64,000 nt of DNA from an uncultured Paracoccaceae bacterium (GTDB taxonomy: Bacteria; Pseudomonadota; Alphaproteobacteria; Rhodobacterales; Rhodobacteraceae). Shown here piece after piece: positions 1 to 64,000 of the stretch. The stretch lies in contig CANLEQ010000012.1 of NCBI GenBank assembly GCA_947489705.1, positions 1 to 64,000 of the forward strand, written 5' to 3'. Each line of letters opens with the position of its first letter. The first letter of the stretch is position 1. Below the pieces are notes generated by a model. That model had not been told where the DNA came from. It did no database searches and saw nothing but the letters and a program-made list of their open reading frames with translations. The translations under genes were made by a program, and so were the position numbers.

Positions 1-1905
1 CAATATGCGGGCTTCTCGACGGCCGAGGAATCGAACGCCTTCTATCGCCGGGCGCTCGCCGCGGGCCAGCAGGGGGTCAGCGTGGCGTTCGATCTGGCGA
101 CCCATCGCGGCTACGACAGCGACCATCCGCGGGTCGAGGGCGACGTGGGCAAGGCGGGCGTGGCGATCGATTCGGTGGAGGACATGAAGATCCTGTTCGA
201 CCGGATCCCGCTCGGCGAAGTGTCGGTCTCGATGACGATGAACGGCGCGGTGATCCCGGTGCTGGCGAGCTTCATCGTGGCGGGCGAGGAGCAGGATGTT
301 TCGCGCGCGAAACTTTCGGGCACGATCCAGAACGACATCCTCAAGGAGTTCATGGTCCGCAACACCTATATCTATCCGCCCGCGCCCTCGATGCGGATCG
401 TGGCCGACATCATCGCGTATACCGCCGCCGAGATGCCGCGGTTCAACTCGATCTCGATCTCGGGCTACCACATGCAGGAGGCGGGCGCGAACCTGGTGCA
501 GGAGCTCGCCTTCACGCTGGCCGACGGCAAGGAATACGTGAAGACGGCGGTGGCGCGCGGCATGGACGTGGACAAGTTCGCGGGCCGGCTGTCGTTCTTC
601 TTCGCGATCGGCATGAACTTCTTCATGGAGGCCGCGAAGCTCAGGGCGGCGCGGTTCCTGTGGCACGAGATCATGACCGAGGCGGGCGCGCGGGACGACC
701 GCTCGAAGATCCTGCGCACCCATTGCCAGACGAGCGGGGTGAGCCTGGCCGAGCAGGATCCCTACAACAACATCGTGCGCACGGCCTACGAGGCGATGTC
801 GGCGGTTCTGGGCGGCACGCAATCGCTGCACACGAACTCGTTCGACGAGGCGATCGCGCTGCCGACGGATTTCTCGTCGCGGATCGCGCGCAACACGCAG
901 CTGATCCTGCAGCACGAGACCGGGGTGACGAACGTGGTCGATCCGCTGGCGGGGTCCTACTACGTGGAGAAGCTGACGGCCGAGCTGATCGCGAAGGCGC
1001 GCGCGCTGATCGCCGAGGTCGACGATCTGGGCGGCATGACGAAGGCCGTGGAGAGCGGCATGCCCAAGCTCAGGATCGAGGAGGCGGCGGCGCAGAAGCA
1101 GGCCCGCATCGACCGCGGCGAGGAGGTGATCGTGGGCGTCAACCGGTTCCGCCTCGAGAAGGAGGAGCCGCTCGACATCCGCAGCATCGACAATGCCGGC
1201 GTGCGCAAGAGCCAGATGGCGCGTCTGGCCGATCTGCGCGCGCGCCGCGACCAGGCGGCCTGCGATGCGGCCCTCGCCGCGCTGGAAGACGGCGCGCGGG
1301 GTGAGGCGAACCTGCTGGAGCTCGCCGTCGCGGCGGCGCGGGCGCGCGCCACCGTGGGCGAGATCAGCCAGGCGATGGAGACGGTCTTCGGGCGGCACCG
1401 CGCCGAGATCCGCACGCTCGCGGGGGTCTACGGCGCGGCCTACGAGGGGGATGCGGGCTTCGCGGCGATCCAGGCCGATGTCGAGGCCTTCGCCGAGGCG
1501 GAGGGCCGGCGGCCGCGCATGCTGGTCGTCAAGATGGGCCAGGACGGGCACGATCGCGGCGCCAAGGTGATCGCCACGGCCTTCGCCGATATCGGCTTCG
1601 ACGTGGATGTGGGCCCGCTCTTCCAGACGCCCGAGGAGGCGGCGCAGGACGCGCTCGACAACGACGTGCACGTGGTGGGGATCTCGAGCCAGGCGGCGGG
1701 CCACCTGACGCTCGCCCCGAAGCTGATCGCCGCGCTGAGGGAGCAGGGCGCGGGCGAGATCCTCGTCGTTTGCGGCGGCGTCATCCCCGCCCAGGACTAC
1801 GCCACCCTCGAACGCGCCGGCGTCGCCGCCATCTTCGGCCCCGGAACCAACATCCCCGCCGCCGCCCGCCGCATCCTCGACCTCATCCAGTCCAGCACAA
1901 GATGA
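1..1905 (+). CDS. Methylmalonyl-CoA mutase, 5'-truncated by the window edge
   Basis: Catalyses the B12-dependent interconversion of (R)-methylmalonyl-CoA and succinyl-CoA in the cytoplasm, the last step of propionyl-CoA assimilation. The open frame starts at base 1 with [17 protein letters not shown], and 634 codons precede the TGA. The family is about 710 residues, so roughly 75 N-terminal residues lie outside the window. The substrate-binding TIM barrel comes first ([15 protein letters not shown] near residue 31, [10 protein letters not shown] near 76). The C-terminal cobalamin domain follows, with DGHDRG supplying the axial His at residue 517. These barrel motifs match methylmalonyl-CoA rather than ethylmalonyl-CoA mutases. 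No internal start is needed; the GTG at base 82 lies inside the barrel. Cofactor synthesis is represented later in the window by cobT. Confidence 0.95.
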
Positions 1906-1908
1906 AAC

Positions 1909-1955
1909 CCCGCACCCCACACCCCCACAACGCGAAGATGATAGGCGGGTGCGGG
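1909..1955. repeat. 9-bp inverted repeat after the mutase gene
   Basis: CCCGCACCC (1909-1917) pairs perfectly with GGGTGCGGG (1947-1955) across a 29-base, A/C-rich loop. It lies just after the mutase stop codon and could be a transcript-end structure. No T-run follows, so a standard Rho-independent terminator is not demonstrated. Confidence 0.35.
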
Positions 1956-2053
1956 ATCTTGCGTCTTTCGGCGCGGTTGTCGTTTCGCCCCGAGATGGAT
2001 AAGCGCGGGGCGCATCCGGCGCATTCCGGCCGGGGCACTGAAAAGGACACCGC

Positions 2054-2683
2054 ATGGAAATCGATCACCTGGCCTTCGTCGCACCCACGCTTGACGAGGG
2101 CACGGCCGCCATTGAAGAGATGCTGGGCCAGAAGCTTCAACCGGGGGGCAAGCACCCCCTGATGGGAACCCATAACCGCCTCCTGTCGCTGGGGCCGGAC
2201 GTGTATCTCGAGGTCATCGCGACCGATCCCGATGCTGAGGCGCCAGGCCGGCCGCGCTGGTTCGGGCTCGACGATCGCATCGCCCGGCCGAGGCTCGGCA
2301 ATTGGGTGGCGCGCTGCACGGATCTTCGCGGACAGCTGGGCCAGGCGCCCATGGGCATGGGCGAAGTCGTGGAATTCACCCGCGGCGATCTCGCCTGGTC
2401 GATGGCCGTGCCGCGCGACGGGCATCTGCCCGGTGACGACGTGCTGCCCGCGCTCATCCAGTGGAAGGGCAAGCGCGCGCATGCCACGCTGTCCGAAAGC
2501 GCGTGCAAGCTCAAACGGATCGTCCTGCGCCATCCTGAGATGGAGCGGCTCGGGGCGGAATGGCCCGCTCTGGGGCAGACGGCGAATGTCACCCTCGAGG
2601 TGGGGACGCATCCCGCGATCGATGCCGAGATCATCACCCCGCGCGGGCTCGTCACGCTGTCGAGCCGCAGCATGGCCGAGTAG
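2054..2683 (+). CDS. VOC / glyoxalase-like domain protein
   Basis: A 209-residue cytoplasmic protein starting MEIDHLAFVAPTLDEG and including GTHNRLLSLGPDVYLEVIA. This resembles the Glyoxalase_3-like branch of the vicinal-oxygen-chelate superfamily. Members are small metal-dependent enzymes or binding proteins, usually of unknown substrate. The start is supported by an AAAAGGA ribosome-binding site about eight bases upstream. The J-domain gene follows 11 bases later, so the two may be co-transcribed. The fold call is good; the substrate is unknown. Confidence 0.75.
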   Translation: MEIDHLAFVAPTLDEGTAAIEEMLGQKLQPGGKHPLMGTHNRLLSLGPDVYLEVIATDPDAEAPGRPRWFGLDDRIARPRLGNWVARCTDLRGQLGQAPMGMGEVVEFTRGDLAWSMAVPRDGHLPGDDVLPALIQWKGKRAHATLSESACKLKRIVLRHPEMERLGAEWPALGQTANVTLEVGTHPAIDAEIITPRGLVTLSSRSMAE

Positions 2684-2694
2684 GCGGGCGGCGC

Positions 2695-3375
2695 ATGTCG
2701 ATCTGGCAACGCATCACCGACGCGCTCGCGGCGCTCGCGGCCGGGGAAGGCCTCGCCGCGGTGTTCGACCGTCTGCGAAGCCCGCCCGAGCGGTCGGTGG
2801 CGTTCACCATCGCGGTGATCGGCCTCGGCGCGAAGATGGCCAAGGCCGACGGGCAGGTGACCCGCGGCGAGGTCACTGCCTTTCGCGAGGTGTTCCACAT
2901 CCCCGAGACGGACGAGGCCGCGGCCGCGCGAGTCTTCAACCTCGCGCGACAGGACGTCGCGGGGTTCGAGGAATACGCCGCCCGCATCCGCGCCATGTTC
3001 GAGCCCGGCGACCGCACGCTTTGCGACCTGATGGAGGGGCTGTTCTTCATCGCGATGGCCGATGGCGACTATCATCCCGACGAAGATGCCTTTCTGAGCC
3101 GCGTGGGCGAGATATTCGAGATCGACCCCCGGGAATTTCGAGGGCTGCGCACCCGGTTCGTCCCCGGTGCGGAACCGGACCCCTGGTCGGTCCTGGGCCT
3201 CGATCCCGGAACGTCGGAGCCGGAGGTGCGCCGGCGCTGGCGCCAGCTCGTCCGCGAGAGCCATCCCGACCGCGTGATCGCCCGCGGCGTCCCCGAGGAG
3301 GCGGTGCGGATGGCCGAGCGGCGCCTGATCGACATCAACCGCGCCTATGAGGAGATTTCGGGGCGCGCCGCATGA
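2695..3375 (+). CDS. TerB and J-domain protein (DjlA-like co-chaperone)
   Basis: A 226-residue protein with an N-terminal TerB/DjlA-type helical domain (about residues 35-150; acidic motifs KADGQ and ADGDYHPDED) and a C-terminal J-domain (about 162-222) with the HPD tripeptide in SHPDR. The HPD motif stimulates DnaK ATPase, so a co-chaperone role is inferred. Classical DjlA has an N-terminal membrane helix. Here the N-terminus (MSIWQRITDALAALAAGEG) is only weakly amphipathic, so a soluble or peripheral protein is likely. The frame stays open upstream, but that part overlaps the glyoxalase-like gene, so the ATG at 2695 was chosen. Confidence 0.8.
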   Translation: MSIWQRITDALAALAAGEGLAAVFDRLRSPPERSVAFTIAVIGLGAKMAKADGQVTRGEVTAFREVFHIPETDEAAAARVFNLARQDVAGFEEYAARIRAMFEPGDRTLCDLMEGLFFIAMADGDYHPDEDAFLSRVGEIFEIDPREFRGLRTRFVPGAEPDPWSVLGLDPGTSEPEVRRRWRQLVRESHPDRVIARGVPEEAVRMAERRLIDINRAYEEISGRAA

Positions 3376-3411
3376 CTGGAAGCGGCCGGTCCGGGCGCTA
3401 AGTATTCTCGC

Positions 3412-3732
3412 ATGAGATATGTCCTGATCCTGCTTCTGGCGCTGTCGACGACCCCCGCTTCCGCCCAGGAAGGCGGCACCCCCGAAGACATCGAGGGCGG
3501 CGTCGACATGATGAAGGAAGGCGCACGCCGGCTGATGCGCGGCCTGATGGGCGAGGTCGAGCCCGCGATGCGCGATCTGGCCGACGCGTTGCGGGAATGG
3601 GATTTCGAGGGCATCGACGTCGATGATCTCGGCCGTTACCAGCCGCCGGAGATGCTGCCCAACGGTGACATCATCATCCGCCGCAAGGACCAGGCGGAGC
3701 CGCCGCAGCCGGGCGGAGAGACGGAGATCTGA
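3412..3732 (+). CDS. Small secreted protein of unknown function
   Basis: A 106-residue protein with a clear signal peptide (MRYVLILLLALSTTPASAQ, cleavage after ASA). The rest is acidic and helical (DMMKEGARRLMRGLMGEVEP...) and ends in a short proline-rich tail (QAEPPQPGGETEI). No enzymatic motif is visible. Conserved short periplasmic proteins of this style are known in Rhodobacteraceae, but I assign no function. It converges with ppx, with only seven bases between the two stop codons, so its transcript probably runs into the ppx 3' end. Confidence 0.7.
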   Translation: MRYVLILLLALSTTPASAQEGGTPEDIEGGVDMMKEGARRLMRGLMGEVEPAMRDLADALREWDFEGIDVDDLGRYQPPEMLPNGDIIIRRKDQAEPPQPGGETEI

Positions 3733-3739
3733 CTTTGCC

Positions 3740-5326
3740 TCAGGCGCCTTGGTGGCGCGCGGGTTCCACAAGGATCGTCTCGGGACGCACCCTCTTGACC
3801 TCGGATGTCGCGGCGAGTGCCGAGACCAGCGATCCGAACCGCGATTGCGCGACCTCGCCGAAGAGATCCTGCGCCGTGTCGCTCAGATGCAACTCAAGAT
3901 GCCTTTTCTTGGGAAACCAGCGCAGTTTGCCGAGCGTATTGGGTGTCTCGGCCGAAAACATCGCCCCGAAGCGCATCGCGCGTCCGAGGATCTCGGCCTG
4001 GGCGATCTGGTTTTCGTCGAGGATAGTGATGATGTCCTCGAACCGGGTGCCCTGACGCGAATTCTTGTAGCGATGCAGCAGCGACAGGCCGAGGAAGACC
4101 CGCTCGGAATGGGTGAGGCCGCCGAGATTGGCGCGGGTGGCGTTGTCGAAACACGCCTCGTGCCGGTAATCGGGATGCGCGCGCCAGCTCACGTCGTGGA
4201 GCAGGCACGCGGCGCGGATGATGCGCATCTGGCTCTCGCGCTCGCCTTTGAAGAGCGGCGCGATGAAATGATAGAGCGCCCGTCCGAAGCCCGGCAGGCG
4301 CGCGTCCTTCTGCTCCTGGAACCGGCACGATTCGATCAGCGGATCGCGATCGCGCAGCCGTTGCGGCATCTGCTCGTAGAGCAGCCCCTCGCGGATGCCG
4401 TAGCTCGAGATCGCGATCTCGCGCGGCTTCAGCGCCCGCACCAGCTGCCGAAGCACCAGCGAGGCGAGCGGCACTAGCGCCATCCGCGTCTCGCCGATGC
4501 CGGTCTCGGCCCGGAGGGTTTGCTGGTCCCGCGCCTCGATATGGGCCAGCGTCTCGTAGATGGCCTTGGGCGTCATGCGGTATTCGTGCAGCACGTGCAG
4601 CGGGTAGCCGCGACGGACCATGTCGATCTTGGCGATGGCGCGCCACGAGCCGCCCACGAGAAAGAGGCGCTTGTGCCTTGTGCCCACCTCCTTGACCAGA
4701 TCTTCGAGGACGGACTTGATCTCGGCCTTGACCTGCTTCTTGCCGCCGCCGATCCCCTGCAGCCGCAAAGGCCCCAGCGCCGAGGTCACGCGTTTGCCGA
4801 CACGGCCGCCAGAGATCTGCGCGAGCTCCATCGACGAGCCGCCGATGTCGCAGACCAGCCCCTCGGCCCCGGGCCAGCCCAGAAGCACCCCCTGCGCCGA
4901 GAGCCGCGCCTCTTCCTGGCCGTCGATGACCCACATCGGCAGGCCCGTCTCGCGCTCCACGAGGTCGCGGAATTCGGGCCCGTCCTCGGCCTCGCGCATC
5001 GCGGCGGTGGCCACCGTCACGATGGGATCGGCCCCCATGCCGCGGGCCAATGCCGCGAAACGCTTCATCGCGCGAAGCGCGCGGTCGCGCCCCTCGACAT
5101 GCAGGCGGCCGGTCTCGGCAAAATCGCGCCCGAGGCCGCACATCACCTTTTCGTTGAAGAAATAGGCCGGCGACCGCGCCGCGCCGTCGAAGACGACCAT
5201 CCGGACCGAGTTCGACCCGACGTCGATCACCCCCACCCGGCTCAGCGCCCGCGCGGAGGGATCGTCGAAGAGCGGTCTGCCGAATGGCCCGAATTCGTCG
5301 TGCTTGTCGGACGTGCCGTCGATCAT
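3740..5326 (-). CDS. ppx: Exopolyphosphatase, Ppx/GppA family
   Basis: A 528-residue member of the ASKHA phosphatase family that removes terminal phosphate from polyphosphate (Ppx) or from pppGpp (GppA). Phosphate-1 motif IDVGSNSVRMVVFDG is near residue 35 and phosphate-2 motif VCDIGGSSMELAQ near 157. The C-terminal half carries the helical HD-like domain (LHDVSWRAHPDYRHEA). The ATG at 5326 is preferred because a GGGAAGAG ribosome-binding site precedes it; the open frame continues 34 codons further. It lies 49 bases downstream of ppk1 in the same orientation, so synthesis and breakdown of polyphosphate are coupled genetically. The context favours polyphosphate as substrate. Confidence 0.9.
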   Translation of the reverse strand: MIDGTSDKHDEFGPFGRPLFDDPSARALSRVGVIDVGSNSVRMVVFDGAARSPAYFFNEKVMCGLGRDFAETGRLHVEGRDRALRAMKRFAALARGMGADPIVTVATAAMREAEDGPEFRDLVERETGLPMWVIDGQEEARLSAQGVLLGWPGAEGLVCDIGGSSMELAQISGGRVGKRVTSALGPLRLQGIGGGKKQVKAEIKSVLEDLVKEVGTRHKRLFLVGGSWRAIAKIDMVRRGYPLHVLHEYRMTPKAIYETLAHIEARDQQTLRAETGIGETRMALVPLASLVLRQLVRALKPREIAISSYGIREGLLYEQMPQRLRDRDPLIESCRFQEQKDARLPGFGRALYHFIAPLFKGERESQMRIIRAACLLHDVSWRAHPDYRHEACFDNATRANLGGLTHSERVFLGLSLLHRYKNSRQGTRFEDIITILDENQIAQAEILGRAMRFGAMFSAETPNTLGKLRWFPKKRHLELHLSDTAQDLFGEVAQSRFGSLVSALAATSEVKRVRPETILVEPARHQGA

Positions 5327-5375
5327 GTCTCTTCCCTCGGACTGCGCGCGAGACTGCCCGCTGCGCCCCGCCCCG

Positions 5376-7553
5376 TCAATCGTCGGAGTGGGTGAGTTCC
5401 GGAACGTCGCTTGCCCCCGCCGAGCCACGCCCCGAGAGCGACGGGTTCTCCATGAAGAAGCGGTGGCAGTTGAAGCGCCTCTTGCCCTCTTCGCGGTCGG
5501 GGCGGAAGAACGTGCCGTCGGGCCTGAGCACCCAGCTTTGCGCCTCGTCGGCCATGTTGGCGGCCATGATCTGTCCCACGATCTGCGATTTCACGGTCGG
5601 ATTGGTGCATTCGACCAGCGTCTCGACCCGGCGGTTGAGATTGCGCCCCATCCAGTCGGCGCTCGAGATATAGACGCGCGCCTTCTTCGACGGCAGGCCG
5701 TGACCGTTGCCGAAGCAGACGATGCGGCTGTGCTCGAGGAACCGCCCGACGATCGACTTGACGCGGATATTCTCCGAAAGCCCCTTGATGCCGGGCTTGA
5801 GCCCGCAGATGCCGCGCACGACCAGGCTGATCTCGACGCCGGCCTGCGACGCGTCGTAGAGCGCGTCGATCACGTCGGTCTCGATCAGCGCGTTCATCTT
5901 GGCCCAGATCTTGGCCGGGCGGCCGGCGCGGGCATGCGCGGATTCCTCGCCGATCCGCTTGATCAGGGTAGATTTCAGATCCATCGGCGAGATCGAGAGG
6001 TTTTCCAGCGATTGCGGCTGCGCATAGCCCGACAGGTAGTTGAAGAGCCGCGTCCCGTCGCGCCCCAGCGCCGGGTCGCAGGTAAAGAGCGACAGGTCGG
6101 TATAGATGCGCGCGGTGATGTGGTGGTAGTTGCCCGTCCCGAAATGCGAATAGGTGACCATCCTGTCGCCCTCGCGGCGGACCACGGTGCTGATCTTGGC
6201 GTGGGTCTTGAGGTTCAGGAAACCGTAGACCACGTGCACGCCCGCGCGTTCGAGCTTGCGCGATTGCCGGATATTCGCGGCCTCGTCGAACCGGGCCTTG
6301 AGCTCCACAAGCGCGGTGACGGACTTGCCCTGTTCGGCCGCCTCGCAGAGCGCGTCGACGATCGGGCTGTCGTAGGAGGTGCGATAGAGCGTCTGCTTGA
6401 TCGCCACGACGCGTGGATCGTTCGCCGCCTGCGCGAGGAAGCGGATCACCATGTCGAACGTCTCGTAAGGGTGGTGGAGCAGCATGTCCTTTTGCTGGAT
6501 CGCGGCGAACATGTCGCCGTCGTGATCCTGTACGCGTTCCGGCACGCGCGGCGTGAAGGTGGGCCAGAGCAGGTCGGAGCGTTCCGACAGGACCAGTTCG
6601 GACAGGGCGGCGACACCGATGATGCCGTCGACCTCGACCACCTCGTCGTCGCGCACCGGAAGCTCGGACATGATGATGCGCTTGAGCCCGGCGGGCGCGC
6701 CCGCGCTGATCGTCATGCGCACGACCTCGCCGCGGCGGCGCCGCTTCAGCGCGACCTCAAATTCGCGCACGAGATCCTCGGCCTCGTCCTCGACCTCCAG
6801 ATCGCTGTCGCGCAGGACGCGAAAGGTGCAGTGCCCCTTGATCTGATAGCCGGGATAAAGCGATCCCAGATGCATCAGCAGCAGATCCTCTAGCGGCAGG
6901 AACCGGTGCTGCCCCTCGGGCGCGGGCAGGGGAAGGAACCGGTCGATCTGATGCGGGATCGGCAGGAGCGCGCGCAGCGTCTTCTTGTCGGCACTGCGTT
7001 CGAGCTGCAATGCCAGCGTGTAGCCGGTATTGGGGATGAACGGAAACGGATGCGCGGGATCGATGGCGAGCGGCGACAGGATCGGAAAGACGTTGCTCAG
7101 GAAAACGTCGTCGAGATATTTCTCGTCCGCACGCGACAGGTCCTCCTTGGCGAGGATCTGGATGCCCTCGTCGGCCATCTCGGTGCAGAGCTGGCGATAG
7201 ACGTCCTGCTGGCGCGCGAGGAGCCGGCGCGCGTCGGAATTGATCAGGCGGAGCTGTTCGGCCGGTGTGCGGCCGTCGGCGGCGGGCGTGGTGTTGCCGG
7301 CATGCGCGAGCTCGCGAAGCCCCGCGACGCGGACGGTATAGAACTCGTCGAGATTGGTGGCCGAGATCGACAGGAAGCGCAGCCGTTCCAGAAGCGGCAC
7401 GCGTGGGTTCTCGGCCTCCTCCAGCACGCGCCAGTTGAAGGCGAGCCAGCTGAGCTCGCGGTTGAAGTAGCGGTCGGGCCCGGCGAAATCCTCGCCCTCG
7501 GGCGGATCGGACGGGTCGGGGAGCGGGGAGGTCAGGAAATCTGCGATCGTCAT
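5376..7553 (-). CDS. ppk1: Polyphosphate kinase 1
   Basis: A 725-residue enzyme that reversibly makes long-chain polyphosphate from ATP. The order is: N-terminal domain (RYFNRELSWLAFNWRVLEEA), head domain, and two PLD-like catalytic domains. LKTHAK holds the His that is autophosphorylated in the family, followed by the HFGTGNYH segment; a second basic motif is SSADWMGRNLNRR. The length is normal. Its ATG overlaps the hdaA stop codon by four bases (ATGA), so the two genes are translationally coupled. The operon order permease-hdaA-ppk1-ppx places polyphosphate metabolism next to a replication-initiation regulator. Confidence 0.95.
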   Translation of the reverse strand: MTIADFLTSPLPDPSDPPEGEDFAGPDRYFNRELSWLAFNWRVLEEAENPRVPLLERLRFLSISATNLDEFYTVRVAGLRELAHAGNTTPAADGRTPAEQLRLINSDARRLLARQQDVYRQLCTEMADEGIQILAKEDLSRADEKYLDDVFLSNVFPILSPLAIDPAHPFPFIPNTGYTLALQLERSADKKTLRALLPIPHQIDRFLPLPAPEGQHRFLPLEDLLLMHLGSLYPGYQIKGHCTFRVLRDSDLEVEDEAEDLVREFEVALKRRRRGEVVRMTISAGAPAGLKRIIMSELPVRDDEVVEVDGIIGVAALSELVLSERSDLLWPTFTPRVPERVQDHDGDMFAAIQQKDMLLHHPYETFDMVIRFLAQAANDPRVVAIKQTLYRTSYDSPIVDALCEAAEQGKSVTALVELKARFDEAANIRQSRKLERAGVHVVYGFLNLKTHAKISTVVRREGDRMVTYSHFGTGNYHHITARIYTDLSLFTCDPALGRDGTRLFNYLSGYAQPQSLENLSISPMDLKSTLIKRIGEESAHARAGRPAKIWAKMNALIETDVIDALYDASQAGVEISLVVRGICGLKPGIKGLSENIRVKSIVGRFLEHSRIVCFGNGHGLPSKKARVYISSADWMGRNLNRRVETLVECTNPTVKSQIVGQIMAANMADEAQSWVLRPDGTFFRPDREEGKRRFNCHRFFMENPSLSGRGSAGASDVPELTHSDD

Positions 7554-8257
7554 GGTCTGTCTTCTGCCCCATCTTCATCACGGTTCTGCGACACTTCGAG
7601 CGCCTTGCGCGCCAAGGGTACCGAGACCGGCCGCGCCTCGTCGAGCGACAGGCGGTCGATCGTCGCCACGAGGTGGCGCGCCGCGGCGCCGGAGCGGGTC
7701 ATGCGCGGCACGAGATAGGCGACGAGCCCCTCGACGGGACGGATCTGCCGGTCGTGGAACTGCTTTTTCAGGAGGGCGGCCAGCAACGCGTCGTCGGGCG
7801 GATCGAGCGCGACCAGCGTGGCGCCCATCAGGCGCGAGCGCAGGTCCGGCAGGGCGATGTCCCACCGCGCGGGCCGCGCGCGCCCCGTGAGCAGCAGCCG
7901 TCCGCCCTCCGAGAGGAGCAGGTTGTGGAGGTGGAAGAGCGCGTTCTCGGCCCGCCGCTGGCCCGCGATGCGGGGGATGTCCTCTACCGCCACATGCTGC
8001 GCGCTCGCGAGCGTGGGGATGTCGAGGCGCCCGAGCTTCTCGGCGGCCACGACGACGCCGTCGACGCGGTCGGCCCAGACATGGGCGAGATGGGTCTTGC
8101 CCGACGCCTCGGGGCCGCAGAGGGCAAGCTTGCCGCCGGGCCAGGCGTCGCTGTCCTCGGTCATGGCGACGGCCCCGGCATTGGCCTCGGTCACGAAGAA
8201 ATCCTCGCGTCCCAGGGCCGCGCGGACCGGCAGATCGAAGCTCAGCTGGCGGGCCAT
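7550..8257 (-). CDS. hdaA: DnaA regulatory inactivator homologue HdaA
   Basis: A 235-residue AAA+ protein related to the ATPase domain of DnaA but lacking the DNA-binding helix-turn-helix. The N-terminus RQLSFDLP matches the clamp-binding peptide by which Hda proteins dock on DnaN. Walker A is GPEASGKT near residue 45. By family knowledge, clamp-bound Hda stimulates ATP hydrolysis by DnaA and prevents re-initiation. The start is fixed by a one-base overlap with the upstream permease stop (TGATG), and the end overlaps ppk1. The name follows alphaproteobacterial usage and the shared synteny with ppk. Confidence 0.88.
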   Translation of the reverse strand: MARQLSFDLPVRAALGREDFFVTEANAGAVAMTEDSDAWPGGKLALCGPEASGKTHLAHVWADRVDGVVVAAEKLGRLDIPTLASAQHVAVEDIPRIAGQRRAENALFHLHNLLLSEGGRLLLTGRARPARWDIALPDLRSRLMGATLVALDPPDDALLAALLKKQFHDRQIRPVEGLVAYLVPRMTRSGAAARHLVATIDRLSLDEARPVSVPLARKALEVSQNRDEDGAEDRP

Positions 8258-9378
8258 CACGAAAGGTCGGCCGGATCGTCGGCCGTATCCGTCCCGCGAT
8301 AGAGCGCGCTTTCGGTATATTGCCGGACCGCGAAGCGGGTGATGACGCCGAGCACCGCCGCCACCGGAACCGCCACCAGCAATCCCACGAAGCCGAAGAG
8401 CGCGCCGAAGGCCGACAGCGCGAAGAGCAGCCAGACGGGATGCAGCCCGACGCTGTCGCCGACGAGCTTGGGGGTCAGGACGTTGCCTTCGATGAACTGG
8501 CCCGACTGGAAGATGGCCCAGACCGCCACGATCCAGAGCCAGTCGCCCCAGAACTGGAAGAGCGCGAGCCCGATGGCGAGCACCCCGCCCACCAGTGCAC
8601 CGACATAGGGGATGAAGGTCAGGAAGCCCGCCAGGGCGCCGACGATGAACCCGAATTGCAGGCCGATTGCGGCCAGGGCCACGGCGTAATAGGTCCCCAG
8701 GATCAGGCAGACCGTGCCCTGGCCGCGAATGAACGCCGAAAGGGTGGTGTCGATCTCGCGCGCGATCCGGCGGATCGTCGGCGCATGCTCGCGCGGCAGA
8801 AGCTCGTCGATGCGCGCGACCATCCTGTCCCAGTCGAGCAGCAGGTAGAAGGCCACGACAGGGACGATCACGAACAGGATCAGCACGTTGACGATGCTGC
8901 TGACCGAGGCGAGCGCGCCTTCGATGAGCGTGCCGCTGCGGTCGCGGATCGCGCCGGTCGTGGATTCGAGCGTACGGCGCAGCGTCGTTTCCAGATCGCC
9001 GATATCGGGAAACCGTTCGATGATGCCGGGATGGTTCTCGGCCAGCCAGTCCTGGAACGCCGCGACGTTGCCCGGCGCGGCCTCGATGATGGCGGCGATC
9101 CGCTCGACCAGCAGCGAGACCTGGTTGATGAGCGTCGGGATGACCAGCAGGAACATCAGCACGCAGACGACGAGACCGATCAGCGTCATCAGCGTGACCG
9201 ACAGGATGCGGCTGAGGCCGAGCCGTTCGAACCTGTCGGCGATCGGATCGAGCAGATAGGCCACCGCAGCACCCAGCACGAAGGGCAGGATGACGTTGCC
9301 GAGCCACCAAAGCAGGATCAGCATCGCCGCAAGGGCGATGCCCCAATATTTCAACTGATCGCGGACCGGCAGGGCCAT
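8257..9378 (-). CDS. AI-2E family transporter / permease
   Basis: A 373-residue inner-membrane protein. Two N-terminal membrane segments (YWGIALAAMLILLWWLGNVI, then FVLGAAVAYLLDPI) are followed by a long cytoplasmic or amphipathic stretch and a C-terminal cluster of helices, the layout of the AI-2E/PerM family. The family is broad and substrates are mostly unknown; export of AI-2 is documented only for TqsA. ATG at 9378 is preferred over an upstream in-frame codon because a GAGAGA element precedes it and the protein then starts MALPVRDQLKYW. It is the first gene of the hdaA-ppk1-ppx operon. Confidence 0.88.
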   Translation of the reverse strand: MALPVRDQLKYWGIALAAMLILLWWLGNVILPFVLGAAVAYLLDPIADRFERLGLSRILSVTLMTLIGLVVCVLMFLLVIPTLINQVSLLVERIAAIIEAAPGNVAAFQDWLAENHPGIIERFPDIGDLETTLRRTLESTTGAIRDRSGTLIEGALASVSSIVNVLILFVIVPVVAFYLLLDWDRMVARIDELLPREHAPTIRRIAREIDTTLSAFIRGQGTVCLILGTYYAVALAAIGLQFGFIVGALAGFLTFIPYVGALVGGVLAIGLALFQFWGDWLWIVAVWAIFQSGQFIEGNVLTPKLVGDSVGLHPVWLLFALSAFGALFGFVGLLVAVPVAAVLGVITRFAVRQYTESALYRGTDTADDPADLS

Positions 9379-9480
9379 GTCTCTCTCGCTTGCAACACCT
9401 CGCCCCTTGTCGGATGTCCGCACCGCGCACGCAAGGGGCAGGGGCTGTCGCAGCGGCTACGCCCGCGCTAGGAAGACCGG

Positions 9481-10284
9481 ATGAAACAGGTCATCTGCAT
9501 CAACTGGGGCACGAAATACGGTCCCCGCTTCATCAACCGGCTCTATGGCATGGTTGCGCGCAACATCACGCCGCCCTTCTCGTTCACGTGCTTCTGCGAC
9601 GATCCGGCCGGCATCCGCGACGAGGTGCGGACCTTCCCGCTGCCGCAGATCGATTTCGAGATCCCGAAGACTCAATACGGCATCTGGCCCAAGTCGCGGC
9701 TCTGGGGCGAGAAGCTGGGCGACCTCGAAGGGCCGGTCCTGTTTCTCGACCTCGATCTGGTCGTGGTGGGCAATCTCGATCCGTTCTTCGAAGAGGGCGA
9801 CCCTCACGACGTCATATTGGCGCGCAACCAGTCAACGCCGTTCGAGCGTCTGGGCCAGACCTCCGTGTTCCGTTTTCCGGTGGGCGCGCTCAAGTCGATG
9901 CAGGATCACCTCGCGAGCGATCCGCAGCGACTGGCCGAGGAGCACAAGTTCGAGCAGCGGTTCGTGACGCGCAACGCGCCCGGCGGCATCAAGCTCTTCC
10001 CGCGGTCCTGGGTCCTGCATTACCGGCAGGATTGCACGCGGCCGTTCCCGCTCAACTACATGATGGCACCGAAACTGCCGAAAGGCGCCAAGATCGTGAT
10101 CTTTCCGGGCGGCGTGCATCCACCCCATGCGATCGCCGGCCGGTATGGCGATCGGTACGAGGCACGCCCGCCGCTCGCGCATCTGAAGGGGGCCTTTGCG
10201 GCCGACCGGCCCGAGCGGATCGACAAGTACCTGCGCCATTACCTGCGCCCGGCAAAGTGGGTGGCGGAGCATTGGCGCGAGTGA
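9481..10284 (+). CDS. Glycosyltransferase-like protein (GT-A fold)
   Basis: A 267-residue cytoplasmic protein starting [20 protein letters not shown]. It contains [20 protein letters not shown] (residues about 81-100), the hydrophobic strand plus DxD motif that binds the metal and nucleotide sugar in GT-A glycosyltransferases. A later segment ([11 protein letters not shown]) may form part of the acceptor site. The start is supported by GGAAG six bases upstream. It stands alone, divergent from the permease operon. Donor and acceptor cannot be told from the sequence. Confidence 0.7.
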
Positions 10285-10304
10285 AACTTGCGGTGCGCCG
10301 GGCT

Positions 10305-10332
10305 TTGGCATACCGCTTGCACCCGGTATCAA
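10305..10332 (+). promoter_or_regulatory. Candidate promoter for proS
   Basis: TTGGCA (10305-10310), a 16-base spacer and TATCAA (10327-10332) lie 17 bases before the proS ATG. The elements resemble sigma-70 -35 and -10 boxes. There is no experimental support. Confidence 0.3.
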
Positions 10333-10348
10333 CGAAAGGCCAAGCTCC

Positions 10349-11683
10349 ATGCGTCTCAGCCGCTATTTCCTCCCCGTCCTGAAGGAAACGCCCGCCGAGG
10401 CGCAGATCGCGTCGCACCGCCTGATGCTCCGGGCCGGCATGATCAAGCAGGCGAGCGCGGGGATCTATTCCTGGCTTCCGCTGGGCTACAAGGTGCTGAA
10501 GAACATCGAGCGGATCGTCCACGAAGAGCAGCAGGCGGCGGGCCACATTCCGCTGCTGATGCCGACGTTGCAGCCCGCGGATCTCTGGCGCGAAAGCGGC
10601 CGCTACGACGCCTACGGACCCGAAATGCTGAGGATCCGCGACCGCCACGAGCGCGACATGCTCTTCGGGCCCACCAACGAGGAGATGATCACCGACATCT
10701 TCCGCAGCCATGTCACCAGCTACCGCGACCTGCCGATGACGCTCTATCACATCCAGTGGAAATTCCGCGACGAGGTGCGTCCGCGCTTCGGCGTCATGCG
10801 AGGCCGCGAGTTCTACATGAAGGACGGCTACAATTTCGACGTCGACCGCGAGGCGGCGCTGCATGCCTACAACCGCCACATGGTCAGCTATCTGCGCACC
10901 TACGAGCGGATGGGCATCCAGGCGATCCCGATGCGCGCCGATAGCGGCCCGATCGGCGGCGAGGACACGCATGAATTCCTGCTGCTGGCCGAGACCGGCG
11001 AGAGCGAGGTGTTCTACGATACGGCGATCACCGACCTGAAGCTCGGCGCGCGGCCGATCGATTACGACAGCGTCGCGGATTGTCAGGCGATCGTCGACGA
11101 ATGGACAGCACCCTATGCCCGCACCGACGAGACCCATGACGAGAGCCTCTTCGACGCGGTCCCCGAAGAGCGCCGCCGCGTGTCGCGCGGCATCGAGGTG
11201 GGTCAGATCTTTTATTTCGGCACCAAGTATTCGGAGGCGATGGGCGCCACGATCACCAATTCCGAAGGCCAAGTCGTGCCCGTCCACATGGGCTCGCACG
11301 GGATCGGCGTCTCGCGGCTCGTGGGGGCGATCATCGAGGCCAACCACGACGACAAGGGCATCATCTGGCCCGAGGGCGTCGCACCCTTCCATTGCGGCAT
11401 CGTGAACCTGCGCCAGGGCGACGGCGATTGCGACGCGATCTGCGCCCGGATCGAGGCGGAGCTGATGACGGCGGGGCTCGATCCGCTCTACGACGACCGC
11501 GACGAGCGGGCGGGGGCCAAGTTCGCAACGATGGACCTGATCGGCTTGCCATGGCGGATCACCGTCGGGCCGCGGGGCCTGAAGAACGGCGTGGTCGAGT
11601 TGACTTCGCGCCGGACCGGCGAGAGCGAGGAGCTGCCCGTCGAGGCCGCGGTCGATAGGCTTGTCCAGATCTATTCGAGCTAG
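10349..11683 (+). CDS. proS: Prolyl-tRNA synthetase
   Basis: A 444-residue class II aminoacyl-tRNA synthetase that charges tRNA-Pro. The catalytic core shows motif 2 ([21 protein letters not shown]) and motif 3 ([11 protein letters not shown]), with a C-terminal anticodon-binding domain. At about 440 residues it is the short alphaproteobacterial form. It lacks the large editing insertion found between motifs 2 and 3 in the 570-residue E. coli enzyme. The ATG at 10349 begins [15 protein letters not shown], the usual N-terminus of this form; the frame is open further upstream inside the glycosyltransferase gene but has no family similarity there. Confidence 0.95.
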
Positions 11684-11687
11684 AGGT

Positions 11688-11716
11688 TTGACAGGCCGGC
11701 TCGATCGCGCTGCAAT
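11688..11716 (+). promoter_or_regulatory. Candidate promoter for the sensor kinase operon
   Basis: A perfect -35 hexamer TTGACA (11688-11693) is followed after 17 bases by TGCAAT (11711-11716), or after 19 by CAATAT. It starts two bases after the proS stop codon and 40 bases before the kinase GTG. Confidence 0.4.
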
Positions 11717-11755
11717 ATCCCCCGGGTTTCGTGCGCGACAGTCGGGAGGATTATC

Positions 11756-12964
11756 GTGAGCGATATTGGCGGAAGACCGATTCCGGAGCCTTCGGTGACG
11801 CAGAAGACGCTCGCGGAATTCGGCCGCTTCGCGCTGCAATGCGACGACCTCGACGAGGTACTCGATCGCGCCTGCAGGAGCATCTACGACGCGATGGGCC
11901 ACGCGCTCGTCAAGATCGTCGAGCTTCAGGCCGACGGGAGGCTCTACATCCGGCAATATTGCGGCTTCGAGCCTGATCTGGAAAATCGCTGGCTTCGGCC
12001 TGGGCGCGGCTCTTCGGCGGGGCACGCGCTGATGACCGAGACGCCCACGATCTCGCACGACGCCGCGAACGACAACCGGTTCGACCGGGCGGCGGTCGTC
12101 GCCGATGAAAACATCACCTCGCTCATCAACGTCCTGATCCCCGACGGCACGCCGATGGCCCGCCAATGGTACGGCGTGCTCGAGGTCGATTCCGCGTCGG
12201 GCCAAAGGTTCGCAGTCGAGGAAACAGAGTTCCTGACGCTCTACGCCAATCTCATCGGCGCGGCCGTGACGGCGATCGAGGGCCGCGCGCGGGCGGCACG
12301 GCATCTGGCCGAGACCGACGCGCTGCTTCGCGAATTGCAGCACCGGGTCAAGAACGACCTTGCCGTCGTCACCAGTTTCGTCCGGATCCAGTCGCGCCGC
12401 GCCGTTTCGGACGAGACCAAGCAGCATCTCAAGCAGATCGCTGCGCGCATCGACACGCTGCGCCAGGTGCACGAGAGCTTCTATGCCCGCGGCCGGATGG
12501 AGCGGCGGATCGATTGCGGCCCGTTCCTGTGCGATCTGGCGCAGAAGCTCATCGATTTCCACGGCGCCCATGCCCGCGGGATCGTGATCCATGCGGACAC
12601 GCAATCGGGTCATTTCGATGCGGATACCACCATGCCCATGGGGCTTCTGGTGAACGAATTCGTCACCAACAGCCTCAAGCACGCCTTCGGCGAGGGCGGT
12701 GGCCGGATCGACCTGATCTTCGTGCAGGAGGGGGGGCAGGGACGGCTGACGCTGCGCGACGACGGCTGCGGCCTGCCGCCCGATGCGCGCCGCAAGGGCG
12801 GCACCGGGCTCACCATCATCGAGGGGCTGGCCGCACAGCTTGACGGAACCGCGGAATGGGGTCCGGGCCCGGGCACTGAACTGAACGTGATCTTTCCGCT
12901 TCGCGATCACAGGAACGCGACCGTGGCGCCAGCGTTTTCGGGCGACATGGAGGATTTTCAATGA
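11756..12964 (+). CDS. GAF-domain sensor histidine kinase (HisKA_2 family)
   Basis: A 402-residue soluble kinase with no membrane helix. A GAF domain occupies about residues 15-175. The HisKA_2 dimerisation domain has its phospho-acceptor in LQHRVKNDL (His196). The HATPase domain has an N-box NEFVTNSLKHAF, G1 DDGCGLP and G2 GGTGLTIIEGLA. Kinases of this type often work in blue-light or general stress responses of alphaproteobacteria, but no response regulator lies in the window and no flavin-binding LOV motif is seen. The GTG at 11756 follows GGGAGGA at good spacing. The stop overlaps the next gene by four bases (ATGA), so kinase and dehydrogenase are probably co-expressed. Confidence 0.87.
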   Translation: MSDIGGRPIPEPSVTQKTLAEFGRFALQCDDLDEVLDRACRSIYDAMGHALVKIVELQADGRLYIRQYCGFEPDLENRWLRPGRGSSAGHALMTETPTISHDAANDNRFDRAAVVADENITSLINVLIPDGTPMARQWYGVLEVDSASGQRFAVEETEFLTLYANLIGAAVTAIEGRARAARHLAETDALLRELQHRVKNDLAVVTSFVRIQSRRAVSDETKQHLKQIAARIDTLRQVHESFYARGRMERRIDCGPFLCDLAQKLIDFHGAHARGIVIHADTQSGHFDADTTMPMGLLVNEFVTNSLKHAFGEGGGRIDLIFVQEGGQGRLTLRDDGCGLPPDARRKGGTGLTIIEGLAAQLDGTAEWGPGPGTELNVIFPLRDHRNATVAPAFSGDMEDFQ

Positions 12965-14172
12965 CGCGCATTCTGACCACGCTTCTTGTGGGCACGGCCC
13001 TCGCCTCGCCCGCGATCGCCCAGCAATCTGCCGCCCCGGTCGAGCAGGGCGCCAAGAACGTCCCCGAATTCGAGCCCGCCTGGCCGAACCAGACGCGTGC
13101 CCCCGCCATCGACAGCGGCATCGATCTGAACGTCGAGACGGTGGCCGACGGGCTCGTTCACCCCTGGGGGATCGCGGTCCTGCCGGACGGCGGATACCTC
13201 GTCACCGAGCGTGAGGGACGGCTGCGCCCGATCGGTGCCGATGGCGAACTGCGCGCTGCGATCGAGGGCGTTCCGGAGGTCTTCAACCGCGATCAGGGCG
13301 GGCTTCTCGACGTGGCGCTGGCCGACGATTTCACCGAAAGCCGGGTGATCTTTCTCACCTATTCCAAGCCGATGGGCGACGGCCTGTCCGCCACCGCCGC
13401 CGCGCGCGGCGTGCTGAACGAGGACATGACCGAGCTTTCGCAGGTCGAGGACATCTTCGTCCAGCAGCCGCCATCGCCCACGCCCAAGCATTACGGAAGC
13501 CGCGTGGTCCCCGATGGCGATCACGTCTTCGTCACGATGGGCGAGCATTCCTCGATGGAGGAGCGGGTCTATGCGCAGGATCTCGACAAGACCTACGGCA
13601 AGATCGCCCGCGTGACGCGCGAGGGCGAGATCCCCGACGACAATCCGTTCGTCGATACCGAAGGCGCGCTTCCCGAGATCTGGTCCCTCGGCCACCGCAA
13701 CATCCAGGGCGCGGATATCCGCCCCGAAACCGGCGAGCTCTGGGCACTGGAACACGGGCCCAAGGGCGGTGACGAGCTCAACAAGGTCGAGGCGGGCACG
13801 AATTATGGCTGGCCGGTCGTGAGCTATGGCGAGCAATATTCCGGCGGGCCCATCGGCAGCGGCGAGCCGCGCGCCGAAGGCTTCGCCGAGCCGCAATATT
13901 ACTGGGATCCGGTCATCGCGCCGGGCGGCTTCTTGTTCTACGAGGGCGAGATGTTCTCCGGCTGGACCGGCGACGTGCTGGCAAGTTCGCTGTCACCCGG
14001 CGCACTGGTCCGTCTCACGCTCGAGGGCGACCGGATCAGCGGCGAGGAACGGCTGCTGCGCGACCGGGGCCGTATCCGCGACGTGGCGATCGACGCGGAT
14101 GGCGCGATCCTGGTCCTCGTCGACGCCGCCGACGGATCGGTCCTGCGCTTGACGCCGGGCGAAGGCGCCTGA
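12961..14172 (+). CDS. PQQ-dependent sugar dehydrogenase (soluble, periplasmic)
   Basis: A 403-residue secreted beta-propeller of the soluble aldose sugar dehydrogenase / glucose-sorbosone dehydrogenase family. The signal peptide MTRILTTLLVGTALASPAIAQ is clear. The family hallmark GLVHPWGIAVLPDGGYLVTE begins near residue 64. Later motifs are WSLGHRNIQGADI and ALEHGPKGGDELN (PQQ and calcium region), then NYGWPVVSYG. Members oxidise aldoses in the periplasm with PQQ, passing electrons to the respiratory chain. No PQQ synthesis genes are in the window. It overlaps the sensor kinase gene by four bases. Confidence 0.87.
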   Translation: MTRILTTLLVGTALASPAIAQQSAAPVEQGAKNVPEFEPAWPNQTRAPAIDSGIDLNVETVADGLVHPWGIAVLPDGGYLVTEREGRLRPIGADGELRAAIEGVPEVFNRDQGGLLDVALADDFTESRVIFLTYSKPMGDGLSATAAARGVLNEDMTELSQVEDIFVQQPPSPTPKHYGSRVVPDGDHVFVTMGEHSSMEERVYAQDLDKTYGKIARVTREGEIPDDNPFVDTEGALPEIWSLGHRNIQGADIRPETGELWALEHGPKGGDELNKVEAGTNYGWPVVSYGEQYSGGPIGSGEPRAEGFAEPQYYWDPVIAPGGFLFYEGEMFSGWTGDVLASSLSPGALVRLTLEGDRISGEERLLRDRGRIRDVAIDADGAILVLVDAADGSVLRLTPGEGA

Positions 14173-14179
14173 ATGCGGC

Positions 14180-14196
14180 GGGGCCAGTCCGGCCCC
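14180..14196 (+). terminator. Possible weak terminator hairpin
   Basis: GGGGCC and GGCCCC (14180-14185 and 14191-14196) form a six-pair stem with a five-base loop, eight bases after the dehydrogenase stop codon. No T-run follows, so termination here is uncertain. Confidence 0.3.
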
Positions 14197-14273
14197 GTCA
14201 TCGCGCCCCGCCGACTTGACGATGGATCGCCGAAGGCCCATGGCTCCGTCTGCCAAGTCACCGGAGCGTCTCC

Positions 14274-15566
14274 TTGTCCCCAGCCCCCTTTGCCCGTTTC
14301 GAGTGGATGATCGCCTGGCGCTATCTGCGCGCCAAGCGGGCCGAGGGCGGGGTCAGCGTCATGACCTGGATCAGCCTTGCGGGCATCACGCTCGCCGTCT
14401 TCGCGCTGATCGCGACGCTGGCGGTTCGGTCGGGCTTTCGCGACGAGTTCGTCGATACCATCCTCGGCGCCAATGCGCATGTGACGGTCTATTCGGCGGG
14501 TTATGTCGACGAGAACGGGAATTCCTCCAACGAGATCGCCGATTTCGATGCCATGGCGGCGCGCGTGGCCGAGGTGCCGGGCGTCACGCGGGTCGCGCCG
14601 CTCGTCAAGGGACAGGTCATGGCATCGGCCCGCGGCAATACCAGCGGTGTCGAGGTCTTCGGGATCAGGCCGGACGACCTTGCGACCATCCCGCGCGTGG
14701 CCGAGCCCATCGAATCCTGGGGCGCGCTCGACCGGTTCGGGGCCGAGGGCGTTCCGGGCATCGCGATCGGCTCGGGCGTCAGCCGCGAGTTGCAGGCGAG
14801 CGTTGGCGACATTGTGCAGCTGATCTCGCCCAACGGCGTCTCGACGCCCTTCGGCACCTCGCCTCGCGTCTCGAACTACGAGGTGGTCTATGTCTTCACC
14901 GCCGGGCGCTACGACATCGACCGCACGCGGGTCTACATGCCCTTCGACGAGGCGCAAAGCTATTTCAACTCGGAAGGGGCAGCCGACGAACTCGAGGTGA
15001 TGGTCGCCGATCCCGAGAGGGTGGACGCGATGGCACCCGATCTGATGCGCGCGGCGGGCGAACGCGCACTTCTCTGGACCTGGCGCGACGCCAGCGGGTC
15101 GTTCCTGCGCGCGCTCGACATCGAGGACAACGTGATGTTCGTGATCCTGTCGGTGCTGGTGCTGATCGCGGCAATGAACATCATCTCGGGGCTGATCATG
15201 CTGGTCAAGAACAAGGGCCGCGACATCGGCATCCTGCGCACGATCGGCCTCACCGAGGGGTCGATCCTGCGGGTATTCTTCATCTGCGGCTCGATGACGG
15301 GCATCCTAGGCACGCTTTTCGGCGTGATCCTGGGCTGCGCCTTCGCGATCTGGATCGACCCGATCTTCTCGGCCGTCAACTATCTCTCGGGCGGCGAGGC
15401 GTGGGATCCGTCGATCCGCGGCATCTATGCGTTGCCCGCCAAGCTCGAGCTCGCCGATGTGGGGTCTGCCGTGGCACTGTCGCTCGGGTTGTCGTTCATC
15501 GTCACGATCTTTCCCGCCCGGCGCGCCGCCCGGATGAGCCCGGTGGAGGCGCTGCGCTATGAGTGA
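14274..15566 (+). CDS. lolC: Lipoprotein-releasing ABC transporter permease, LolC/LolE family
   Basis: A 430-residue inner-membrane subunit of the Lol machine, which extracts outer-membrane lipoproteins from the inner membrane. It shows the family layout: N-terminal helix ([18 protein letters not shown]), a large periplasmic domain (about residues 50-280), then three C-terminal helices and the tail [18 protein letters not shown]. Alphaproteobacteria usually carry one LolC/E gene that serves as a homodimer, and only one is seen here. The start is a TTG at 14274 preceded by GGAG at nine bases; an ATG twelve codons into the protein has no such site. It overlaps lolD by eight bases. Confidence 0.9.
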
Positions 15567-16236
15567 GACGTTGCGCCTCGACGGGATCGAGAAGGTCTAC
15601 AACCGCGGCCTGCCCGGCGAGGTGCAGGTCCTTCGCGGCTGTTCGCTGAGCCTTGCGGCGGGCGAGGTGGTGGCACTGGTGGCCCCCTCCGGCGCGGGCA
15701 AGTCGACGCTTTTGCATATCGCGGGGCTGCTCGACACGGCCGACACGGGCCGGGTGTTCCTGGGCGGCGAGGAGATGACCGGGCTCAACGACCGCCGCCG
15801 GACCCGCGCGCGGCGCGCCGATGTGGGCTTCGTCTATCAGTTCCACCACCTGCTGCCGGAATTCACGGCCGCCGAGAACATCGTCCTGCCGCAATTGGCC
15901 GAAGGTGTCGCGCGGGGAGAGGCCGAGGCGCGGGCCGAGACGCTGCTGGCCTCCGTCGGGATCTCGCATCGCGCGCATCACCGCCCCTCCGCGATGTCAG
16001 GGGGCGAGCAGCAGCGTGTTGCGGTCTGCCGGGCGCTTGCCAACGGGCCGAAACTGCTGCTGGCGGACGAACCCACGGGCAATCTCGACCCCGAGACGTC
16101 GGACCGGGTGTTCGATGCGCTGGTGGCGCTGGTGCGAGAGACGGGGCTTTCGGCGCTGATCGCGACGCACAACCTAGAGCTTGCGGGCCGGATGGACCGG
16201 GCGCTGCGCCTGTCGGAGGGGCGGCTGAGCGACTGA
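15559..16236 (+). CDS. lolD: Lipoprotein-releasing ABC transporter ATP-binding protein LolD
   Basis: A 225-residue ABC ATPase. Walker A is APSGAGKST (near residue 44), the Q-loop is [17 protein letters not shown] (the LolD/MacB-type leader), the signature is [11 protein letters not shown] and Walker B is [13 protein letters not shown]. The ATG lies inside the end of the permease gene, giving an eight-base overlap and likely fixed stoichiometry. It powers release of lipoproteins to the chaperone LolA. Confidence 0.95.
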
Positions 16237-16270
16237 GCGTGTCGCGGTTCTTGGAGGGTGGGGGACGATC

Positions 16271-16345
16271 TGGAGCGGGCGAAGAGATTCGAACTCTCGA
16301 CCCTAACCTTGGCAAGGTTATGCTCTACCCCTGAGCTACGCCCGC
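16271..16345 (-). tRNA. tRNA-Gly (GCC), copy 1
   Basis: A 75-base cloverleaf on the minus strand. The acceptor is GCGGGCG paired with CGCCCGC, the anticodon stem TAACC/GGTTA holds loop TTGCCAA (anticodon GCC), and the T-arm contains GTTCGAAT. The CCA end is encoded. It is identical to the copy at 16368-16442. Confidence 0.97.
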
Positions 16346-16367
16346 GCGCCAGATCTGTCGGTCTCGA

Positions 16368-16442
16368 TGGAGCGGGCGAAGAGATTCGAACTCTCGACCC
16401 TAACCTTGGCAAGGTTATGCTCTACCCCTGAGCTACGCCCGC
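16368..16442 (-). tRNA. tRNA-Gly (GCC), copy 2
   Basis: Identical over all 75 bases to the neighbouring tRNA, with anticodon GCC and encoded CCA. The two genes are 22 bases apart on the same strand and are probably made as one precursor, this copy being transcribed first. Confidence 0.97.
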
Positions 16443-16548
16443 ATCATCGAGTGAGACGCATTTAGCCAAGCGCCGGCGGCTGTGCAATAGCAAAAGTCCG
16501 GGCCACGGGACGGATTTGCGCCCCCGGCCGCCAGCCGGTCCGGCGCGA

Positions 16549-16716
16549 TTATTCCGCCGTCGCCGCGCCGACCGTTCCGCCGACGACCGCGCCCGCCGGG
16601 CCGCCGACGAGCGCGCCGCCAAGTCCCCCCGTCGCAGCACGGCCCGTTGCCGTGTCGCCGCAGGCCGCAAGGCCGGCAAGCGCGCCGATGATCAGAATGA
16701 CATTGAGATGGGACAT
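16549..16716 (-). CDS. Tiny glycine-zipper lipoprotein
   Basis: A 55-residue protein starting MSHLNVILIIGALAGLAACGD. It has a lipoprotein signal with lipobox LAAC, so the mature protein begins at Cys19. The remainder is a glycine/alanine-zipper segment (GGLGGALVGGPAGAVVGGTVG) able to insert in or associate with a membrane. Small YMGG/glycine-zipper lipoproteins are common in alphaproteobacteria and have no assigned role. An AAGGTG element precedes the chosen ATG; the longer upstream reading adds 15 non-signal residues and is less likely. Confidence 0.65.
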   Translation of the reverse strand: MSHLNVILIIGALAGLAACGDTATGRAATGGLGGALVGGPAGAVVGGTVGAATAE

Positions 16717-16797
16717 GGGACACCTTCGGTCTTGGCTGGCGATGAGACGCCAGAATCGCAAAGCGCCGCCGGGCCATTGGTTCCGGATGGCGCGCGC

Positions 16798-19700
16798 TTA
16801 TTCCTCCTCGAACTCCACCAGCAGGTCCTTCGCGTCGATCTGGGTGCCGGCCGAGACGTGGATCGCCTTGATGGTGCCTTCGCGTTCGGCATGCAGGCCC
16901 GATTCCATCTTCATCGCCTCGATCGTCAGGAGCATGTCGCCCTGGGCCACCGTCCGGCCGGCCTCGACATGGACGGAGGCGACGACACCGGGCATGGGCG
17001 CGCCGACATGCCGGGGATTGCCGGGTTCGGCCTTGGGGCGGGCGGCCGTGGTTCCGACAAGTTTGCGGTTGGGGACGCGCACGGTGCGCGGCTGGCCGTT
17101 GAGCTCGAAGAAGACCTTCACCTCACCCTGATCGTTGGTCTCCCCCAGCGCCTGCATCCGGATCTCGAGCGTCTTGCCGGGGTCGATCTCGGCCGAGATC
17201 TGGTCGCCGGGCTCCATCCCGTAGAAGAACGTATGCGTGGGCAGGGTCCGTACGGGGCCGTATTCCTCGTTGCGCAGGCGGTATTCGGTGAAGACCTTGG
17301 GATACATCAGATACCCCATCAGATCCTCGTCGTCGATCTCGACGCCGCCGGCGGCTTTGGACGCCTCGGCGCGCGCCTCTTCCAGATCGACGGGTTTCAG
17401 GGCCTTGCCGGGCCGATCCTCCAGCGGCTTCTCGCCTTTAAGGACCTTCCTCTGGATGCCCTCGGGCCATCCGCCCGGCGGCTTGCCGAGATAGCCCTTC
17501 ATCATGTCGATGACCGAATCCGGGAAGGACAGCTCCTTTTTCGGGTCCTCGACCTCGGCGCGGGTGAGGCCCTGGCTCACCATCATCAGGGCCATGTCGC
17601 CGACGACCTTCGACGAGGGCGTGACCTTCACGATGTCGCCGAACATCTGGTTCACGTCGGCATAGGTCTCGGCCACCTCGTGCCAGCGATCCTCGAGCCC
17701 CATCGACCGCGCCTGGGCCTTGAGGTTGGTGAATTGCCCGCCCGGCATCTCGTGAAGATAGACCTCCGAGGCCGGGGCCTGCATGCCGCTCTCGAACGCG
17801 GCGTAATGGTCGCGCACCGCTTCCCAGTAGTTCGAGATCGCCCGGATCGCCGCCACGTCGAGGCCGGTATCGCGGTCGGTCCCCTTCAGCGCCTCGACCA
17901 CGGTGCCCATCGTCGCCTGGGACGTGTTGCCCGAAAGCGCGTCCATGGCGCAATCGACCGCATCGACCCCCGATTCCGCGGCGGCAAGGATCGTCCCGCA
18001 GGCGATGCCGGCCGTGTCGTGGGTGTGGAAGTGGATCGGCAGGCCGACCTCCTCCTTCAGGGCCTTGACGAGCACGCGCGCGGCCGAGGGCTTCAGCAGC
18101 CCAGCCATGTCCTTCAGGCCCAGCACATGCGCGCCCGCGGCCTTCAGTTCCTTGCCCATCTTGATGTAGTAGTCGCGATCGTATTTCGACCGATCGGGGT
18201 CGAGCATGTTGCCGGTATAGCAGATCGTCCCCTCGCAGACCTTGTTCTGTTCCAGCACGGCATCCATCGCGACGCGCATGTTCTCGACCCAGTTGAGACT
18301 GTCGAAGACGCGGAAGACATCGACGCCGCTGGTCGCGGCGCGGGCAATGAAGGCTTCGACCACGTTGTCGGGGTAATTGGTGTATCCCACGCCGTTCGAC
18401 GCGCGCAGCAGCATCTGCGTCATGAGGTTCGGCATCGCCGCGCGCAGGTCGCGCAGGCGTTGCCACGGACATTCCTGGAGGAACCGGTAGGCCACGTCGA
18501 ACGTGGCGCCGCCCCAGCATTCCATCGAGAAGAGCCCCGGCATGTTCGCGGCATAGGCGGGCGCCACGCGGATCATGTCGATCGAGCGCATGCGCGTGGC
18601 CATCAGCGACTGGTGCCCGTCGCGCATCGTCGTATCGGTCACCAGAAGCTGCGTTTGATCGAGCATCCAGTCGGCCACCGCCTGCGGCCCGAAATCGTCG
18701 AGGATCTGGCGCGTGCCGTGCGGGATGCCGTCGGTCATCCGTGCGGGCGGCACCGGCACCTTGAGGTCCGCGGGCGGCCGGGCGCGGCCCTCGGTCTCGG
18801 GATGACCGTTGACGCTGATATCGGCGACATAGCGCAGGATCCGCGTGGCGCGGTCGCGGCGCGCCTTGAAGTCGAAGAGCGCGGGCGTCTGGTCGATGAA
18901 CTTGGTGTGGTATTCGTAGTTCCGGAACGTCGGGTGCTTCAGCAGGTTGATGACGAAGTCGATATTCGTGCTGACGCCACGGATGCGGAACTCCCGCAGG
19001 GCGCGGTCCATCCGGGCGATCGCGGCCTCGGGCGTGGGCGCCCAGGCTGTGACCTTCTCGAGCAGCGAATCGTAGTAGCGCGTGATCACCGCGCCCGAAT
19101 AGGCGGTGCCCCCGTCGAGCCGGATCCCCATGCCGGTCGCCCCGCGATAGGCCGAGATGCGACCGTAATCGGGGATGAAATTGTTGGCCGGATCCTCGGT
19201 CGTGATGCGGCACTGGATCGCGTGGCCCGAGAGTTCGATGTCGTACTGGCTCGCCGTGCCGGTCGCCTCCATCAGCGACTTGCCCTCGGCGATCAGGATC
19301 TGTGCGCGGACGATGTCGATGCCGGTGACCTCCTCGGTCACGGTATGCTCGACCTGGACGCGGGGATTCACCTCGATGAAGTAGAACTCGCCGGTCTCCA
19401 TATCCATCAGGAACTCGATGGTGCCCGCGCATTCGTAGCCGACATGCTCGGCGATCTTCTTGCCGAGATTGCAGATCTTCTCGCGCTGGGCGCCCGAGAG
19501 GTAAGGGGCAGGGGCGCGTTCGACGACCTTCTGGTTGCGCCGCTGGACCGAGCAGTCCCGCTCCCAGAGGTGATAGATGTTGCCGTGGCTGTCGCCGAGG
19601 ATCTGCACCTCGACATGCCGCGCGCGCTGGATCATCTTCTCGAGGTAGCCCGCGCCGTTGCCGAAGGCGGCCTCGGCCTCGCGGCGGCCTTCGCGGACCT

Positions 19701-20247
19701 TCTCTTCCAGCTCGGATTCATCGAGGATGGGGCGCATGCCGCGACCGCCGCCGCCCCAGCTGGCCTTGAGCATCATGGGATAGCCGATCTCGCGCGCCTG
19801 GTCGCGCACGACGTCCATGTCGTCGCCCAGCACTTCGGAGGCGGGAATGACGGGAACGCCCGCCTCGATCGCCACATGGCGCGCACTGACCTTGTCGCCG
19901 AGTTCGCGCATCGTCTTGGCCTTGGGGCCGATGAAGGCGATCCCCGCTTCGGCGCAGGCATCCACGAAGTCGGGGTTTTCCGAGAGCAGGCCATAGCCGG
20001 GATGAATGGCGTCGGCGCCGCATTGCCGCGCCACGCGGATGATCTCTGGGATCGAGAGATAGGCCGCGACCGGCCCCAGACCCTCGCCGATGAGGTAGGC
20101 CTCGTCGGACTTGAAGCGGTGCAGGCTCAGCTTGTCCTCCTCGGCATAGACGGCGACGGTACGCTTGCCGAGCTCGTTTGCCGCGCGCATCACCCGGATG
20201 GCGATCTCGCCGCGATTGGCGATGAGGATCTTCTGGAACTCGGCCAT
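16798..20247 (-). CDS. pyc: Pyruvate carboxylase
   Basis: A 1149-residue single-chain enzyme that carboxylates pyruvate to oxaloacetate (anaplerosis). The order is: biotin carboxylase with ATP-grasp fold (about residues 1-480; MLKASWGGGGRGM near 145 and EVNPRVQVEHTVTEE near 290), carboxyltransferase TIM barrel (about 530-800; DTTMRDGHQSL), the linker domain, and the C-terminal biotinyl domain with EAMKME, biotin on Lys1113. The length is typical of the alpha-4 form. The ATG at 20247 follows GGGAG at nine bases. An inverted repeat lies directly upstream (20262-20311). Confidence 0.97.
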   Translation of the reverse strand: MAEFQKILIANRGEIAIRVMRAANELGKRTVAVYAEEDKLSLHRFKSDEAYLIGEGLGPVAAYLSIPEIIRVARQCGADAIHPGYGLLSENPDFVDACAEAGIAFIGPKAKTMRELGDKVSARHVAIEAGVPVIPASEVLGDDMDVVRDQAREIGYPMMLKASWGGGGRGMRPILDESELEEKVREGRREAEAAFGNGAGYLEKMIQRARHVEVQILGDSHGNIYHLWERDCSVQRRNQKVVERAPAPYLSGAQREKICNLGKKIAEHVGYECAGTIEFLMDMETGEFYFIEVNPRVQVEHTVTEEVTGIDIVRAQILIAEGKSLMEATGTASQYDIELSGHAIQCRITTEDPANNFIPDYGRISAYRGATGMGIRLDGGTAYSGAVITRYYDSLLEKVTAWAPTPEAAIARMDRALREFRIRGVSTNIDFVINLLKHPTFRNYEYHTKFIDQTPALFDFKARRDRATRILRYVADISVNGHPETEGRARPPADLKVPVPPARMTDGIPHGTRQILDDFGPQAVADWMLDQTQLLVTDTTMRDGHQSLMATRMRSIDMIRVAPAYAANMPGLFSMECWGGATFDVAYRFLQECPWQRLRDLRAAMPNLMTQMLLRASNGVGYTNYPDNVVEAFIARAATSGVDVFRVFDSLNWVENMRVAMDAVLEQNKVCEGTICYTGNMLDPDRSKYDRDYYIKMGKELKAAGAHVLGLKDMAGLLKPSAARVLVKALKEEVGLPIHFHTHDTAGIACGTILAAAESGVDAVDCAMDALSGNTSQATMGTVVEALKGTDRDTGLDVAAIRAISNYWEAVRDHYAAFESGMQAPASEVYLHEMPGGQFTNLKAQARSMGLEDRWHEVAETYADVNQMFGDIVKVTPSSKVVGDMALMMVSQGLTRAEVEDPKKELSFPDSVIDMMKGYLGKPPGGWPEGIQRKVLKGEKPLEDRPGKALKPVDLEEARAEASKAAGGVEIDDEDLMGYLMYPKVFTEYRLRNEEYGPVRTLPTHTFFYGMEPGDQISAEIDPGKTLEIRMQALGETNDQGEVKVFFELNGQPRTVRVPNRKLVGTTAARPKAEPGNPRHVGAPMPGVVASVHVEAGRTVAQGDMLLTIEAMKMESGLHAEREGTIKAIHVSAGTQIDAKDLLVEFEEE

Positions 20248-20261
20248 GGCAACGTCTCCCT

Positions 20262-20311
20262 ATTATGCAGTTGCAGCATACCGGAGGCGGCCGTTCGCGA
20301 AAGTGCATAAT
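20262..20311. promoter_or_regulatory. Inverted repeat upstream of pyc, possible operator
   Basis: ATTATGCA (20262-20269) and TGCATAAT (20304-20311) form a perfect 8-base inverted repeat in the 81-base gap before pyc. A nested TATGC/GCATA pair lies at 20264-20268 and 20276-20280. The left arm is 15 bases from the pyc start codon. The regulator, if any, is unknown. Confidence 0.35.
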
Positions 20312-20328
20312 CGCGCGCCCAGGGAACG

Positions 20329-21456
20329 CTATTCCAGATGCGCACGCACGGCACGGGGATCGTCGATCCCGAGCTGGCCCATATCGGCGCGCAATCCCTC
20401 GCGCAGGATGTGGAACACGTGATCGATTCCCGTCTCGCCGAAGGCTGCCATGCCGTGGTGGAACGCGCGGCCGAGCATCACGAAATCCGCCCCCCTGGCG
20501 ATCAGGCGCAGCACGTCGGTCCCCGAACGCACGGCCCCGTCGGCAATCAGCGGGTAATCCGGGCCCACCGCAGCGCGGATCGCGGGCAGCACGTCGGCGG
20601 GGGCGGGGGCCGCCTCGAACTGGCGGCCGCCATGGTTCGACACCCAGACCGCGTCGGCGACCTTGGCGGCGCGCACCGCATCCTGCGCCGAGAGAACCCC
20701 CTTGACCATCAGGGGGCCGTCCCATTCGGCGCGCAGGGCGTCGAGATAGTCCCAGTCGGGCGCGGTGCGCAGCATGTATCCGATATGGCTGACCGCGCCC
20801 TTCGCGTCGCTGTCGCCGGCATATTTCTCGAGGGTGCGGAGGCGCGGAATACCGTTTCGCGCGGTTTCCAGCGCCCAGAAGGGGGCCTGGACAGATTGCC
20901 AGACGATGCGCGGCGTCATCTGCATCGGGTTGGTCAGGCGCGCGCGCCGTTGCCGCTCGCGGCGGCTCGGCGTTTGCACGTCGACCGTCAGGATGAGGCC
21001 GGTGAAGCCTGCCTCGCGCGCGCGCGCGAGCATGTCGCGCCGGATTTCAGGATCGCCCGGCGCATAGAGCTGGAACCAGCCGGTCCCGAGATGCGGGCCT
21101 ACCGCTTCGGGCGTCATCGCGGCCACGGTGCTGAGCGCGAAGGGGGCGTTGTTGCGCTTCGCCGAGCGGGCCAGAGCGATCTCGGCGCCCGGCCAGACCG
21201 ACCCCGACATGCCGACGGGCGCGATGCCCACCGGCAGGTCGAACCGCTGCCCGAGGAAATGCGTCGTGAGATCGGGCGTGACCTTGCGCATGTTGCGCGG
21301 CACCAGAGTGATCCGGTCGAGCGCACGCGCCGCGCGATGCGCCGAGGATTCGTCGCCCGTCGCGCTGGCGAGATATTCCCAGATGAACCGCGGCACCCGG
21401 CGCCGGGCGCGCTTGGCGAGATCGGAGAGGGCAGGATGTGTGTCGTCGAGATCCAT
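20329..21456 (-). CDS. FMN-dependent alpha-hydroxy-acid dehydrogenase/oxidase (LldD-like)
   Basis: A 375-residue member of the family that includes L-lactate dehydrogenase LldD, glycolate oxidase and mandelate dehydrogenase. Motifs are the N-terminal FIWEYLASATGDE, FQLYAPGDPEI, ILTVDVQTPSRRERQRR, the catalytic SNHGGRQFE with the active-site His, and the FMN phosphate loop GADFVMLGRAF. It probably oxidises L-lactate or a similar 2-hydroxy acid, handing electrons to quinone or oxygen; the substrate cannot be fixed. ATG at 21456 gives the normal N-terminus, but its ribosome-binding site is weak. pyc follows 81 bases downstream on the same strand, so lactate oxidation and pyruvate carboxylation would be metabolically sequential. 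Confidence 0.85.
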   Translation of the reverse strand: MDLDDTHPALSDLAKRARRRVPRFIWEYLASATGDESSAHRAARALDRITLVPRNMRKVTPDLTTHFLGQRFDLPVGIAPVGMSGSVWPGAEIALARSAKRNNAPFALSTVAAMTPEAVGPHLGTGWFQLYAPGDPEIRRDMLARAREAGFTGLILTVDVQTPSRRERQRRARLTNPMQMTPRIVWQSVQAPFWALETARNGIPRLRTLEKYAGDSDAKGAVSHIGYMLRTAPDWDYLDALRAEWDGPLMVKGVLSAQDAVRAAKVADAVWVSNHGGRQFEAAPAPADVLPAIRAAVGPDYPLIADGAVRSGTDVLRLIARGADFVMLGRAFHHGMAAFGETGIDHVFHILREGLRADMGQLGIDDPRAVRAHLE

Positions 21457-21559
21457 CGCCGATCTATGCGCCGGCCGGCGGGCTCTGGCAATCATCAGCG
21501 ATGCGGAACACAAAGGGAACGCCCGACTTTCCAATCCATGCGATCCGGGATAGACAGGC

Positions 21560-23968
21560 ATGATGAGCAGCCATGACGAGAATGACGCCTTCGAAGAGGC
21601 GATGAATACGCGGTCCACACCGCTGTCGCAGCGCGCGATGGCGCCGGCGGCGACGCCATATCTCGACGGGTTGAACGACGCGCAGCGCATGGCGGTCGAG
21701 GCGCTCGACGGGCCCGTCCTGATGCTGGCGGGCGCCGGTACCGGCAAGACGCGCGCGCTGACCGCGCGAATCGCCCATCTGATGATGCAGGGCCGCGCCC
21801 GCCCGAACGAGATTCTGGCGGTGACCTTCACCAACAAGGCCGCGCGCGAGATGAAGGAACGGGTGAGCGCGCTGCTCGGCCAGACCGTCGAGGGAATGCC
21901 GTGGCTCGGCACGTTCCACGCGATCTGCGTCAAGTTGCTGCGGCGCCACGCCGAACTGGTCGGGCTCAAGTCGAACTTTACGATTCTCGACACCGACGAT
22001 CAGATCCGGCTGCTCAAGCAATTGATCAACGCCGAGAATATCGACGAGAAACGCTGGCCCGCGCGCCAGCTCGCCGGTCATATCGATCATTGGAAGAACC
22101 GCGCCTGGACGCCGCAGAAGGTCCCGGCCGCCGAGGCCGGCGCCTACAATCACCGTGGCACCGAACTCTACGATTACTACCAGCAACGGCTGAAGACGCT
22201 CAACGCGGTCGATTTCGGCGATCTTCTGCTCCACGTCGTGACGATCTTCCAGGAGCATCCCGACGTGCTGGAGCAATACCAGCGGTGGTTCCGGTACATC
22301 CTCGTCGACGAGTACCAGGATACCAACGTCGCGCAGTATCTGTGGCTGCGCCTGCTGGCGCAGGGGCACAAGAACATCTGCTGCGTCGGCGACGACGACC
22401 AGTCGATCTATGGCTGGCGCGGCGCCGAAGTGGGCAACATCCTGCGATTCGAGAAGGATTTTCCCGGCGCGACGGTCGTTCGGCTGGAGCAGAACTACCG
22501 CTCCACGCCGCATATCCTGGCCGCGGCGGCGGGTGTCATCGCCTCGAACGAAGGCCGGCTCGGCAAGACGCTCTTCACCGACCTGACCGAGGGCGAGCGG
22601 GTGCGTCTCATCGGCCATTGGGACGGCGAGGAAGAGGCGCGCTGGATCGGCGATGAGGTCGAGGCGATGGGCCGCGGAACGCGCGGGATGGACCCGATTT
22701 CGCTCGACGACATGGCGATTCTCGTCCGGGCCTCGCACCAGATGCGCGCCTTCGAGGATCGGTTCCTGACGATCGGGCTGCCTTACCGCGTCATCGGCGG
22801 GCCGCGATTCTACGAACGGCTCGAGATTCGCGACGCGATGGCCTATTTCAGATGCGTGGTGAGCCCGGACGACGATCTCGCCTTCGAGCGGATCGTCAAC
22901 ACGCCCAAGCGCGGTCTCGGCGACAAGGCGCAACAGAACATCCAGCGCACGGCGCGCGAGAACGGCGCGACCCTGATCGACGGCGCGCGGATCCTGCTGG
23001 CCGATGGCGCGATCGGCGGCAAGGGCGGTGCCGAGCTGCGCGTGCTGGTCGACAACCTCGCCCGCTGGCACGACCTGACGCGGAGGCCCGACCAGAGCCA
23101 TATCGAGCTCGCCGAGATGATTCTCGAGGAATCGGGCTATACGGCGCATTGGCAGAACGACAAGACGCCCGAGGCCCCCGGCCGGCTCGAGAACCTCAAG
23201 GAACTGATCAAGGCGCTCGAACAATTCGAGAATCTGCAGGGCTTTCTCGAGCATGTCGCCCTCATCATGGACAACGAGACCGAAGAGGGCGGCGCCAAGA
23301 TCAGCGTCATGACCCTGCACGCGGCCAAGGGCCTGGAATTTCCGGTAATCTTCCTGCCGGGCTGGGAGGACGGTCTCTTTCCGTCGCAGCGGTCGATGGA
23401 CGAATCCGGTCTCAAGGGGCTCGAGGAGGAACGCAGGCTGGCCTATGTCGGCATCACCCGCTCGGAGCGCGTCTGCACGATCAGCTTCGCAGCCAACCGG
23501 CGTGTGTACGGTCAATGGCAGTCGGCGCTTCCGTCGCGGTTCATCGACGAATTGCCCGAGGAAAACGTCGAGGTTCTGACGCCGCCGGGCCTCTATGGCG
23601 GCGGCTACGGAGCGGCGGGCATGGCAGCCAGCGCGTCGCCAGCGATCATGGCCGCGCAGGCGAGCGACCTTCACGACCGCGCAGGTCGTGCGGATGTCTA
23701 CAACTCCCCCGGCTGGCGCCGCTTGCAGGAGCGCAGCGCCTCGCGCCCCATGCGTCAGCCCCAGGAAAGCCGCAACATGACGATCGATGCCAGCGCCCTG
23801 CCGGCATTCGACGAAGGTGAGCGGGTCTTCCATCGCAAGTTCGGTTACGGGATCGTCACGGCGATCGAGGGCGACAAGCTCGACATCCAGTTCGACAAGG
23901 CCGGCCGCAAGAAGGTCGTTGCCAAGTTTCTGGTCGATGCCGACGAGGCCGGCGACGTCCCCTTCTGA
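21560..23968 (+). CDS. uvrD: UvrD/PcrA-type DNA helicase
   Basis: An 802-residue superfamily 1A helicase acting in excision and mismatch repair and in clearing stalled replication or transcription complexes. Walker A AGAGTGKT is at residues 57-64. Motif Ia is AVTFTNKAAREM, motif II VDEYQDTN, motif III GDDDQSIYGWRGA, motif IV LEQNYRST and motif V TLHAAKGLEFPVIFLPGWE. The last 50 residues (GERVFHRKFGYGIVTAIEGD...) form the Tudor-like C-terminal domain that in PcrA/UvrD contacts RNA polymerase. An N-terminal extension of about 35 residues is poorly conserved. It is divergent from the hydroxy-acid gene. Confidence 0.93.
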   Translation: MMSSHDENDAFEEAMNTRSTPLSQRAMAPAATPYLDGLNDAQRMAVEALDGPVLMLAGAGTGKTRALTARIAHLMMQGRARPNEILAVTFTNKAAREMKERVSALLGQTVEGMPWLGTFHAICVKLLRRHAELVGLKSNFTILDTDDQIRLLKQLINAENIDEKRWPARQLAGHIDHWKNRAWTPQKVPAAEAGAYNHRGTELYDYYQQRLKTLNAVDFGDLLLHVVTIFQEHPDVLEQYQRWFRYILVDEYQDTNVAQYLWLRLLAQGHKNICCVGDDDQSIYGWRGAEVGNILRFEKDFPGATVVRLEQNYRSTPHILAAAAGVIASNEGRLGKTLFTDLTEGERVRLIGHWDGEEEARWIGDEVEAMGRGTRGMDPISLDDMAILVRASHQMRAFEDRFLTIGLPYRVIGGPRFYERLEIRDAMAYFRCVVSPDDDLAFERIVNTPKRGLGDKAQQNIQRTARENGATLIDGARILLADGAIGGKGGAELRVLVDNLARWHDLTRRPDQSHIELAEMILEESGYTAHWQNDKTPEAPGRLENLKELIKALEQFENLQGFLEHVALIMDNETEEGGAKISVMTLHAAKGLEFPVIFLPGWEDGLFPSQRSMDESGLKGLEEERRLAYVGITRSERVCTISFAANRRVYGQWQSALPSRFIDELPEENVEVLTPPGLYGGGYGAAGMAASASPAIMAAQASDLHDRAGRADVYNSPGWRRLQERSASRPMRQPQESRNMTIDASALPAFDEGERVFHRKFGYGIVTAIEGDKLDIQFDKAGRKKVVAKFLVDADEAGDVPF

Positions 23969-24082
23969 AGACGATATCCGGAAAATTTCGCGCGTGACTG
24001 GGGTGACGCTCCGGCCGGGTGCGTGGTTTTGAGCGGATGATCCTCCCCGCGGCGCTCCGTTTCAGAGGCGGAAACGCAAAAC

Positions 24083-24148
24083 GGCGACGCCCGGGAGGAG
24101 GTGGACGTCGCCGCTCTTTTCGCATCGGCCCTGGGAGGAGGTAGAGCC
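24083..24148 (-). ncRNA. CcsR/cuckoo-type sRNA, unit 5 (distal, diverged) with probable 3' end of the array
   Basis: The most diverged unit. Hairpin A (about 24127-24148) has an imperfect GGCCCT/AGAGCC stem. Hairpin B has stem GGCGACG/CGTCGCC (24083-24089 with 24106-24112). On the minus strand the last stem is followed by GTTTTGCGTTT, so this hairpin may also end transcription. Both loops still contain the intact CCUCCUCCC motif. Confidence 0.7.
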
Positions 24149-24185
24149 TCAGCGCGTCGGACGGGCCGATGGCCCGAATTCTTGA

Positions 24186-24256
24186 GCGACGGGGCCGGGG
24201 AGGAGGTCGACCCCGTCGCCTGGAACGGATTACCCTGGGAGGAGGTAGGGCATCCG
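24186..24256 (-). ncRNA. CcsR/cuckoo-type sRNA, unit 4
   Basis: The same two hairpins a further 104 bases down (24226-24256 and 24186-24219). Hairpin A carries a TTA instead of TCA bulge. Both loops keep CCUCCUCCC. Confidence 0.78.
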
Positions 24257-24289
24257 CATTGCTGTCGGGCCGGTGGCCCGAATTCTTGA

Positions 24290-24360
24290 GCGACGGGGCC
24301 GGGGAGGAGGTCGACCCCGTCGCCTGGAACGGATCACCCTGGGAGGAGGTAGGGCGTCCG
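24290..24360 (-). ncRNA. CcsR/cuckoo-type sRNA, unit 3
   Basis: The same two hairpins as unit 2, shifted by exactly 104 bases (24330-24360 and 24290-24323), each presenting CCUCCUCCC in the loop. Hairpin A has one base change near its base (gcgtccg instead of gcatccg on the plus strand). Confidence 0.78.
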
Positions 24361-24393
24361 CATTGCTGTTGGGCCAATGGCCCGAATTCCTGA

Positions 24394-24464
24394 GCGACGG
24401 GGCCGGGGAGGAGGTCGACCCCGTCGCCTGGAACGGATCACCCTGGGAGGAGGTAGGGCATCCG
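24394..24464 (-). ncRNA. CcsR/cuckoo-type sRNA, unit 2
   Basis: Hairpin A (24434-24464) pairs CGGAT with ATCCG and CCCT with AGGG around the loop motif. Hairpin B (24394-24427) has the 9-bp GCGACGGGG stem. It is almost identical to units 3 and 4. Confidence 0.78.
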
Positions 24465-24497
24465 CATTGCTGTTGGGCCGGTGGCCCGAATTCTTGA

Positions 24498-24570
24498 GCG
24501 ACGGGGCCGGGGAGGAGGTCGACCCCGTCGCCTGAACGTACGATCCCGGGAGGAGGTAGGATCGGACGTA
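24498..24570 (-). ncRNA. CcsR/cuckoo-type sRNA, unit 1 (promoter-proximal)
   Basis: The first unit after the DUF1127 gene. Hairpin A has stem CGATCC/GGATCG (24541-24546 with 24559-24564) and its own flanking sequence, unlike the other A hairpins. Hairpin B has the 9-bp stem GCGACGGGG/CCCCGTCGC (24498-24506 with 24523-24531). Both loops carry CCUCCUCCC. Boundaries are estimated from the stems. Confidence 0.75.
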
Positions 24571-24667
24571 TTACATGAACCCTAAGGTTCGGTGTCTTCT
24601 CGGCGCCATTTTGATTGTCATGGGCCGTTTTCCGCCCCGTGCCGTCACCGGCGGGGCTGGAAAGATC

Positions 24668-24883
24668 TCACTTCTCGCCGTATGCCGCCTCGAGCGCCAC
24701 GGCCCGGACGCCGCTGCGATCGATGCCGAGATCGGCCAGCTCGCGGTTGCCGAGCGACATCAGTTCGTCCCGGGTGCGGGTGTAGATGCGCCAGCGAATA
24801 TACTGGGCTCGGGCGTTGGCGAAAATGCCTCCGAGGGCGGATCCCTCGTGGGGGCGAATATCGGTCTGGGTATACATCGTCAT
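24668..24883 (-). CDS. ccaF1: DUF1127 small RNA-binding protein, CcaF1-like
   Basis: A 71-residue basic protein starting MTMYTQTDIRPHEG. Its C-terminal half (WRIYTRTRDELMSLGNRELADLGI) is the DUF1127/YjiS-like domain with the conserved LxxLxxRxLxDLGI pattern. In Rhodobacter sphaeroides the homologous gene RSP_6037 encodes CcaF1, an RNA-binding protein that aids maturation of the CcsR RNAs from the shared transcript. The same order is seen here, with the sRNA array starting about 100 bases downstream on the same strand. An alternative ATG is two codons further in (24877). It is a separate unit from the mraZ leader, which is transcribed away from it. Confidence 0.85.
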   Translation of the reverse strand: MTMYTQTDIRPHEGSALGGIFANARAQYIRWRIYTRTRDELMSLGNRELADLGIDRSGVRAVALEAAYGEK

Positions 24884-24924
24884 AACTTGGCTCGCTTCCG
24901 TATGTCTTCGTCGGCGTTGGGATG

Positions 24925-24952
24925 AACATATGCCAATGCTGCGGATGCACAA
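24925..24952 (-). promoter_or_regulatory. Candidate promoter for the DUF1127-sRNA transcript
   Basis: On the minus strand TTGTGC (24947-24952), a 16-base spacer and TATGTT (24925-24930) would place a start near 24918, about 35 bases before the DUF1127 ATG. In R. sphaeroides the equivalent transcript depends on the RpoH-type sigma factors. The boxes here do not clearly fit that consensus, so the assignment is tentative. Confidence 0.3.
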
Positions 24953-25349
24953 TCCGGAGAATGTTCAATGCTGCCATGCAGCAAATGCATAAGTGACGCT
25001 GACCATTTCCGGAGCGCCTGATCTCCTCATCCATACGTGCGCAGGATTGGGACGGTGTGGGACGGCCGGCGCGCAGCCTGACACGATTTGGGCCGCTATG
25101 GGAGGCGATGCGATTCTCGCCCGATTCTGTGCGCGCTTCTGGAATTGCGCTCAGGGATCCCGGTCCGATGCGTGTGCAGGCAGGCCGAAGCGTCGAAAAA
25201 ATGGTTAAAACCGCAACCACAAGATCTGGTGCCAGGGCAAGCGTTCGCTGCCCTATCGTCCTCCACCCTTTGAACAATCCGTGAATGTGTGGAGTTTGGG
25301 TCATAGCGACCAGCGCCAGGCGCGACCGCCGAGGCAGATTTTTCTTGCG
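24953..25349. other. Gene-free stretch between the DUF1127 and mraZ transcripts
   Basis: No credible gene was found on either strand. The short open frames lack ribosome-binding sites and family features. The stretch has a lower GC content than its surroundings. It includes a near-palindrome TGCTGCCATGCAGCA near 24970 and, at 25048-25066, two direct copies of TGGGACGG ten bases apart. Confidence 0.6.
25048..25062 (+). promoter_or_regulatory. Possible secondary MraZ half-box pair
   Basis: TGGGA occurs at 25048-25052 and 25058-25062, exactly ten bases apart, followed each time by CGG. This is the repeat and spacing recognised by MraZ. There are only two copies, they lie nearly 600 bases before mraZ, and the orientation is opposite to the stronger site at 25350. 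Confidence 0.3.
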
Positions 25350-25374
25350 TCCCAAATTTTCCCATGCGATCCCT
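25350..25374 (-). promoter_or_regulatory. MraZ operator (three 10-bp-spaced repeats)
   Basis: Plus-strand TCCCA (25350-25354), TCCCA (25360-25364) and TCCCT (25370-25374) are spaced by exactly five bases. Read on the minus strand they are AGGGA-N5-TGGGA-N5-TGGGA. MraZ of E. coli binds three TGGGN repeats with five-base spacers in the promoter region of the dcw operon, so this is very probably the autoregulatory site. A TTGCGT (25345-25350) that could be a -35 box overlaps it. It lies about 270 bases before the mraZ start. Confidence 0.7.
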
Positions 25375-25639
25375 AGAGCATCGAAGAGCAGGGCCAAGGC
25401 GGACATGAAGATCCGTAAGGTTCCAACGATAACAGAGGCTTAGGTTTCATACAGGCAAACTTCTTCGGTATTTAGAGATCCGGCGCGCGAGCGAGCAGCA
25501 TCCCCCCAGATGGCGCGTGCGATCGGACACCCCGGAAACGGGACGAGGGCGGCGACCGGAACCGTGGCAGCAGTTTCGGTCGCCGTTTCCATGTCTAGCA
25601 GGCAGGCGCATTTCGCACCAGATATAGGAGACGGGACGT
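25375..25639 (+). ncRNA. Long mraZ leader, UpsM-like sRNA region (approximate)
   Basis: About 265 bases separate the MraZ operator from the mraZ start with no open frame. In Rhodobacter sphaeroides the dcw operon has an unusually long 5' leader whose front part accumulates as the sRNA UpsM; position and length agree here. A strong structure lies at 25526-25595. The inner stem GGCGACCGGAAC/GTTTCGGTCGCC (25551-25562 with 25573-25584, one G-T pair) sits inside an outer stem GGAAACG/CGTTTCC (25534-25540 with 25584-25590, sharing one base with the inner arm) and GACA/TGTC. No U-run follows, so the 3' end may depend on processing rather than intrinsic termination. Ends are inferred, not seen. Confidence 0.5.
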
Positions 25640-26152
25640 TTGATCGGCATGTATATCGGCCGATACGACAACAAGATCGACAGCAAGGGCCGGCTGTCGA
25701 TCCCCGCCGATTTCCGTCGCATGCTCGAAGAGAACGATCCCAAATGGGAGCCCGGCAAGAACGCCCAGCTCTACATCGTGTTCGGTGACGAGCGGCGCGA
25801 TTATCTCGAGATCTATTCGGTCAACGATCTGCTCGCGGTCCACCGCCAGATCCAGGCGCTTCCACCCGCTTCGAAGAAACGGGCGGCGATGCAGCGGCTC
25901 TTCGCCCATCAGGTGCAGCCCGCGCAGCTCGACGAGACGGGCCGCGTCGTTCTCAACGCCTACCTGCGCACCAAGATCGGGCTCAAGGACAAGGCACTCG
26001 TCCTCGGCAACAGCGCGACCTTCGTGATCTGGGAGCCCGAGGCCTATGCCCGCAACGACATGCAGGGCCTGACCGAGGACGAGGATTTCGACGAATCGCT
26101 CGATCCGGCGGCGTATCTCACCGGCAGCCTGCCGCTGCCCGGCATGCCATGA
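25640..26152 (+). CDS. mraZ: Division/cell wall cluster transcriptional repressor MraZ
   Basis: A 170-residue DNA-binding protein of the AbrB-like fold with two MraZ repeats: an N-terminal one ([18 protein letters not shown]) and a second one ([16 protein letters not shown]) with the conserved DxxGR motif. It represses its own dcw operon through TGGGN repeats, and a matching site lies upstream at 25350. The start is a TTG at 25640 with GGAG nine bases ahead; an in-frame ATG three codons later (25649) is the alternative. The stop overlaps the rsmH ATG (ATGA). Confidence 0.95.
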
Positions 26153-27129
26153 GCGCCCCGGACCCGCATATTCCGGTCCTGCTCAACAGCATCCTGCGCG
26201 AGGCCGGACCGCTCCGCGGCACGTGGATCGACGGCACCTTCGGGGCGGGGGGCTATGCGCGGGGCCTTCTTGCGGCGGGGGCGGAGCGGGTCATCGGCAT
26301 CGACCGCGACCCCAGCGTCTTCGCGATGGCCGCCGAATGGGCGGACGAATACGGCGATGCGCTCCATCTGGTGCAGGGGACGTTCTCGGATCTCGACGCG
26401 CTGGCGGAGGGGCCCGCCGACGGCGTGGTGCTCGATCTCGGCGTGTCGTCGATGCAGCTCGACCAGCCGCAGCGGGGCTTCTCGTTCCTGCGCGACGGGC
26501 CTCTCGACATGCGGATGGGCGATACCGGCCCCTCGGCCGCCGATCTGGTCGCCGAGACCGAGGAGGGACGGCTGGCCGACATCATCTTCCAATACGGCGA
26601 GGACCGCGCCTCGCGCCGAATCGCGCGCGCCATCGTCCGCGCCCGCGCGGAGGCGCCGATCCTCACGACGGGGCAGCTTGCCGGCATCGTCGAGCGCACC
26701 CTTCCGCGGCCCAAGCCCGGTCAGAGCCATCCTGCGACCCGCACGTTCCAGGCGCTCCGCATCGCGGTCAACGACGAGTTCGGACAGCTGGTCGCCGGGC
26801 TCGAGGCGGCCGAGCGGATCCTGCGGCCGGGCGGATGGCTCGCGGTGGTGAGCTTTCATTCGCTGGAGGATCGCGTGGTCAAGAGGTTCCTCCAGGCCCG
26901 CTCGGGCGGGGGCGGCAACGCGAACCGGCACGTCCCGGCCCTCGAGGAGGATGCGCCGCGATTCGAGGGTCTGACGAAGGGCATCGCCGCCGACCAGGAC
27001 GAGATCGCGCGCAACCCGCGTGCCCGGTCCGCCCGCCTGCGGATGGCCCGGCGGACGGAGGCCACGGCCGGCCCGGTCGATCGCGCGCGTCTCGGACTGC
27101 CGAAACTCGACCTCGACGGGGGGCGCTAG
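26149..27129 (+). CDS. rsmH: 16S rRNA m4C1402 methyltransferase RsmH (MraW)
   Basis: A 326-residue SAM-dependent enzyme that N4-methylates C1402 in the ribosomal decoding site. It begins [16 protein letters not shown]. The SAM-binding motif [14 protein letters not shown] with GIDRDP follows near residues 26-50. Family motifs [20 protein letters not shown] and [14 protein letters not shown] are intact. Its start overlaps the mraZ stop by four bases. The length is normal for the family. Confidence 0.96.
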
Positions 27130-27132
27130 ATC

Positions 27133-27507
27133 ATGCGCACGATACTCTACCTGCTGCCGGGCGTGGCCGTCATGTCTCTCGCCTTCTGGGCCTATTCCGA
27201 GAATTACGAGACCCAGGAGGCGCTCGGATCCGTCGAACGGCTGCAATCGCGGATCGGCTCCGAGCGCGAGACGCTGGCGATCCTGCGCGCGGAATGGGCG
27301 TATCTCAACCGCCCCGAACGGCTGCGCGACCTGGCCGAGATGAATTTCGACCGGCTGGGTCTTCTGCCCCTCACGCCCGATCATTTCGCGCCGGTGAGCG
27401 AGGTCGCCTATCCGCCCGACAATTTCGGGCTGGTGCTCGATCCGTATTCCCTCGCGCCGGTCCCGCTCGAGCCGATATCCCTCCAGAGCGACGGAGAAGT
27501 GCCATGA
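27133..27507 (+). CDS. ftsL: Cell division protein FtsL
   Basis: A 124-residue bitopic membrane protein with a short N-terminal tail, one membrane helix (about residues 2-20, ILYLLPGVAVMSLAFWAY) and a periplasmic coiled coil (EALGSVERLQSRIGSERETL), then RAEWAYLNRPERLRDLAEM, a conserved FtsL feature. It forms the FtsQLB complex that activates septal wall synthesis. Sequence conservation of FtsL is low and the assignment rests on topology and on position between rsmH and ftsI. Its stop overlaps the ftsI ATG. Confidence 0.88.
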   Translation: MRTILYLLPGVAVMSLAFWAYSENYETQEALGSVERLQSRIGSERETLAILRAEWAYLNRPERLRDLAEMNFDRLGLLPLTPDHFAPVSEVAYPPDNFGLVLDPYSLAPVPLEPISLQSDGEVP

Positions 27508-29294
27508 GCCGTACGCCACTGCGCCCGCTGGCGCGCATTCTCGAGGCCCGCCGCAAGGGCGAGAACCCCGACGCGATCGAGCGTGAAAACCTGCGCCTGC
27601 GCCACGAGGAGATGCGCGACCGCGCGCGGCTGCGCGCCGAGGGGCGGCTTCTGGTGCTGGCGATGTTCTTCTTCTGCGCCTTCGCCGTGGTGGGCGCGCG
27701 GATGGGCCTGATGGCCGCGTCGGACCCGATGGAGCCGCGCGCCTCGGGCTCGGCCAGCACCATCATCGCCCAGCGTGCGGACATCGTCGACCGGCGGGGG
27801 CGGATCCTGGCCACGAACCTCTCCACCTATTCGCTCTACGCCCAGCCGCCGCACATGATCGACAAGATCGGCGCCGCCGAAAAGCTGGCCGAGATCTTTC
27901 CCGACCTCGATGTCGAACGGCTGAAGAAGGACTTCACCGGCGAGCGCAAGTTCATCTGGATCAAGAAGCAGCTCAGCCCCGAACAGCGGCAGGCGGTCCA
28001 CGATATCGGCGATCCGGGCCTGCTCTTCGGGCCGCGCGAGATGCGGCTCTATCCCAACGGCAAGCTGGCGGCGCATGTCCTCGGTGGCGCGAGCTTCGGC
28101 CGCGAGGGCGTGAGCTCGGCCGAGGTGATCGGCGTGGCGGGGGTCGAGAAGCAGTTCGACGAGTATCTGCGCGATCCGGCCAGGGGCGGCGCGCCGCTTC
28201 AGCTCTCGCTCGACCTCACGGTCCAGAGCGCGATGCGCGAGGTGCTCGACGGCGGCATGAAACTGATGAACGCCAAGGGGGCCGCGGGCATCCTGATGGA
28301 CGTGCATACCGGCGAGGTCATCGCCATGGCCTCGCTGCCGGATTTCGACCCGAACGACCGTCCGCGCCCGCTGACCAAGGGCGATGCGAGCGACAGCCCG
28401 CTCTTCAACCGCGCGGTGCAGGGGGTCTACGAACTCGGCTCGACCTTCAAGATCTTCACCGTCGCCCAGGCGATGCAGCTGGGTCTCGTCGGGCCCGACA
28501 CGATGGTCGATGCCGACGCCCCGATGAAATGGGGCCGGTTCCGGATCAACGAGTTCGAGCACAAGAATTACGGACCGCTCCTGTCGGTGACGGACGTGAT
28601 CGTGAAATCCTCGAATGTCGGCACCGCCAACATCGCGCTCAAGATGGGCGGCGACCGGCAGCAGGACTTCCTCAGAAGCCTGGGCTTTTTCGAGCCGACC
28701 CCGATCGAGCTGGTCGAGGGGTCGACCGGCCGGCCGCTGATCCCGCCGCAATGGTCCGAGATCGTGACCATCACGGCCTCCTACGGACACGGCTTCTCCG
28801 CCTCGCCGCTGCATCTCGCGGCCGCCTATTCGTCGCTCTTCAACGGCGGAACGCGGGTCGAGCCGACGCTCCTGCGCCGCGACCGGGCCGAGCCCGGCGA
28901 ACGCATCGTCTCGCCGCAGGTGAGCGCCGCCGCCGCCAAGATGCTGCGTGCCGTGGTGGAACGGGGCACCGCCAGCTTCGGCGAGGTGCCGGGATACAAT
29001 GTCGGCGGCAAGACGGGAACGGCGAACAAGCCCCGGACCGACGGGCGCGGCTATCACAACGACAAGAACATCAACACCTTCGCGTCGATCTTCCCGGCCG
29101 ACGATCCGGCCTACGTGCTGATCGTCACGCTCGACGAGGCGTCGGACAATTCCGGCCCCGAGCCCAAGCGCACGGCCGGCTGGACCGCCGTTCCGGTGGC
29201 CGCCGAGGTGATCCGGCGCACCGCCCCGCTGCTTGGGCTCCGGCCCGAGATTGAACCCGCCGCCCCCGACGCGCTAACACTGACCTCGAACTGA
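27504..29294 (+). CDS. ftsI: Septal peptidoglycan transpeptidase FtsI (PBP3)
   Basis: A 596-residue class B penicillin-binding protein. One membrane helix (LLVLAMFFFCAFAVVGARMG, about residues 48-67) anchors it; a pedestal domain follows, then the transpeptidase. Catalytic motifs are GSTFK (active serine), SSN in VKSSNVGT and KTG in GGKTGTAN. It cross-links septal peptidoglycan together with FtsW. The ATG overlaps ftsL by four bases; the frame is also open upstream through rsmH and ftsL, but only this start gives the normal N-terminus. It is followed after 12 bases by murE. Confidence 0.96.
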   Translation: MSRTPLRPLARILEARRKGENPDAIERENLRLRHEEMRDRARLRAEGRLLVLAMFFFCAFAVVGARMGLMAASDPMEPRASGSASTIIAQRADIVDRRGRILATNLSTYSLYAQPPHMIDKIGAAEKLAEIFPDLDVERLKKDFTGERKFIWIKKQLSPEQRQAVHDIGDPGLLFGPREMRLYPNGKLAAHVLGGASFGREGVSSAEVIGVAGVEKQFDEYLRDPARGGAPLQLSLDLTVQSAMREVLDGGMKLMNAKGAAGILMDVHTGEVIAMASLPDFDPNDRPRPLTKGDASDSPLFNRAVQGVYELGSTFKIFTVAQAMQLGLVGPDTMVDADAPMKWGRFRINEFEHKNYGPLLSVTDVIVKSSNVGTANIALKMGGDRQQDFLRSLGFFEPTPIELVEGSTGRPLIPPQWSEIVTITASYGHGFSASPLHLAAAYSSLFNGGTRVEPTLLRRDRAEPGERIVSPQVSAAAAKMLRAVVERGTASFGEVPGYNVGGKTGTANKPRTDGRGYHNDKNINTFASIFPADDPAYVLIVTLDEASDNSGPEPKRTAGWTAVPVAAEVIRRTAPLLGLRPEIEPAAPDALTLTSN

Positions 29295-29306
29295 TGAGGG
29301 ACAGAC

Positions 29307-30791
29307 ATGGCCGATCGAACCAAAACGCTGGCCGAACTGGGGCTGACATCGACATCGGGGCGTGACGCCGAGGTCACCGGCCTTTCGGTCGACAGCCGCG
29401 ACGTGAAGGACGGGCACCTCTTCGCGGCGCTTCCGGGCAGCGCGCGGCACGGCGCCGAGTTCATCTCCTACGCCCTGCGCATGGGGGCCGGCGCGATCCT
29501 GACCGACCGCGCGGGATTCGCCCTGGCGCGCGAGGCGATCGAGGCCACCGACGTGGCGCTGGTGCTGGCCGAGGATCCGCGCCAGACGCTGGCCTTCGCC
29601 GCCGCCCTGTGGTTCGCGCGCCAGCCGCAGGTCTGCGTCGCCGTCACCGGCACCAACGGCAAGACCAGCGTCGCGAGCTTCACGCGGCAGATCTGGCGGG
29701 CGCTGGGCCTCGATGCCATCAACCTGGGCACCACCGGCGTCGAGGGCTCGTGGGAGGCGCCGCTGGCCCATACCACGCCCGAGCCCGTGACGCTGCACCG
29801 CGTGCTGGCCGAGGCGGCGCGCCACGGCGTGACCCATGCCGCGATGGAGGCAAGCTCGCACGGGCTCGACCAGCGGCGGCTCGACGGGGTGACGCTGACC
29901 GCCGCGGCCTTCACCAATCTCAGCCAGGACCATCTCGATTACCACGCCGATCTCGACGAGTATCTCGCGGCCAAGGCCGGCCTCTTCGATCGTGTCCTGC
30001 CCGAGGATGCGACGGCCGTGATCAACATGGACGATCCGCACGGGGCCGACCTGCTGCGCATCGCGGAGGCGCGGGGCCAGGACGTTCTGACCGTCGGCCG
30101 CCGCCCCGATGCCGCGCTGCGCGTGTTGGGGCAGCGATTCGATCCGACCGGGCAGGACCTGCGCTTCGCCTGGAACGGCACGGCACAGCAGACTCGCCTG
30201 CCGCTGATCGGCGGCTTCCAGGCCGAGAACGTGCTGCTGGCCGCGGGCCTCGTCATCGCAAGCGGGATCGAGCCGCGCGATGTCTTCGCCGTCCTGCCAA
30301 AGATTTCCACCGTGCGCGGCCGGATGCAGATCGCGGCACAGCGCCAGAACGCGGCCACCGTCTTCGTCGATTATTCCCACACGCCCGCGGCGCTCGAGAC
30401 CGCTTTGAAGGCGTTGCGCCCGCACACGATGGGCCGCCTCGTCGTGGTCTACGGGGCGGGCGGCGATCGCGACCGCGGCAAGCGGCCGCTGATGGGGCAG
30501 GCCGCGCGCGCGCAGGCGGATCTGAGGATCGTGACCGACGACAATCCCAGATCCGAGGATCCCGCCGACATCCGCGCGCAGATCCTCGCCGCCGATCCGG
30601 ACGCGCTGGAGGTCGGCGACCGCGCCGAGGCGATCCTGCGGGGGGTCGACGCGCTCGAGCCCGGAGATACGCTCCTGATCGCGGGCAAGGGCCACGAGAC
30701 GGGACAGATCGTGGGCGACACGATCTATCCGTTCGACGATGCCGAACAGGCCAGCGTCGCGGTCGCGGCGCTCGACGGTCGCGTGGCATGA
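29307..30791 (+). CDS. murE: UDP-MurNAc-tripeptide synthetase MurE (meso-DAP adding)
   Basis: A 494-residue cytoplasmic ATP-dependent ligase that adds the third residue to UDP-MurNAc-L-Ala-D-Glu. The ATP loop is TGTNGKTSVASF near residue 112. DNPRSEDP is the motif that selects meso-diaminopimelate rather than lysine, as expected for a Gram-negative cell. The UDP-binding N-terminus (LSVDSRDVKDGHLFAALPG) and the C-terminal Mur ligase domain are complete. The stop overlaps the murF ATG. Confidence 0.96.
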   Translation: MADRTKTLAELGLTSTSGRDAEVTGLSVDSRDVKDGHLFAALPGSARHGAEFISYALRMGAGAILTDRAGFALAREAIEATDVALVLAEDPRQTLAFAAALWFARQPQVCVAVTGTNGKTSVASFTRQIWRALGLDAINLGTTGVEGSWEAPLAHTTPEPVTLHRVLAEAARHGVTHAAMEASSHGLDQRRLDGVTLTAAAFTNLSQDHLDYHADLDEYLAAKAGLFDRVLPEDATAVINMDDPHGADLLRIAEARGQDVLTVGRRPDAALRVLGQRFDPTGQDLRFAWNGTAQQTRLPLIGGFQAENVLLAAGLVIASGIEPRDVFAVLPKISTVRGRMQIAAQRQNAATVFVDYSHTPAALETALKALRPHTMGRLVVVYGAGGDRDRGKRPLMGQAARAQADLRIVTDDNPRSEDPADIRAQILAADPDALEVGDRAEAILRGVDALEPGDTLLIAGKGHETGQIVGDTIYPFDDAEQASVAVAALDGRVA

Positions 30792-32209
30792 GCGACGTTC
30801 TCTGGACCTCCGAGGACGCCGCCGCGGCGACGGGCGGACGGCTCACGCGCCCCTGGCAGGCGACGGGCGTCTCGATCGACACGCGCACGATCCGGCCCGG
30901 CGATCTCTTCGTTGCGCTGAGCGACCAGCGTGACGGCCACGACTTCGTGGCCCGGGCGCTGGAGCAGGGCGCCGCCGCCGCGATGGTCTCGCGCCTCCCC
31001 GAGGGCCTCGACGAGGATGCGCCGCTCCTGCTGGTGGACGACGTCCTGGGCGGCCTCGAACGGCTGGGCGCGGCGGGGCGGGCCCGGACCCGCGCGCGCG
31101 TGATCGCGGTGACGGGGTCGGTGGGCAAGACCACCACCAAGGACATGCTGCGCCACGGCCTGTCGGGGCAGGGCAGGGTCCATGCGGCCGAGGCCAGCTA
31201 CAACAACCACTGGGGCGTGCCGCTGACCCTCGCGCGGATGCCCGTCGCGACCGATTACGCGGTGATCGAGATCGGCATGAACCATCCCGGCGAGATCGGC
31301 CCGCTCGCGCGCATGGCACGGCCCGACGTAGCACTCGTCACGACGATCGCGCCGGCGCATCTGGGCGCATTCGACGGGCTCGGCGCCATCGCACGCGAGA
31401 AGATGGCGATCACCGAGGGGCTCGTGCCGACCGGCATCGCCATCCTGCCGCTCGATCTGGCGCCCGAGGCGCGCGCGGTGGTCGATGCGGCCGCGGCCTC
31501 TCTCGCGGTGCGCCGGTTCGGGACCGGCCCGGGCGCCGACTGGCGGATCGCCGACCTGCGGCAGACCGAGGCGGGGGCCCTGGTCGTCACGGCCGAAAGC
31601 CGGGACCAGACCGCGCTGATCGCGCTGCAGGGGGCGGGGCGACACCTTGCGCTCAACGCACTGGGCGCGCTGGCGGCAATGGTGGCGGCGGGCGGCGATC
31701 TGGCGCTCTCGGCTCAGGGGCTGGGATACTGGACGCAAGCCGCGGGCCGAGGCGCGCTCGAGACGGTCATACTCGATGCGTCGCAGGATCGCGGGCTCAC
31801 GCTCATCGACGACGCGTTCAACGCCAACCCCGCCTCGATGGCCGCGGCGCTCGACGTGCTGATCGCGATCGCGCCGAAAGGTGGGGGCCGCCGCGTGGCG
31901 TTCCTCGGCGACATGCTGGAACTCGGGCAATCGCAGGTCGCCCTGCATGCGGCGATCGCCCGGCATCCGGGGCTCGAGGCCGTAGACGTCATTCATTGCG
32001 CGGGCCCCCTGATGCGCGCGGCCTTCGAGGCGCTTCCTGAGGCGCAGCGCGGCCGCTGGTCCGAGACCGCCGAGGAATTGACACACGCCCTGCCCGATCT
32101 GGTGCGGGCCGACGATATCGTGCTTGTCAAAGGCTCCAAAGGGGCAAAGACCGCGCGCATCGTCGACGCGATCCGCAAGCTGGATCGCCGCATGCGCAAA
32201 GACGCCTGA
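30788..32209 (+). CDS. murF: UDP-MurNAc-pentapeptide synthetase MurF
   Basis: A 473-residue Mur ligase that adds D-Ala-D-Ala to the UDP-MurNAc-tripeptide. The ATP loop VTGSVGKTTTKDML is near residue 110. NNHWGVPLTL, IEIGMNHPGEI and DDAFNANPASM are MurF signatures. The start at 30788 overlaps murE by four bases. D-Ala-D-Ala is supplied by Ddl, encoded later in the same cluster. Confidence 0.96.
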   Translation: MSDVLWTSEDAAAATGGRLTRPWQATGVSIDTRTIRPGDLFVALSDQRDGHDFVARALEQGAAAAMVSRLPEGLDEDAPLLLVDDVLGGLERLGAAGRARTRARVIAVTGSVGKTTTKDMLRHGLSGQGRVHAAEASYNNHWGVPLTLARMPVATDYAVIEIGMNHPGEIGPLARMARPDVALVTTIAPAHLGAFDGLGAIAREKMAITEGLVPTGIAILPLDLAPEARAVVDAAAASLAVRRFGTGPGADWRIADLRQTEAGALVVTAESRDQTALIALQGAGRHLALNALGALAAMVAAGGDLALSAQGLGYWTQAAGRGALETVILDASQDRGLTLIDDAFNANPASMAAALDVLIAIAPKGGGRRVAFLGDMLELGQSQVALHAAIARHPGLEAVDVIHCAGPLMRAAFEALPEAQRGRWSETAEELTHALPDLVRADDIVLVKGSKGAKTARIVDAIRKLDRRMRKDA

Positions 32210-32221
32210 GGGGGGCTGTCC

Positions 32222-33307
32222 GTGTTCTACTGGCTATCGAATTTCTCCGAAGGGGGGGGCGTGCTCAACCTCTTCCAGTACATAACCTTCCGCTCGGGCT
32301 GCGCGTTCTTCACCGCGCTGATCTTCGGCTTCATCTTCGGCCGGCCACTCATCAACCTGCTGCGCCGGCACCAGCGTCACGGACAGCCGATCCGCACCGA
32401 CGGCCCCGAAACGCATGTCCTGACCAAGGCGGGCACCCCGACGATGGGCGGCGTGCTCATCCTCGGGGCGCTCATCGTCTCCACGCTGCTCTGGGCGCGG
32501 CTCGACAATCCCTATATCTGGATGCTGCTCTTCGTGACGGTCGCCTTCGGCGCCATCGGGTTCGCCGACGATTACGCCAAGGTGACCAAGAACACCCATG
32601 CGGGCCTGTCGGGCAAGACGCGCCTCGCGCTCGGGTTCGCCATCGCGGCCGTCGCGGGTGCGGTCGCGACCTGGGCCCATCCTGCCGAGCTGACCGGACA
32701 GCTGGCCTTTCCCGTCTTCAAGAACGTCCTGCTCGACATGGGCGTCTTCTTCATCCCCTTCGCGATGTTCGTCGTCGTGGGCGCGGCCAATGCGGTGAAC
32801 CTGACCGACGGGCTCGACGGTCTGGCGGTGATGCCGGTGATGATCGCGGCGGGAACGCTCGGGGTCATCGCCTATGCCGTGGGCCGCGTGGACTTCACCG
32901 ATTATCTCGACGTGCATTACGTGCCCGGCACCGGCGAGATCCTGATCTTCACGGCCGGCCTGATCGGCGGTGGGCTCGGGTTTCTGTGGTACAACGCGCC
33001 GCCGGCGGCGGTCTTCATGGGCGATACAGGATCCCTCGCACTCGGGGGGGCGCTCGGCGCGATCGCGGTCGCCATCAAGCACGAACTGGTGCTGGGCATC
33101 GTCGGCGGGCTTTTTGTGGCCGAGGCGCTGAGCGTCATCGTGCAGGTCCTCTATTTCAAGCGCACGGGCAAGCGCGTCTTCCTGATGGCGCCCATCCACC
33201 ACCATTTCGAGAAGCGCGGCTGGGCCGAGCCGCAGATCGTCATCCGGTTCTGGATCATCAGCCTGATCCTCGCGCTGATCGGCCTCGCCACGTTGAAGCT
33301 GCGATGA
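32222..33307 (+). CDS. mraY: Phospho-MurNAc-pentapeptide transferase MraY
   Basis: A 361-residue integral membrane enzyme with about ten helices that transfers phospho-MurNAc-pentapeptide to undecaprenyl phosphate, giving lipid I. Invariant catalytic segments are present: [21 protein letters not shown] and [15 protein letters not shown]. The start codon is GTG at 32222 behind a G-rich ribosome-binding site (GAGGGGGG). The N-terminus ([21 protein letters not shown]) is typical of proteobacterial MraY. Confidence 0.97.
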
Positions 33308-33323
33308 TCCGGGACCGCCGGCC

Positions 33324-34727
33324 ATGATCCCCGTGCTTGGATACGAAGGCCAGCCGGTCGCGGTGCTGGGCCTCGGGCGGTCGGGGCTCGCCACCGCGCG
33401 GGCGCTCGCCGCGGGCGGTGCCGTGCCGTTTTGCTGGGACGACAGCCACGAGGGCCGCGCGCGGGCCGAGGCGGAAGGGTTCGCACTCAAGGAACTGACG
33501 CGCGCCGATGCCTGGGAGGAGGTGACGCTCCTGGTGACATCGCCCGGCATCCCGCATCTCTATCCCGCGCCGCATCCGGTGATCGCCTCGGCGATGGCGG
33601 CGGGCGTGGCCGTCGACAACGATGTGGGGCTGTTCTTCCGCTCCGTCGCGACCGATGCCTGGCAGAATTTCGACGTGCCGCCGCGGGTCGTGGCCGTCAC
33701 CGGCTCCAACGGCAAGTCGACGACCGCGGCCCTGATCGACCACATCCTTCGCGAGGACGGGCGCCCGGTGCAGCTTGCCGGCAATATCGGGCGCGGCGTC
33801 CTCGATCTCGACCCGCCGGGCGAGGGGGCGATCGTCGTGCTGGAACTGTCGAGCTACCAGACCGAGCTTGCCCGCGCGCTCACGCCCGACATCGCCGTCT
33901 TCACCAATCTCTCGCCCGATCACCTCGACCGGCATGGGGGCATGGGGGGCTATTTCGCGGCCAAGCGCCGGCTCTTTGCCGAGGGCGGCCCGGACCGCGC
34001 CGTGATCGGCGTGGACGAGGTCGAGGGCCTTTATCTCGCGGGCCAGATGGCCGAGAGTCGCGCGGACGACCGGGTGATCTCCGTGTCGGTCGCGCGCAAG
34101 CTCTCGGGACCCGGCTGGTCGGTGACGGCGCGCAAGGGGTACCTTTCGGAGCGGCGCAAGGGCCGGCAGGTGGCGTCCATCGACCTGCGCGAGGTTGCGG
34201 GCCTGCCCGGCGTGCACAACCACCAGAATGCCTGCGCGGCCTATGCGGTCGCCCGGACGCTCGCCATGTCGCCGCGTGCCATCGAAGGCGCGCTCAGATC
34301 CTTCGCGGGCCTGCCGCATCGCAGCCAGCTGGTGGCCGAGAAACGCGGCGTGCGCTACGTCAACGACAGCAAAGCAACGAACGTGGATGCGGCATCGAAG
34401 GCGCTTTCCGCCTTCTCGCGGATCCGCTGGATCGCCGGTGGCCTCGGCAAGGACGGCGGCGTGGGCGGCCTGCGCGACTGCCTCGGGGCCGTCGCCAAGG
34501 CCTATCTCATCGGCCATTCGGCGCGCGATTTCGCGGTGCAGCTGACCGATGTTCCGGTCGAGATCTGCGAGACGATGGAGGTTGCCGTCGCGCGCGCCGC
34601 GGCCGAGGCCGAGCCGGGAGAGGTGGTCCTGCTGGCGCCCGCCGCGGCGAGCTTCGACCAGTATTCCAGCTTCGAGACCCGCGGCGAGCATTTCGTCCGG
34701 CTGGTCGAGGCGCTGCCCGACACCTGA
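33324..34727 (+). CDS. murD: UDP-MurNAc-L-Ala D-Glu ligase MurD
   Basis: A 467-residue ligase that adds D-glutamate to UDP-MurNAc-L-Ala. The N-terminal UDP-binding motif [15 protein letters not shown], the ATP loop [14 protein letters not shown] (near residue 127), [13 protein letters not shown] and the later [12 protein letters not shown] segment are all present. It ends only three bases before the stop codon of the convergent flavoprotein gene, so the forward dcw transcript must cross or end in that gene. Confidence 0.96.
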
Positions 34728-34730
34728 GCG

Positions 34731-35933
34731 TCACCCCGCGGCGATGGCCTGTCCCGCGGCCCAGCCTGACGACCACGCCCACTGGAAGTTGTAGCCGCCG
34801 AGCCAGCCGGTCACGTCCACCGCCTCTCCGATGACGTAAAGGCCGGGGCACGCCTGCGCCTCCATCGTCTTGCTGCTGAGCGCGTCGGTCGCCACGCCGC
34901 CGAGCGTCACCTCCGCCGTGCGGTAGCCCTCGGTTCCGGCAGGTGCGATCGTCCAGTGCCGGACCCGCCGCATCAGCCGGTCGAGATCGGCGTCCGAGCA
35001 ATCGGCGATCCGGTCGGGCAGCGACACTTCTTCGAGCAGGGCTGCGGCAAGACGTGCGGGGACGTGCTGCGCCAGCAGCGTCGCGGGGGCCTTGCGCCCG
35101 GACTCCGAGCGCGCCGCACGCAGCGCGGGCAACAGCCGCCCCTCGGGGTCGAGATCGATGCTGACCTCGCGCCCCTCGGCCCAGTAGCTCGACGCCTGCA
35201 GGATGGCCGGGCCCGACAGCCCGCGATGCGTGAAGAGCAGCGCCTCGTCGAAGGCGGGCCCCTCGGCGCGGATCCGGGCGGGAAGCGCCACGCCCGACAG
35301 CGCGCGCAACCGCTCGAGCGGCGCGCCGGAGAATGTCAGCGGCACCAGTCCCGGCCGCGTCGGCACGATGTCGAGCCCGAATTGCCGCGCCAGCCGGTAG
35401 CCGAGCCCGCTCGCCCCCATCTTGGGGATCGACAGTCCCCCGGTGGCGATGACGAGGTGACGCGCCCGCAGCGTCCGCGTCCGACCCTCGCGCGTGAGCG
35501 CCACCGCGAACCCGGCGCCGTCGCGTGTCACCTCGCCCACCTCGGTGCGCAGCCAAAGGGTTGCGTCGGCGCGATCCATCTCGGCGCGCAGCATCGCCAC
35601 GATCTCGCGCGCCGAGCCGTCGCAGAAGAGCTGCCCCAACCCCTTCTCGTGCCACGCGATGCCGTGCCGCTGCACGAGGTCGAGAAAATCCCACTGGGTG
35701 TAGCGGCTGAGCGCGCTCTTCGCGAAATGCGGGTTCGCCGACAGGAAAGCCTCGGGATCGCAGCCCATATTGGTGAAATTGCACCGGCCGCCGCCCGAGA
35801 TCCGGATCTTCTCGCCGGCCGCCTTGGCATGGTCGACGACGAGCGTATCCGGCCCGGCATGCGCCGCGCACATCATGCCCGCCGCCCCGGCGCCGAGGAT
35901 GATCGTGCGGAAGCGTGTCTCATCGGCCATCAT
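34731..35933 (-). CDS. NAD(P)/FAD-dependent oxidoreductase, HI0933/YhiN family
   Basis: A 400-residue flavoprotein. The N-terminal Rossmann FAD-binding motif is ILGAGAAGMMCA. The family motif is GEKIRISGGGRCNFTN, and the C-terminal FAD contact is LYVIGEAVDVTGWLGGYNFQ. HI0933-type proteins are widespread putative oxidoreductases of unsettled function. The placement is unusual: on the opposite strand inside the dcw cluster, between murD and ftsW. The start could be either of two adjacent ATG codons (35933 or 35930). Confidence 0.85.
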   Translation of the reverse strand: MMADETRFRTIILGAGAAGMMCAAHAGPDTLVVDHAKAAGEKIRISGGGRCNFTNMGCDPEAFLSANPHFAKSALSRYTQWDFLDLVQRHGIAWHEKGLGQLFCDGSAREIVAMLRAEMDRADATLWLRTEVGEVTRDGAGFAVALTREGRTRTLRARHLVIATGGLSIPKMGASGLGYRLARQFGLDIVPTRPGLVPLTFSGAPLERLRALSGVALPARIRAEGPAFDEALLFTHRGLSGPAILQASSYWAEGREVSIDLDPEGRLLPALRAARSESGRKAPATLLAQHVPARLAAALLEEVSLPDRIADCSDADLDRLMRRVRHWTIAPAGTEGYRTAEVTLGGVATDALSSKTMEAQACPGLYVIGEAVDVTGWLGGYNFQWAWSSGWAAGQAIAAG

Positions 35934-36060
35934 CGCCGCAAATCACACGGCGGATCCTTGCGCAAGGGACAAGCGGGGGTGGATCGGGGCCCCGATTCGT
36001 GTGTAACTGGACGTCAGACCCGGAAAACGGGCGGAACGAGGCAAGTGGCGGTACATTCCC

Positions 36061-37230
36061 ATGACTGAAATGGTCTATGGCTCGATCCCCGTTGAGCGGG
36101 GCGACCCTATCCTTCCGCGTTGGTGGAGCACGCTCGACAAGTGGTCGCTCAGCTGCGTGTTGATGCTCTGCGGTATCGGGCTGCTGCTGGGGCTTGCCTC
36201 CTCGCCGCCGCTGGCCGCCCGCAACGGCTTCGATCCGTTCCACTACGTCCAGCGTCAGGCGATGTTCGGCGGGCTGGCACTCATCGCCATGCTCGCCACG
36301 ACGATGATGTCGCCGAGGCTGGTGCGCCGGCTGGCCGTCATCGGCTTCGCCATCGCCTTTCTCGCCCTGGCGGGCCTGCCCTTTGCCGGGACCGATTTCG
36401 GCAAGGGTGCCGTGCGGTGGTATTCGCTGGGCTTCGCCAGCCTCCAGCCTTCGGAGTTCCTCAAGCCCGGCTTCGTCGTCGTCGCCGCATGGATGATCTC
36501 GGCGAGCCAGCATCTCGGCGGCCCGCCGGGCAAGAGCTACAGCTTCGTGCTGACGGTCATGATCGTGCTGCTGCTGGCGATGCAGCCCGATTTCGGTCAG
36601 GCCTGCCTGATCCTCTTCGCGTGGGGGGTGATGTATTTCGTCGCCGGCGCACCGATCACCCTCCTGATGCTGCTGGCCGGGGTCGTCGCGGCGGCCGGCA
36701 CCTTCGCCTATTCCAGCTCCGAGCATTTCGCGCGCCGGATCGACGGCTTTCTCTCGCCCGATGTCGATCCGACGACGCAGCTCGGCTATGCGACCAACGC
36801 GATCCAGCAGGGCGGCTTCTTCGGCGTGGGCGTGGGCGAGGGGCAGGTCAAGCAATCGCTGCCCGATGCGCATACCGACTTCATCATCGCCGTGGCGGCC
36901 GAGGAATACGGCCTGCTTCTGGTGCTGGTGATCATCGCGCTCTATTCCGCCATCGTGGTGCGTTCGCTCATCCGCCTGATGCGCGAACGCGACCCGTTCA
37001 TCCGGCTGGCGGGCACCGGGCTTGCCTGCACGTTCGGGGTCCAGGCGATGATCAACATGGGCGTCGCCGTGCGGCTCCTGCCCGCCAAGGGCATGACGCT
37101 GCCCTTCGTGAGCTATGGCGGCTCGTCGCTCATCGCGGGCGGCATCGCCGTCGGCATGCTGCTGGCGTTCACGCGTACCAGGCCGCAGGGCGAGATCGGG
37201 GACATCCTGGCCCGCCGGGGCGCGGTTTGA
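36061..37230 (+). CDS. ftsW: Septal peptidoglycan polymerase FtsW
   Basis: A 389-residue SEDS-family membrane glycosyltransferase with about ten helices that polymerises lipid II at the septum in partnership with FtsI. Family segments include [11 protein letters not shown], the [29 protein letters not shown] loop region, and the C-terminal [12 protein letters not shown]. It restarts the forward dcw genes after the inverted flavoprotein gene, so a promoter is expected in the 127-base gap, though I see no clear one. Its stop overlaps the murG start. Confidence 0.95.
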
Positions 37231-38348
37231 ACGCACCGCTCGCCATTCTGGCCGCAGGCGGCACCGGCGGCCACATGTTCCCCGCCCAGGCCCTGGCCGA
37301 GACGCTGCTCGACCGGGGCTGGCGGGTGAAGCTCTCGACCGACGCGCGCGGCGCGCGCTATGCCGGCGGCTTTCCCGAGGCGGTCGAGATCGAAGAGGTC
37401 CCGTCCGCCACTTTCGCGCGCGGCGGCCTCGGCGCCAAGATCGGCGTGCCGTTCCGCATCGCGGGCGGTGTCCTGCGCGCGCGCGGCGCCATGCGGGCCG
37501 ATCCGCCGGCGATCGTCGTGGGCTTCGGAGGCTATCCGTCGATTCCGGCCCTGGCGGCCGCGACCCTCCTGAAGCTGCCGCGGATGATCCACGAGCAGAA
37601 CGGGGTGCCGGGACAGGTGAACACCCGCTTCGCGACGCGTGTCCACGCGGTCGCCTGCGGGGTATGGCCCACCGATCTTCCCGAGGGGACGGAGGCCGTC
37701 TTCACCGGCAATCCGGTGCGCGAAAGCGTCCTGCGGCTCAACGGATCGGCCTATATCGCGCCGGGCGACTATCCCATGTCGCTCCTGGTGATCGGCGGAA
37801 GCCAAGGCGCGCGCATCCTGTCGGACGTGGTGCCGCAGGCGGTGCGCGACCTTCCCGACGCGCTGCGCCGCCATCTGCGCGTCGCCCACCAGGCGCGCGG
37901 CGAGGACGAGACCCGCGTGCGCGCCTTCTACGACGAGCACGGCATCGCGGCCGAGGTCGCGCCGTTCTTCGACGACGTCGCCCGCCGCATGAGCGAGGCG
38001 CAGCTGATCGTGTCGCGCTCGGGGGCCAGTTCCGTGGCCGACATCTCCGTGATCGGCCGCCCCTCGATCCTGATCCCCTTCGCGGCCGCCGCGGGCGATC
38101 ACCAGACGGCCAATGCGCGGGGCCTCGCCGAAGCCGAGGCCGCCATAATCATTCCCGAATCCCAGCTCGATCCCGCATCCCTCAGCGACGCGATCGGCAT
38201 GATCCTGAGCCAGCCGGACGCGGCGCAGCAGATGGCCGCGCGGGCGCTGACGGTCGGCCGGCCGGACGCGGCGGGCGAGCTTGCGGACCTCGCGACCGCG
38301 CTCGCGGGGCTGGACAACAGACAAAGACAAGGGGCAGAGCAGACATGA
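37227..38348 (+). CDS. murG: UDP-GlcNAc:lipid I GlcNAc transferase MurG
   Basis: A 373-residue peripheral membrane GT-B glycosyltransferase that makes lipid II. The N-terminal lipid-binding loop [12 protein letters not shown], the second G-rich loop [11 protein letters not shown], the acceptor-region [11 protein letters not shown] and the donor-site [11 protein letters not shown] are present. The start is TTG at 37227, whose last two bases form part of the ftsW stop (TTGA). No closer ATG gives the complete N-terminal loop, so the TTG is well supported. Confidence 0.95.
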
Positions 38349-39778
38349 AACACGAAACCATCGCACCCGGATACGCCATGACGCCGCGTCCCACCAAGCT
38401 GCCCACCCAGATGGGGCCGGTCCATTTCGTGGGCATCGGCGGGATCGGCATGTCCGGCATCGCCGAGGTGCTGCTGAACCACGGCTACACCGTCCAGGGC
38501 TCCGACGCGAAGGCCTCGAAGATCACCCAGCGGCTGGAGACGCTCGGCGCCAGGGTGTTCGAGGGGCAAAGTGCGGACAATCTTGCCGGCGCCGAGGTCG
38601 TGGTGATCTCCTCGGCGATCAAGCCCGGCAATCCCGAGCTCGATGCCGCGCGCGCGCGCGGTCTTCCGGTGGTGCGCCGGGCCGAGATGCTGGCCGAACT
38701 GATGCGCCTCAAGTCGAACATCGCCGTGGCGGGCACGCATGGCAAGACGACGACCACGACGATGGTCGCCGCCGTGCTCGACGAGGGCGGGATCGATCCC
38801 ACCGTAATCAACGGCGGCATCATCCACGCCTATGGCTCGAACGCCCGGATGGGGCAGGGCGAGTGGATGGTGGTCGAGGCCGACGAAAGCGACGGCACCT
38901 TCAACCGCCTGCCCGCAACGATCGCCATCGTGACCAATATCGACCCCGAGCACATGGAGCATTGGGGCGATTTCGACCGGCTGCGGCAGGGTTTCCTCGA
39001 CTTCGTGTCCAACATTCCGTTCTACGGCCTCGCCGTCTGCTGCACCGACCACGCGGAGGTGCAGTCGCTGGTCGGTCGCATCACCGACAGGCGCGTGCGG
39101 ACCTTCGGCTTCAACGCGCAGGCGGACGTGCGGGCGATCAACCTGCGCTACGACGCGGGCTCCGCCTGCTTCGACATCGCGCTCCAGGACGAGGGCATCG
39201 TGATCGAAGGCTGCACCCTGCCGATGCCGGGCGATCACAACGTGTCGAACGCGCTGAGCGCGGTGGCCGTCGCCCGCCATCTCGGGATGGAGCCCGAGGA
39301 GATCCGCGCGGCGCTGGCCAAGTTCGGCGGCGTCAACCGGCGCTTCACCAGGGTGGGCACGCCGGGCGGCATCGCGATCATCGACGATTACGGCCATCAC
39401 CCGGTCGAGATCGCGGCGGTGCTCAAGGCCGCGCGGCAGGCGACCGAGGGTCGGGTGATCGCCGTTCACCAGCCGCACCGCTATTCGCGGCTGCACTCGC
39501 TCTTCGACGATTTCTGCGGCTGCTTCAACGATGCCGACGTGGTGGCGATCGCGGATGTCTACGGCGCGGGCGAGGACCCGATCGAGGGGGCCAGCCGCGA
39601 CGACCTGGTCGCGGGGCTGATCGGCCACGGCCACCGCCATGCCCGCGCGCTGCATTCCGAGGACGATCTGGAACGGCTGGTGCGCGAACAGGCGCGGGCG
39701 GGCGACATGGTCGTCTGCCTCGGGGCCGGCACGATCAGCGCCTGGGCCCAGAACCTGCCCGCAAGGCTGGAGCCGTGA
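38345..39778 (+). CDS. murC: UDP-MurNAc L-alanine ligase MurC
   Basis: A 477-residue ligase adding L-alanine to UDP-MurNAc, the first stem-peptide step. [18 protein letters not shown] is the UDP-binding motif near residue 27. [13 protein letters not shown] is the ATP loop near 120. [10 protein letters not shown] and [16 protein letters not shown] are typical of MurC. The ATG overlaps the murG stop by four bases; the open frame upstream is out-of-phase murG sequence. Confidence 0.96.
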
Positions 39779-39800
39779 GGGCAGGGCGCGCGGTATCGCG

Positions 39801-40763
39801 ATGACCACGGCCCGGCTCGCGATCGACGACCTGCCCCGGGTGCGCGGTCGCCTGACCGCAGACTACCCGCTGTCGGATCTCACGTGGCTGCGCGTGGGTG
39901 GCCCGGCGGACATCCTGTTCCAGCCGGCAGACCCGCAGGATCTGGCCGATTTCCTGCGGGCCCTGCCCGAAGAGATCCCCGTCTTTCCGATGGGGGTCGG
40001 CTCCAACCTCATCGTGCGCGACGGCGGCCTGCGCGGCGTGGTGATCCGGCTCGGGCGCGGCTTCAACGGAATCGCGATCGACGGCGATCTGGTTCATGCC
40101 GGCGCGGCCGCCCTCGATGCGCATGTGGCGAGGAAGGCGGCCGAGGCGGGGCGCGACCTGACGTTCCTGCGCACCATTCCCGGCGCGATCGGCGGCGCGG
40201 TGCGGATGAATGCCGGGTGCTACGGGCGCTATGTCGCCGACGCGCTGGTCGAGGTGACGGCAATCACCCGGTCGGGCGAGACGCGCACCATCCCCGCGGC
40301 CGATCTCAACCTCGCCTATCGCTCCAGCGACCTGCCCGAGGGCTGCGTCGTCACGGGGGCAACCTTCCGCGCCGAGCCGGGCGATCCCGACGCCCTCGCC
40401 GCCTGGATGGAGGAACAGCTCGCGCGGCGCGACGCGACCCAGCCGACGCGCGAGCGCAGCGCGGGCTCGACCTTCCGCAACCCCGCCGGCCACAGCAGCA
40501 CGGGGCGTGCCGACGACGTGCACGATCTCAAGGCCTGGAAGGTGATCGACGATGCGGGCCTCAGGGGGGCAAGGCTCGGCGGCGCGCAGATGTCGCCCAA
40601 ACACCCCAATTTTTTGGTGAATACCGGGGGAGCGACGGCCGCCGAGCTCGAGGCGCTGGGAGAAGACGTCCGCGAAAAGGTCTTCCAAAACAGCGGCATT
40701 CGTCTAGAGTGGGAAATCAGACGGGTCGGCGCAACCGACCTTCCGGGGCATAACGGCCTCTAA
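39801..40763 (+). CDS. murB: UDP-N-acetylenolpyruvoylglucosamine reductase MurB
   Basis: A 320-residue FAD enzyme reducing UDP-GlcNAc-enolpyruvate to UDP-MurNAc with NADPH. FAD-binding segments are [17 protein letters not shown] and [17 protein letters not shown]. The catalytic serine region is [10 protein letters not shown], and [15 protein letters not shown] lies near the end. The length and the short YRSSDLPEG loop fit the type II (shorter) form. ATG at 39801 gives [18 protein letters not shown]; the frame is open upstream within murC. Confidence 0.95.
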
Positions 40764-40810
40764 CAATGATGAGGGTCCGCAAAAGGGCCCTAGGGACACG
40801 AGTGGCGGGT

Positions 40811-41743
40811 ATGTCGAGCAGGACACCCCCCAAAGTGGCGGTACTGATGGGCGGACCCTCGGCCGAGCGCCGGGTGTCGCTGTCGTCGGGGCGCGAATGC
40901 GCCACCGCGCTCAGGGGCGAAGGATATGACGTGGTCGAGGTGGATGCGGGATCCGACCTCGCGATCATGCTGTCCGGCATCGCGCCCGATTTCGTCTTCA
41001 ATGCCCTTCACGGCCGCTGGGGCGAGGATGGCTGCGTTCAGGGCCTGCTGGAATGGATGGGGATCCCCTATACCCATTCCGGGGTGCTCGCCTCGGCGCT
41101 CGCCATGGACAAGGAACGCTCAAAGGAAGCGTTCCGTCGCGCAGGTCTCCCGGTCGTGCCCTCGATGCTGGCGCTCTCGCGCCATGTGCGGGGCAGCCAC
41201 GTGATGGACCCGCCCTACGTGGTCAAACCCTTCAACGAAGGCTCCAGCGTCGGCGTCTATCTGGTGCGCGACGGCGCCAACGGCCCGCCCGATCTCGCCG
41301 AAGACATGCCCGAGACCGTGATGGTCGAACGCTTCGCGCCGGGCCGCGAGCTCACGACGACCGTGATGGGCGCGGGGCCCCATGGCGAAGCGCGCGCGCT
41401 CGGCGTGACCGATATCCTGACCGACGGCTGGTACGATTACGACGCGAAATACGTCGAGGGCGGATCGCGCCACGTCCTGCCCGCCGACATCCCGGCCGAG
41501 GTCCATGCGGCCTGCCTCGATTACGCGCTGCGCGCGCATGAGGCGCTCGGCTGTCGCGGCATCACCCGGACGGATTTCCGCTGGGACGACAGCCGCGGCC
41601 TCGACGGGCTGATCCTTCTGGAGACGAACACCCAGCCCGGCATGACGCCCACATCGCTCGCGCCCGAACAGGCGCGCCATGCGGGGATCGGCTTCGGCAC
41701 GCTCTGTCGCTGGATCGTCGAAGACGCGTCGTGCCTGCGATGA
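40811..41743 (+). CDS. ddl: D-alanine:D-alanine ligase
   Basis: A 310-residue ATP-grasp enzyme that joins two D-alanines for use by MurF. It shows VAVLMGGPSAERRVSLSSG at the N-terminus, KPFNEGSSVGVYLV in the ATP-binding loop and LLETNTQPGMTPTSL at the metal site. ATG at 40811 gives a family-length protein; the frame is open from 40766, which would add 15 basic residues without family similarity. The stop codon overlaps the ftsQ ATG. Confidence 0.94.
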   Translation: MSSRTPPKVAVLMGGPSAERRVSLSSGRECATALRGEGYDVVEVDAGSDLAIMLSGIAPDFVFNALHGRWGEDGCVQGLLEWMGIPYTHSGVLASALAMDKERSKEAFRRAGLPVVPSMLALSRHVRGSHVMDPPYVVKPFNEGSSVGVYLVRDGANGPPDLAEDMPETVMVERFAPGRELTTTVMGAGPHGEARALGVTDILTDGWYDYDAKYVEGGSRHVLPADIPAEVHAACLDYALRAHEALGCRGITRTDFRWDDSRGLDGLILLETNTQPGMTPTSLAPEQARHAGIGFGTLCRWIVEDASCLR

Positions 41744-42603
41744 GTGCGCCGCGCCGCGACCCCGCGCCCTCGCGGCTGAGCTACCGGCTGCAGCGGCTGG
41801 CGCTGACGCCCTTGGTCCGGCGGAGCTTCGTCTTCGGCCTGCCGGCAGCCTCGCTCGCGCTGGTCGTCGGGCTGTCGCTCGGCGATCCGGAACGGCGCGC
41901 GGCGATGGGGGCCTGGTGGCAAACGGTGAAATCCGAGATCCAGCACCGCGACGAGTTCATGGTCAAGCAGATGGCCATCGAGGGCGCGTCCGACAGGGTG
42001 GCCACCGATATCCGCCAGATGCTGCCGCTCGACCTGCCGATGACATCCTTCGACCTCGACCTCAATGCGCTCCAGGCCCGGGTGGCCGGGCTCGACGCGG
42101 TGGAGCGTGCCGATATCCGGGTCAAGTCGGGCGGTGTTCTGCATATCCGCGTCGCCGAGCGCGTGCCCGCCATCATCTGGCGTCATGCCGGAGGGCTCGA
42201 CCTGCTTGACGAGAGCGGACGCCGCACGTCGCCGCTGGCGCGGCGGCTCGACCGGCCCGACCTGCCGGTCGTGACCGGGCGCGGCGCCGATCGCGCGGTG
42301 CCCGAGGCGCTCGCGCTCGTCGAGACCGCCGCGCCGCTCCGCGACCGGATGCGCGGACTTGTGCGGATGGGCGAGCGCCGCTGGACCCTGGTGCTCGACC
42401 GCGATCAGCGCATTTTGCTGCCCGAGGCCGAGCCCGTCGCGGCCCTCGAGCAGGTGATCGCCCTCGACGAGTCGCAGGACCTTCTGAGCCGCGACGTGGT
42501 GCTGGTGGATTTCCGCGACGCGGCCCGTCCCACGTTGCGCATGGCCGAAGCGAGCGCCCGCGCGCTGCGCCAGATCAAGATGACCGAGCTGGGAGACGAC
42601 TGA
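41740..42603 (+). CDS. ftsQ: Cell division protein FtsQ
   Basis: A 287-residue bitopic inner-membrane protein: a basic cytoplasmic tail, one membrane helix (SFVFGLPAASLALVVGLSL, about residues 29-47), then a periplasmic POTRA domain (MAIEGASDRVATDIRQML) and the FtsQ domain (VERADIRVKSGGVLHIRVAERVP). It is the scaffold of the FtsQLB complex. The ATG at 41740 overlaps the ddl stop; a GTG three codons earlier is possible. Four bases separate it from ftsA. Confidence 0.92.
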   Translation: MSAPRRDPAPSRLSYRLQRLALTPLVRRSFVFGLPAASLALVVGLSLGDPERRAAMGAWWQTVKSEIQHRDEFMVKQMAIEGASDRVATDIRQMLPLDLPMTSFDLDLNALQARVAGLDAVERADIRVKSGGVLHIRVAERVPAIIWRHAGGLDLLDESGRRTSPLARRLDRPDLPVVTGRGADRAVPEALALVETAAPLRDRMRGLVRMGERRWTLVLDRDQRILLPEAEPVAALEQVIALDESQDLLSRDVVLVDFRDAARPTLRMAEASARALRQIKMTELGDD

Positions 42604-42606
42604 GAC

Positions 42607-43941
42607 ATGACCGACCTATACCAATCCCAGCGGGCCATGCGGGCGATGCGAAAGGCCGCGATGCAACGCGGCGTCATTGCCGTGCTCGATGTGGGAACGT
42701 CCAAGGTCGCCTGCCTCGTCCTGCGTTTCGACGGGCCCGAACGGTTCCGCGCCAGCGACGGTGTGGGCTCGATGGCGGGGCAGAGCGCGTTCCGCATCAT
42801 CGGGGCCGCCACCACGCGGTCGCGCGGCGTGCGCTTCGGTGAGGTCGACGCCATGCCCGAGACCGAACGCGCGATCCGCACGGCGGTACAGGGCGCCCAG
42901 AAGATGGCGCAGGTCCGCGTCGATCACGTGATCGCCACGCTCTCGGGCGGCGATCCGCGCAGCTACGGCCTGGCCGGCCAGATCGAGGTCGAGGGCGGCC
43001 CGGTCAGCGAACAGGACGTTGCGCGCTGCCTCGCCGCCTGCGAGGTGCCCGATATCGGCGCCGCGCGCGAGGTGCTGCACGCGCATCCGGTCAATTTCGC
43101 GCTCGATCACCGCAGCGGCATGGCCGATCCGCGCGGCCATATGGGCCATACGCTGGCCTGCGACATGCACCTGCTGACGGTCGACAGCCACGCCATCGCC
43201 AACCTCATCTACTGCCTCAAGCGCTGCGATCTCGAACTCGCCGGGATCGCCTCCTCCTCCTACGTGAGCGGCGCGGCCAGCCTCGTCGAGGACGAGCAGG
43301 AACTGGGGGCGGCCTGCGTCGATCTGGGCGGCGGTGCGACGGGCCTGTCGATCTTCATCAAGAAGCATATGATCTATGCCGATTCCGTGCGGCTCGGCGG
43401 CGACAACATCACCTCCGACATCTCGAAGGGCCTGCAGGTCTCGCTCGCCACGGCCGAGCGGCTCAAGACCCTCCATGGCGGTGTCGTCGCGACCTCGATG
43501 GACGACCGCGAGATGATCGCGCTCGGCGGCGAGACAGGCGACTGGGACCGTGACCAGCGCCGCGTCAGCCGGGCCGAACTGATCGGCATCATGCGTCCGC
43601 GCGTCGAGGAGATCTTCGAGGATGTCCGCAGCCGCCTCGACGCGGCCGGGTTCGAATACCTGCCGAGCCAGCAGATCGTTCTGACGGGCGGTTCGTCGCA
43701 GATCCCCGGCCTCGACCATCTCGCCCCCCGGATCCTTGGCCAACAGGTCCGCATCGGGCGGCCGCTGCGCGTCTCGGGATTGCCCGAGAAGGCGACGGGC
43801 GCGGCGTTCGCCAGCGCGGTTGGCCTCTGTCTTTTCGCGGCACATCCCCAGGACGAATGGTGGGATTTTGAAATTCCTGCAGACCGGTATCCGTCGCGTT
43901 CGCTGAGACGGGCCGTAAAATGGTTCAAAGACAACTGGTAA
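42607..43941 (+). CDS. ftsA: Cell division protein FtsA
   Basis: A 444-residue actin-like ATPase that tethers FtsZ to the membrane. It has the phosphate-1 segment VLDVGTSKVACLVL (near residue 26), the SHS2/1C domain, phosphate-2 VDLGGGATGLSIF and the adenosine motif LTGGSSQIPGL. The last residues (SLRRAVKWFKDNW) form the amphipathic membrane-targeting helix. ftsZ follows after a 163-base gap. Confidence 0.95.
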   Translation: MTDLYQSQRAMRAMRKAAMQRGVIAVLDVGTSKVACLVLRFDGPERFRASDGVGSMAGQSAFRIIGAATTRSRGVRFGEVDAMPETERAIRTAVQGAQKMAQVRVDHVIATLSGGDPRSYGLAGQIEVEGGPVSEQDVARCLAACEVPDIGAAREVLHAHPVNFALDHRSGMADPRGHMGHTLACDMHLLTVDSHAIANLIYCLKRCDLELAGIASSSYVSGAASLVEDEQELGAACVDLGGGATGLSIFIKKHMIYADSVRLGGDNITSDISKGLQVSLATAERLKTLHGGVVATSMDDREMIALGGETGDWDRDQRRVSRAELIGIMRPRVEEIFEDVRSRLDAAGFEYLPSQQIVLTGGSSQIPGLDHLAPRILGQQVRIGRPLRVSGLPEKATGAAFASAVGLCLFAAHPQDEWWDFEIPADRYPSRSLRRAVKWFKDNW

Positions 43942-44104
43942 CACGCCAAAGCTCAGGCGCTGCATTAACTATGCTAAGCCTCGGATTTTCATCGTAAAAT
44001 GACAATTTTGCGGGTGACGCGCAGGGCGGTTGTGGCTAGAATCGGTTTCAATAAGGCGAAATTCCGGTCGCAGTCCGGGAATAAGAAACAGGCGGATATT
44101 ACCC
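43942..44104 (+). promoter_or_regulatory. ftsZ leader, with a hairpin near the start codon
   Basis: This 163-base gap is A/T-richer than the genes around it and is the largest forward gap between murB and ftsZ. At 44061-44082 ATTCC-GG pairs with CC-GGAAT (one bulged G) around a TCGCAGT loop, ending 22 bases before the ftsZ ATG. The gap suggests a separate ftsZ promoter, as in other bacteria, but no canonical box pair is clear. Confidence 0.4.
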
Positions 44105-45694
44105 ATGACACTGAATCTCAGCATGCCCCAGCGTGACGACCTGAAACCCCGGATCACCGTCTTCGGCGTCGGCGGCGCAGGTGGCAACGCGGTCAACAAC
44201 ATGATCGAGAAGCAGCTCGACGGCGTCGAGTTTGTCGTGGCCAATACCGACGCCCAGGCCCTGGCGCAGTCGATGGCGACCACCAAGGTCCAGATGGGCG
44301 TGAAGGTGACCGAGGGCCTCGGCGCGGGCGCCCGTGCCGCCGTGGGGGCCGCCGCCGCCGAAGAGAGCATCGAGGAAATCGTCGATCACCTGGCCGGCGC
44401 GCATATGTGCTTCATCACCGCCGGCATGGGCGGTGGTACCGGCACCGGCGCCACCCCGATCATCGCCCAGGCCGCGCGCGAGCTCGGCGTCCTGACCGTC
44501 GGCGTCGTGACCAAGCCCTTCCAGTTCGAGGGAAACAAGCGCATGCGCCAGGCCGAGGAAGGCATCGACGCACTGCAGAAGATGGTCGACACGCTGATCA
44601 TCATTCCCAACCAGAACCTCTTCCGCCTCGCCAACGAGAACACGACCTGCACCGAGGCGTTCGGCCTCGCCGACGATGTCCTCTACCAGGGCGTCAAGGG
44701 TGTGACCGACCTCATGGTCCGTCCGGGCATGATCAATCTCGACTTCGCCGATGTCCGTTCGGTGATGGACGAGATGGGTAAGGCCATGATGGGCACCGGC
44801 GAAGCTGAGGGCGAGGATCGCGCGCTCAAGGCCGCCGAGCTTGCCATCGCCAACCCGCTCCTCGACGAGATCAGCCTCAACGGCGCCAAGGGCGTGCTGA
44901 TCAACGTGATCGGCGGCTACGACATGACCCTCTTCGAACTCGACGAGGCCGCCAACGTCATCCGGGAGAAGGTCGACCCCGACGCCCACATCATCGTGGG
45001 CTCGACCCTCGACGACGCGATGGAAGGCCGCATGCGCGTCAGCGTCGTGGCGACCGGCATCGATGCGGTCGAGGCCGCCGCCGAGACGCCCGTGCCGCGC
45101 CGCCGCCTGTCGGAGCCCCTCGCCACCCCCCGCGCCGAAGAGCCCCGCGTGGCCGAGCCCGTTCAGGCGATGGCCGAGCCTGCGCCCGCCCCGCGTCCCG
45201 AACCGGTCCACGCCGAGACCCGCGAAGAGCCCGACTTCTTCGCCGACTGGGAGCAGCGCCGCACGCCCGAAGTGGCGAATGCCCATGCGGTACACGAAGA
45301 CGACGGCATTCCCGCTCCGGCCTACACCCCCGAGCCCGTGCGCCGCGAAGCCACCCCCGGCGAGCCGTCGCCCGAAGCGCTTTCGCGTCTCGAGCAGGCC
45401 GTGCGCAAGGCGCCCTCCGCACCGCAGCAGGGCGGCAACCCGAATGTCGGTCAACGCGGCGCGCCCGCCCAGCAGCCCGCCAACGCTGCGGCCGATCGGC
45501 CGCGCTTCGGGATCAACTCGCTTATCGGCCGCATGACCGGCCAGCCCGAGGGCGATCGCGGCCATGCCGGCGGGTCGCAGCCCGCACGGCGCCCGCAGCA
45601 GCCCCAGATGCACCGTGCCGAGCCCAAGCCCGAGGCGGCCCAGGACCAGGAACGGATCGAGATCCCGGCCTTCCTGCGGCGTCAGGCCAACTGA
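44105..45694 (+). CDS. ftsZ: Cell division GTPase FtsZ
   Basis: A 529-residue tubulin homologue that forms the cytokinetic ring. The GTP-binding segments are [14 protein letters not shown] (near residue 21), the tubulin signature GGGTGTGA and the synergy loop [11 protein letters not shown]. An unusually long Pro/Ala/Glu-rich linker (about residues 320-515), typical of alphaproteobacteria, ends in the conserved C-terminal peptide EIPAFLRRQ that binds FtsA. The ATG at 44105 follows GGCGGA; the in-frame extension upstream is not conserved. A strong terminator follows. Confidence 0.97.
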
Positions 45695-45716
45695 AAACGT
45701 TAACATCCCGTGAACG

Positions 45717-45747
45717 AAAGGCCGGTTTCGACCGGCCTTTTTGTTTT
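45717..45747 (+). terminator. Rho-independent terminator after ftsZ
   Basis: AAAGGCCGGT (45717-45726) pairs perfectly with ACCGGCCTTT (45731-45740) around a TTCG tetraloop, followed by TTGTTTT. It closes the dcw transcript 23 bases after the ftsZ stop codon. Confidence 0.92.
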
Positions 45748-45841
45748 GCGATAACAGCGATCTAGAACGCAGCTTCGATTTTTGGGCAAAATCCCGCCCA
45801 GTGGCGTCATCGTCCTGTTACACCCCGTTGCAATCGTTGAT

Positions 45842-45870
45842 TTGAGCGACGCGGACCCAGCCTCTAGATC
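45842..45870 (+). promoter_or_regulatory. Candidate lpxC promoter
   Basis: TTGAGC (45842-45847), a 17-base spacer and TAGATC (45865-45870) lie 39 bases before the lpxC ATG and downstream of the ftsZ terminator. This would give lpxC and the following genes their own transcript. Confidence 0.45.
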
Positions 45871-45909
45871 AGTATCACCGGCCGCCAAGCGCCGGAGATT
45901 GGGGCTGTG

Positions 45910-46833
45910 ATGCAAACGACGTTGAAAAAACCGATCACTTTCACGGGCGTGGGTCTTCATACCGGACGCCCCGTCAAGATGGTCCTGCGGCCCGCCGCCG
46001 CCGAATTCGGCATCTGGTTCCGCCGCACCGATGTCGTCGCGCGCAACACGCTGATCCCCGCGCATTGGAGCGTCGTCGAACAGGGCGAACTCTGTACCCG
46101 GATCGTCAACAGCGACCGCGTCGACGTCTCCACGATTGAGCATGTAATGGCCGCGCTCGCGGGCTGCGGCCTGCACAACGTGACGATCGACATCGACGGC
46201 CCCGAAGTGCCGATCCTCGACGGGTCGAGCGCGCCCTTCGTCCGGGCGATCCTCGCGACCGGACTTCGCGTCCTCGACGCGCCGGTGCGCGCGCTGCGGA
46301 TCCAGGATGTGGTGGAGGTGCGCAACGGCGATGCCTGGGCCCGGCTGGAGCCCGCACCGACGCTCGAGATCGACTTCCACATCGACTTCGCCGATGCCGC
46401 CATCGGCCGTCAGCAGAAGTCCCTCTCGATGGCCAACGGCGCGTTCGTGCGCGAACTCTGCGACAGCCGGACCTTCTGCCGCCAGGCCGATGTCGACACG
46501 ATGCGGGCGCGGGGCCTGGCGCTCGGCGGCACGTTCGACAACGCGGTCGTGGTCGACGGCGCCGACGTGCTTTCGCCCGGCGGTCTGCGCCACCGCGACG
46601 AGGCCGTGCGTCACAAGATGCTCGACGCGCTCGGCGACCTCGCGCTCGCGGGCGCGCCGATCCTCGGGCGGTATACCGGCATGCGCGCGGGTCACGCGAT
46701 GACCAATGCCCTTTTGCGCACGCTCTTCGCGCGGCCCGGGGCCTGTCGCATGATCGAGGCGGATGCGACCCTTGCCGCGCAGCTTCCGGGCGCGGGCGTC
46801 AGCCGCCAGGACGCGACGCTGCTCGCCGCCTGA
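45910..46833 (+). CDS. lpxC: UDP-3-O-acyl-GlcNAc deacetylase LpxC
   Basis: A 307-residue zinc amidase that commits UDP-3-O-acyl-GlcNAc to lipid A synthesis. Zinc ligands are visible in IEHVMAALAGCGLHN (first His) and RHKMLDALGDLAL (His and Asp). The active-site segment is DGPEVPILDGSSAPFV, and RTFCRQADVDTMRARGLALGG lies in the substrate passage. The ATG at 45910 is chosen; a GTG directly before it is in frame. It is placed after ftsZ as in many proteobacteria. Confidence 0.95.
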   Translation: MQTTLKKPITFTGVGLHTGRPVKMVLRPAAAEFGIWFRRTDVVARNTLIPAHWSVVEQGELCTRIVNSDRVDVSTIEHVMAALAGCGLHNVTIDIDGPEVPILDGSSAPFVRAILATGLRVLDAPVRALRIQDVVEVRNGDAWARLEPAPTLEIDFHIDFADAAIGRQQKSLSMANGAFVRELCDSRTFCRQADVDTMRARGLALGGTFDNAVVVDGADVLSPGGLRHRDEAVRHKMLDALGDLALAGAPILGRYTGMRAGHAMTNALLRTLFARPGACRMIEADATLAAQLPGAGVSRQDATLLAA

Positions 46834-46943
46834 TCGGGCAGGCGGGCGGCCAAAGGCGTTTTGCCCCGGATTTTTCTGTGCTAGAGGATGCCCGACAGAC
46901 GCGGGCGGGATCCGCGGAATCTCGGGCAGGGACCACCGAACAC

Positions 46944-47792
46944 ATGCCGGCTGCAAAACGGATCGCGCGGATATCGGCCATTCTGGCCACGGGCCTCGTC
47001 CTGTCGGGATGCGGCGGTGGCGGTTTCTTCGCCTCGCGCGACGTTCCCCTCGACTCGCTGAGCGCCGAGGACATCTACAAGCGCGCCGAGTTCGAGCTCG
47101 AGGACGGCAATCCCGACGAATCCGCCCGCTTCTTCGGCGAGGTCGAGCGGCTCTATCCCTATTCCGAATGGGCCAAGCGCGCGCTCGTCATGCAGGCCTA
47201 CGCCTATCACCGCGACCGCGACTACGAGGCGGCGCGCGCCTCCGCGCAACGCTATCTCGACTTCTTTCCGGGCGGCGAGGATGCGGCCTATGCGCAATAT
47301 CTCCTCGCGATCAGCTATTACGACCAGATCGACGATGTGGGCCGCGACCAGGGCCTGACCTTCCAGGCGCTGCAGGCGCTCCGCGGCGTGATCGAGCAAT
47401 ATCCCGACAGCGAATACGCGCGCTCCTCCATCCTGAAGTTCGATCTGGCCTTCGATCACCTCGCCGGCAAGGAAATGGAGATCGGGCGCTTCTATCTCAG
47501 CCGGAACCACTACGCGGCCTCGATCAACCGCTTCCGTGTCGTTGTGGAACAGTTCCAGACGACGACCCATACGCCCGAGGCGCTGCTGCGGTTGGTCGAG
47601 GCGTATCTTGCCCTCGGTCTCGAGGAAGAGGCGCAGACGGCCGGCGCGATTTTGGGCTACAATTACCAGTCGAGCGAATGGTACGAGGATGCCTATGCCC
47701 TTCTGACGGGACGTGGCCTGCGGCCGGAGGCACAGGGAACTTCCTGGCTCGCCACGGTCTATCGTCAGGTCGTTCGTGGCGAGTGGCTCTGA
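46944..47792 (+). CDS. bamD: Outer membrane assembly lipoprotein BamD
   Basis: A 282-residue lipoprotein of the BAM complex that inserts beta-barrel proteins in the outer membrane. The signal peptide ends in lipobox LSGC (ATGLVLSGCGGG). The mature protein has five TPR-like repeats, including EDIYKRAEFELEDGNPDESARFF and ERLYPYSEWAKRALVMQAYAY segments typical of BamD/YfiO. The ATG at 46944 gives a normal signal peptide; the longer reading adds 22 residues that would spoil it. Confidence 0.93.
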   Translation: MPAAKRIARISAILATGLVLSGCGGGGFFASRDVPLDSLSAEDIYKRAEFELEDGNPDESARFFGEVERLYPYSEWAKRALVMQAYAYHRDRDYEAARASAQRYLDFFPGGEDAAYAQYLLAISYYDQIDDVGRDQGLTFQALQALRGVIEQYPDSEYARSSILKFDLAFDHLAGKEMEIGRFYLSRNHYAASINRFRVVVEQFQTTTHTPEALLRLVEAYLALGLEEEAQTAGAILGYNYQSSEWYEDAYALLTGRGLRPEAQGTSWLATVYRQVVRGEWL

Positions 47793-47816
47793 CGCCCCTC
47801 ATCCAAGAGAATCCGA

Positions 47817-49469
47817 ATGCTGCGCGGTCTTGATATCCGGGACATGCTTCTGATCGACCGGCTGGAACTCGAGTTTCAGCCGGGCCTCAACGTGCTGACC
47901 GGCGAGACGGGGGCGGGCAAGTCGATCCTGCTCGACAGCCTCGGCTTCGTGCTGGGATGGCGCGGCCGGGCCGAACTGGTCCGGCAGGGCGCCGAGCGCG
48001 GCGAGGTCGTGGCGAGCTTCGATCTCGCCCCCGATCATCCCGGACGCGCCGTTCTGGCCGAGGCGGGCATCGACATCGAGGACGAGCTCATCCTGCGCCG
48101 CGTCAACACCGCCGACGGGCGCAAGACCTCGTGGATCAACGACCGTCGCGCCTCGGGCGAAGTGCTGCGCCGTCTGAGCGAGACCCTGGTCGAGCTGCAC
48201 GGGCAGCACGACGATCGCGGCCTGCTCGACCCCAAGGGGCACCGCGCCCTGCTCGACGCGTTCGCGGATAACGACGCCCGGCTCGAGGCCGTCGCCCAGG
48301 CGTGGCGCGCCCGCGCCGAGGCGCGACGTGCGCTCGACGCCGCGCGCAAATCGCTCGACGCGCTGCGCGCCGAGGAGGAATACCTGCGCCACGCCGTCTC
48401 CGAGATCGAGGCCCTGGCGCCCGAACCGGGCGAGGATGCGAGCCTCGATACCCGCCGGCGCCAAATGCAGGCCGGTGCGCGGATCCGTGAGGATATCGCC
48501 CGCGCGCTCGACGCGCTCGGCAGCGGCGGTGCCGAAGGCCCGATGATCGACGCCGCGCGCTGGCTCGACGCGGCTTCGGCCCATGCCGAGGGGCGCCTCG
48601 ACGCGCCGATCGAGGCGCTGAGCCGCGCGATGGATGCGCTGGCCGAGGCGGAGCAGGGCACCGCCGCCGCACTCGACAGCCTCGATTTCGACCCCTACGA
48701 GCTCGAGACGCTGGAGGAGCGGCTCTTTGCCATCCGCGGCCTCGCGCGCAAGCACGACGTCCTGCCCGACGGGCTGGCCGAGCTCGGTCAGACGTTGCGC
48801 GACCGGCTCGACGCGCTCGACGGCGGGGCGCGCGGTCTGGCCGATCTGCAGGCGGCCGTCGATCAGGCCGACGAACGCTATGCCACCGCCTCCGAGACGC
48901 TGCGCGGCATCCGGCAGGCGGCGGCCGCGCGGCTCGACCGGGCGATGGCGGCCGAGCTTGCGCCGCTGAAGATGGACCGGGCCGTGTTCGAGACCCGGCT
49001 GGACGAGGCACCGCCCGGGCCCTTTGGCCGCGACAGCGTGGAGTTCCGGGTGGCGACCAATCCCGGCGCGCCGGCCGGCCCCTTGGGCAAGATCGCGTCG
49101 GGCGGCGAGCTCTCGCGGTTCCTCCTGGCGCTCAAGGTCTGCCTGACCGAGGCGCAGTCCGGACTCACGATGATCTTCGACGAGATCGACCGCGGCGTGG
49201 GCGGAGCCACGGCCGATGCGGTCGGCCGCAGGCTCGCGGCCCTGGCAACGGATGCGCAGGTGCTGGTCGTGACCCATTCGCCGCAGGTGGCGGCGCTCGG
49301 CGCGCATCACTGGCGGGTCGTAAAGCGCGTCGCGGAGGACGTCACGACGACGGATGTCGTGCCCCTGGCCGCCTCCGACCGCATCGACGAGATCGCGCGC
49401 ATGCTGGCAGGCGACACCGTGACCGCGCAGGCCCGCGCCGCGGCCCAGGCGCTCATCGACGCCGGCTGA
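47817..49469 (+). CDS. recN: DNA repair protein RecN
   Basis: A 550-residue SMC-like ATPase acting early in double-strand break repair. Walker A is TGETGAGKSILLDSLGF (near residue 28). Two coiled-coil arms flank the hinge (about residues 155-360). The ABC signature is ASGGELSRFLLALK and Walker B is LTMIFDEIDRGVGG, followed by VTHSPQVAALG. It follows bamD by 24 bases, the usual order in alphaproteobacteria. Confidence 0.95.
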   Translation: MLRGLDIRDMLLIDRLELEFQPGLNVLTGETGAGKSILLDSLGFVLGWRGRAELVRQGAERGEVVASFDLAPDHPGRAVLAEAGIDIEDELILRRVNTADGRKTSWINDRRASGEVLRRLSETLVELHGQHDDRGLLDPKGHRALLDAFADNDARLEAVAQAWRARAEARRALDAARKSLDALRAEEEYLRHAVSEIEALAPEPGEDASLDTRRRQMQAGARIREDIARALDALGSGGAEGPMIDAARWLDAASAHAEGRLDAPIEALSRAMDALAEAEQGTAAALDSLDFDPYELETLEERLFAIRGLARKHDVLPDGLAELGQTLRDRLDALDGGARGLADLQAAVDQADERYATASETLRGIRQAAAARLDRAMAAELAPLKMDRAVFETRLDEAPPGPFGRDSVEFRVATNPGAPAGPLGKIASGGELSRFLLALKVCLTEAQSGLTMIFDEIDRGVGGATADAVGRRLAALATDAQVLVVTHSPQVAALGAHHWRVVKRVAEDVTTTDVVPLAASDRIDEIARMLAGDTVTAQARAAAQALIDAG

Positions 49470-49477
49470 CCGCGGCT

Positions 49478-49927
49478 TCAGGCCCCGCGCCTCCGGTAAT
49501 CCGCGGGGCGCAGCACGCCGCCCTGGTTGACGAGGCTTTCCGCCCCCGGAACGACGTCGGTATTCTGCGCCGAGACGCAGATCCACGCCGCATCCCGCCG
49601 TGCCATCACGAGGCTCAGGACCGTGCGGCGCGTCCCGGCTGCGCTCCCGTCGGGCGCGGTCTGCCCTTCGAGGTGCAGGCGCGCATGGACCACCGCTGCG
49701 TCGCCCAGATCTCGGCAGGCGACGCCACCCACGCGCAGGGTCGATCCCGCAAAGATCGTGCGAAACCCGTAGTCATGCGCTCGCACGATCGCCGCGCGAT
49801 CGCGCCACCAGAGCCCCGTGACGTTCACAAAATCCGCATCCTCGGCAAAGAGCGCGCCAAGCGCCTCGGCGTCGCGCGCGGCCCAGGCGGACGCGAAGAG
49901 ACTTGGCATGTCGCGCGGATCGCGCAT
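49478..49927 (-). CDS. SnoaL/NTF2-like domain protein (SgcJ/EcaC type)
   Basis: A 149-residue cone-fold protein. The segment ALFAEDADFVNVTGLWWRDR and the C-terminal WICVSAQNTDVVPG match the DUF4440/SgcJ-EcaC group, whose members have varied and mostly unknown functions. The ATG at 49927 is chosen because GGGAGG lies ten bases upstream; an earlier in-frame ATG (49951) lacks such a site. It converges with recN, eight bases separating the genes. Confidence 0.75.
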   Translation of the reverse strand: MRDPRDMPSLFASAWAARDAEALGALFAEDADFVNVTGLWWRDRAAIVRAHDYGFRTIFAGSTLRVGGVACRDLGDAAVVHARLHLEGQTAPDGSAAGTRRTVLSLVMARRDAAWICVSAQNTDVVPGAESLVNQGGVLRPADYRRRGA

Positions 49928-50015
49928 TTCGGGATCCTCCCTTTTCGGCACCCTCGCGATCCCCTAGAGACGGGGGAAGGATGTCGCACCCTAGCCAGAG
50001 GAATGTCGGATCGGA

Positions 50016-51704
50016 ATGGGCGACGAAGGCGCGCCGCAACGTCGGCCCTGGATCGACGGATTGATCGAAGCCTGCCGCGATGGCTGGCGGGTGTTGCTGC
50101 GCGAAGGCCCCGGCAAGATCCAGTTCTGGTTCATCGCGCTCGCCGTCGGCGTCGCGTCGGGTTTCGCGGCTTTGTTCTTTCGCAAGGGCATCAACGCGCT
50201 TCAGGCGACGCTCTACGGAACCGACGATATCAGCGCGCTGACGCAATTCGCATCGCGGCTGCCGTGGTATCTCATCCTCGGCTATCCGATCCTGGGCGGC
50301 CTGATCGTGGGGCTGATCCTCAACCGGTTCACCGAAGCGGGGCGGGTGCGCTCCGTCGCCGACGTGATCGAGGGGGCGGCGCTCCATGACGGGCGGGTCG
50401 AGGTGCGCGCGGGCCTCGCCTCGGCCGCGGCCTCGCTCATCACGCTGGGATCGGGCGGCTCGTCGGGGCGGGAAGGGCCGGTCGTCCATCTCGCGGCTGT
50501 CATCGCCACCAAGGTCAACGACCTCATCAAGGCGCGCGGGATCACGGCACGCGACCTCATGGGCTGCGCCGTGGCGGCCGCCGTCTCGGCAAGCTTCAAC
50601 GCCCCCATCGCCGGCGCGCTCTTCGCGCTCGAGGTGGTGCTGCGGCATTTCGCGGTCCATGCCTTCGCGCCGATCGTCATCGCCTCGGCGGCGGGCACGG
50701 TCATCAACCGCATGGAATTTGGCGACGTGACCGAATTCACGCTGATCGAGGACAGCGTCCTGACCTTCTATCGCGAGCTTCCGGCCTTTCTGCTGCTGGG
50801 GCTCGTCTGCGGATTGGTGGCGGTGATCCTGATGCGCGCGATCTTCTGGGCCGACAGCGTCGCGAGCGAGGGACAGGCCGCGCTGAACCTGCCGCGATGG
50901 GCGCGGCCGATGCTGGCCGGCGCGCTTCTGGGGGGGATCGCGCTCTTCTATCCGCACATCATCGGCGTGGGATACGAGACGACATCACTTGCATTGACGG
51001 GACAGCTTCTGCTCCACGAGGTTATCGTGCTGGCCGCGGTCAAGACGGCCGCCGTCGCCATCACGATGGGCGGACGGATGGGCGGCGGGGTGTTCTCGCC
51101 GTCGCTGATGCTGGGCGCGCTGGTGGGGCTCGGCTTCGGACTGATCGCGACGGGGCTCTTTCCCGAAGTCTCGGGGGCCGAGACGCTCTATGCGCTGGCG
51201 GGGATGGGCGCGGTGTCGGCCGCCGTGCTCGGCGCGCCCATTTCGACCACGCTGATCGTGTTCGAGCTGACCGGAGACTGGCAGACCGGGCTTGCGGTGA
51301 TGGTGGCCGTGTCGACTTCCACGGCGCTGGCCTCGCGGCTCGTCGATCGCAGCTTCTTCCTCACCCAGCTCGAGAAGCGCAACATCCACCTCTCCAAGGG
51401 CCCGCAGGCGTATCTGCTCTCGATGTTTCGCGTGCGAAACGTCATGCGCGGCCCCGACCACGAATGGGCCGCACCCCGGGATCGCATCTGGGAGGCGATC
51501 GAGGAGGGGGTCTATATCGAGGGCGACGCGACCCTCGAAGAGGCGATGCCGCTCTTCGAGAGCACGTCGCGGATCTTCCTGCCGGTCGTGAAGGTCGGGG
51601 CCAAGGGCGAGCCGCCCGAGATGCTGGGCGCGCTCTTTCATGTCGATGCGCTCAGGGCCTATAACCGCGCGCTGGCCGCCACCGCGGCAGAGGAACATTC
51701 CTGA
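50016..51704 (+). CDS. ClC-family chloride channel or transporter
   Basis: A 562-residue membrane protein with the ClC fold. Anion-filter motifs GSGGSSGREGP (with the gating Glu in GREGP) and GGVFSPSLMLGA are present. In ClC-ec1 a second glutamate (Glu203, in IIEEM) carries protons. The aligned segment here is FALEVVLRHF, in which that position appears to be Val. This leaves open whether the protein is a proton antiporter or a passive channel. The C-terminal 110 residues form a cytoplasmic region resembling a reduced CBS pair. Confidence 0.88.
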   Translation: MGDEGAPQRRPWIDGLIEACRDGWRVLLREGPGKIQFWFIALAVGVASGFAALFFRKGINALQATLYGTDDISALTQFASRLPWYLILGYPILGGLIVGLILNRFTEAGRVRSVADVIEGAALHDGRVEVRAGLASAAASLITLGSGGSSGREGPVVHLAAVIATKVNDLIKARGITARDLMGCAVAAAVSASFNAPIAGALFALEVVLRHFAVHAFAPIVIASAAGTVINRMEFGDVTEFTLIEDSVLTFYRELPAFLLLGLVCGLVAVILMRAIFWADSVASEGQAALNLPRWARPMLAGALLGGIALFYPHIIGVGYETTSLALTGQLLLHEVIVLAAVKTAAVAITMGGRMGGGVFSPSLMLGALVGLGFGLIATGLFPEVSGAETLYALAGMGAVSAAVLGAPISTTLIVFELTGDWQTGLAVMVAVSTSTALASRLVDRSFFLTQLEKRNIHLSKGPQAYLLSMFRVRNVMRGPDHEWAAPRDRIWEAIEEGVYIEGDATLEEAMPLFESTSRIFLPVVKVGAKGEPPEMLGALFHVDALRAYNRALAATAAEEHS

Positions 51705-51714
51705 GCGGGCAGGC

Positions 51715-52056
51715 TCAGACCTGTTCGATCGTCACGTCCTCGCCATGGAAGGCCAGATGCCCCGCGATCTGCGCCGCGTCGTCCTTCGGCGTCTCGTAGC
51801 TCCACGCGGCATCCTTGATCGTCAAGCTCTTGGTCACGATGGAATAATAGGTCGCATCGCCCTTCAACGGGCAATGGGTCGTCTTCTGCGATCCGTCGAG
51901 GAACGCCATCGCGATATCCCCGCGCGGAAAGTACACGACGTCGGAATGGCCCTCCTCGTGCAGCACGAGCGCTCCGTTCGATTCGCCCAGCACGGCGCCG
52001 CCCGCCCGCACCACCCAGGTACCTTCGGCCTTTTCGATCTCGATCCGCCCCGTCAT
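51715..52056 (-). CDS. DUF427 domain protein
   Basis: A 113-residue protein matching DUF427: VVYFPRGDIAMAFLDGSQKTTHCPLKGDATYYSI and the later YETPKDDAAQIAGHLAFH regions are hallmarks (each quoted here only to locate them near residues 40-75 and 88-105). Function is unknown. The ATG at 52056 has GGAGAG nine bases upstream; the ATG two codons earlier (52062) is too close to it. Confidence 0.85.
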   Translation of the reverse strand: MTGRIEIEKAEGTWVVRAGGAVLGESNGALVLHEEGHSDVVYFPRGDIAMAFLDGSQKTTHCPLKGDATYYSIVTKSLTIKDAAWSYETPKDDAAQIAGHLAFHGEDVTIEQV

Positions 52057-52184
52057 CCGCATCTCTCCACTCTGGATTCAGAGGCGACCCTAGCAGAAAG
52101 TTGATGGCTGACAATGCGCGCTGCCCCGCGAAAACGGGCGAGGCCCGCAGATCGGGAGCAGGACGCAGCCTTCGGGTCGAGATG

Positions 52185-53993
52185 TCAGAGCGGCGCGGTC
52201 GCGCGGCCGATCCACTCGGTCGCCTCGGGGCTGAGCCGTCCGGCCATCCGGTTCGCCACGCCCGCGTGATAGGCGTTGATCCAGGCGCGCTCGCCCGGCG
52301 AAAGGGCGTCGGCGTCGATCAGCGCGCGATCGATCGGCACCCAGGTGAGCGTGTCGAAGGCCAGCATGTCGCGCTCCTCGTCGCCCCCCGGGATGGGGTC
52401 GGGCACGACGACCACGACGAGGTTCTCGATGCGGATGCCCCATTCCCCCTCGCGGTAGTAGCCCGGCTCGTTCGAGAGGATCATGCCCGGCTCCAGCGGC
52501 ACCTCGCTTTGCCGGCTGAGCCGTTGCGGCCCTTCGTGGACGCTGAGATAGACGCCGACGCCGTGTCCGGTCCCGTGCCCGTAATCCTGCCCCGCCCGCC
52601 AGAGCGGGGCCCGCGCCAGCGCATCGAGATCGCGCCCGGCAAGCCCCCTGGGCCAGCGCGCGCGGCTGATCGCGATCATGCCCTTGAGCACGCGGGTGAA
52701 GGCCGCGATCTGTTCGTCGTCGGGGTCGCCCACGGCCATGGTCCGGGTGATGTCGGTGGTGCCGTCGCGATATTGCCCGCCGCTATCGACCAGCAGAAGA
52801 TCGCCCGGCGCGACCGCGCGGTCGCTCTCGTGGCTCACGCGGTAATGGGTGATCGCGCCGTGGGGGCCGGTGCCGGCGATGGTGTCGAAGCTGATATCCT
52901 CAAGCGCGCCGGTCGCGCGGCGGAACTCCTCGAGCGCGCGCACCACGTCGATCTCGGTCAGGCGCGTGCCGCCCGCGATCCCGTCGATCCGCCCGTCGAG
53001 CCAGCAGAGAAACTCGCACATCGCGGCCCCGTCGCGCAGATGCGCCTCGCGGCTCGCCTCGATCTCGGAGGCGGTCTTGCGCGCCTTGGGCAGGAGGCAC
53101 GGATCCGCGTCCCAGGCGATCTCCACGGCCGCTTCCTCGAGCGTCTTGCCCAGGATGTAGGGTGCGGTGTCCCGGTCGAGCCGCACGGGCCCCGCGAGAT
53201 TGGCCATCACCGCGACGATGGCGTCGGGCGGCAGGATCTCGACGCCGTCGAGCAGACCGGGATCGAGCTTGTCGCGCTCGATGAAGAGGCGGACCTTGCC
53301 GCTCGCCGCCTCGATCAGGGCGAAGGCCTGGGCGATCGGAATCCGGGGAATGTCGCTGCCGCGGATATTGAGCAGCCAGCAGATCGAATCGGGCAGGGTC
53401 AGCACGGCCCAGGGCTGGCCCTCTTCGCGCAGCGCGGCGGCGATCCCGGCACATTTGTCGGCCCGGCTCTGCCCGGCGATCTCGTTCGGAAAGGCCGTGA
53501 CGCGCCCCATCGGCGGGCCGGGCCGGTCGTCCCACACGGCATCGACGGGATTGTCGATCGCCCTGAGGGCAACGTCGTGACCGCGGAGCGCCGTCTCGAA
53601 CCGGTCGATCTCGGCGCGGGTATGCAGCCAGGGATCGAAGCCCAGCGTCGCGCCCGCCGCGAGCCGGTCCGCGATCCACCGCGCGGGCTTCCGGCCGGGG
53701 ATCTCGAGGACCTCGATCTCGTCCGCGACCTGGACCCGCGCCTGAAGGGTGTAGCGCCCGTCGACGAAGAGGGCGGCGGCGTCGCGCGTCACGATGGCGA
53801 CGCCCGCCGAGCCGCTGAACCCCGTCAGCCAGGCGAGCCGGGCATCGCGCTCGGCCACGTATTCGCCCTGATGCGCATCGGCGCGCGGCACGAGCACCGC
53901 GTCGAGCCCCTCCGCCGCCATCCGCGCGCGCAAAGCCGCAAGGCGGGGCGGCCCCTGTTCGGGGCGGCTCGAGACCTCGAAATCCTGAAACAA
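52185..53993 (-). CDS. pepP: Xaa-Pro aminopeptidase, M24B family
   Basis: A 602-residue metallopeptidase removing N-terminal residues that precede proline. It has two N-terminal creatinase-like domains (residues about 15-310) and a C-terminal pita-bread domain. Dinuclear metal ligands are visible in LLVDSGGQYRDGTTDITRT (two Asp), HGTGHGVG (His), SNEPGYY (Glu) and RIENLV (Glu). The length fits the eukaryote-like XPNPEP1 branch common in alphaproteobacteria. The start is a TTG at 53993 with a good GGAAG ribosome-binding site six bases upstream. It lies 36 bases downstream of cobT on the same strand. Confidence 0.92.
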   Translation of the reverse strand: MFQDFEVSSRPEQGPPRLAALRARMAAEGLDAVLVPRADAHQGEYVAERDARLAWLTGFSGSAGVAIVTRDAAALFVDGRYTLQARVQVADEIEVLEIPGRKPARWIADRLAAGATLGFDPWLHTRAEIDRFETALRGHDVALRAIDNPVDAVWDDRPGPPMGRVTAFPNEIAGQSRADKCAGIAAALREEGQPWAVLTLPDSICWLLNIRGSDIPRIPIAQAFALIEAASGKVRLFIERDKLDPGLLDGVEILPPDAIVAVMANLAGPVRLDRDTAPYILGKTLEEAAVEIAWDADPCLLPKARKTASEIEASREAHLRDGAAMCEFLCWLDGRIDGIAGGTRLTEIDVVRALEEFRRATGALEDISFDTIAGTGPHGAITHYRVSHESDRAVAPGDLLLVDSGGQYRDGTTDITRTMAVGDPDDEQIAAFTRVLKGMIAISRARWPRGLAGRDLDALARAPLWRAGQDYGHGTGHGVGVYLSVHEGPQRLSRQSEVPLEPGMILSNEPGYYREGEWGIRIENLVVVVVPDPIPGGDEERDMLAFDTLTWVPIDRALIDADALSPGERAWINAYHAGVANRMAGRLSPEATEWIGRATAPL

Positions 53994-54029
53994 GGCGGTC
54001 TTCCTTTCGTGCCTGATCTTCCGGCGGCG

Positions 54030-55904
54030 TCAGCCGGCCTTGCGCATCCCCAGAACGCGCGCCCGCTTGCGCGGATCGCTGTCGAAGAGACCGGCGAGCT
54101 GCTCGGTCATGGCGCCGGCCAGCTGCTCGGCATCGGTGATCGTCACGGCGCGGTTGTAATAGCGGGTGACGTCGTGGCCGATGCCGATCGCGATGAGTTC
54201 CACCTGCCGGCGCCGCTCGACCATGGCGATCACGTCCCGCAGGTGCTTCTCGAGATAGTTCGCGGGGTTCACCGACAGGGTGCTGTCGTCGACCGGCGCC
54301 CCGTCGGAGATCACCATCAGGATCTTGCGCGCCTCGGGCCGCCCGGACAGACGCCGGTGCGCCCATTCCAGCGCCTCGCCGTCGATATTCTCCTTCAACA
54401 GGCCTTCCTTCATCATCAGGCCCAGATTGGGGCGCGCGCGCCGCCAGGGCGCATCGGCGCTCTTGTAGATGATGTGCCGCAGGTCGTTGAGCCGTCCGGG
54501 ATGTTTCGGCCGCCCCGCATTGAGCCATGCCTCGCGGGCCTGGCCGCCCTTCCAGGCACGGGTGGTGAAGCCCAGCACCTCGGTCTTGACGTCGCAGCGT
54601 TCCAGCGTCTGGCTGAGGATGTCGGCGCAGATCGCGGCGATCGAGATCGGCCGCCCGCGCATCGAGCCCGAATTGTCGAGCAGCAGCGTCACGACCGTAT
54701 CGCGAAACTCGGTATCCTTCTCGACCTTGAACGACAGCGGCGTCGTCGGGCTGACCACGACACGGGCGAGCCGCCCGGCATCGAGGATGCCTTCCTCGAG
54801 GTCGAATTCCCACGACCGGTTCTGCTTGGCCTGAAGCCGGCGTTGCAACTTGTTGGCGAGCCGCCCGACCGCGCCCTTGATCGGGTCGAGCTGCTGGTCG
54901 AGATAGGCGCGCAGCCGTTCCAGCTCGGCGGGCTCGGCAAGGTCCTCGGCGCGGATCTCCTCGTCGTGGCGCTGCTCGTAGATCGCGTAGCCCGGATCGG
55001 CGTCTGAAACCGGGGCGGGGGGCGGCGGCTCGGCGGGCGCGTCGCCCTCGGGCATCTCGGTCTCCTCGCCGGCCTCGGTGTCCGCACTGTCGTCAGAGGC
55101 GATCTCGGCCTGCGCCGCGTCCTGCGTCTGGTCCTGCGATTGCGCGGCTTCGGCGTCGTCCTCTTCGGCGCTCTCATCGTCGCCGGAGCTTTCCTGGTCG
55201 TGACCGTCTTCGGGATCGTCCTCGGCATCGGTGTCGTCGTCGGGATCCTCGGCATCGGGATCGTCGCCGAGCTGGTCGCCATAGCCCAGGTCCTCGATTA
55301 TCTTGCGCGCCATCCGGGCGAATCCGGCCTGGTCGGCGAGATTGCCCTCCAATCCCTCGAGCGTCTGGCCGGCCTGGTCCTCGAAGAACCCGCGCCAGAG
55401 CGCCGCCGCCTTCTCGGCCCCTTCGGGCAGGGCGCGCCCGGTGGCCATCTGCCGGATCAGGTACCCCGCCGCGACCGACAGGGGAACGTCGCTGCGGTCA
55501 TGGACCTGGTCGTAGCCCTTGCGCGCGGCATCCACGCCGATCCGCGCGTCGATGTTCCCCGCTGTACCGGGCATGCTGCGCGTGCCCACGGCTTCGCAGC
55601 GGGCATGCTCCATCGCCTCGTAGAGATCGCGTGCCATCTGGCCCTGCGGGGCATAGCGGTTGAACGTGCCCGCATCGTGGTGCCGGCGGCGCAGCGCATA
55701 GCCGTCGGCCGTTCCGCGCGCCAGCAGAACCTCGGCGCGGGTCATGCGGCGGCTGATCTGCGGCAGGCGCAGCCCGTCATTGTTCATGCCGGGCGGATCG
55801 ACGGAATAGCTCACCCCCATCTCGGGGTCGTCGGCGATCACGCGGGTCGCCTCGGCCAGCGCCTTCTTGAAGGGATCGGCGGGGTTGTCGTTCTGCTTGC
55901 TCAT
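54030..55904 (-). CDS. cobT: Cobaltochelatase subunit CobT
   Basis: A 624-residue subunit of the aerobic CobN-CobS-CobT chelatase, which inserts Co(II) into hydrogenobyrinic acid a,c-diamide during B12 synthesis. It has an N-terminal conserved domain (residues about 1-210), a very acidic Asp/Glu/Gln-rich linker (about 215-330) and a C-terminal von Willebrand A domain with MIDAS motif DNSGSMRG and [10 protein letters not shown]. The chosen ATG gives [16 protein letters not shown], the typical start. The partner cobS, usually adjacent, is not in the window. The product cofactor serves the mutase at the window start. Confidence 0.94.
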
Positions 55905-56166
55905 GACCCGTAATCTAGAGGCTGCGGCGGCAGACACAATGGCGCGCTACCAACGGCGACCCTGCTTGTCGAGGGGGCGCTCGCGGATCGCCCGGGCGCG
56001 CCGCGTGCCGCCGCCGGGTGGGCGGGGATACGCCGATGCGCGACGATATTTTCAACCTGTGGGATCCGCGACGCCCTTATCCAAGTTGTTAGCACGTGTG
56101 GATCTCGGGCGGTCACGTCAGTGGTGAGTGCCTGCGTAGATCACGAATTTCGACGAGGAGAAATTC

Positions 56167-56919
56167 ATGTCCGCTATGTTCAAGAAAACCGGTAGTGCCG
56201 CCCTGATCGGGCTGTTGGCGATGGCCCCGATGGGCGCCTTCGCACAGAGCAACAGCGACGCCACGACCGAAGAAGACGGCACCGCGACGACGACCGTGCC
56301 CGCCGACGACGGCACGATGGCCACCGACGGCAGCGCGACCGAAGGCACGATGAACGGCGACGGCGAAATGGCGACCGATAGCGCCGAGATGGAGACCGAA
56401 GAAGAGCCGGCGCAGCCCGTCGAGGGCCAGATCGTGATGCAGGACGAGAACACCATCCTTGCGGAAGACCTGCTCGGCAGTCAGGTCTATTCCCAGGAAG
56501 GCGAGAGCATCGGCGAGATCAACGACATGATCGTGGATCTGGACGGCTCGATCCAGGGCATCGTGATCGGCGTCGGCGGCTTCCTCGGCATCGGCGAGAA
56601 GTCGGTCGCAGTCGAGATGAGCTCGCTGTCGACCCAGACCGACGAGAACGGCGACGTGCAGCTCGTGACCAGCGCGACGGCCGAGGATCTCGAGGCGGCG
56701 GAAGCCTTCGTTTCGGCCTCCGAGCAGGAAGCGATGAACGAGAACCAGGAAGCGGCCGAAGGCCAGGGTCAGACGATGTCCGGCGATAGCGGCACCGGCA
56801 GCGGAATGGCGACGAGCGGCGACACCGGAATGGCCACCACGGGCGAGACCGGCATGACCACCACCGGCTCCCAAGGCGACGCGGCCGAGGTCGAGGGCGA
56901 GACGACCGAATCGCAGTGA
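56167..56919 (+). CDS. Secreted PRC-barrel domain protein with low-complexity tails
   Basis: A 250-residue exported protein with signal peptide (SAALIGLLAMAPMGAFAQ), an acidic Thr/Asp/Met-rich stretch (residues about 28-85), then a PRC-barrel domain (LLGSQVYSQEGESIGEINDM, about 103-165) and a second low-complexity tail with repeats such as SGDTGMATTGETGMTTTG. PRC barrels mediate protein or nucleic-acid contacts in photosynthetic reaction centres and RimM. The exported form is common in Rhodobacteraceae and has no defined role. A strong ribosome-binding site (GAGGAG) precedes the ATG. Confidence 0.85.
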   Translation: MSAMFKKTGSAALIGLLAMAPMGAFAQSNSDATTEEDGTATTTVPADDGTMATDGSATEGTMNGDGEMATDSAEMETEEEPAQPVEGQIVMQDENTILAEDLLGSQVYSQEGESIGEINDMIVDLDGSIQGIVIGVGGFLGIGEKSVAVEMSSLSTQTDENGDVQLVTSATAEDLEAAEAFVSASEQEAMNENQEAAEGQGQTMSGDSGTGSGMATSGDTGMATTGETGMTTTGSQGDAAEVEGETTESQ

Positions 56920-56976
56920 TCACGCCTGTGATCGGGGTGACCTGATCCTCTGAAATCGCGGCCCGCGGGTCGCATC

Positions 56977-57020
56977 ATCCGCGCGGTGCGGGGGGCGAGC
57001 CTCCCACCGCGCGGATTTTT
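56977..57020 (+). terminator. Rho-independent terminator after the PRC-barrel gene
   Basis: ATCCGCGCGGTG (56977-56988) pairs perfectly over 12 bases with CACCGCGCGGAT (57005-57016), followed by TTTT. The complementary strand has no U-run, so it acts in the plus direction. Confidence 0.9.
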
Positions 57021-57092
57021 CGTTGCCGGGGCCGCGACCGGCGCAGTCGCGCTCAAGCTCGGCGGCTACGATGCCGCAGCGCGCCTTCGCGC

Positions 57093-58142
57093 TCAGGACC
57101 AGTATCCAACCGCGTGGACGCGTTCCTTCGGAAGGTCCAAGGACTCGAGGCATCCCGTTCGAATGACGCGCGCGGCATTCTTCGACGCGGCGAACCACAC
57201 GAAATCCACTCCGTCCTGCGCGCGGGTCGCGTCCCGCACCGCGGAGATCAGGCTCTCTTCGGTGGCACCATTCGATCGCAGGAGCCAGGTTATCGCGGGC
57301 CCGCCCGACGCCTGCTGAACGTCGTCCGCCCCACCGACGAGCAAGAAGGCGTGTCCGGTCGCCCCCGCGGGCAGGCCTTCGAGCCCGCGCAGGATGGCCG
57401 GCACGGCGGTCTCGTCGCCGCCGGCCACGATCCTCCCCGCGCCTTGCCCGACCGTGGGGCCCCCCTTCGCCCCCGGTCCCATCAGCCCGATCGTCTGCCC
57501 GAGGGGCGGCGTCGCGGCCCAGTCGCCGGTGGGCCCGCCGGGATGGCGGAAGATGTCGAACACGATCTCGCCCGTCGCCGCGTCGCTGGCACGCACCGTG
57601 AAGACGCAATTGGTGAGCCGGTCGCAGCCCTTCGGCCATGCGACCGTTCCGTTCGCCGCGAGCCGCGGCCAGACCGGGCTCCGGTTTCCCTCGACCGGGC
57701 GCAGCAATCTGAAGTGCCAATGCTCTTCGCTCGAAAACCGTGCGAAGCCCTCCGGTGGCAAGCGCACCCGCATGCGCCACCAGGATCGCCCGAACGGCCG
57801 GCACGAAGTCACCTCGCCGAGGGACAGCGTCGGGGGAAGCGTCCCGGCGCGCCCGGCGCCCGACCATTCGAGCGGGGCGAGCCCGGCATCGAAGACCTCC
57901 ATATGGGTCGAGATGCCGGTGCGGATATCGGGCAGCAGGGTGGCGTCGTCGCAGGCGATCTCGATCCGGCAGACGGCGCCCGCGGCGGCGATCCGCACTT
58001 CCGCGAAACCCGCATCGGCGATCAGCAGACCCGGCTCCGGCTCGCGCGGGGTGATCTGGTGCTCGCTATAGGCGGCGCGCCAGAAATCGATCAGCCGGTT
58101 GCCCTCGGAATGGCGGAATTCGGCGACAGAGACGTGTTTCAC
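57093..58142 (-). CDS. Siderophore-interacting protein (FAD ferric reductase) with DUF2218-like N-terminus
   Basis: A 349-residue cytoplasmic flavoprotein that probably reduces ferric siderophores to release iron. The central FAD domain has CRPFGRSWWRMRVRLPP. The NAD(P)H domain has GGDETAVPAILRGLEGLP and the C-terminal tyrosine-tryptophan (VGYWS) characteristic of the SIP family. The first 85 residues (IEIACDDATLLPDIRTGISTHMEVF) look like DUF2218, a domain elsewhere found alone or fused to SIP proteins. The start is GTG at 58142, overlapping the ATPase stop (GTGA). It is the last gene of the iron-uptake operon. Confidence 0.85.
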   Translation of the reverse strand: MKHVSVAEFRHSEGNRLIDFWRAAYSEHQITPREPEPGLLIADAGFAEVRIAAAGAVCRIEIACDDATLLPDIRTGISTHMEVFDAGLAPLEWSGAGRAGTLPPTLSLGEVTSCRPFGRSWWRMRVRLPPEGFARFSSEEHWHFRLLRPVEGNRSPVWPRLAANGTVAWPKGCDRLTNCVFTVRASDAATGEIVFDIFRHPGGPTGDWAATPPLGQTIGLMGPGAKGGPTVGQGAGRIVAGGDETAVPAILRGLEGLPAGATGHAFLLVGGADDVQQASGGPAITWLLRSNGATEESLISAVRDATRAQDGVDFVWFAASKNAARVIRTGCLESLDLPKERVHAVGYWS

Positions 58143-58975
58143 GACGCGTTCTCCATGGGGTGAATGGCCGCGCGCGCCGGATCGGCCCCGTGTCGGCCGA
58201 CCGGCACCATCATCGGCTTGGCGGTCACGGGATCGGCGACGATGCGCGCGTCGAGCCCGAAGACCTCGACCAGCATCCGTTCGACCAGCACGGTTCTGGG
58301 CAGGCCGGCGGCATGGATGCGGCCATGCGCCATCGCCACCAGAAGATCGGCGTAGCGCGCGGCGAGGTTGAGGTCGTGCAGGACCATGACGATCGTGGTG
58401 CCGCGCTCGCGGTTGAGATCGGTCAGCAGGTCCAGCACCTCGATCTGGTGGTTGATGTCGAGGAATGTCGTGGGCTCGTCGAGCAGCAGGATGTCGGTCT
58501 GCTGCGCCAGCGCCATGGCGATCCAGACGCGCTGACGCTGGCCGCCGGAGAGGTCCTCGACCAGCCGTTCGGCGAGCGGCCCGGTCCCGGTCAGGCGCAG
58601 CGCCTCGGCCACCGCCGCGTCGTCCTCGCGGCGCCAGCGCCCGAACATGCCCTGATGCGGATGGCGCCCGCGGGAGACGAGGTCGAACACGGTGATGCCC
58701 TCGGGTGCGACCGGCGATTGCGGCAGCAGGCCGATCCGCCGGGCGAGCTTGCGCGGCGCCATCGCGTGAATCTCGACGCCATCGAGCAGGACCCGCCCCG
58801 AGCGCGGTTTCAGGAGCCGCGACATGGCGCGCAGCAGCGTGGACTTGCCGCAGGCATTGGCGCCGACGATGGCGGTGATGCGCCCGCGCGGCAGCGACAG
58901 GTCCAGCCCGTCGAGGACCGGAAAATCGCCGTATCCCACCGACAGGCGGTCGAGTTTCAGGGCAATATCCGTCAA
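58139..58975 (-). CDS. Siderophore ABC transporter ATP-binding protein (FepC/FecE type)
   Basis: A 278-residue ABC ATPase. Walker A is GANACGKST (near residue 37), the Q-loop LLPQSPVAPEGITV, the signature LSGGQRQRVWIA and Walker B DILLLDEPTTFLD, followed by the H-loop MVLHDLNLAARY. The GKST loop with alanine-cysteine is typical of iron-siderophore importers. The start is TTG at 58975, set by GGAGG six bases upstream and by TTGA overlap with the permease stop. Confidence 0.93.
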   Translation of the reverse strand: MTDIALKLDRLSVGYGDFPVLDGLDLSLPRGRITAIVGANACGKSTLLRAMSRLLKPRSGRVLLDGVEIHAMAPRKLARRIGLLPQSPVAPEGITVFDLVSRGRHPHQGMFGRWRREDDAAVAEALRLTGTGPLAERLVEDLSGGQRQRVWIAMALAQQTDILLLDEPTTFLDINHQIEVLDLLTDLNRERGTTIVMVLHDLNLAARYADLLVAMAHGRIHAAGLPRTVLVERMLVEVFGLDARIVADPVTAKPMMVPVGRHGADPARAAIHPMENAS

Positions 58976-60000
58976 AGCGAACCTCCGGACCGGTTGTCGC
59001 GCGCGATCAGCAGCACGAGAAAGGGCGCGCCGAGCACGCCGGTGACGATGCCCACCGGATAGCGTGCCGGCAGCAGCACCTGACCCGCGAAATCGGCCGT
59101 CACCACCAGCACGGCGCCGGTCAGCGCGGCCGGCATCAGGAGCGATCCGTTCCGCCTGAGCAGCCGTGCCGCGACCGGCCCCGACAGGAACGCCACGAAG
59201 GCGACCGGCCCCGCCGCCGCCGTCGCGAACGCGACGAGCCCCACGGCCGCCACGACGACCCCGATCCGCACGAGGCCGATCGGCACGCCGAGGCCCGCGG
59301 CCATGTCGTCGCCCATCGCAAGCGTCTCGAGGTCGCGCCGCAGCGCCAGGAGGACGCTGCCGAAGATCCCGAGCGCCAGGAGCAGGGGCAGGGCCTGACC
59401 GAGTTCGGCCCCGTTGACCGAGCCCGTCATCCAGCGGAGCGCCTGTTGCAGCGACCAGCTCGGCGCCTGGGTGAGCAGATAGGCGGTGAAGCTCTGGAGC
59501 ATCGCCGAGATGCCGATCCCGACGAGGATCAGTCGCGCGCCCGCCGCACCGCCCTTCCACGCAAGCAAATAGATCAGCAAGGCGACGCCCAGCCCCGCGG
59601 CCACGGCCACCACCGAGACGATCGTCCCCGAAAGGTGCAGCATGACGATGCAGAACACCGCCGCGGCGCTCGCACCGGAACTGATGCCGATGATGTCGGG
59701 GCTTGCCAGAGGATTGCGCAGCAGTGTCTGGAACGTCACGCCGCCCATGCCGAAACACGCCCCCGCCAGGGCCGAGATCACCGCGCGCGGCAGCCGCAGC
59801 ACCCGGATGGTGAAGGCGTCGCCGCCCGTATCGACGCCCAGCAGCGTCGCCATGACAGTGAGAGGCGGTGTCACCGATTGGCCCACCGCGAGCGTCAGCG
59901 CGATCCCCGCCATCAGGGCGGCGGCCAGTGCGGCGAGACCCATGCGCCGTTTGCGACGCCGTCCCTGCCGGAGGGACGCGATATCGGCGACGAGGCTCAC
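58972..60000 (-). CDS. Siderophore ABC transporter permease (FecCD family), second subunit
   Basis: A 342-residue inner-membrane permease with about ten helices. FecCD motifs RVLRLPRAVISALAGACFGM, GGVTFQTLLRNPLASPDIIGIS and FLSGPVAARLL (position of the usual PHxxR element) are present. The start is GTG at 60000, overlapping the stop of the first permease gene by four bases. It probably pairs with that permease as a FepD/FepG-like heterodimer. Confidence 0.92.
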   Translation of the reverse strand: MSLVADIASLRQGRRRKRRMGLAALAAALMAGIALTLAVGQSVTPPLTVMATLLGVDTGGDAFTIRVLRLPRAVISALAGACFGMGGVTFQTLLRNPLASPDIIGISSGASAAAVFCIVMLHLSGTIVSVVAVAAGLGVALLIYLLAWKGGAAGARLILVGIGISAMLQSFTAYLLTQAPSWSLQQALRWMTGSVNGAELGQALPLLLALGIFGSVLLALRRDLETLAMGDDMAAGLGVPIGLVRIGVVVAAVGLVAFATAAAGPVAFVAFLSGPVAARLLRRNGSLLMPAALTGAVLVVTADFAGQVLLPARYPVGIVTGVLGAPFLVLLIARDNRSGGSL

Positions 60001-61028
60001 AGCGCCGACACCCGCCGGGCGCGCACGATCCAGATGAAGACCGGCGCGCCCAGAAAAGCCGTCACGATGCCCACGTCGAGTTCGGCCGGTCGCGCGAGGA
60101 GGCGCCCCGCCACGTCCGCCAGCACCAGAAGCACGGCGCCCGAGACCGCCGAGGCGGGCAGGATCCAGCGGTAATCCACCCCCAGAAGCAGCCGGCAGAG
60201 ATGCGGCACGACGAGGCCCACGAAGGCGATCGGCCCGCAGGCGGCAGTGGCCGCGCCGCAGAGCGTGACCGCCCCCGCCGCGGCGAGGATCCGCACGCGC
60301 CAGAGGCTCTCGCCCAGGGCGGAGGCCGTCTCGTCCCCCAGCGCGAGCATGTTGAGCTTGCGCGCGGTGGCGAGCGACAGGAGGGCCCCCGTGCCCAGGA
60401 ACGGCAGGACCGGCACGATCCGGTCCCATGTGGCGCCGCCGACGCCGCCGACGAGCCACGATTGCACCAGTCCCGCTATGTCGCCGCGCGGCAGCACGAT
60501 CGCGGTCGTGAGCGAGGCCAGCGCCGCGGTCAACGCCGCCCCCGCCAGTGCCAGCTTGAGCGGTGTGGCCCCCCCGCCGCCCACGCTCGCGATCGCGTAG
60601 ACGGCGATCGCGGCCCCGGTGGCGCCCAGGATCGCGAGCCAGATATAGGCCTGCGCCGAGGCGAGGCCGAGGGTCGCGAGGCCCGTCACCACGGCGAGCG
60701 CCGCCCCCGCATTGACCCCGAGGATCCCGGGATCGGCCAGCGGGTTGCGCGTGACCCCCTGCATGACCGCCCCCGCGAGCCCCAGCGCCGCACCCGCGAG
60801 GGCGGCGAGTGCAGTGCGCGGCACCCGGCTCGCCACCGTCGCCTCTCCCATCGTCTCGACCTCTCCCGACAGGGCCGCGCCGAGATCGGCCCAGCCGGTC
60901 ACGCGGGACCCCAAGCCGAGCGACAGCAGCATGGCGATCCCGAGCAGGCCCAGCAGAATCGCGGCGAAAGCCAGCCTGCGCGCACCGAGGACCCGGCGCG
61001 GCATGAGGGGGGCGGGGGCATGGACCAC
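59997..61028 (-). CDS. Siderophore ABC transporter permease (FecCD family), first subunit
   Basis: A 343-residue permease: VASRVPRTALAALAGAALGL and GAVMQGVTRNPLADPGILGVN near residues 66-105, then FVGLVVPHLCRLLLG, the conserved PHxxR-type loop that contacts the ATPase. The GTG at 61028 follows GGAG at nine bases; an ATG eight codons later is the alternative. It lies six bases after the binding-protein gene. Confidence 0.93.
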   Translation of the reverse strand: MVHAPAPLMPRRVLGARRLAFAAILLGLLGIAMLLSLGLGSRVTGWADLGAALSGEVETMGEATVASRVPRTALAALAGAALGLAGAVMQGVTRNPLADPGILGVNAGAALAVVTGLATLGLASAQAYIWLAILGATGAAIAVYAIASVGGGGATPLKLALAGAALTAALASLTTAIVLPRGDIAGLVQSWLVGGVGGATWDRIVPVLPFLGTGALLSLATARKLNMLALGDETASALGESLWRVRILAAAGAVTLCGAATAACGPIAFVGLVVPHLCRLLLGVDYRWILPASAVSGAVLLVLADVAGRLLARPAELDVGIVTAFLGAPVFIWIVRARRVSAL

Positions 61029-61034
61029 CGGTCG

Positions 61035-62021
61035 CTACTCCGACTTTGCGGCGGCGTCGGCCAGCATGCGCACGTAATCGTCGAGGACATAGGGGATCGA
61101 CAGGGGCGAGGGATGCGCGGCCGTGCCCAGCGGATCGTTGGCCAGAAGCACCACGGCGCCCTGCGCGATGGCCGGCATCCGCTGTGTCAGCACGTGATCC
61201 TGCAACCGGTCGAGCAGGGACGGATCGCCATAGGTCACCACGATGTCGACATCGTCGAGGCTGTCGATCCGCTCGGCGCTGACCTCGCCCGCGAAGCGCC
61301 CCGAGGCGGAAACCTCCTCCACGAATTCCGGCGAGGTCAGGCCCAGATCGTGCAGGAAGGCCACGCGGGTGTCGTTGTCGGTATAGAACGGAATCCGGCT
61401 CAGATCGGTGGGGTCCATATGCGTGACGAAGATCGCGCTCTTGCCTTCGAGTGCGGGATGATCGGCGACACTCCGCGCGATCCGCTCCTCCAGATCCGCG
61501 ATCAGCGCCTCGCCCTCGGCGGCCATGCCCATGCCGGCGCTGTTCATGCGAATCATCTCGCGCCATCCGGTGGTCCACGGCATGTCGGGATAGGCGATGG
61601 TCGGCGCGATCCGGCTCAGGATGCGGTAATCCTGATCGGAGATCCCGGAATGCGCGGCCAGGATCACGTCGGGCTCGGTCGCGGCGACCGCCTCGAAATC
61701 GATGCCGTCGCCCTCGTCGAAGAGCACGGGCGTCTCGGCCCCCAGCTCCTCCAGCCGCCGCGCCACCCAGGGAAGGACGCCGTCGCCGTCGTCGTCGCCG
61801 AAATTGGCGGCCGCCATGCCGACCGGCACGACGCCGAGTGCCAGCGGCACCTCGTGGTTCGACCAGTTCACGGTGGCGACCCGTTCGGGCGCTTCGGCGA
61901 TCACGGTCGTGCCGTAGGCATGCGCGATCTCGATCGGATAGGCGGGATCCGCCGTCGCGGCTCCGGCCATGGCAAAGGCGACGATCGGGCCGGCGAGGTG
62001 CCCTGCGATCCATGCACGCAT
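61035..62021 (-). CDS. Iron-siderophore ABC transporter substrate-binding protein
   Basis: A 328-residue periplasmic protein of the FepB/FhuD-like clade. It has a signal peptide (GPIVAFAMAGAATA, cleavage near residue 24) and no lipobox, so it is soluble. The first lobe has EAPERVATVNWSNHEVPLALG, the second SRIPFYTDNDTRVAFLHDLGL. The absence of a lipobox and the TonB receptor opposite support ferric-siderophore delivery across the periplasm. The ligand is not identifiable from sequence. It is the first gene of the minus-strand uptake operon. Confidence 0.9.
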   Translation of the reverse strand: MRAWIAGHLAGPIVAFAMAGAATADPAYPIEIAHAYGTTVIAEAPERVATVNWSNHEVPLALGVVPVGMAAANFGDDDGDGVLPWVARRLEELGAETPVLFDEGDGIDFEAVAATEPDVILAAHSGISDQDYRILSRIAPTIAYPDMPWTTGWREMIRMNSAGMGMAAEGEALIADLEERIARSVADHPALEGKSAIFVTHMDPTDLSRIPFYTDNDTRVAFLHDLGLTSPEFVEEVSASGRFAGEVSAERIDSLDDVDIVVTYGDPSLLDRLQDHVLTQRMPAIAQGAVVLLANDPLGTAAHPSPLSIPYVLDDYVRMLADAAAKSE

Positions 62022-62075
62022 CGTGTCTTTCCTTGCTGGAATGCCCGGCCCGAGAGCGGTGGTGGACCGCCTCGG

Positions 62076-62104
62076 TTACTAAGTTGACTCTTTCAGTCGG
62101 GCAA
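62076..62104 (-). promoter_or_regulatory. Promoter of the uptake operon with an embedded dyad operator
   Basis: On the minus strand TTGCCC (62099-62104), a 17-base spacer and TAGTAA (62076-62081) fit sigma-70 boxes, 55 bases before the binding-protein ATG. Inside the spacer is GACT-N5-AGTC (62086-62098), a dyad suited to a repressor. On the plus strand the same sequence begins TTGACT (62084-62089), a possible -35 box for the receptor gene. An iron-responsive regulator (RirA, Irr or Fur/Mur type) is expected but not identified. Confidence 0.45.
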
Positions 62105-62226
62105 GACCAAATGCCGCATGATTCATCGGGAAACGCCCGATTGGGTCGAAATAACCGAAGTCCCGCTCCACGGCGATCCGCTCCCCGGGCCGCCGCCGGA
62201 GCGGTCGTCACAGGAGACAGACCGCC

Positions 62227-64000
62227 GTGAACCCCCCCAATTCCAGAGCATTCCGCCGATCGGCCCCGATCGCAGGACGTCTGTCCACCTGCGCGGGTGC
62301 GGCTCTGCTCGCAGCTTCGCCGCTTCACGCCCAGGACGCCGCCCGGCCGGTCGATCTGGGGACGATCTTCATCGAATCCACCGGGGTTGGCGCGTCCGAC
62401 AGCGAGACCATCGTTCCCGATCGTATCAGCAGCGGCAGCGGCCTGCCGAGCGACATCCTCGATTCGTCGGCCTCGATCTCGGTCGTGACATCGAAGGAGA
62501 TCGAGGTGCGCGGCGCCGAGACCACCGAAGAGGTGCTGCACTACACCGCCGGCGTTGCGACGGATTACTACGGCCGCGACGATCGGTTCGACTACTTCAA
62601 GATCCGCGGCTACGACGCCTATACCTACCGCGACGGCCTCTTCATCGGCGGCAATTTCGGCGGCGTGCGCGAGGAACCCTTTGCCTTCGACCGGGTCGAG
62701 GTGCTGAAGGGCGCGAATTCCACCGCCTTCGGGGTGGCCGATCCGGGCGGCGCCGTGAACTTCATCACCAAGAGCCCGACGGGCGAGCGGTTGCGCCGGA
62801 TCTACGGCACGCTGGGATCGTTCGAGCGCAAGGAGCTGGGCTTCGATCTCGGCGACAGCTTCGGCGCGCAGAGCCCGTTCTCCTGGCGCCTGACCGGCAA
62901 GATCAAGGAGGGCGAGGCCGAGACCGACTTTTCCAACAGCGACGAGAGCTTCCTGATGGGCGGGCTCGCCTGGCGCCCCACGGAGGCGACGACCGTCAGC
63001 CTGGTCTTCGACAACCTCTATCGCGACGGGTATCCCAACAGTTCGGGCTATCCGGCCAATGGCGACGATTTCGACCGCAGCCTGTTCCTGGGCGAGCCGG
63101 ACTTCAACTATCTCGACACCGATCGCGACACGCTGACCCTCAAGGCCGAGCACGATTTCGGCAACGGGCTGGAATTCGGCTCGACCGCGCGCTGGACCGA
63201 GGGCACGGGCGGCTACGGCTATGTCTTCCTCGGCGCCACGACATCCGCGACGGACGTGTCGCGGTTCTATTTCGCCAACGACGCGGAGTTCGAGAATTTC
63301 GCCGGCGATGCGCACCTGCTCTACGAGACGGCGCTGGGCGCGGCGCAGAGCCGGACGCTCGCCGGGGTGGAATATCGCGACAACCACCGCGACAACATCC
63401 TGTGGTACACGCCCGCCGCCGACATCGACTTCACCGATCCGCAATATACCGGCGGGCTCGATCTCGACAGCACGGCCCCCTACCAGGCCACGACCAACGA
63501 CACCGAGGTGAGCTCGATCTATCTGCAGCAGGAGCTTGAATGGGACCGGATCGTCGCGCAGCTCGGCCTGCGGCACGACTGGATCGACGCCTTTGCGACC
63601 GACACTCTCACCGGGGTCGAGACCGAGGGCGACTTCAGCGAAAGCACGGCGCGGCTTGGCCTGACCTATCGCGCGACGCCGAACCTGTCCTTCTACGGCA
63701 GCTATGCCGAATCCGCGGTGCCGGCCGCGAATTTCGGGGTGGAGCCCGAACGGGGCGAGCAGGTCGAACTCGGGGTGAAGTACCGCCCCGACGCCATGCG
63801 CGCGCTCTTCACCGCGTCGGTCTACGAGCTGAAGAAATTCAACCAGACCGTCACCGATGCCGATACCCTGCTGCCCGAGACGATCGGCGAGTCAAATATC
63901 CGCGGCGTCGATCTGGAAGCCAAGGCCGAGGTGACCGACGAGCTTTCCCTGATCGCCGCCTATTCCTATCTCGACAGCGAAATCGTAGAATCCGACAGCG
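62227..64000 (+). CDS. TonB-dependent siderophore receptor, 3'-truncated by the window edge
   Basis: The frame is open for 591 codons to the window end. A signal peptide ends near LHAQ (residues 32-35), a TonB-box-like GTIFIEST follows, then the plug domain with SAISVVTSKEIEVRGAETT-type start near residue 80, VLHYTAGV, KIRGYDAYTYRDGLF, VEVLKGANSTAFGVADPGGAVNF, and barrel strands after about residue 185 (GSFERKELGFDLG onward). About 100-120 residues of the usual 700 are missing at the C-terminus. The start is GTG at 62227 with CAGGAGA ten bases ahead. It is divergent from the uptake operon and imports the ferric siderophore through the outer membrane. Confidence 0.92.
   Translation, partial: MNPPNSRAFRRSAPIAGRLSTCAGAALLAASPLHAQDAARPVDLGTIFIESTGVGASDSETIVPDRISSGSGLPSDILDSSASISVVTSKEIEVRGAETTEEVLHYTAGVATDYYGRDDRFDYFKIRGYDAYTYRDGLFIGGNFGGVREEPFAFDRVEVLKGANSTAFGVADPGGAVNFITKSPTGERLRRIYGTLGSFERKELGFDLGDSFGAQSPFSWRLTGKIKEGEAETDFSNSDESFLMGGLAWRPTEATTVSLVFDNLYRDGYPNSSGYPANGDDFDRSLFLGEPDFNYLDTDRDTLTLKAEHDFGNGLEFGSTARWTEGTGGYGYVFLGATTSATDVSRFYFANDAEFENFAGDAHLLYETALGAAQSRTLAGVEYRDNHRDNILWYTPAADIDFTDPQYTGGLDLDSTAPYQATTNDTEVSSIYLQQELEWDRIVAQLGLRHDWIDAFATDTLTGVETEGDFSESTARLGLTYRATPNLSFYGSYAESAVPAANFGVEPERGEQVELGVKYRPDAMRALFTASVYELKKFNQTVTDADTLLPETIGESNIRGVDLEAKAEVTDELSLIAAYSYLDSEIVESDS

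Follow-up and report, generated by a model that had tools for sequence, protein, structure and literature searches.

The minus strand of the window, a 64,000-nt stretch of DNA from an uncultured Paracoccaceae bacterium, carries what we hold with good confidence to be a ccaF1-CcsR operon encoding five two-hairpin RNAs, transcribed from an RpoH-like core promoter with the orthologue of LsrB/VtlR as its probable activator. The locus is of the CcsR/cuckoo (CIN1-type) kind, and the array itself is one more example of a known and widespread RNA family; the new information lies in the promoter, which the initial annotation of this DNA did not mention.

The operon begins with a 71-codon gene on the minus strand (24668 to 24883) that encodes a ccaF1-like DUF1127 protein (P0001), whose 71-aa translation matches the Pfam DUF1127 family at 38.7 bits (gathering score 23.3). 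Ten CCTCCTCCC motifs come next, at 24556 to 24093; the whole window contains 11, against 1.25 expected, and none of 100 dinucleotide shuffles reached 11. Successive motifs are 38-40 and 65 bases apart by turns, which gives a repeat period of 103-104 bases, and the ten motifs form five two-hairpin units with periods of 103, 104, 104 and 104 bases: unit 1 at 24478 to 24580 (motifs 24548-24556 and 24510-24518), unit 2 at 24374 to 24477 (24445-24453 and 24406-24414), unit 3 at 24270 to 24373 (24341-24349 and 24302-24310), unit 4 at 24166 to 24269 (24237-24245 and 24198-24206) and unit 5 at 24062 to 24165 (24133-24141 and 24093-24101), all on the minus strand. Folding in 49-base pieces placed the same 10-nt sequence, ACCUCCUCCC, in the loop of all ten hairpins, the first hairpin of each unit being the weaker (approximately -13 to -17 kcal/mol) and the second the stronger (-26 to -31 kcal/mol). 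The reading frame, the motif counts and the folds thus bear out the initial annotation in its description of a DUF1127 gene followed by ten loop motifs in five tandem units. The last hairpin, followed by TTTTGCGTTTC (24078 to 24117, minus strand), is, judged by sequence and fold, a probable intrinsic terminator whose loop is also anti-Shine-Dalgarno; it is missing from the list of the terminator scan because the scan takes only loops of 3-8. Between the units, minus-strand mini-hairpins of the form GGGCC-N3-GGCCC (24475 to 24487, 24371-24383, 24267-24279 and 24163-24175) may mark processing sites, and a similar GGGCC-N4-GGCCC is present in G007, a relative from the same genus. The array converges on a plus-strand gene outside the operon (21560 to 23968), which we take to be uvrD, encoding a UvrD helicase; a protein 93% identical to its product lies beside the G007 array, and a related frame lies near 18 of 40 other arrays (in stretches of about 1.5 kb on each side). 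A tandem pair of tRNA-Gly (gcc) genes is found elsewhere in the window, at 16271-16442 on the minus strand.

The initial annotation had proposed a check of the array against an Rfam covariance model. All five units matched CcsR1 (RF02791) by E-value (2.5e-9 to 4.7e-6, 33-44 bits), albeit only below the gathering score: the best unit scored 44.2 bits and none reached 65.3, a value that is the curators' cut-off and not a biological feature. The ar14 model (RF02344) also matched three places in the array below threshold, and ar7 and unrelated families matched more weakly. The hairpins lie in adjacent pairs, each with a CCUCCUCCC loop, and the tandem RNAs share their strand with the short DUF1127 gene that precedes them. 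As the initial annotation maintained, the locus corresponds in kind to ccaF1-CcsR1-4 of Rhodobacter sphaeroides (RF02791; CIN1/cuckoo), with which it shares the 71-aa DUF1127 protein encoded upstream, the tandem two-hairpin RNAs, the CCUCCUCCC loops, the terminator-like last hairpin and a possible RpoH-type core promoter, and from which it differs in having five units instead of four and in scoring 33-44 bits against the cut-off of 65.3. In a survey of 295 genomes of the window's family (which we infer to be Rhodobacteraceae), sampled at nearly one per genus, a CcsR1 match at E <=0.001 was found in 243 and a score above the gathering score in 10, leaving 52 genomes with no CcsR1 match; of the 14 unrelated genomes used as controls, one (Thermus composti) also matched at E 0.001. 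The RF02791 gathering score misses nearly all probable CcsR1 homologues in this family. One of the surveyed genomes, G163, has four CcsR1 matches and encodes a DUF1127 protein of 71 aa, in agreement with what the accessible parts of the R. sphaeroides papers describe; it is this agreement that points to Rhodobacteraceae as the family.

The hairpins are conserved as structures, since their loops are fixed and their stems change in pairs. We compared, as ungapped stems, 99 distinct hairpins with A at loop position 1 from 25 loci, nearly all from the window's bacterial family (L002 comes from another family). The six loop-proximal stem positions paired in 90-99% of these hairpins (shuffled-partner means 42-90%), and each showed 8-61 changes on both sides of the stem, counts in which the changes are not independent events because the units of one array are related; positions 7-12 paired at 68-76%. 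Hairpins with T, C or G at loop position 1 (172 of 283 hairpin windows) were excluded because their loop is longer, and pairing over the first six positions was lower, at 43-86%, when all 251 distinct hairpins were compared without gaps. That the array might be a non-functional tandem repeat or have some other origin, as a satellite or a mobile element, is suggested by the near-identity of the tandem units and by their differing number in relatives, but this explanation is hardly credible in the face of covariation around invariant loops and of a promoter element and a DUF1127 partner that recur in many genera.

The number of units was presented in the initial annotation as an enlargement of the system to five copies. 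The 243 matching genomes carry from 1 to 11 CcsR1 copies (one in 62, two in 47, three in 55, four in 41, five in 24 and more than five in 14), at least 38 of them have five or more, and G007 has seven units, so that five copies are not exceptional and an expansion to five is ruled out as new biology; what the array does show is wide copy-number variation in a known RNA family. These counts take in every place in a genome, whether in an array or not, and are lower bounds because the filters were strict and at most 14 candidates were scored per genome. Pieces of arrays sit at contig ends in G008 and G013, hence short-read assembly may miscount such repeats, and the five units of the window are those distinguishable in the assembly.

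Comparison with G007 indicates how the array has evolved. Units 2-4 of the window are 96.2% identical among themselves (97-98% in the comparison with G007), unit 1 shares 78-82% identity with these three, and unit 5 shares 57-64% with units 1-4; in G007, the inner units 2-5 share 97-100% mutual identity and unit 6 is 92-94% identical to them. Between the two species the inner units are 80-83% identical and the first units 81%, no closer than unit 1 of the window is to its own inner units (the two first units paired in a quick tree with a support of 0.97), while the last units are 90.4%, the neighbouring proteins 93% and the DUF1127 proteins 65% identical. Because identity is high inside each species and low between them, the inner units must have been replaced or homogenised within each lineage, which fits the recent tandem duplication or gene conversion that the initial annotation had read from how little the middle units differ. 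The inner part of the array evolves in concert, and the last unit, also the terminator, stays orthologous. The same annotation offered distinct targets for the diverged first and last RNAs as a possible novelty. If the five units were functionally distinct and these two acted on different targets through their stems, the divergence of units 1 and 5 from the middle and the retention of unit 5 between two species would be accounted for; all ten loops, however, consist of the same ten bases, the differences lie in covarying stems and are compensatory, and the role as terminator explains the conservation of unit 5 as well. We find the proposal unsupported and quite improbable. With identical loops throughout, additional units would mainly add dosage.

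Upstream of the DUF1127 gene, we identified a two-part element composed of ATGCATTTGCTGCATGGCAGCATTG, a 12-base spacer (AACATTCTCCGG) and ATTGTGCATCCGCAGCATTGGCATATGTT. The following features can be recognized in it on the minus strand: a VtlR/LsrB-like box, TGCATGGCAGCATTG (24966 to 24980); an inverted repeat, TGCTGC-ATG-GCAGCA (24969 to 24983), that overlaps the box; the second part of the element, ATTGTGCATCCGCAGCA (24937 to 24953), whose distance from the box is kept at 12 or 11 nt and which may hold a -35 region (TTGTGC) and a second activator site; and a -10-like sequence, CATATGTT (24925 to 24932), identified from its position in the conserved block. Read by eye, TTGTGC and CATATGTT are at a plausible core-promoter distance, and we estimate that transcription would start near 24918. 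The box is the sole mismatch-free match to TGCATNGCNGCATTG in the window genome.

The element is shared by most arrays of this kind. Among 41 arrays whose choice predates our recognition of the element and which all have 450 nt or more of upstream sequence (second loci at the same place were excluded, as was L025, which is too short), it precedes 36 at no more than 4 mismatches in 27 specified positions, with a spacing of 12 nt in 26 and of 11 nt in 10, and it was found in 0 of 41 after one shuffle and in 0 of 41 reverse complements, controls that never had fewer than 8 mismatches. The element is absent upstream of the remaining five arrays (L004, L007, L008, L009 and L018), all of which come from genomes with another array except L007. 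Searching for the element alone (at most 3 mismatches, spacing 12) returned 126 sites in 121 of 295 genomes and the reversed pattern none in 295; 174 genomes, with or without CcsR, lack the element at this stringency and spacing. We inspected 51 of the 126 sites, namely 31 sites in 30 loci and 20 others (15 with 2-3 mismatches, the second site of G026 and the single ones of G137, G219, G330 and G332). At least one CCTCCTCCC motif lies within 600 nt downstream of 48 of them, and the other three (L155, L156 and L140) have a DUF1127 frame downstream. Three loci (L142, L145 and L026) have no DUF1127 gene separating the element from the hairpins, the first hairpin motif following it at a distance of 60-105 nt. 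On the reverse strand of L140, the element precedes a DUF1127 gene that has no CCTCCTCCC in the next 1.5 kb.

The first part of the element resembles the sites of a known regulator. The VtlR-binding motif of Brucella is given as CAATGCAGCCATGCA, or TGCATGGCTGCATTG on the other strand, in the accessible text of PMC12595884. The window box agrees with it in 14 of 15 bases, the next best place in the 64 kb in 11 of 15, and in 20,000 shuffles of the upstream 300 nt a score of 14 came up only once. Across the 41 arrays, 14 of 15 bases matched in 13 and 13 of 15 in 18, compared to a maximum of 12 (in 2 of 41) for the reverse-strand control. The strict LsrB consensus, GCAT-N3-TG-N3-T (as quoted in the available portions of PMC7486931 and PMC8844928), is missed by one base in the window, and in most of these promoters the T of TG is replaced by A or G. 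Assuming the estimated start near 24918, the box would lie at about -62 to -48; the excerpts at hand on Sinorhizobium meliloti place LsrB sites at -72 to -57 upstream of nfeR1 (PMC10746234) and at -61 to -49 upstream of abcR1 (PMC8844928). NfeR1 of S. meliloti, an alpha-r14 RNA whose loops are the same, is described as strictly requiring LsrB for its expression (PMC10746234, in part). From these matches we infer that LsrB controls the operon, binding to the box included. A wider LsrB regulon in the window genome was considered and rejected, as the 12 one-mismatch half-boxes obtained are all without the second half.

A candidate for the regulator is encoded in nearly every genome of the family. 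As a query we used the LysR gene adjoining trxB in Mesorhizobium, whose product scores 431 bits to PDB 9HH1, the A. tumefaciens LsrB (PMC11975290, accessible part). At E 1e-40 it found exactly one protein in each of the 15 family genomes searched and matched in 20 of 24 genomes overall. The single orthologue in the window genome has an identity of 48% across 289 residues, with 48 of 65 in the DNA-binding part; it is the reciprocal best match (279 bits back to the Mesorhizobium query, the next 120) and scores 259 bits to PDB 9HH1, with the next chain at 106. Used as a query at E 1e-50, it has a match in 289 of 295 family genomes, two genomes having two matches, and among these 289 the reciprocal check covers the window genome; two genomes with the element (G035 and G212), both fragmented assemblies, had no LsrB match at E 1e-50. 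Since most of the 52 genomes without a CcsR1 match do have an LsrB match, the orthologue must have other work as well. A LysR gene beside trxB, as in Rhizobiales, was looked for in the window genome and not found: the gene adjoining trxB is presumably of the Lrp/AsnC type, and the lsrB orthologue lies away from trxB. Autoregulation of lsrB was considered and rejected, there being no element near the orthologue gene in six loci. Although LsrB has been called unique to Rhizobiales on a tree that includes R. sphaeroides (PMC11975290, 2025, from the part available), the matches in 289 of 295 family genomes contradict that statement.

Alternatively, RpoHI and RpoHII alone could drive the operon, with the upstream block serving another regulator or contacts of sigma factor and RNA polymerase and the likeness to VtlR sites being accidental. 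The sigma factors RpoE, RpoHI and RpoHII are the only regulators mentioned for the R. sphaeroides operon, with no LsrB-type control described, in the accessible sections of PMC10253847 and PMC7866481; the second part of the element overlaps the TTGTGC/-10-like core, and the box is one base off the strict LsrB consensus. Yet the box stands upstream of the -35 region, overlaps an inverted repeat in the window and keeps its spacing at 11 or 12 nt, 31 of the 41 arrays agree with the published VtlR motif in 13 or 14 of its 15 bases, and the LsrB orthologue finds a match in 289 of 295 family genomes, so that we regard control by the sigma factors alone as unlikely and favor LsrB as an additional activator. 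The promoter thereby points to a candidate regulator of an operon for stress RNAs whose control the available text assigns only to alternative sigma factors. No link of LsrB/VtlR to CcsR or CcaF1 appears among the literature matches listed, most subscription journals being outside their scope, nor in the available parts of PMC3927594, PMC12501420 and PMC12218461. The LsrB named in a paper on the Roseobacter group (PMC6308992, in part) was discarded, being an unrelated quorum-sensing receptor of the same name.

The orthologue of the window genome has no cysteine, and thus lacks the conserved C144 and C273 (A. tumefaciens numbering); 14 of 15 aligned family orthologues likewise have zero cysteines. 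The published redox switch cannot work in those orthologues since it has no cysteine to act on, and our guess is that a bound metabolite is the signal instead. We lean, by a modest degree, towards a broader reading in which cysteine-free LsrB is a near-dedicated activator of ccaF1-CcsR throughout the family (probably Rhodobacteraceae), AbcR, alpha-r14, CcsR and the DUF1127 genes form one old alphaproteobacterial regulon whose operator was kept while its signal changed, and Sulfitobacter-type plasmids captured single CcsR RNAs together with a host promoter, plugging into the circuit. If true, the thiol redox sensing described in Agrobacterium would be distinct from an old job of LsrB, namely activating DUF1127 genes and anti-Shine-Dalgarno RNAs.

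Two known systems allow this reading to be placed. Like the alpha-r14 RNAs (RF02344; NfeR1 of S. meliloti), the window RNAs have CCUCCUCCC loops and a box matching that of the LsrB-activated NfeR1 promoter, but NfeR1 is a three-hairpin RNA with a sigma-70 promoter and no DUF1127 co-transcription described in the accessible text (PMC10746234). The box, and DUF1127 genes and small RNAs as targets, are shared with the VtlR/LsrB regulon of Brucella and Agrobacterium, which comprises AbcR and small DUF1127 proteins (PMC7486931, PMC12595884, both in part); unlike in that regulon, the window has both kinds of target in one operon behind one box, and its regulator has no cysteines and is not encoded beside trxB.

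From the anatomy of the window and by analogy with R. sphaeroides, we propose the following mechanism. The LsrB/VtlR orthologue, bound approximately 50-60 bases upstream, would activate transcription from the RpoH-like core promoter, joining in one promoter two inputs that, according to the available part of PMC8844928, act separately in S. meliloti, on AbcR1 and AbcR2. A single primary transcript would contain the DUF1127 message and the five RNAs, RNase E, helped by the DUF1127 protein, would cut the spacers to release five RNAs of about 80-100 nt, and the last hairpin would also end transcription. The two identical ACCUCCUCCC loops of each RNA would pair with purine-rich Shine-Dalgarno sequences, blocking translation. 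In R. sphaeroides the operon is reported to yield one transcript that is processed by RNase E into Hfq-dependent RNAs binding mRNAs such as flhR (PMC10253847, PMC7866481 and PMC8307010, accessible parts). A search for GGGAGGAGG located 3-10 nt before an ATG gave 8 distinct sites (9 pattern matches), compared to 1 for the reversed pattern. Judging from the frames, we take two of these sites to precede ABC-transporter permease genes and one a GntR-type regulator gene; a fourth presumably lies inside a PfkB-type kinase frame and may be internal, and four of the 8 open no convincing gene. The list of candidate targets, drawn from pattern matches, is suggestive only.

Two further arrangements of the element were observed. 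In G342 (L122, 985 and 1501, reverse strand), the combination of element, DUF1127 gene and anti-Shine-Dalgarno motifs occurs twice at a distance of about 500 nt, which looks like a tandem duplication of the entire operon. The other is a plasmid of Sulfitobacter sp. D7 (L052, 2920-3065), which carries a single CcsR-like two-hairpin RNA behind a similar element (4 mismatches, spacing 13). The PLSDB table, which lists no RNA genes at all, shows no gene at this RNA. A 191-nt query of promoter plus RNA retrieved 18 plasmid records from Sulfitobacter, Ruegeria, Phaeobacter and relatives, L052 among them, the sequences of two (L052 and L053) being examined; 16 of the 18 match over at least 80% of the query, 15 are predicted to be mobilizable, and 7 are identical over all 191 nt.
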